Source: Rubrobacter sp.
GTDB lineage: Bacteria; Actinomycetota; Rubrobacteria; Rubrobacterales; Rubrobacteraceae
Length of the DNA: 11,561 bases
Direction of reading: 5' to 3'
Assembly (NCBI GenBank): GCA_019247245.1
Contig: JAFAPF010000007.1
Location: 1 to 11,561 of the forward strand
Below the pieces are notes generated by a model. That model ran no database searches. It saw nothing but the letters and a program-made list of their open reading frames with translations, and was not told the DNA's origin. A program made the position numbers and the translations under genes. Within the stretch, counting starts at the first letter, position 1; the number at the start of each line of letters is the position of its first letter. Below, in pieces: positions 1 to 11,561 of the stretch.

Positions 1-9
1 CTCCCACCT

Positions 10-71
10 TATGTTGTCTTATGTAGCGTTACTGGACATTATACCCAAGCGCGCTACATAAGACAAACATA
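10..71. repeat. Spaced near-perfect inverted repeat, arms of 19 and 20 bp
   Basis: The left arm (10-28) reads TATGTTGTCTTATGTAGCG. The right arm (52-71) is its reverse complement apart from one extra T/A pair. The spacer is 23 bp. Arms this long and this well kept are unlikely by chance in a gene-free stretch. It could be a binding site for a dimeric protein, an element end, or a partition site. No flanking gene settles which. Confidence 0.6.
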
Positions 72-280
72 TACGTTACGCAGGCAGCGGTGAGGCCTCT
101 GGTATCCGTGTGGTGGTTGCTGATAGTTGTGGTGTAGCTAGCGAAAGTAGGCTGACGCAGAGAATAAACCGTGTTATACGGGGCTTTGTGAGCCTCATTC
201 ACAGCCTTTCTAGTCAACCACAGTAAAGGGGGGCATAGAAAGGTCCTCTCCTTCGTTCTGTGGCCGCCTGAGGCCTTCTC

Positions 281-314
281 AAGCTATATGGAGGCCAAGC
301 CCTCCATATAGCTT
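281..314. repeat. Perfect 14-bp inverted repeat with a 6-base loop
   Basis: The arms at 281-294 (AAGCTATATGGAGG) and 301-314 are exact reverse complements around CCAAGC. As RNA this would form a strong hairpin. No run of T follows on either strand, so it is not a textbook intrinsic terminator, although it lies about 170 bp behind the 3' end of rep. It could instead be a protein-binding palindrome. Confidence 0.6.
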
Positions 315-479
315 TCGGCTGCTTCTCTCATACATGAATACTTTATAGAGGAAATATCTATAATACTACCAGAAAAGAACACAGAACCAAAGAATAAGCA
401 GACAAGGAAAAGGAGATAGTATTATATATAGATACTACTCGCGCGGTACGCGCTCTGCTCGCAGCGCAAACCTACCTAA

Positions 480-1931
480 TTAATTGCTCCGAGCATAATC
501 AACAGACCTAGCACTACCAGGCGCCTGCACTAAAAGCTCAGCGTCTGGTCCTACCTGTGCTTTAAGGACCTTCCTCAAAAGGTCCCCAAACCGGGTCTCG
601 ATGTACTCAAGGGCAAAATTGTTAGGAGCCTCAAGTACCAGCGTGGCATCTTTGAAGGCTGTGGGAACCATACTCTCAAACCATACGTTTACGCTTGGGC
701 TCCTCACTTCCTCAGACAACACCGCAACAAGCGGCTCCCATACCTTCGCGGCGTGAGCATCGGCAGCAGGAGGCGAGACAGCTTCTGCCTCGGCATCCCT
801 TGCAAGCTCGTCTGGCGGGGGTTCCTGCTCCTTTGTGAAGGTGGCGAGAGAAGCAGGAGCGGGCATGTCAAGCTCCGGAGCTTGTTCTATAGCCCAGCGA
901 AGCCAGCCAGCTCGGTTGCGGATGTTCTTTTGAAATGCAACAGCTTCAGAGTACCGGATGCACCGCTCCGGGCCGTGCTTCCCTACGAGCTCCAAGGCGA
1001 CATCGAGGCGAACTCCTTCGGCCTTGAGGCGCTCAACTGCAATCTGGACCTCGGGGGACGGATCTAGCTGGAGCGGTGGCCGCCGCTTCGAGAACCCCTC
1101 TTGAATTTCGTAGCACACCAGGTGGCTGCCGCCTGGCGTCTTTCGGTAGGTCACCCGCTCCAAAAACCCCTTACAACAGAGCTCCTCATGCGCGGGGGCA
1201 AGCTTCTCCTTGATCTTGGACGGGTACTTATACGGGCTTAAGGGGATGCGATCTCTTAGGGAGAAAAGATCAACCTCCCACCTCCTCTGTTGATTGCGCT
1301 TCTTATCCACAAACCGATAGAGACGCTTTGCAACGGAGGAGTTAAGTGACCAGTAAAAGTCTGCATCCAGACCCTTCAGGTAGTTAGCCTTATAGGACTC
1401 AACGAAGTAGTCAGAGAGCTTGACCCACGTCTTCTCCCCTCTTCTTCCCGAGCCATCTGTGCTTTCAGAGTGTTGTACCCTGTCAAGGAGGTGGAAGGTA
1501 TCATCTAGGTAGGACTTGGTGCTCTTGCGGTAGAAAGCGTTTTTACTCTGGACGCTGGTGCCTGAAAGCCGCTCTAAGGACTCCTTTACCTGGCGATAGT
1601 CTCTCCCCCCATGCGTCCGGCGCAACAGCTCGACAAGCTCGTAGAGGGAAAAGCCGATCCAGCCGTCTTCTGGAACGTCTCCTTGGCGATCCACCAGCTG
1701 CAATAGGGCAACGTAGACATCTTGGTCAAGCGTGCCCGGCAATCCCAACCCTTGCACCGCCCTCACCGTCCAGGTCTGCCTGAGTTCCTGACCATCACGG
1801 GTGCGGATGGTGTTGGTGTACTGGATTACCCCTTCTCCCCTCCTCTGATTGCCTACTGTGAAGTACGGGTGATCCTCGAAGTTCCCCTCAGCCTTTACCA
1901 GAAAGGTTCTCTCTTCTTGCTTGGTAACCAC
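480..1931 (-). CDS. Plasmid replication initiator (RPA family) with C-terminal DnaA domain I-like module
   Basis: This 483-residue protein is likely the plasmid initiator that binds the iterons upstream of it. Residues about 50-275 match the Replication initiator protein A pattern: GLGLPGTLDQDVYVALL (61-77), KESLERLSG (116-124), RLYRFVDKKR (203-212) and KLAPAHEEL (243-251). Residues 290-350 form a helical segment ending in NRAGWLRWAI (339-348), a kind often seen in plasmid Rep proteins. After a Pro/Ala-rich linker (about 355-393), residues 396-470 resemble the DnaA N-terminal domain: VWEPL, VNVWFESMVPTAF, LVLEAPNNFALEYIETRF. In DnaA that domain binds DnaB helicase and partner proteins. The start is GTG at 1931, with AAGGGGAG five bases upstream (1937-1944). 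It is transcribed away from the iterons. The family call is strong; the helicase-loading role is inference. Confidence 0.88.
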   Translation of the reverse strand: MVTKQEERTFLVKAEGNFEDHPYFTVGNQRRGEGVIQYTNTIRTRDGQELRQTWTVRAVQGLGLPGTLDQDVYVALLQLVDRQGDVPEDGWIGFSLYELVELLRRTHGGRDYRQVKESLERLSGTSVQSKNAFYRKSTKSYLDDTFHLLDRVQHSESTDGSGRRGEKTWVKLSDYFVESYKANYLKGLDADFYWSLNSSVAKRLYRFVDKKRNQQRRWEVDLFSLRDRIPLSPYKYPSKIKEKLAPAHEELCCKGFLERVTYRKTPGGSHLVCYEIQEGFSKRRPPLQLDPSPEVQIAVERLKAEGVRLDVALELVGKHGPERCIRYSEAVAFQKNIRNRAGWLRWAIEQAPELDMPAPASLATFTKEQEPPPDELARDAEAEAVSPPAADAHAAKVWEPLVAVLSEEVRSPSVNVWFESMVPTAFKDATLVLEAPNNFALEYIETRFGDLLRKVLKAQVGPDAELLVQAPGSARSVDYARSN

Positions 1932-1936
1932 TTGTT

Positions 1937-1963
1937 CTCCCCTTGTTGTTTTACAAACAACAA
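1937..1963 (-). promoter_or_regulatory. rep ribosome binding site and adjoining 9-bp palindrome
   Basis: On the minus strand AAGGGGAG (1937-1944) precedes the GTG start of rep by five bases. It touches an inverted repeat, TTGTTGTTT (1943-1951) with its complement at 1955-1963. A palindrome next to the ribosome binding site could be an operator for self-repression by the initiator or a leader hairpin limiting translation. Both are inference. I found no clear -35/-10 pair. Confidence 0.45.
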
Positions 1964-2045
1964 CACATCCTTAAACACTCTTCAAACAGGGACGACGCTT
2001 GTTTTGGAAAAACATTGTCATTTGCAGGAAAAACCTCTCACATAT

Positions 2046-2199
2046 TTCCTCCGAAGCCCGGTATTATTTCCTCCGAAGCCCGGTACCTTCCCTCAAAGCC
2101 CGGTATCGCTTCCCCCACTACCCGGTAAGTCGAGCAGTTTTTACTGGGGTTTGAGGGAGAACCGAATGATGCGACGAAACCTTCCCCCCAAGCCCGGTA
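2046..2199 (+). repeat. Iteron group A: five 18-bp direct repeats
   Basis: Copies start at 2046, 2068, 2088, 2110 and 2182, and each is 18 bp. The consensus over both groups is TTCCCCCAAAGCCCGGTA. The 3' part CCCGGTA is identical in all copies; variation is confined to the middle (CTCCGAAG, CCTCAAAG, CCCCACTA, CCCCCAAG). The first four are packed 20-22 bp apart, two helical turns; the fifth is 72 bp further on. Confidence 0.88.
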
Positions 2200-2506
2200 T
2201 CAAGCGTGTAGCAAAGTACAGGACAAACCGTAGGGTCTAGGTTGAGGTACAACTCATAGATGTAAAGAACTTTGAGGCATGGTTGGGTGAAAATTGCAGC
2301 ATATTACGTCTCACTGTGTCTCAAAGACTTCTGAAAGTAGCATACACCTTCCCTCAGAGAGCGAACTTCCGCCAAGGGACCATCTCGATAACAGTAAAGC
2401 TGACGTTACACCTCACCTGTGAGACGGTGCTGCGTGGCGCGACGTTCTCTGCGTTGCGCTGGAAATTTTGGTTACACAAGCGGCAGGCCTGTGGCTACCC
2501 ACGTTC

Positions 2507-2599
2507 TTCCCCCGAGGCCCGGTATGTGTAGTACTTTAGAGACGAACGCTTCCCCCAAAGCCCGGTACACCCGCTCGTGCGTTCCCCCAAAGCCCGGTA
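2507..2599 (+). repeat. Iteron group B: three 18-bp direct repeats
   Basis: Copies at 2507-2524, 2550-2567 and 2582-2599 have the same orientation as group A. The last two are identical; the first has CGAGG in place of CAAAG. Steps are 43 and 32 bp. A second, looser group away from the promoter-proximal one is typical of copy-control (handcuffing) iterons in other plasmids; that role here is inferred. Confidence 0.85.
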
Positions 2600-2860
2600 G
2601 TGCAGTGTTTAGCCTCCTCTACCCCGTGGCTTAGCCGTCCAAGAGCCTCATTTTAAGGGTAAGGCTGCCAGCACTGTAGACGTATGGCGTCCTTCACAAG
2701 GAGTCTGTACTCCTCAACGTAGTTAGGTCTTGAATGCGCACCAGAGTACGTCGGGTTTTCAGGAAAATCTACCCTTTTGCAGGGAATTTTTCTGCAAAAT
2801 ACTGGTGCTTAATGCGCAGGCGGTGGGTAGCAACGCCCGGCTCGTGTGCATACACGTACG
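2600..2860. other. Spacer between the iterons and the partition genes, with two small hairpins
   Basis: No gene is seen. AGGAGT-CTGT-ACTCCT (2699-2714) and TTTTGCAG (2775-2782) with CTGCAAAA (2792-2799) can form hairpins. The second lies about 60 bp behind the stop codon of the small partition gene and could end its transcript on the minus strand, but no T run follows directly. Confidence 0.4.
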
Positions 2861-3250
2861 TTACTTGGACCGGCGAACGCGTTGTTCTTGCTCGAACCTA
2901 TCCAGCTCGCGAAAATACTCCACGGCCGCACGGATGATTGCGGATCGGTCTGCGTTGAAACCACGGCCCTTTAGCCCAACCTTTATTTCATCAATGATCC
3001 GGTCCTGCTTAGGCTCCAGGTAAAAGCCACGCTGCACGAGCTCGCGGGCTGGGGGGTGCTCTAGCTTTGGACGTCCAGGGCCTCGCCTGATGGGGCGGTC
3101 GCGCTCTTCTTGCTGGTGCACAGCCCCTTCGGAGGCTTCGGTGAGCCCCGGAGAGGTTTGCGTCTCTGTCCTGGGTTCAAGCTGGAGGTCTGTCGCGTCA
3201 AAGATTGCATCTATCCCTCGCCCCCGCCTCCTGCTCCTAGGCTCTGACAC
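2861..3250 (-). CDS. Small partition protein: ParB-like ParA-activating N-terminus plus ribbon-helix-helix domain
   Basis: This 129-residue protein probably binds the centromere and stimulates ParA. Near its N-terminus RRRGRGIDAIF (7-17) resembles the GLGRGLxALI motif at the start of chromosomal ParB proteins, which activates the ParA ATPase. Residues 18-70 look disordered, rich in Glu, Thr and Pro, and include RRGPGRPK (55-62), similar to an AT-hook. Residues 74-116 fit a ribbon-helix-helix fold: strand RGFYLEPKQ, then helix DRIIDEIKVGL, then helix RSAIIRAAVEYF. I chose GTG at 3250 because GAGGAGGT lies about nine bases upstream and the gene then overlaps parA by only 14 bases. The same frame is open to an ATG at 3394, but that would lie well inside parA. 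No canonical ParB nuclease/CTPase domain is present. Confidence 0.75.
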   Translation of the reverse strand: MSEPRSRRRGRGIDAIFDATDLQLEPRTETQTSPGLTEASEGAVHQQEERDRPIRRGPGRPKLEHPPARELVQRGFYLEPKQDRIIDEIKVGLKGRGFNADRSAIIRAAVEYFRELDRFEQEQRVRRSK

Positions 3251-4001
3251 GGGTGCACACCTCCTCGGTGAGGTTTCGATAATCCTCTGCTCCGCGGCTT
3301 TTGGCATCAAAAGCGAGGATGGGTTCACCGTACTCGGGTGCCTCTGCAAGGCGGGTGTTTGTGCGTATGCGGCTCTTAAACATCTTTTCTTCAAACGTTT
3401 CCTCTATCCTCCGGGTTACCCGTCGGGAGAGCTTGGTTCGCCAGTCAACCATTGTGAGCAGCGCTCCGAGGAGGGCTACGTCTGAGCCCAGCCGCTCTCT
3501 TACCTTACGTACGGTATCCATAAGTTGCTTAATCCCGTGCAAGGAGAAGATTTGCGCCTGAATGGGGATGATGAAGTGATCCGAGGCAACGAGGGCGCTA
3601 ATCATCAGCGGCCCTAAGGAAGGCGGCGAGTCAATAACCGTAAATGCGTAGTCCCCGTCCACGTTACTTAGAGCGTCGCGCAGAACGACGTGCCAGCCAA
3701 TGTCGCGCTCGAGCTCGCGCTCTGCTCCGGCCAGATCCACGCTGCTTGGTAAGAGGTCTAGTCCCTTGAAACCACTGGCGGTTATCAGCTCGTGCGCCGG
3801 TACGTCCTCAAGCAGGGCGTCATAGATGGAGCGCTCAAGCCCGTAAATGTCAAGCCCTAAACCAGCCGTGGCCGAACCTTGGGGATCAAGGTCGACGAGC
3901 AACACGCGCTTGCCTACCTCGGCCAGCCCGGCCGCCAGGTTGATAGCGGTGGTGGTTTTCCCTGTTCCGCCTTTCTGGTTTGCGATAGCTATCGTTGGCA
4001 C
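3237..4001 (-). CDS. parA: ParA/Soj-type plasmid partition ATPase
   Basis: This 254-residue ATPase would move plasmid copies along the nucleoid together with the DNA-binding protein encoded next to it. It has the deviant Walker A KGGTGKTTT (10-18) with signature Lys10 and Lys15, the Walker A' strand VLLVDLDPQGS (33-43) and Walker B FTVIDSPPSLG (120-130). The C-terminal part, with NTRLAEAPEYGEPI (215-228), is typical of the Soj/ParA group. No N-terminal DNA-binding extension is present, so it is the short form, and repression of the operon would fall to the partner protein. The start is GTG at 4001, preceded by AAAGG with a seven-base gap. It overlaps the next gene by 14 bases, which suggests translational coupling. 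Confidence 0.93.
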   Translation of the reverse strand: MPTIAIANQKGGTGKTTTAINLAAGLAEVGKRVLLVDLDPQGSATAGLGLDIYGLERSIYDALLEDVPAHELITASGFKGLDLLPSSVDLAGAERELERDIGWHVVLRDALSNVDGDYAFTVIDSPPSLGPLMISALVASDHFIIPIQAQIFSLHGIKQLMDTVRKVRERLGSDVALLGALLTMVDWRTKLSRRVTRRIEETFEEKMFKSRIRTNTRLAEAPEYGEPILAFDAKSRGAEDYRNLTEEVCTRVRA

Positions 4002-4022
4002 TACACAACCTTTCAGAGTTTT

Positions 4023-4058
4023 TATTAATAAATAAATAAGACCATTTATGGTCTTATT
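4023..4058 (-). promoter_or_regulatory. Probable operator/promoter of the partition operon
   Basis: A perfect palindrome, AATAAGACCAT (4035-4045), TT, then its complement (4048-4058), lies 34-57 bp ahead of the parA start. Next to it is an AT-rich segment containing TATTAAT on the minus strand, a possible -10. Partition operons are usually self-repressed at such a site; that this is the operator is inferred from position and symmetry. Confidence 0.55.
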
Positions 4059-4489
4059 ACTTTAACCACTTGACCTTTGATGCGCAAGCACTTCGGTACG
4101 TGGCGGGAAGAAGGCTCGGAGCTGTGGCTGGCCGGCAGAGTAGGGGAGTAGGAAGAAGGAGAGACGGCATAAATAAGCACTGTGAGCGGCTCTGTAAGAC
4201 CTATTGTCGGAAGAAGGGGCCACGTGCTCCATCAGGGGCTGGGCGACGTATCTGCGCGAACGGGAGTTTGCAGGGTACAAGGAGTTTGCACGTTACAATT
4301 TCTATTAATAAATAAAATAATAAAAAAACAAATAAACAAACTGACACCACGATCTCCTGACGTACCCACCAATCATCGGTGAACCGAACCAAATCTCATC
4401 GGTATTTCACAGCGTATTGTGCAGATAGGACCGTATTTGAGCAGGGGTGTGGGGAAGGGATACTTGATGCAGTATGCATTATGATACTA
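4059..4489. other. Gene-free stretch between partition and toxin-antitoxin operons
   Basis: Short frames on both strands here have no recognisable content. Two imperfect tandem 18-bp repeats (4261-4278 and 4279-4296, 14 of 18 identical, sharing GGAGTTTGCA) are followed by an AT-rich run of about 40 bp. The 14-mer TATTAATAAATAAA occurs at 4303-4316 and again at 4023-4036 beside the parA operator, exactly 280 bp apart. The stretch could hold the centromere for the partition proteins, but nothing proves it. Confidence 0.4.
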
Positions 4490-4518
4490 TTGATATTATT
4501 TAAGCTTTTTGCTATACT
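4490..4518 (+). promoter_or_regulatory. Sigma70-type promoter of the toxin-antitoxin operon
   Basis: TTGATA (4490-4495) and TATACT (4513-4518) are separated by exactly 17 bp and lie 25 bp ahead of the antitoxin start. This is the best promoter match I see in the window. A strong Shine-Dalgarno sequence, AAGGAGGG, follows at 4533-4540. Confidence 0.75.
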
Positions 4519-4542
4519 TTGTAAGCCTTTTCAAGGAGGGTT

Positions 4543-4848
4543 ATGTTGACCAGACGAGTGAGTGCGAAAGAAGCGCGTTCCAATTTCAGTGATCTGTTAG
4601 GTTCCGTCTATTACGGCGGCGATCCGGTAATTGTCGAGAAAAAAGGCCGTCCCTTTGCTGTTCTCATTAGCCCTGAGGACTTCGAGCGCTTCCAGCAGGT
4701 TGCAAAAGAGCAGTTCTTTGAAACAGCACGAGAAATTCAGCAGGCCAACCAAGACGCTGATCCACAGGAAGTTCTTCGGGACGTGACGGAAGCGGTAGTG
4801 GCTGTTCGCCAAGAGGAGTATGCAGGCAAAGCTACGCGTCGTCCTTGA
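4543..4848 (+). CDS. Phd/YefM-family antitoxin
   Basis: This 101-residue protein fits the Phd/YefM fold: RRVSAKEARSNFSDLL (4-19), where the N-terminal part dimerises and binds the operator, then PVIVEKKGRPFAVLISPEDF (28-47). The C-terminal half, rich in Gln, Glu and Ala, would wrap around and block the toxin. It would repress its own promoter and be degraded faster than the toxin, as is known for the family. The Shine-Dalgarno AGGAGG ends only three bases before the ATG at 4543, so TTG at 4546 or GTG at 4558 are possible alternative starts. It overlaps the toxin gene by 29 bases. Pairing of a Phd-type antitoxin with a PIN toxin is common. Confidence 0.85.
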   Translation: MLTRRVSAKEARSNFSDLLGSVYYGGDPVIVEKKGRPFAVLISPEDFERFQQVAKEQFFETAREIQQANQDADPQEVLRDVTEAVVAVRQEEYAGKATRRP

Positions 4849-5251
4849 TACCAACATCTTTATCAGCGGCTTAATTGCTCCAACAGGTGCACCACGCCAG
4901 CTCCTTGGGCTTTGGGAACAAGGTAGGATTATCCTTCTCACTTCCAGTGCGTTTATCTCAGAGGTAGAACGCATCCTCCACAGAGACCACATCTGGGAGA
5001 AATACCATCTCAGTGAGGAGCAAATTAGTACGCTGCTTCTAAGGCTCAAGCAAACAACCGAGTCTGTAACTCCCTTAAGTCCCCTGTCCCTTCATTCGCG
5101 CGACCCAAAAGACGACAAACTACTCGCCCTTGCGCTTGGGCGCAACGCGGACTATTTGATTACGGGCGATAATGATCTTCTGGTGTTAGACGGTGAGCCA
5201 ACCTTTGCAAACCTGCGCATTATTACCCCTGCGGCGTTTCTTGCATTGTAA
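4820..5251 (+). CDS. PIN-domain toxin (putative toxin component, PIN family)
   Basis: This 143-residue protein is a likely Mg-dependent ribonuclease. The acidic residues of PIN domains are visible: Asp10 in VVLDTNIFISGL, Glu48 in SSAFISEVERIL, the RDPKDDKLLALAL motif (94-106) with Asp95 and Asp98, and Asp117/Asp119 in ITGDNDLL. The pattern DPxDDKxLxLAL...ADYLITGDNDLL is that of the stand-alone PIN toxin group rather than of short VapC proteins. AGAGGAG lies just one base before the ATG, and the 29-base overlap with the antitoxin gene points to coupled translation. All active-site residues look intact, so the module could be functional as a plasmid stability system. The RNA target cannot be told from sequence. 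Confidence 0.87.
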   Translation: MQAKLRVVLDTNIFISGLIAPTGAPRQLLGLWEQGRIILLTSSAFISEVERILHRDHIWEKYHLSEEQISTLLLRLKQTTESVTPLSPLSLHSRDPKDDKLLALALGRNADYLITGDNDLLVLDGEPTFANLRIITPAAFLAL

Positions 5252-5330
5252 GAAGCTGGTAATAAAGCGCTATATCTCCACCTTGCACTCTTGATTTTTT
5301 GTAATAAGAGAGCAATAATAAGCTAAGTTC

Positions 5331-5371
5331 TGAGAACTTGATTACCCTGTCTGCCAAGTTCTCATTTTTCT
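5331..5371 (+). terminator. Rho-independent terminator behind the toxin gene
   Basis: A perfect 10-bp stem, TGAGAACTTG (5331-5340) with CAAGTTCTCA (5355-5364), has a 14-base loop and is followed by TTTTTCT (5365-5371). It lies 80 bp behind the toxin stop codon. A competing short palindrome, AAGTTCT-G-AGAACTT, overlaps the left arm. Confidence 0.75.
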
Positions 5372-5392
5372 AACCTCGTTTACTCTCTTTGT

Positions 5393-6172
5393 ATGAACAA
5401 CAACACGTATCTTGCCCATTTCGGGGCTCGTTGAAGAGCCTTACTCAGCCTCACCTAACCCGAGGTATCTGTATGTCTCGCCCACCCACAATCTATAGCG
5501 CTTGAGAAAACCAAATGGACGATCACCACCAAACGTGGGCTGGCACTCGTGTTTGGACCAGTTGGTACCGGCAAAACAACCTTGGCTCGGGAACTGGCAC
5601 AGCGTCTTGAAGATAACCCCTCCGTTGGCTACGTCTTTATTACCAACCCCAACTTTCCAACCCCCAATCAGCTTCTTAGGGCCATTAATCAGGAGTTTGA
5701 AGTACCGCAAACCTCAAACAGTTATCTGGATCTTTTGAACATCTTCAAAAACTTCCTGATAACGCAGGTGCTCAAAGACCAGAAAACCTTGGTTCTCATA
5801 ATTGATGAGGCACAGACCCTCAAAGCGCCGCTGCTCGAGCTGCTTCACGAGCTGATGAACTACGAGAGCAACGACCAGAAATTCTTACAAGTCGTGCTCT
5901 TTGCTCAGGAGGAGTTTCGCACAAGGCTGCAACACCCACAGTTTCGAAACCTCGTCAACAGAGCTGCCATGTCCTCTACCCTTGAAAACCTCTTCTACGC
6001 CGAGAGCGTTACCATGCTTCGACATCGCTGGTTGATTGCTGGGGGTAAGGATTTTCCCTTCACAGACAGTGCAATTGAGCAGCTTTACACCTACTCACAC
6101 GGTATTCCCCGCACCCAAGTCATCCTTGCTGATAATGCCCTTCTTGCGGCCTTTGTCAGCGGTCAAACGTAA
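5393..6172 (+). pseudogene. ExeA/TniB-like AAA ATPase with two compensating frameshifts
   Basis: The intact reading frame is 5549-6172 (GTG start, 207 residues) with Walker A GPVGTGKTT and Walker B LVLIIDEAQTL. Family-like sequence continues upstream in shifted frames. From ATG 5393 the first frame gives TYLAHFG. After one surplus base in the G run 5423-5426 the next frame gives LVEEPYSASPNPRYLYVSPTH (in two overlapping parts, 5427-5489). After one missing base near 5489 the original frame resumes with QSIALEKTKW and runs into Walker A. Joined, this is a 259-residue ExeA-type ATPase, the usual size. Such ATPases often act as target-selection partners of DDE transposases, but no transposase lies beside it. 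Either the gene is decayed, or the two homopolymer-associated indels are sequencing errors. A truncated protein from 5549 would lack the N-terminal part. Confidence 0.72.
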
Positions 6173-6399
6173 TTCCGGTAGTATTTCAACGAGTCATAGT
6201 GCTCGATGGGCAGCGCTTCAGCACCCGCTCGGCTCTCGAGTTCAGTAAGGAGCTCACGCTGTCCGGTGGTTCCTGCTTTTACGCTTCGCTTCCCTCGGCG
6301 GAGTCCTGTACCTGATCCTGCCCGATTTCTTCAACCCAAACCATTATTTTCCGGGCTTACTGTAGCCTCTGTGGTAGTTGGTTGAGGGGGTGTAGCAGG

Positions 6400-7068
6400 T
6401 TAGATATCTTGCTGCCGCTGCGTCTCAGCACGCTCGTGTCTACTTAACTCAGGAGGCTGTTCTGGTCCCACGAGTGGCGCTTGCCGAACGGGTGCACCTA
6501 GGGGCAAAACGATCCGCCCGAAGATACTGTTCAAAAAGCTCGCCGCTGAGATGTACCATGCACACAGCGCGAGAAGAATGCCCATATAGCCGGCTGCTAC
6601 GATTAACTCTTGCACTCCAATCAGAAACCCAATATCAAGTAAAAGCAGGGTGAGCATGAATGCTGAAAACATAATAAAGACCGCTCTGTTGAGCTTGATC
6701 GTGGCTATCCACACATAAAAAGTGAATACCGTCCAGCCCACAAGTGTCCAACCCACCGATGCCCCTACATCAGCCAAGATGCCGAGACCATCCACAAAGT
6801 AGAATAAGAAGCCAAACGCGAGCCAGAACGCACCATACGAGGTAAAAACAACCGCTCCGAACGTGCGGTTGTTTCGAAACTCCCACATGCCACAAAGAAG
6901 CTGTACTAACCCCCCATAGAAAAACGCTGGAGGAATAAAAGTCCCTATCTGATCTAACCAGCCAGCATTTATGATTGAGAGCAGAAACATTGTCAGCGCA
7001 AACCCTGCCATCCCCACGGTAGCCGAGTCTGTTAGGGGAAGCATCTGTGGATATGTATCCCGCTTCAT
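6400..7068 (-). CDS. GPR1/FUN34/YaaH (SatP) family acetate/succinate-type transporter
   Basis: This 222-residue membrane protein has about six hydrophobic segments. The family core FYGGLVQLLCGMWEFR (50-65) followed by FGAVVFTSYGAFWLAFG (70-86) is clear; the family takes up acetate or succinate with protons. The N-terminal signature, usually NPAPLGL, reads DSATVGM (14-20), which may change specificity. A hydrophilic tail of about 30 residues, rich in Pro, Gln, Arg and Glu, extends the C-terminus beyond the roughly 190-residue bacterial SatP. I start at ATG 7068 because AGGAG lies six bases upstream. The frame is open to ATG 7143, where AAGGAG abuts the start codon with no spacing. It is convergent with the ATPase remnant. 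A transporter of carbon acids is an accessory trait here and has no evident link to its neighbours. Confidence 0.85.
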   Translation of the reverse strand: MKRDTYPQMLPLTDSATVGMAGFALTMFLLSIINAGWLDQIGTFIPPAFFYGGLVQLLCGMWEFRNNRTFGAVVFTSYGAFWLAFGFLFYFVDGLGILADVGASVGWTLVGWTVFTFYVWIATIKLNRAVFIMFSAFMLTLLLLDIGFLIGVQELIVAAGYMGILLALCAWYISAASFLNSIFGRIVLPLGAPVRQAPLVGPEQPPELSRHERAETQRQQDI

Positions 7069-7488
7069 CGTTCTCTCCTGGACGATGCGCTGAGCCTCGT
7101 CTTCTCCTAACCCCTTAGGCCCCTGTTGCGACACGCTTTGCATCTCCTTTTGCTTCTGGGCCCGCTGCTGCCGTTTAGTACTAACGAGCCACTGCGTTCC
7201 GGTTCTCCCCCATGCCTACTACTCTGAACAATCGAAATACCTAAACTCACAGGATAGCAACATGCTCCCTTGGCGCAAGTTATCTCACCCTATCGCTTGT
7301 GGCTTAGGGTTCAAGGTTTGACGCGTTTGGTGAGTGGGAAGACCAAAAGTTTTCGTAAATGTGCCACTTGGCCCGTTTACAGCATGCAATCCTGTACCTA
7401 AAATGTCTAGTAATAGACCATGCGACAAGTGATCTACAGGGGAACGCTACTATACTACTAACTTAGTAGAGTAGTAGAGGTTCTGGAA
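7069..7488. promoter_or_regulatory. Divergent intergenic region with a 15-bp imperfect inverted repeat before the pseudo-receiver gene
   Basis: This region separates the transporter (minus) from the signalling locus (plus) and should hold promoters for both; I found no convincing -35/-10 pair for either. At 7447-7461 and 7463-7477 lie inverted arms matching at 13 of 15 positions around a single C. They end immediately ahead of AGAGG (7476-7480), the presumed ribosome binding site for the start at 7489. The repeat could be an operator or a leader hairpin. A smaller palindrome is GTCTA-GTAA-TAGAC (7405-7418). Confidence 0.5.
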
Positions 7489-9063
7489 ATGAGTGGGATG
7501 ACGGAACGTAGGCTCTTACCTTCAGCGTTCAGCACCCATCTGATCATCGCACTAAGTGCGGCGGCAATTTTGCCACGACAGCGCTCGCTCAGGAGACAAC
7601 TACTTCTGCACCTAAAGTCCGAAGGTATACGTAAAGCAGTACTGATCGTGGCTGCGGTAATAGTTATGTTCGGTCAGTTAGCCCTCGCTGGTAGTCCAGT
7701 GCTCGCTGATGCTCAGTCCCCTCTTAATAGTAACAGTAATACTCAGCCGCAGGGTACTCCAGCAAATGGAGCATCACCTAGCACAGCCCCCAGTGCTACT
7801 CGACAGGGATCCAATACTGGAACCGCAGTGTTAGTACAACAGGGCACTCCAGCAAATGGACCGACCTCACCTGCTAATCAGATCATCCCCACCACTTGCC
7901 CCAATGGACAACACCTAGAGGGTGGTACTTGTGTCCCCGATAGAATCCCTACTCCCACTTGCCCCAGTGGGCAACACCTAGACAGTACTAGCTACAAGTG
8001 TGCCCCTGATCCTCCTCCCACCCCTACCACTTGTCCCAATGGACAACACTTAGAGGGTGGTACTTGTGCCCCCGATAGAATCCCTACTCCCACTTGCCCC
8101 AGCGGACAATTGAAGGACGAAAGAGGCAACTGCGTTAAACCATCTGTTTTCCAGATCATGGACTTCTTCTCTGGGAACCCTCCACAAAAGACACCAGATC
8201 AAAGTCAGCCGCAGCCGCTAACCCAAGGCATCTCTGGATTAACGGCACAACACCCTGGGGCTGCGGACCCTGGGGTTGGTGGAGGCCAGCCGTTAGGAGG
8301 GGGGATGCTTAGCCTCGCACCCCGCAAGTCAACAGATAGCAATAGTCCTCTAAATCATCTCGCCCTTAGGCCCCTCAAGTCGGGCGGGAGCGACAACCCT
8401 CTAAATTATCTTATGGCCATACTTGCAGTAGCAGCCGTTGGCCTTCTGGGCTCGGCACGCTCGATCTGGAGACGTAGATCAACCGATGGGGTTAGCGAGC
8501 ATACTACTATTGACACTCGTGCTGATGCGGTTAAGGCTTTCGCCGACGGTCGCGCTGCTACTAAGGGCGATGGCGGTGTTGGGGGTGGTAGTGCCGGAGG
8601 TGCCGATGGTGGTAGTGCCGGTGATGGAAGCCTAGCTTTGCCAGTAGCAGGTGTACTCCCTTGGATCCCGATTCAACGCACCAGGCTGTTGATAGCTTGC
8701 GATTACTTGTTCGTACTCTCCTACTTGCGTGAGACACTGGAGGGTCAGCCAGACCTCGAGGTGGTCGGCGAGGCCACCACCGCCGCGGAAGCCGTGGAGC
8801 TAACGGAGCGTTTGCACCCCAGGGTTGTCCTGATCGGCTTGCACCTACCACAGACGGATAGCGTGGAGACGATCGCTTCGATCAAGGAAGAGAACCCGGA
8901 TACCAATATTCTGGTTATAGCTACCCAAGACGATGACGCTGCTATCCTGCCGGCCATCGAGGCTGGCGCGACAGGCTACGTGCTCGAAGACTCGCCGCGC
9001 GAAGAGCTCCTTGAGGCTATTCGAGCTGCAGCGCACGGCACATCGGTGTCGAAAACAACCTAG
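7489..9063 (+). CDS. Membrane-anchored, Cys/Pro-rich protein with C-terminal degenerate receiver domain
   Basis: I know of no named family for this 524-residue protein. Residues 48-68 form a hydrophobic signal anchor or signal peptide. Residues 75-300 are rich in Pro, Thr, Asn and Gly and contain four modules of the form CPxGQxL...C, with eight cysteines (137, 148, 158, 171, 182, 193, 203, 215) that could pair if this part is outside the cell. A second membrane segment (307-322) ends in WRRR. A Gly/Ala/Asp linker (330-385) leads to residues 398-518, a NarL-type receiver: TRLLIACDYLFVLSYLRETL and PREELLEAIRAAAHG. Key residues are replaced: the first acidic-pocket Asp by Cys404, the phospho-acceptor Asp by Gly450 (VVLIGLHLP), the switch Thr by Ala478 and the Lys by Glu500. 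There is no helix-turn-helix. It probably cannot be phosphorylated and may bind a partner such as the kinase encoded next. AGAGG lies eight bases before the ATG. Confidence 0.75.
   Translation: MSGMTERRLLPSAFSTHLIIALSAAAILPRQRSLRRQLLLHLKSEGIRKAVLIVAAVIVMFGQLALAGSPVLADAQSPLNSNSNTQPQGTPANGASPSTAPSATRQGSNTGTAVLVQQGTPANGPTSPANQIIPTTCPNGQHLEGGTCVPDRIPTPTCPSGQHLDSTSYKCAPDPPPTPTTCPNGQHLEGGTCAPDRIPTPTCPSGQLKDERGNCVKPSVFQIMDFFSGNPPQKTPDQSQPQPLTQGISGLTAQHPGAADPGVGGGQPLGGGMLSLAPRKSTDSNSPLNHLALRPLKSGGSDNPLNYLMAILAVAAVGLLGSARSIWRRRSTDGVSEHTTIDTRADAVKAFADGRAATKGDGGVGGGSAGGADGGSAGDGSLALPVAGVLPWIPIQRTRLLIACDYLFVLSYLRETLEGQPDLEVVGEATTAAEAVELTERLHPRVVLIGLHLPQTDSVETIASIKEENPDTNILVIATQDDDAAILPAIEAGATGYVLEDSPREELLEAIRAAAHGTSVSKTT
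7891..8110 (+). repeat. Tandem duplication of a 135-bp coding unit
   Basis: A segment of about 85 bp beginning at 7891 recurs at 8026, an offset of 135 bp (45 codons), with only a handful of differences, mostly silent. It encodes the paired Cys modules CPNGQHLEGGTC and PDRIPTPTCPSGQ. A shorter copy event nearby repeats the codons for QGTPANG (7750-7770 and 7840-7860). The high identity points to a recent in-frame duplication. Confidence 0.8.
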
Positions 9064-9412
9064 TAGACGACCATTCGAAGGGGCAAATGCAGCGTCCAAC
9101 CAGCAAGCAGAACTTGTTGGAGAAAATAGGAATAAGATGGGTTTGCCTTTAGCGAGGTGTACTATTTTTGGGGCTTCCGAAGGCAACCGTGATAATGGTG
9201 AACACTTGGAAGTAGAAGCGAGGCAAACAGTACATCCCAGCGTTAAGAGGCACTAAACAGCAGGATGTGAGGACTTCGACTCCGCCAATCGTGGCCTCAG
9301 CGAAGCCTATGTTAGCTAGTAAGCTCTAGTTGCGTATTTCTGTGTCACCCTCAAATGACAAAGTCCAGACTCATAGAGCAACCAGAATGAAACTAAGGTA
9401 GGCTCAGTTAGT
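9064..9412 (+). other. Gene-free gap between pseudo-receiver and kinase genes
   Basis: I looked in all three forward frames for the helix-turn-helix domain that normally follows a NarL-type receiver and found none. The pseudo-receiver gene ends in two successive stop codons (9061-9066). No clear promoter or terminator is visible. The presumed Shine-Dalgarno sequence of the kinase, AAGGTAGG, is at 9395-9402. Confidence 0.4.
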
Positions 9413-11029
9413 TTGAAAACGAAAATGGCCAATGCACGGTGGCGATGGGTTCTCCCCGCCGGTGTGGGAGTAGCGGTCCTCGCTTATGTGTTGGTACAAG
9501 TGATGATAGTAGCTTACATTTTCGTGTTCTCGGTTCTAACGGGGGGCGGGCTCGACAGCGCCCAGCTAAAGAGCTTTGCCGACCTAATGGCCGTCTGGGG
9601 CCTACTTATCCTGAACTCTCTATTAACAGTTCCCGCTGCTGCATGGGTTGCACGCAGGGTTGGCGCAGAGGCTACTTTGCATGGGGTACTGGTAGGTTTG
9701 GTATCTGTGGCCGTTATCCAACTTATCGACCTGCCTAATGGCGCACCGGACTTCAATGACTTAACAAAAATGTTCATTCTGTCGGTAGGAGCTGGGTGGT
9801 TGGGAGGTAGCCTGGCTGATGCTACCCTGCGTGGGCAGAAGGCACTATACCGGGCCAGCCAGGCCATCAACGCAGCCCGCAGTCCCCAAGAGATCGTTAG
9901 CGCCATTGGCCAGCACCTGGCCGACCCTGCAGAGGTGAGCCAGGTAGCCTTGTGGCAAGAGATCTCCGAGGTTGAGGATGACACGTCGATGGATCTCGAG
10001 CTCCTTGCTGCCTGGGCCCCGCGGAAGGCGCAAGCTTGGGAATCCGGACTACGGCTCAACTCGGCCCTGGCGCCAGCGCTGTCTGGGCTCCAAGATCAGC
10101 AGACACCGCTGTTGCTCCGAGCGAGCGAGTTGCCTGCTTCCGAGCGCACCATGTGGGAGCGTCAGGGCATCCGCTGGGCCACCCTGCTACCGCTGATCAC
10201 CTCCAACGATACCCTGGCAGGGACGTTGATGGTAGCGTCGCGGAGGACCGGTGGTTTTTCCAGGAGCACGATGCGCAGGTACCTGACCGTTAGCGCTCAA
10301 GCTGCGCTGGCGTTGGAGAACTTGCGGCTGGTCGAACAGGAACGTCAGGCTGGTGTGCTACGAGAGCGTCAGCGGCTAGCGCATGAGATCCACGACACGC
10401 TGGCCCAGGGTTTCACCAGCATTGTAATGAGCGTCCAGATAGCGGAAGGTACCCTGGCTCCAGACCTGACGGCGCCGGTACGGCAGCTCCTCGATCAGGT
10501 GCGTCTCACCGCGCGCGAAAGCCTGGCCGAGGCGCGGCGCCTGATGTGGGCGCTCAGACCGGAGGCGCTTGAGCACTCCTCGTTACCTGAGGCACTGAGC
10601 AGCCTTGCCGAGCGGTGGTCGGGGGACTGCGAAGTCGCTGCCAGCAGTACCATCATCGGCACGGCGCGCTCGCTTTCCCCAGATATCGAGTTTGCGCTGC
10701 TGCGAGTGGCCCAGGAGGCACTGGCCAATTGTCGTAAATATGCTCAAGCTAGCCAGGTGGTAATGACCCTCTCCTATATGAGCAACCTCGTCACCCTGGA
10801 GGTAAAGGATGATGGTGTAGGTTTCGATCCTGCTCAGCCACCTACCAAGAGAAGTGAACTTAGCGGCGGATTTGGGCTTAAGGGTATGCGGGAGCGGGTC
10901 GAGCAGTTGAGTGGCACGCTCCTGGTCGAAAGTGTGCCCGGAGAAGGCACGACGTTGATGGTTGAGCTGCCGGTGGTTAGGGGACAGCGGTCAGCCGGAG
11001 GCATGGAAGATGTAAAAGCGGCTCCATAA
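9413..11029 (+). CDS. NarL-family sensor histidine kinase with membrane segments and GAF domain
   Basis: This 538-residue kinase has about four hydrophobic segments (roughly 12-42, 60-80, 90-107, 117-133) and a GAF-like domain (about 145-305) ending in QAALALENLRLVEQE. A HisKA_3 dimerisation/phosphotransfer domain follows, with ERQRLAHEIHDTLAQGF (318-334); His327 is the likely phosphorylated residue. The ATPase domain keeps its N box (RVAQEALANCRKYA, 431-444), G1 box (DDGVGFD, 466-472) and G2 box (GGFGLKGMRERVEQL, 485-499). All catalytic motifs look intact. The start is TTG at 9413, ten bases after AAGGTAGG; ATG at 9425 is an alternative. In this family the response regulator usually follows directly; here only a broken piece does. 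The last residues, MEDVKAAP, look more like the start of that regulator than the end of a kinase, so the 3' end may be altered by an indel. Confidence 0.9.
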   Translation: MKTKMANARWRWVLPAGVGVAVLAYVLVQVMIVAYIFVFSVLTGGGLDSAQLKSFADLMAVWGLLILNSLLTVPAAAWVARRVGAEATLHGVLVGLVSVAVIQLIDLPNGAPDFNDLTKMFILSVGAGWLGGSLADATLRGQKALYRASQAINAARSPQEIVSAIGQHLADPAEVSQVALWQEISEVEDDTSMDLELLAAWAPRKAQAWESGLRLNSALAPALSGLQDQQTPLLLRASELPASERTMWERQGIRWATLLPLITSNDTLAGTLMVASRRTGGFSRSTMRRYLTVSAQAALALENLRLVEQERQAGVLRERQRLAHEIHDTLAQGFTSIVMSVQIAEGTLAPDLTAPVRQLLDQVRLTARESLAEARRLMWALRPEALEHSSLPEALSSLAERWSGDCEVAASSTIIGTARSLSPDIEFALLRVAQEALANCRKYAQASQVVMTLSYMSNLVTLEVKDDGVGFDPAQPPTKRSELSGGFGLKGMRERVEQLSGTLLVESVPGEGTTLMVELPVVRGQRSAGGMEDVKAAP

Positions 11030-11133
11030 TTCCAGTAGCACTATTTACAGAGCGGCACACGCGCTTACTACTCGCCAACGAGTACCCCACGGTACGAGGC
11101 AGCCTTCGCAGCATATTCGCCCCTGGTTTGTAA
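11003..11133 (+). pseudogene. 5' fragment of a response regulator, truncated
   Basis: The frame from 11026 reads IIPVALFTER followed by HTRLLLANEYPTVRGSLRSI and FAPGL, then TAA at 11131. This matches the first strand and helix of a NarL-type receiver and is itself similar to TRLLIACDYLFVLSYLRETL at the end of the 7489-9063 product. No start codon exists in this frame. ATG 11003 in the kinase frame (MEDVKAAP) would be a typical beginning if one base were missing at about 11025. After residue FAPG the receiver similarity stops, and about 140 bp on lies transposase coding sequence in the opposite direction. The gene was probably cut by insertion and then decayed. The acidic pair reads Asn-Glu rather than Asp-Asp. 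Confidence 0.6.
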
Positions 11134-11561
11134 CGGCGTAGCACATCGAGAAGGTATGCTTTTCTCATGATACTCGGTAGGATACCGAGCTACCGTCTCA
11201 TACGCCCTTGTTAGATGGTTTCTCAGAAACCCTGCCTCTAGAGCGATTTGCACATCAACTAACGGACGCTGTGTATCCCCGCAGTGCTCGAACCAGCCCT
11301 CGGCGTCCTGGGGCGTGTTAGCATCGAGTGCCCAGCCTACATAGCTTCGAGAAGCATCTCCTTGGTCTCCTGGCTTTCGCTTCCCTGAAGGGAGTTCTTT
11401 AGCTTGGAGAAAACCCCTTCTATGGGGTTGAACTCGGGGGAGTAAGCGGGCAGGAAAAGCAGAGATGTGCTCCCCTCGATTCGATCAGCTTGCAGATGCG
11501 TTCTCCTTTGTGAGCCCAGAGGTTGTCCATGATATGATCACCTCTCCCTTCTTGATCTCGG
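11134..11561 (-). mobile_element. End of a degenerate IS630-type insertion sequence
   Basis: Transposase coding sequence enters from the right edge of the window and ends near 11275. The remaining stretch down to the broken regulator would be the terminal part of the element. It contains two short palindromes, CTCGGTA-GGA-TACCGAG (11173-11189) and GGTTTCT-C-AGAAACC (11217-11231). The exact end and any TA duplication cannot be fixed, because the other terminal repeat lies outside the window. The left limit given is where receiver similarity stops. Confidence 0.5.
11275..11561 (-). pseudogene. IS630-family transposase, C-terminal part, frameshifted
   Basis: Read leftwards from the window edge, the frame gives GDHIIMDNLWAHKGERICKL with the second catalytic Asp (codon at 11525-11527), then IESRGAHL. 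One missing base near 11463 moves the frame to LLFLPAYSPEFNPIEGVF followed by SKLKNSLQ, which holds the catalytic Glu (codon at 11418-11420). That frame meets a stop at 11337-11339, and the rest continues in another frame as YVGWALDANTPQDAEGWFEH and CGD, the usual IS630 C-terminus. With two frameshifts the enzyme is inactive unless they are sequencing errors. The N-terminal part and first Asp are outside the window. The final frame stays open to 11068 without further family similarity. Confidence 0.82.

Follow-up and report, generated by a model that had tools for sequence, protein, structure and literature searches.

A predicted membrane-tethered, aspartate-less receiver of the NarL type in a plasmid-like locus of Rubrobacter sp.

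Can a receiver domain that has lost both its phospho-accepting aspartate and its output domain, and that appears to be anchored in the membrane beside a histidine kinase gene, still serve a function, and which one? The question is raised by an ORF in a stretch of Rubrobacter sp. DNA (the window, i.e., all 11,561 nucleotides analysed), which corresponds to contig C123 in a genome of 3.1 Mb and 548 contigs. A preliminary description of this DNA had proposed that the encoded protein senses something outside the cell with duplicated cysteine modules and docks on the adjacent kinase as a non-phosphorylatable decoy.

Organization of the locus and of the ORF

The features of the window are collected in Table 1. 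The best plasmid matches of the replication initiator were seven Rubrobacter plasmids, with 55.7% identity at best, and the contig, carrying RepA, ParA and seven iteron-like repeats, appears plasmid-like. The ORF remains open for 524 codons. Kyte–Doolittle analysis of its product indicated hydrophobic segments at about residues 9-28 (weak), 50-68 and 308-326, and in a second structure model the juxtamembrane linker formed a helix at residues 338-359 with low confidence (block pLDDT 46-65). The Gly-rich linker, the membrane segment, the duplicated Cys region and the adjacent histidine kinase named in the preliminary description were all found. Pfam detected no histidine kinase domain in the protein itself, which is therefore not a hybrid histidine kinase. 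The Rfam search gave no match.

Table 1. Coordinates of the features identified in the window.
Feature	Coordinates	Strand	Evidence
Plasmid replication initiator (RPA + DnaA_N, DnaA_N C-terminal)	480..1931	-	Pfam, plasmid matches
Iteron-like repeats, 7 copies, TTCCCCCAAAGCCCGGTA type, upstream of initiator	2037..2599	.	Repeat search
Whole ORF, 524 aa: signal-like helix, Cys modules, TM, linker, pseudo-receiver	7489..9063	+	ORF list, Pfam
Hydrophobic segment, residues 50-68, signal peptide or signal anchor	7636..7692	+	Kyte-Doolittle mean 2.45 over 19 residues; helix 32-66 in structure model
Four Cys-pair modules (C-x10-12-C), residues 137-215, duplicated 91-nt unit	7897..8133	+	Hairpins in model, block pLDDT 66-85
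Alternative start ATG (Met273), AGGAGG-like bases upstream	8305..8307	+	Start of P0007 in public gene calling
Transmembrane helix, residues 304-327, then RRR	8398..8469	+	Hydropathy and model; 11/20 aligned residues identical in P0009
Juxtamembrane linker, motif RADAVKAFAxxRAATK	8500..8574	+	15/18 motif residues identical in P0009
Gly-rich linker	8575..8649	+	Sequence
NarL-type pseudo-receiver, residues 396-517: C404, G450, A478, E500, D405 kept	8674..9039	+	Pfam, alignment, structure model
Histidine kinase: N-terminal membrane region (weak DUF3792 match), weak GAF match, HisKA_3, HATPase_c	9413..11029	+	Pfam
Relic, about 20 codons, like start of NarL-type receiver, 32 bases after kinase stop	11062..11121	+	Profile score, tblastn

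The receiver domain and its relatives

By Pfam the C-terminal domain is with certainty a receiver, of the NarL type as had been claimed: Response_reg (PF00072) matched residues 402-512 with E 7.9e-15 (55.4 bits, cut-off 30.2), and the best NCBIfam matches were NarL-type regulators, all of them below their cut-offs. Family profiles, fold matches, the protein search and the tree all placed it closest to NarL-type receivers. The comparison with 17 close regulators confirmed the pocket residues read from the sequence, revealing the changes D404C, D450G, T478A and K500E, with D405 kept. Four of the five active-site residues are thus altered, and the replacement of the phospho-Asp by G450 makes the domain an aspartate-less receiver. 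Structure prediction agreed with the domain search, as residues 401-520 were modelled as a full receiver fold of five strands and five helices with a block pLDDT of 88-97. Among the closest PDB matches of the model are LiaR, VraR and DesR, and DesK–DesR complexes were among the fold matches. The stop codon follows almost directly on helix 5, and no remnant of a LuxR-type HTH was detected in positions 9064-9411, in accordance with the reported absence of an output domain. The GC3 of 0.68 indicates native codon usage and a coding-type base composition of the receiver. Helix 1 (residues 406-416), the usual kinase-docking face of receivers, is heavily changed relative to the intact regulators.

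The search with a 252-aa form of the protein (see below) revealed P0009, a predicted protein of 257 aa from a 3,355-base contig, with 11 member sequences, which aligned with 81% of the query at 57% identity. P0009 has a TM helix with a mean hydropathy of 2.25, the linker motif and a receiver that lacks an HTH; in this receiver Asn replaces the phospho-Asp and Arg the Lys, while the DD pair and the Thr are intact; losses corresponding to C404 and A478 are not found in P0009. The two proteins are sisters in the tree (support 99/94), with the same architecture from the TM helix onwards and the same two key residues lost. Gly450 itself, the conservation of which the preliminary description had raised as a question, is not conserved. 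As the replacements of Asp and Lys differ (G and E in the window protein, N and R in P0009), these losses may have been independent. A search for homologues with the full order of elements had also been suggested; the TM–linker–receiver part of this order was found in P0009, and the association of Cys modules with a receiver did not recur. The membrane-tethered, HTH-less, aspartate-less receiver is, as predicted from the two sequences, a design common to the window protein and P0009, the two members known, and the same arrangement in a diverged relative suggests that the layout has been kept and is not a one-off accident. A decayed and truncated regulator with no counterpart in any other genome, the case named as contrary to the proposal, did not materialize, with P0009 sharing the TM–linker–receiver order, although relatives with an intact Asp and HTH are plentiful.

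Among the matches of P0009 listed for 98 other relatives, all cover the receiver and a few reach upstream; two of the latter, checked by coordinates (G013:C306 and G034:C118), run into a kinase gene. No match of P0009 was obtained in viral_contigs, and none of the 609 plasmid records covered 80% of it.

Next to this pair in the tree (88/74) comes P0010, whose HTH-less receiver, as predicted from a contig of 2,040 bases, keeps both Asp and Lys. In an earlier tree, the window receiver grouped with a regulator from contig C485 of the same genome and with the two receivers of P0001 (support 94/88). A later tree gave 85/89 for the grouping with the C485 regulator and 93/91 for the wider set, with only the pair of window protein and P0009 being starred. 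The branch lengths were 0.52 for the window protein, 0.30 for P0009 and 0.09 for the C485 regulator. The possibility that the receiver is the displaced cognate regulator of the neighbouring kinase was rejected, since it groups with the C485 regulator, P0001 and P0010 instead, and a separate relic lies downstream of the kinase. Out of 51 columns nearly invariant in the 17 intact regulators, 19 were changed in the window protein, 14 in P0009 and 10 in P0010; ten of these columns were changed in both the window protein and P0009, five of them to the same residue.

Judging from the relatives found, the receiver clade is one that occurs in several architectures. P0001 (827 aa, from the protein database) is a single chain with tandem intact receivers, a cyclase and a Ser/Thr kinase, in which a TM helix can also be seen by eye. 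On contig C13 of the same genome (6300-6392, minus strand, locus L084), a receiver end identical in 144/147 nt to the C485 regulator runs into a cyclase and a Ser/Thr kinase, possibly reflecting a recent domain swap or an assembly effect, the contig breaking there. A second aspartate-less receiver, with Gln for the Asp and what looks by eye like an HTH after it, was noticed on contig C130 of the same genome, from position 2878 of the plus strand (L091).

The Cys-rich N-terminal part and the neighbouring kinase

The Cys region contains a 91-nt direct repeat, 92% identical, and the pairs C137/148, C158/171, C182/193 and C203/215. The public gene caller places the start at Met273, giving P0007 of 252 aa, and 272 codons without a stop lie upstream in the same frame. 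Between the two copies of the repeat there are 5 synonymous and 2 non-synonymous changes (P 0.03 for an expected synonymous share of 0.30); these mostly synonymous differences and the 272 open codons would count for coding of the upstream part. The in-frame codon-usage score for residues 1-392 was between -0.30 and -0.07 and never the best of six frames, the score failing likewise on the TM–linker part, which is coding on the evidence of P0009. The GC content at fourfold sites was 39% in residues 1-395 and 66% in residues 396-524 (p 8e-5). Since P0009 has the same TM–linker–receiver join, the join is real and old, and the composition break inside it is therefore not an assembly join. The break was also rejected as proof of a recent fusion, the TM helix and linker lying on the low-GC side yet being anciently joined to the receiver.

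Residues 1-392 compared with 5.8 billion proteins matched only the window's own record and one protein at E=0.09, a weak absence, as the search scored 8000 candidates sharing most words and missed P0009. Similar Cys-pair modules (C-x-x-G-x-H-L...C) were noticed in P0008, a 590-aa entry of the protein database (E 0.09). Searches for homologues with residues 1-392 or the whole protein gave none beyond itself in its own genome, one weak match in 59 other relatives, three weak short matches in 395 other genomes of the phylum (four candidates scored per genome), two weak loci in genome_contigs and none in viral_contigs. The full protein had six matches in the protein database, covering at most 31% of the query; P0009 was missed there because proteins under 288 aa lay outside the length range of the search. 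All eight matches among plasmid records covered the receiver part only, and the TM and linker query matched, weakly, one of the 395 other genomes. A Cys-rich part joined to a receiver was found by these searches in no other protein, and the idea of sensing by the Cys modules gained no support. The Cys-rich outside part is known here alone and its translation is not certain, as the strong internal start ATG at 8305 could exclude it.

The kinase gene starts 349 bases downstream of the ORF, on the same strand. Its core looks normal by comparison with 18 relatives, deviating at 3/52 family-invariant positions (0-6 of 39-58 in the relatives). In 16 of 18 relative loci fetched for their top kinase or receiver matches, the gene after a kinase of this family encodes an intact NarL-type regulator with an HTH; of the two exceptions, L081 shows no regulator over the 11 kb that were read, and L082 breaks off at its contig end. 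No intact regulator was identified 3' of the kinase in the window. The 11062-11121 segment, reading RLLLANEYPTVRGSLRSIFA, reached a profile score of 41.6 against 22.9 ± 2.9 (maximum 33.1) in 300 shuffles, none of which attained it, and 13 of the 17 regulators matched it at the corresponding position by tblastn (E 2e-4 to 0.02). Beyond the relic, positions 11350-11561 of the minus strand resemble by eye the end of an IS630-like transposase. The L081 kinase (4549-6174, plus strand), of the same family, is also an orphan. A C-terminal piece of a second kinase of this family (66% over 52 residues) lies on contig C404 of the same genome (L090, 3-263, plus strand), and no regulator or relic was seen in the 550 bases after it.

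Selection, rival explanations and the proposed role

The pocket loops of the window protein and P0009 were identical at 9/20 positions and the rest of the receiver at 70/99 (p 0.037). By element, identity reached 10/12 in helix 5, 7/9 in helix 4, 8/11 in helix 1, 15/18 in the linker motif and only 1/5 in strand 4; the pocket loop 478-482, with 4/5 identical, ran against the trend. Relative to the 17 intact regulators, invariant columns were changed at 12/20 positions of the catalytic and docking face and at 7/31 elsewhere (p 0.009); for both tests the residue groups were set by textbook loops after sight of the alignment. Of the strictly invariant columns, 15/37 deviated in the window protein versus 0-5 of 37-42 in each intact regulator. 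The dN/dS ratio of the receiver against the C485 regulator was about 0.2-0.25 (dN 0.27-0.29, dS 1.15-1.36), averaged over both branches. Drift of the pocket with the rest kept suits a loss of phosphotransfer with retention of the fold, in which the pseudo-receiver would bind rather than accept phosphate.

Private decay as the only account was set aside once P0009 had been found. Decay in a wider sense, with a once useful tethered receiver now drifting in a rearranged plasmid-like locus beside a regulator-less kinase and the ORF still open since the loss is recent, is less probable than the best explanation given below, and the 524 open codons, the concentration of changes on the catalytic face and pocket, the linker motif shared with P0009 and the coding-type composition of the receiver speak against it. 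It is nevertheless in line with the regulator relic beside the kinase, the long window branch and the further losses C404 and A478. Neutral drift of the receiver alone also agrees with a simulation of its 122 codons (300 runs), in which no stop arose in 46%, 26% and 15% of runs at 29, 59 and 91 random changes, and scores at or above the observed one were obtained in 100%, 22% and 0%; a recent decay phase is thus compatible with the data. A misassembly or gene-calling artefact, with the ORF joining unrelated pieces or only the 252-aa form existing, would fit the difference in fourfold-site GC, the strong internal start and the codon usage of residues 1-392, which does not favour the frame. This is very improbable in view of the TM–linker–receiver join in P0009 and the mostly synonymous differences between the Cys repeat copies.

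The docking of the pseudo-receiver on the neighbouring kinase at the membrane, blocking or tuning it, found no support and is unlikely, even with a receiver of the same family as the partners of that kinase family, the short distance on the same strand, the DesK–DesR complexes among the fold matches and a normal kinase core. The regulator with which it would compete, normally encoded downstream in this family, is a relic here, the receiver falls in another clade than the regulators paired with such kinases, and the adjacency was seen in one genome only. The single promoter-like match upstream of the ORF, at 7376-7404, is no more than the chance number (1.5 expected). Given the extensive alteration of helix 1 and the lack of any link between the clade and this kinase, the decoy form is less likely than a canonical regulator as the partner. 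Similarly unlikely is a plasmid-borne family of membrane receptors, in which the Cys-rich part would sense the outside, the signal would pass through the single TM and juxtamembrane helix, and the dead receiver would capture or release a kinase or a canonical NarL-type regulator, for which the C485 orphan would be an example; if true, this would mean stimulus control without phosphotransfer.

The best explanation, with a probability of about 0.5, is a membrane-tethered pseudo-receiver that would act by binding a partner without phosphorylation. The TM helix and the conserved juxtamembrane segment would hold the receiver at the inner membrane face. Its ancestor would be a C485-clade response regulator of the NarL/DesR type that probably lost its DNA-binding domain first and its phosphorylation site later, keeping the fold. 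NarL-type receivers are described as pairing through helices 1 and 5 (PMC12632262), and binding would most likely proceed through the helical faces of the domain, helix 5 being the best kept helix between the window protein and P0009. The partner, probably a kinase of the same family or a canonical regulator, would be held or sequestered at the membrane. The binding function and the partner, like the direction of the effect and the order of losses, are inferences from the comparisons above.

Common descriptions of aspartate-less receivers or pseudo-receivers, i.e., PF00072 domains without the phospho-Asp and other active-site residues, apply to the window protein, and Asn and Gly are given among the commonest replacements of the phospho-Asp (16% and 11%); however, the combination of a membrane anchor with no output domain is not among the architectures described in the consulted sections of these sources (PMC4395418, PMC12632262), nor did it appear among the titles and abstract openings that the literature searches listed. 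LiaR, VraR and DesR of the NarL/FixJ type share the receiver sequence type and predicted fold, but the window protein differs from them by the missing LuxR-type HTH and the four changed active-site residues. The receiver of the hybrid kinase VirA, carried by a membrane protein, is described as controlling the activation of a regulator by binding it, but it is part of a kinase, whereas the window protein has no kinase domain (PMC4705274). The archaeal MetOD3, a receiver protein likened here by description, is also reported to have a membrane anchor, but differs in lineage and output domain (PMC5847659). The C13 fusion and P0001 also represent the same receiver clade joined to new partners, but the receivers of P0001 keep the Asp and the outputs are a cyclase and a Ser/Thr kinase.

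The idea of pseudo-receivers as binding competitors has already been published and is credited to Collins and Childers, and according to a 2025 review the activation and inactivation mechanisms of bacterial pseudo-receivers remain a mystery (PMC12632262). In the clade described here, the C485 regulator is intact with its HTH, P0010 has no HTH but retains Asp and Lys, and P0009 and the window protein are tethered dead receivers, a series that would allow stepwise tests of the order of losses and of the gain of a new role.
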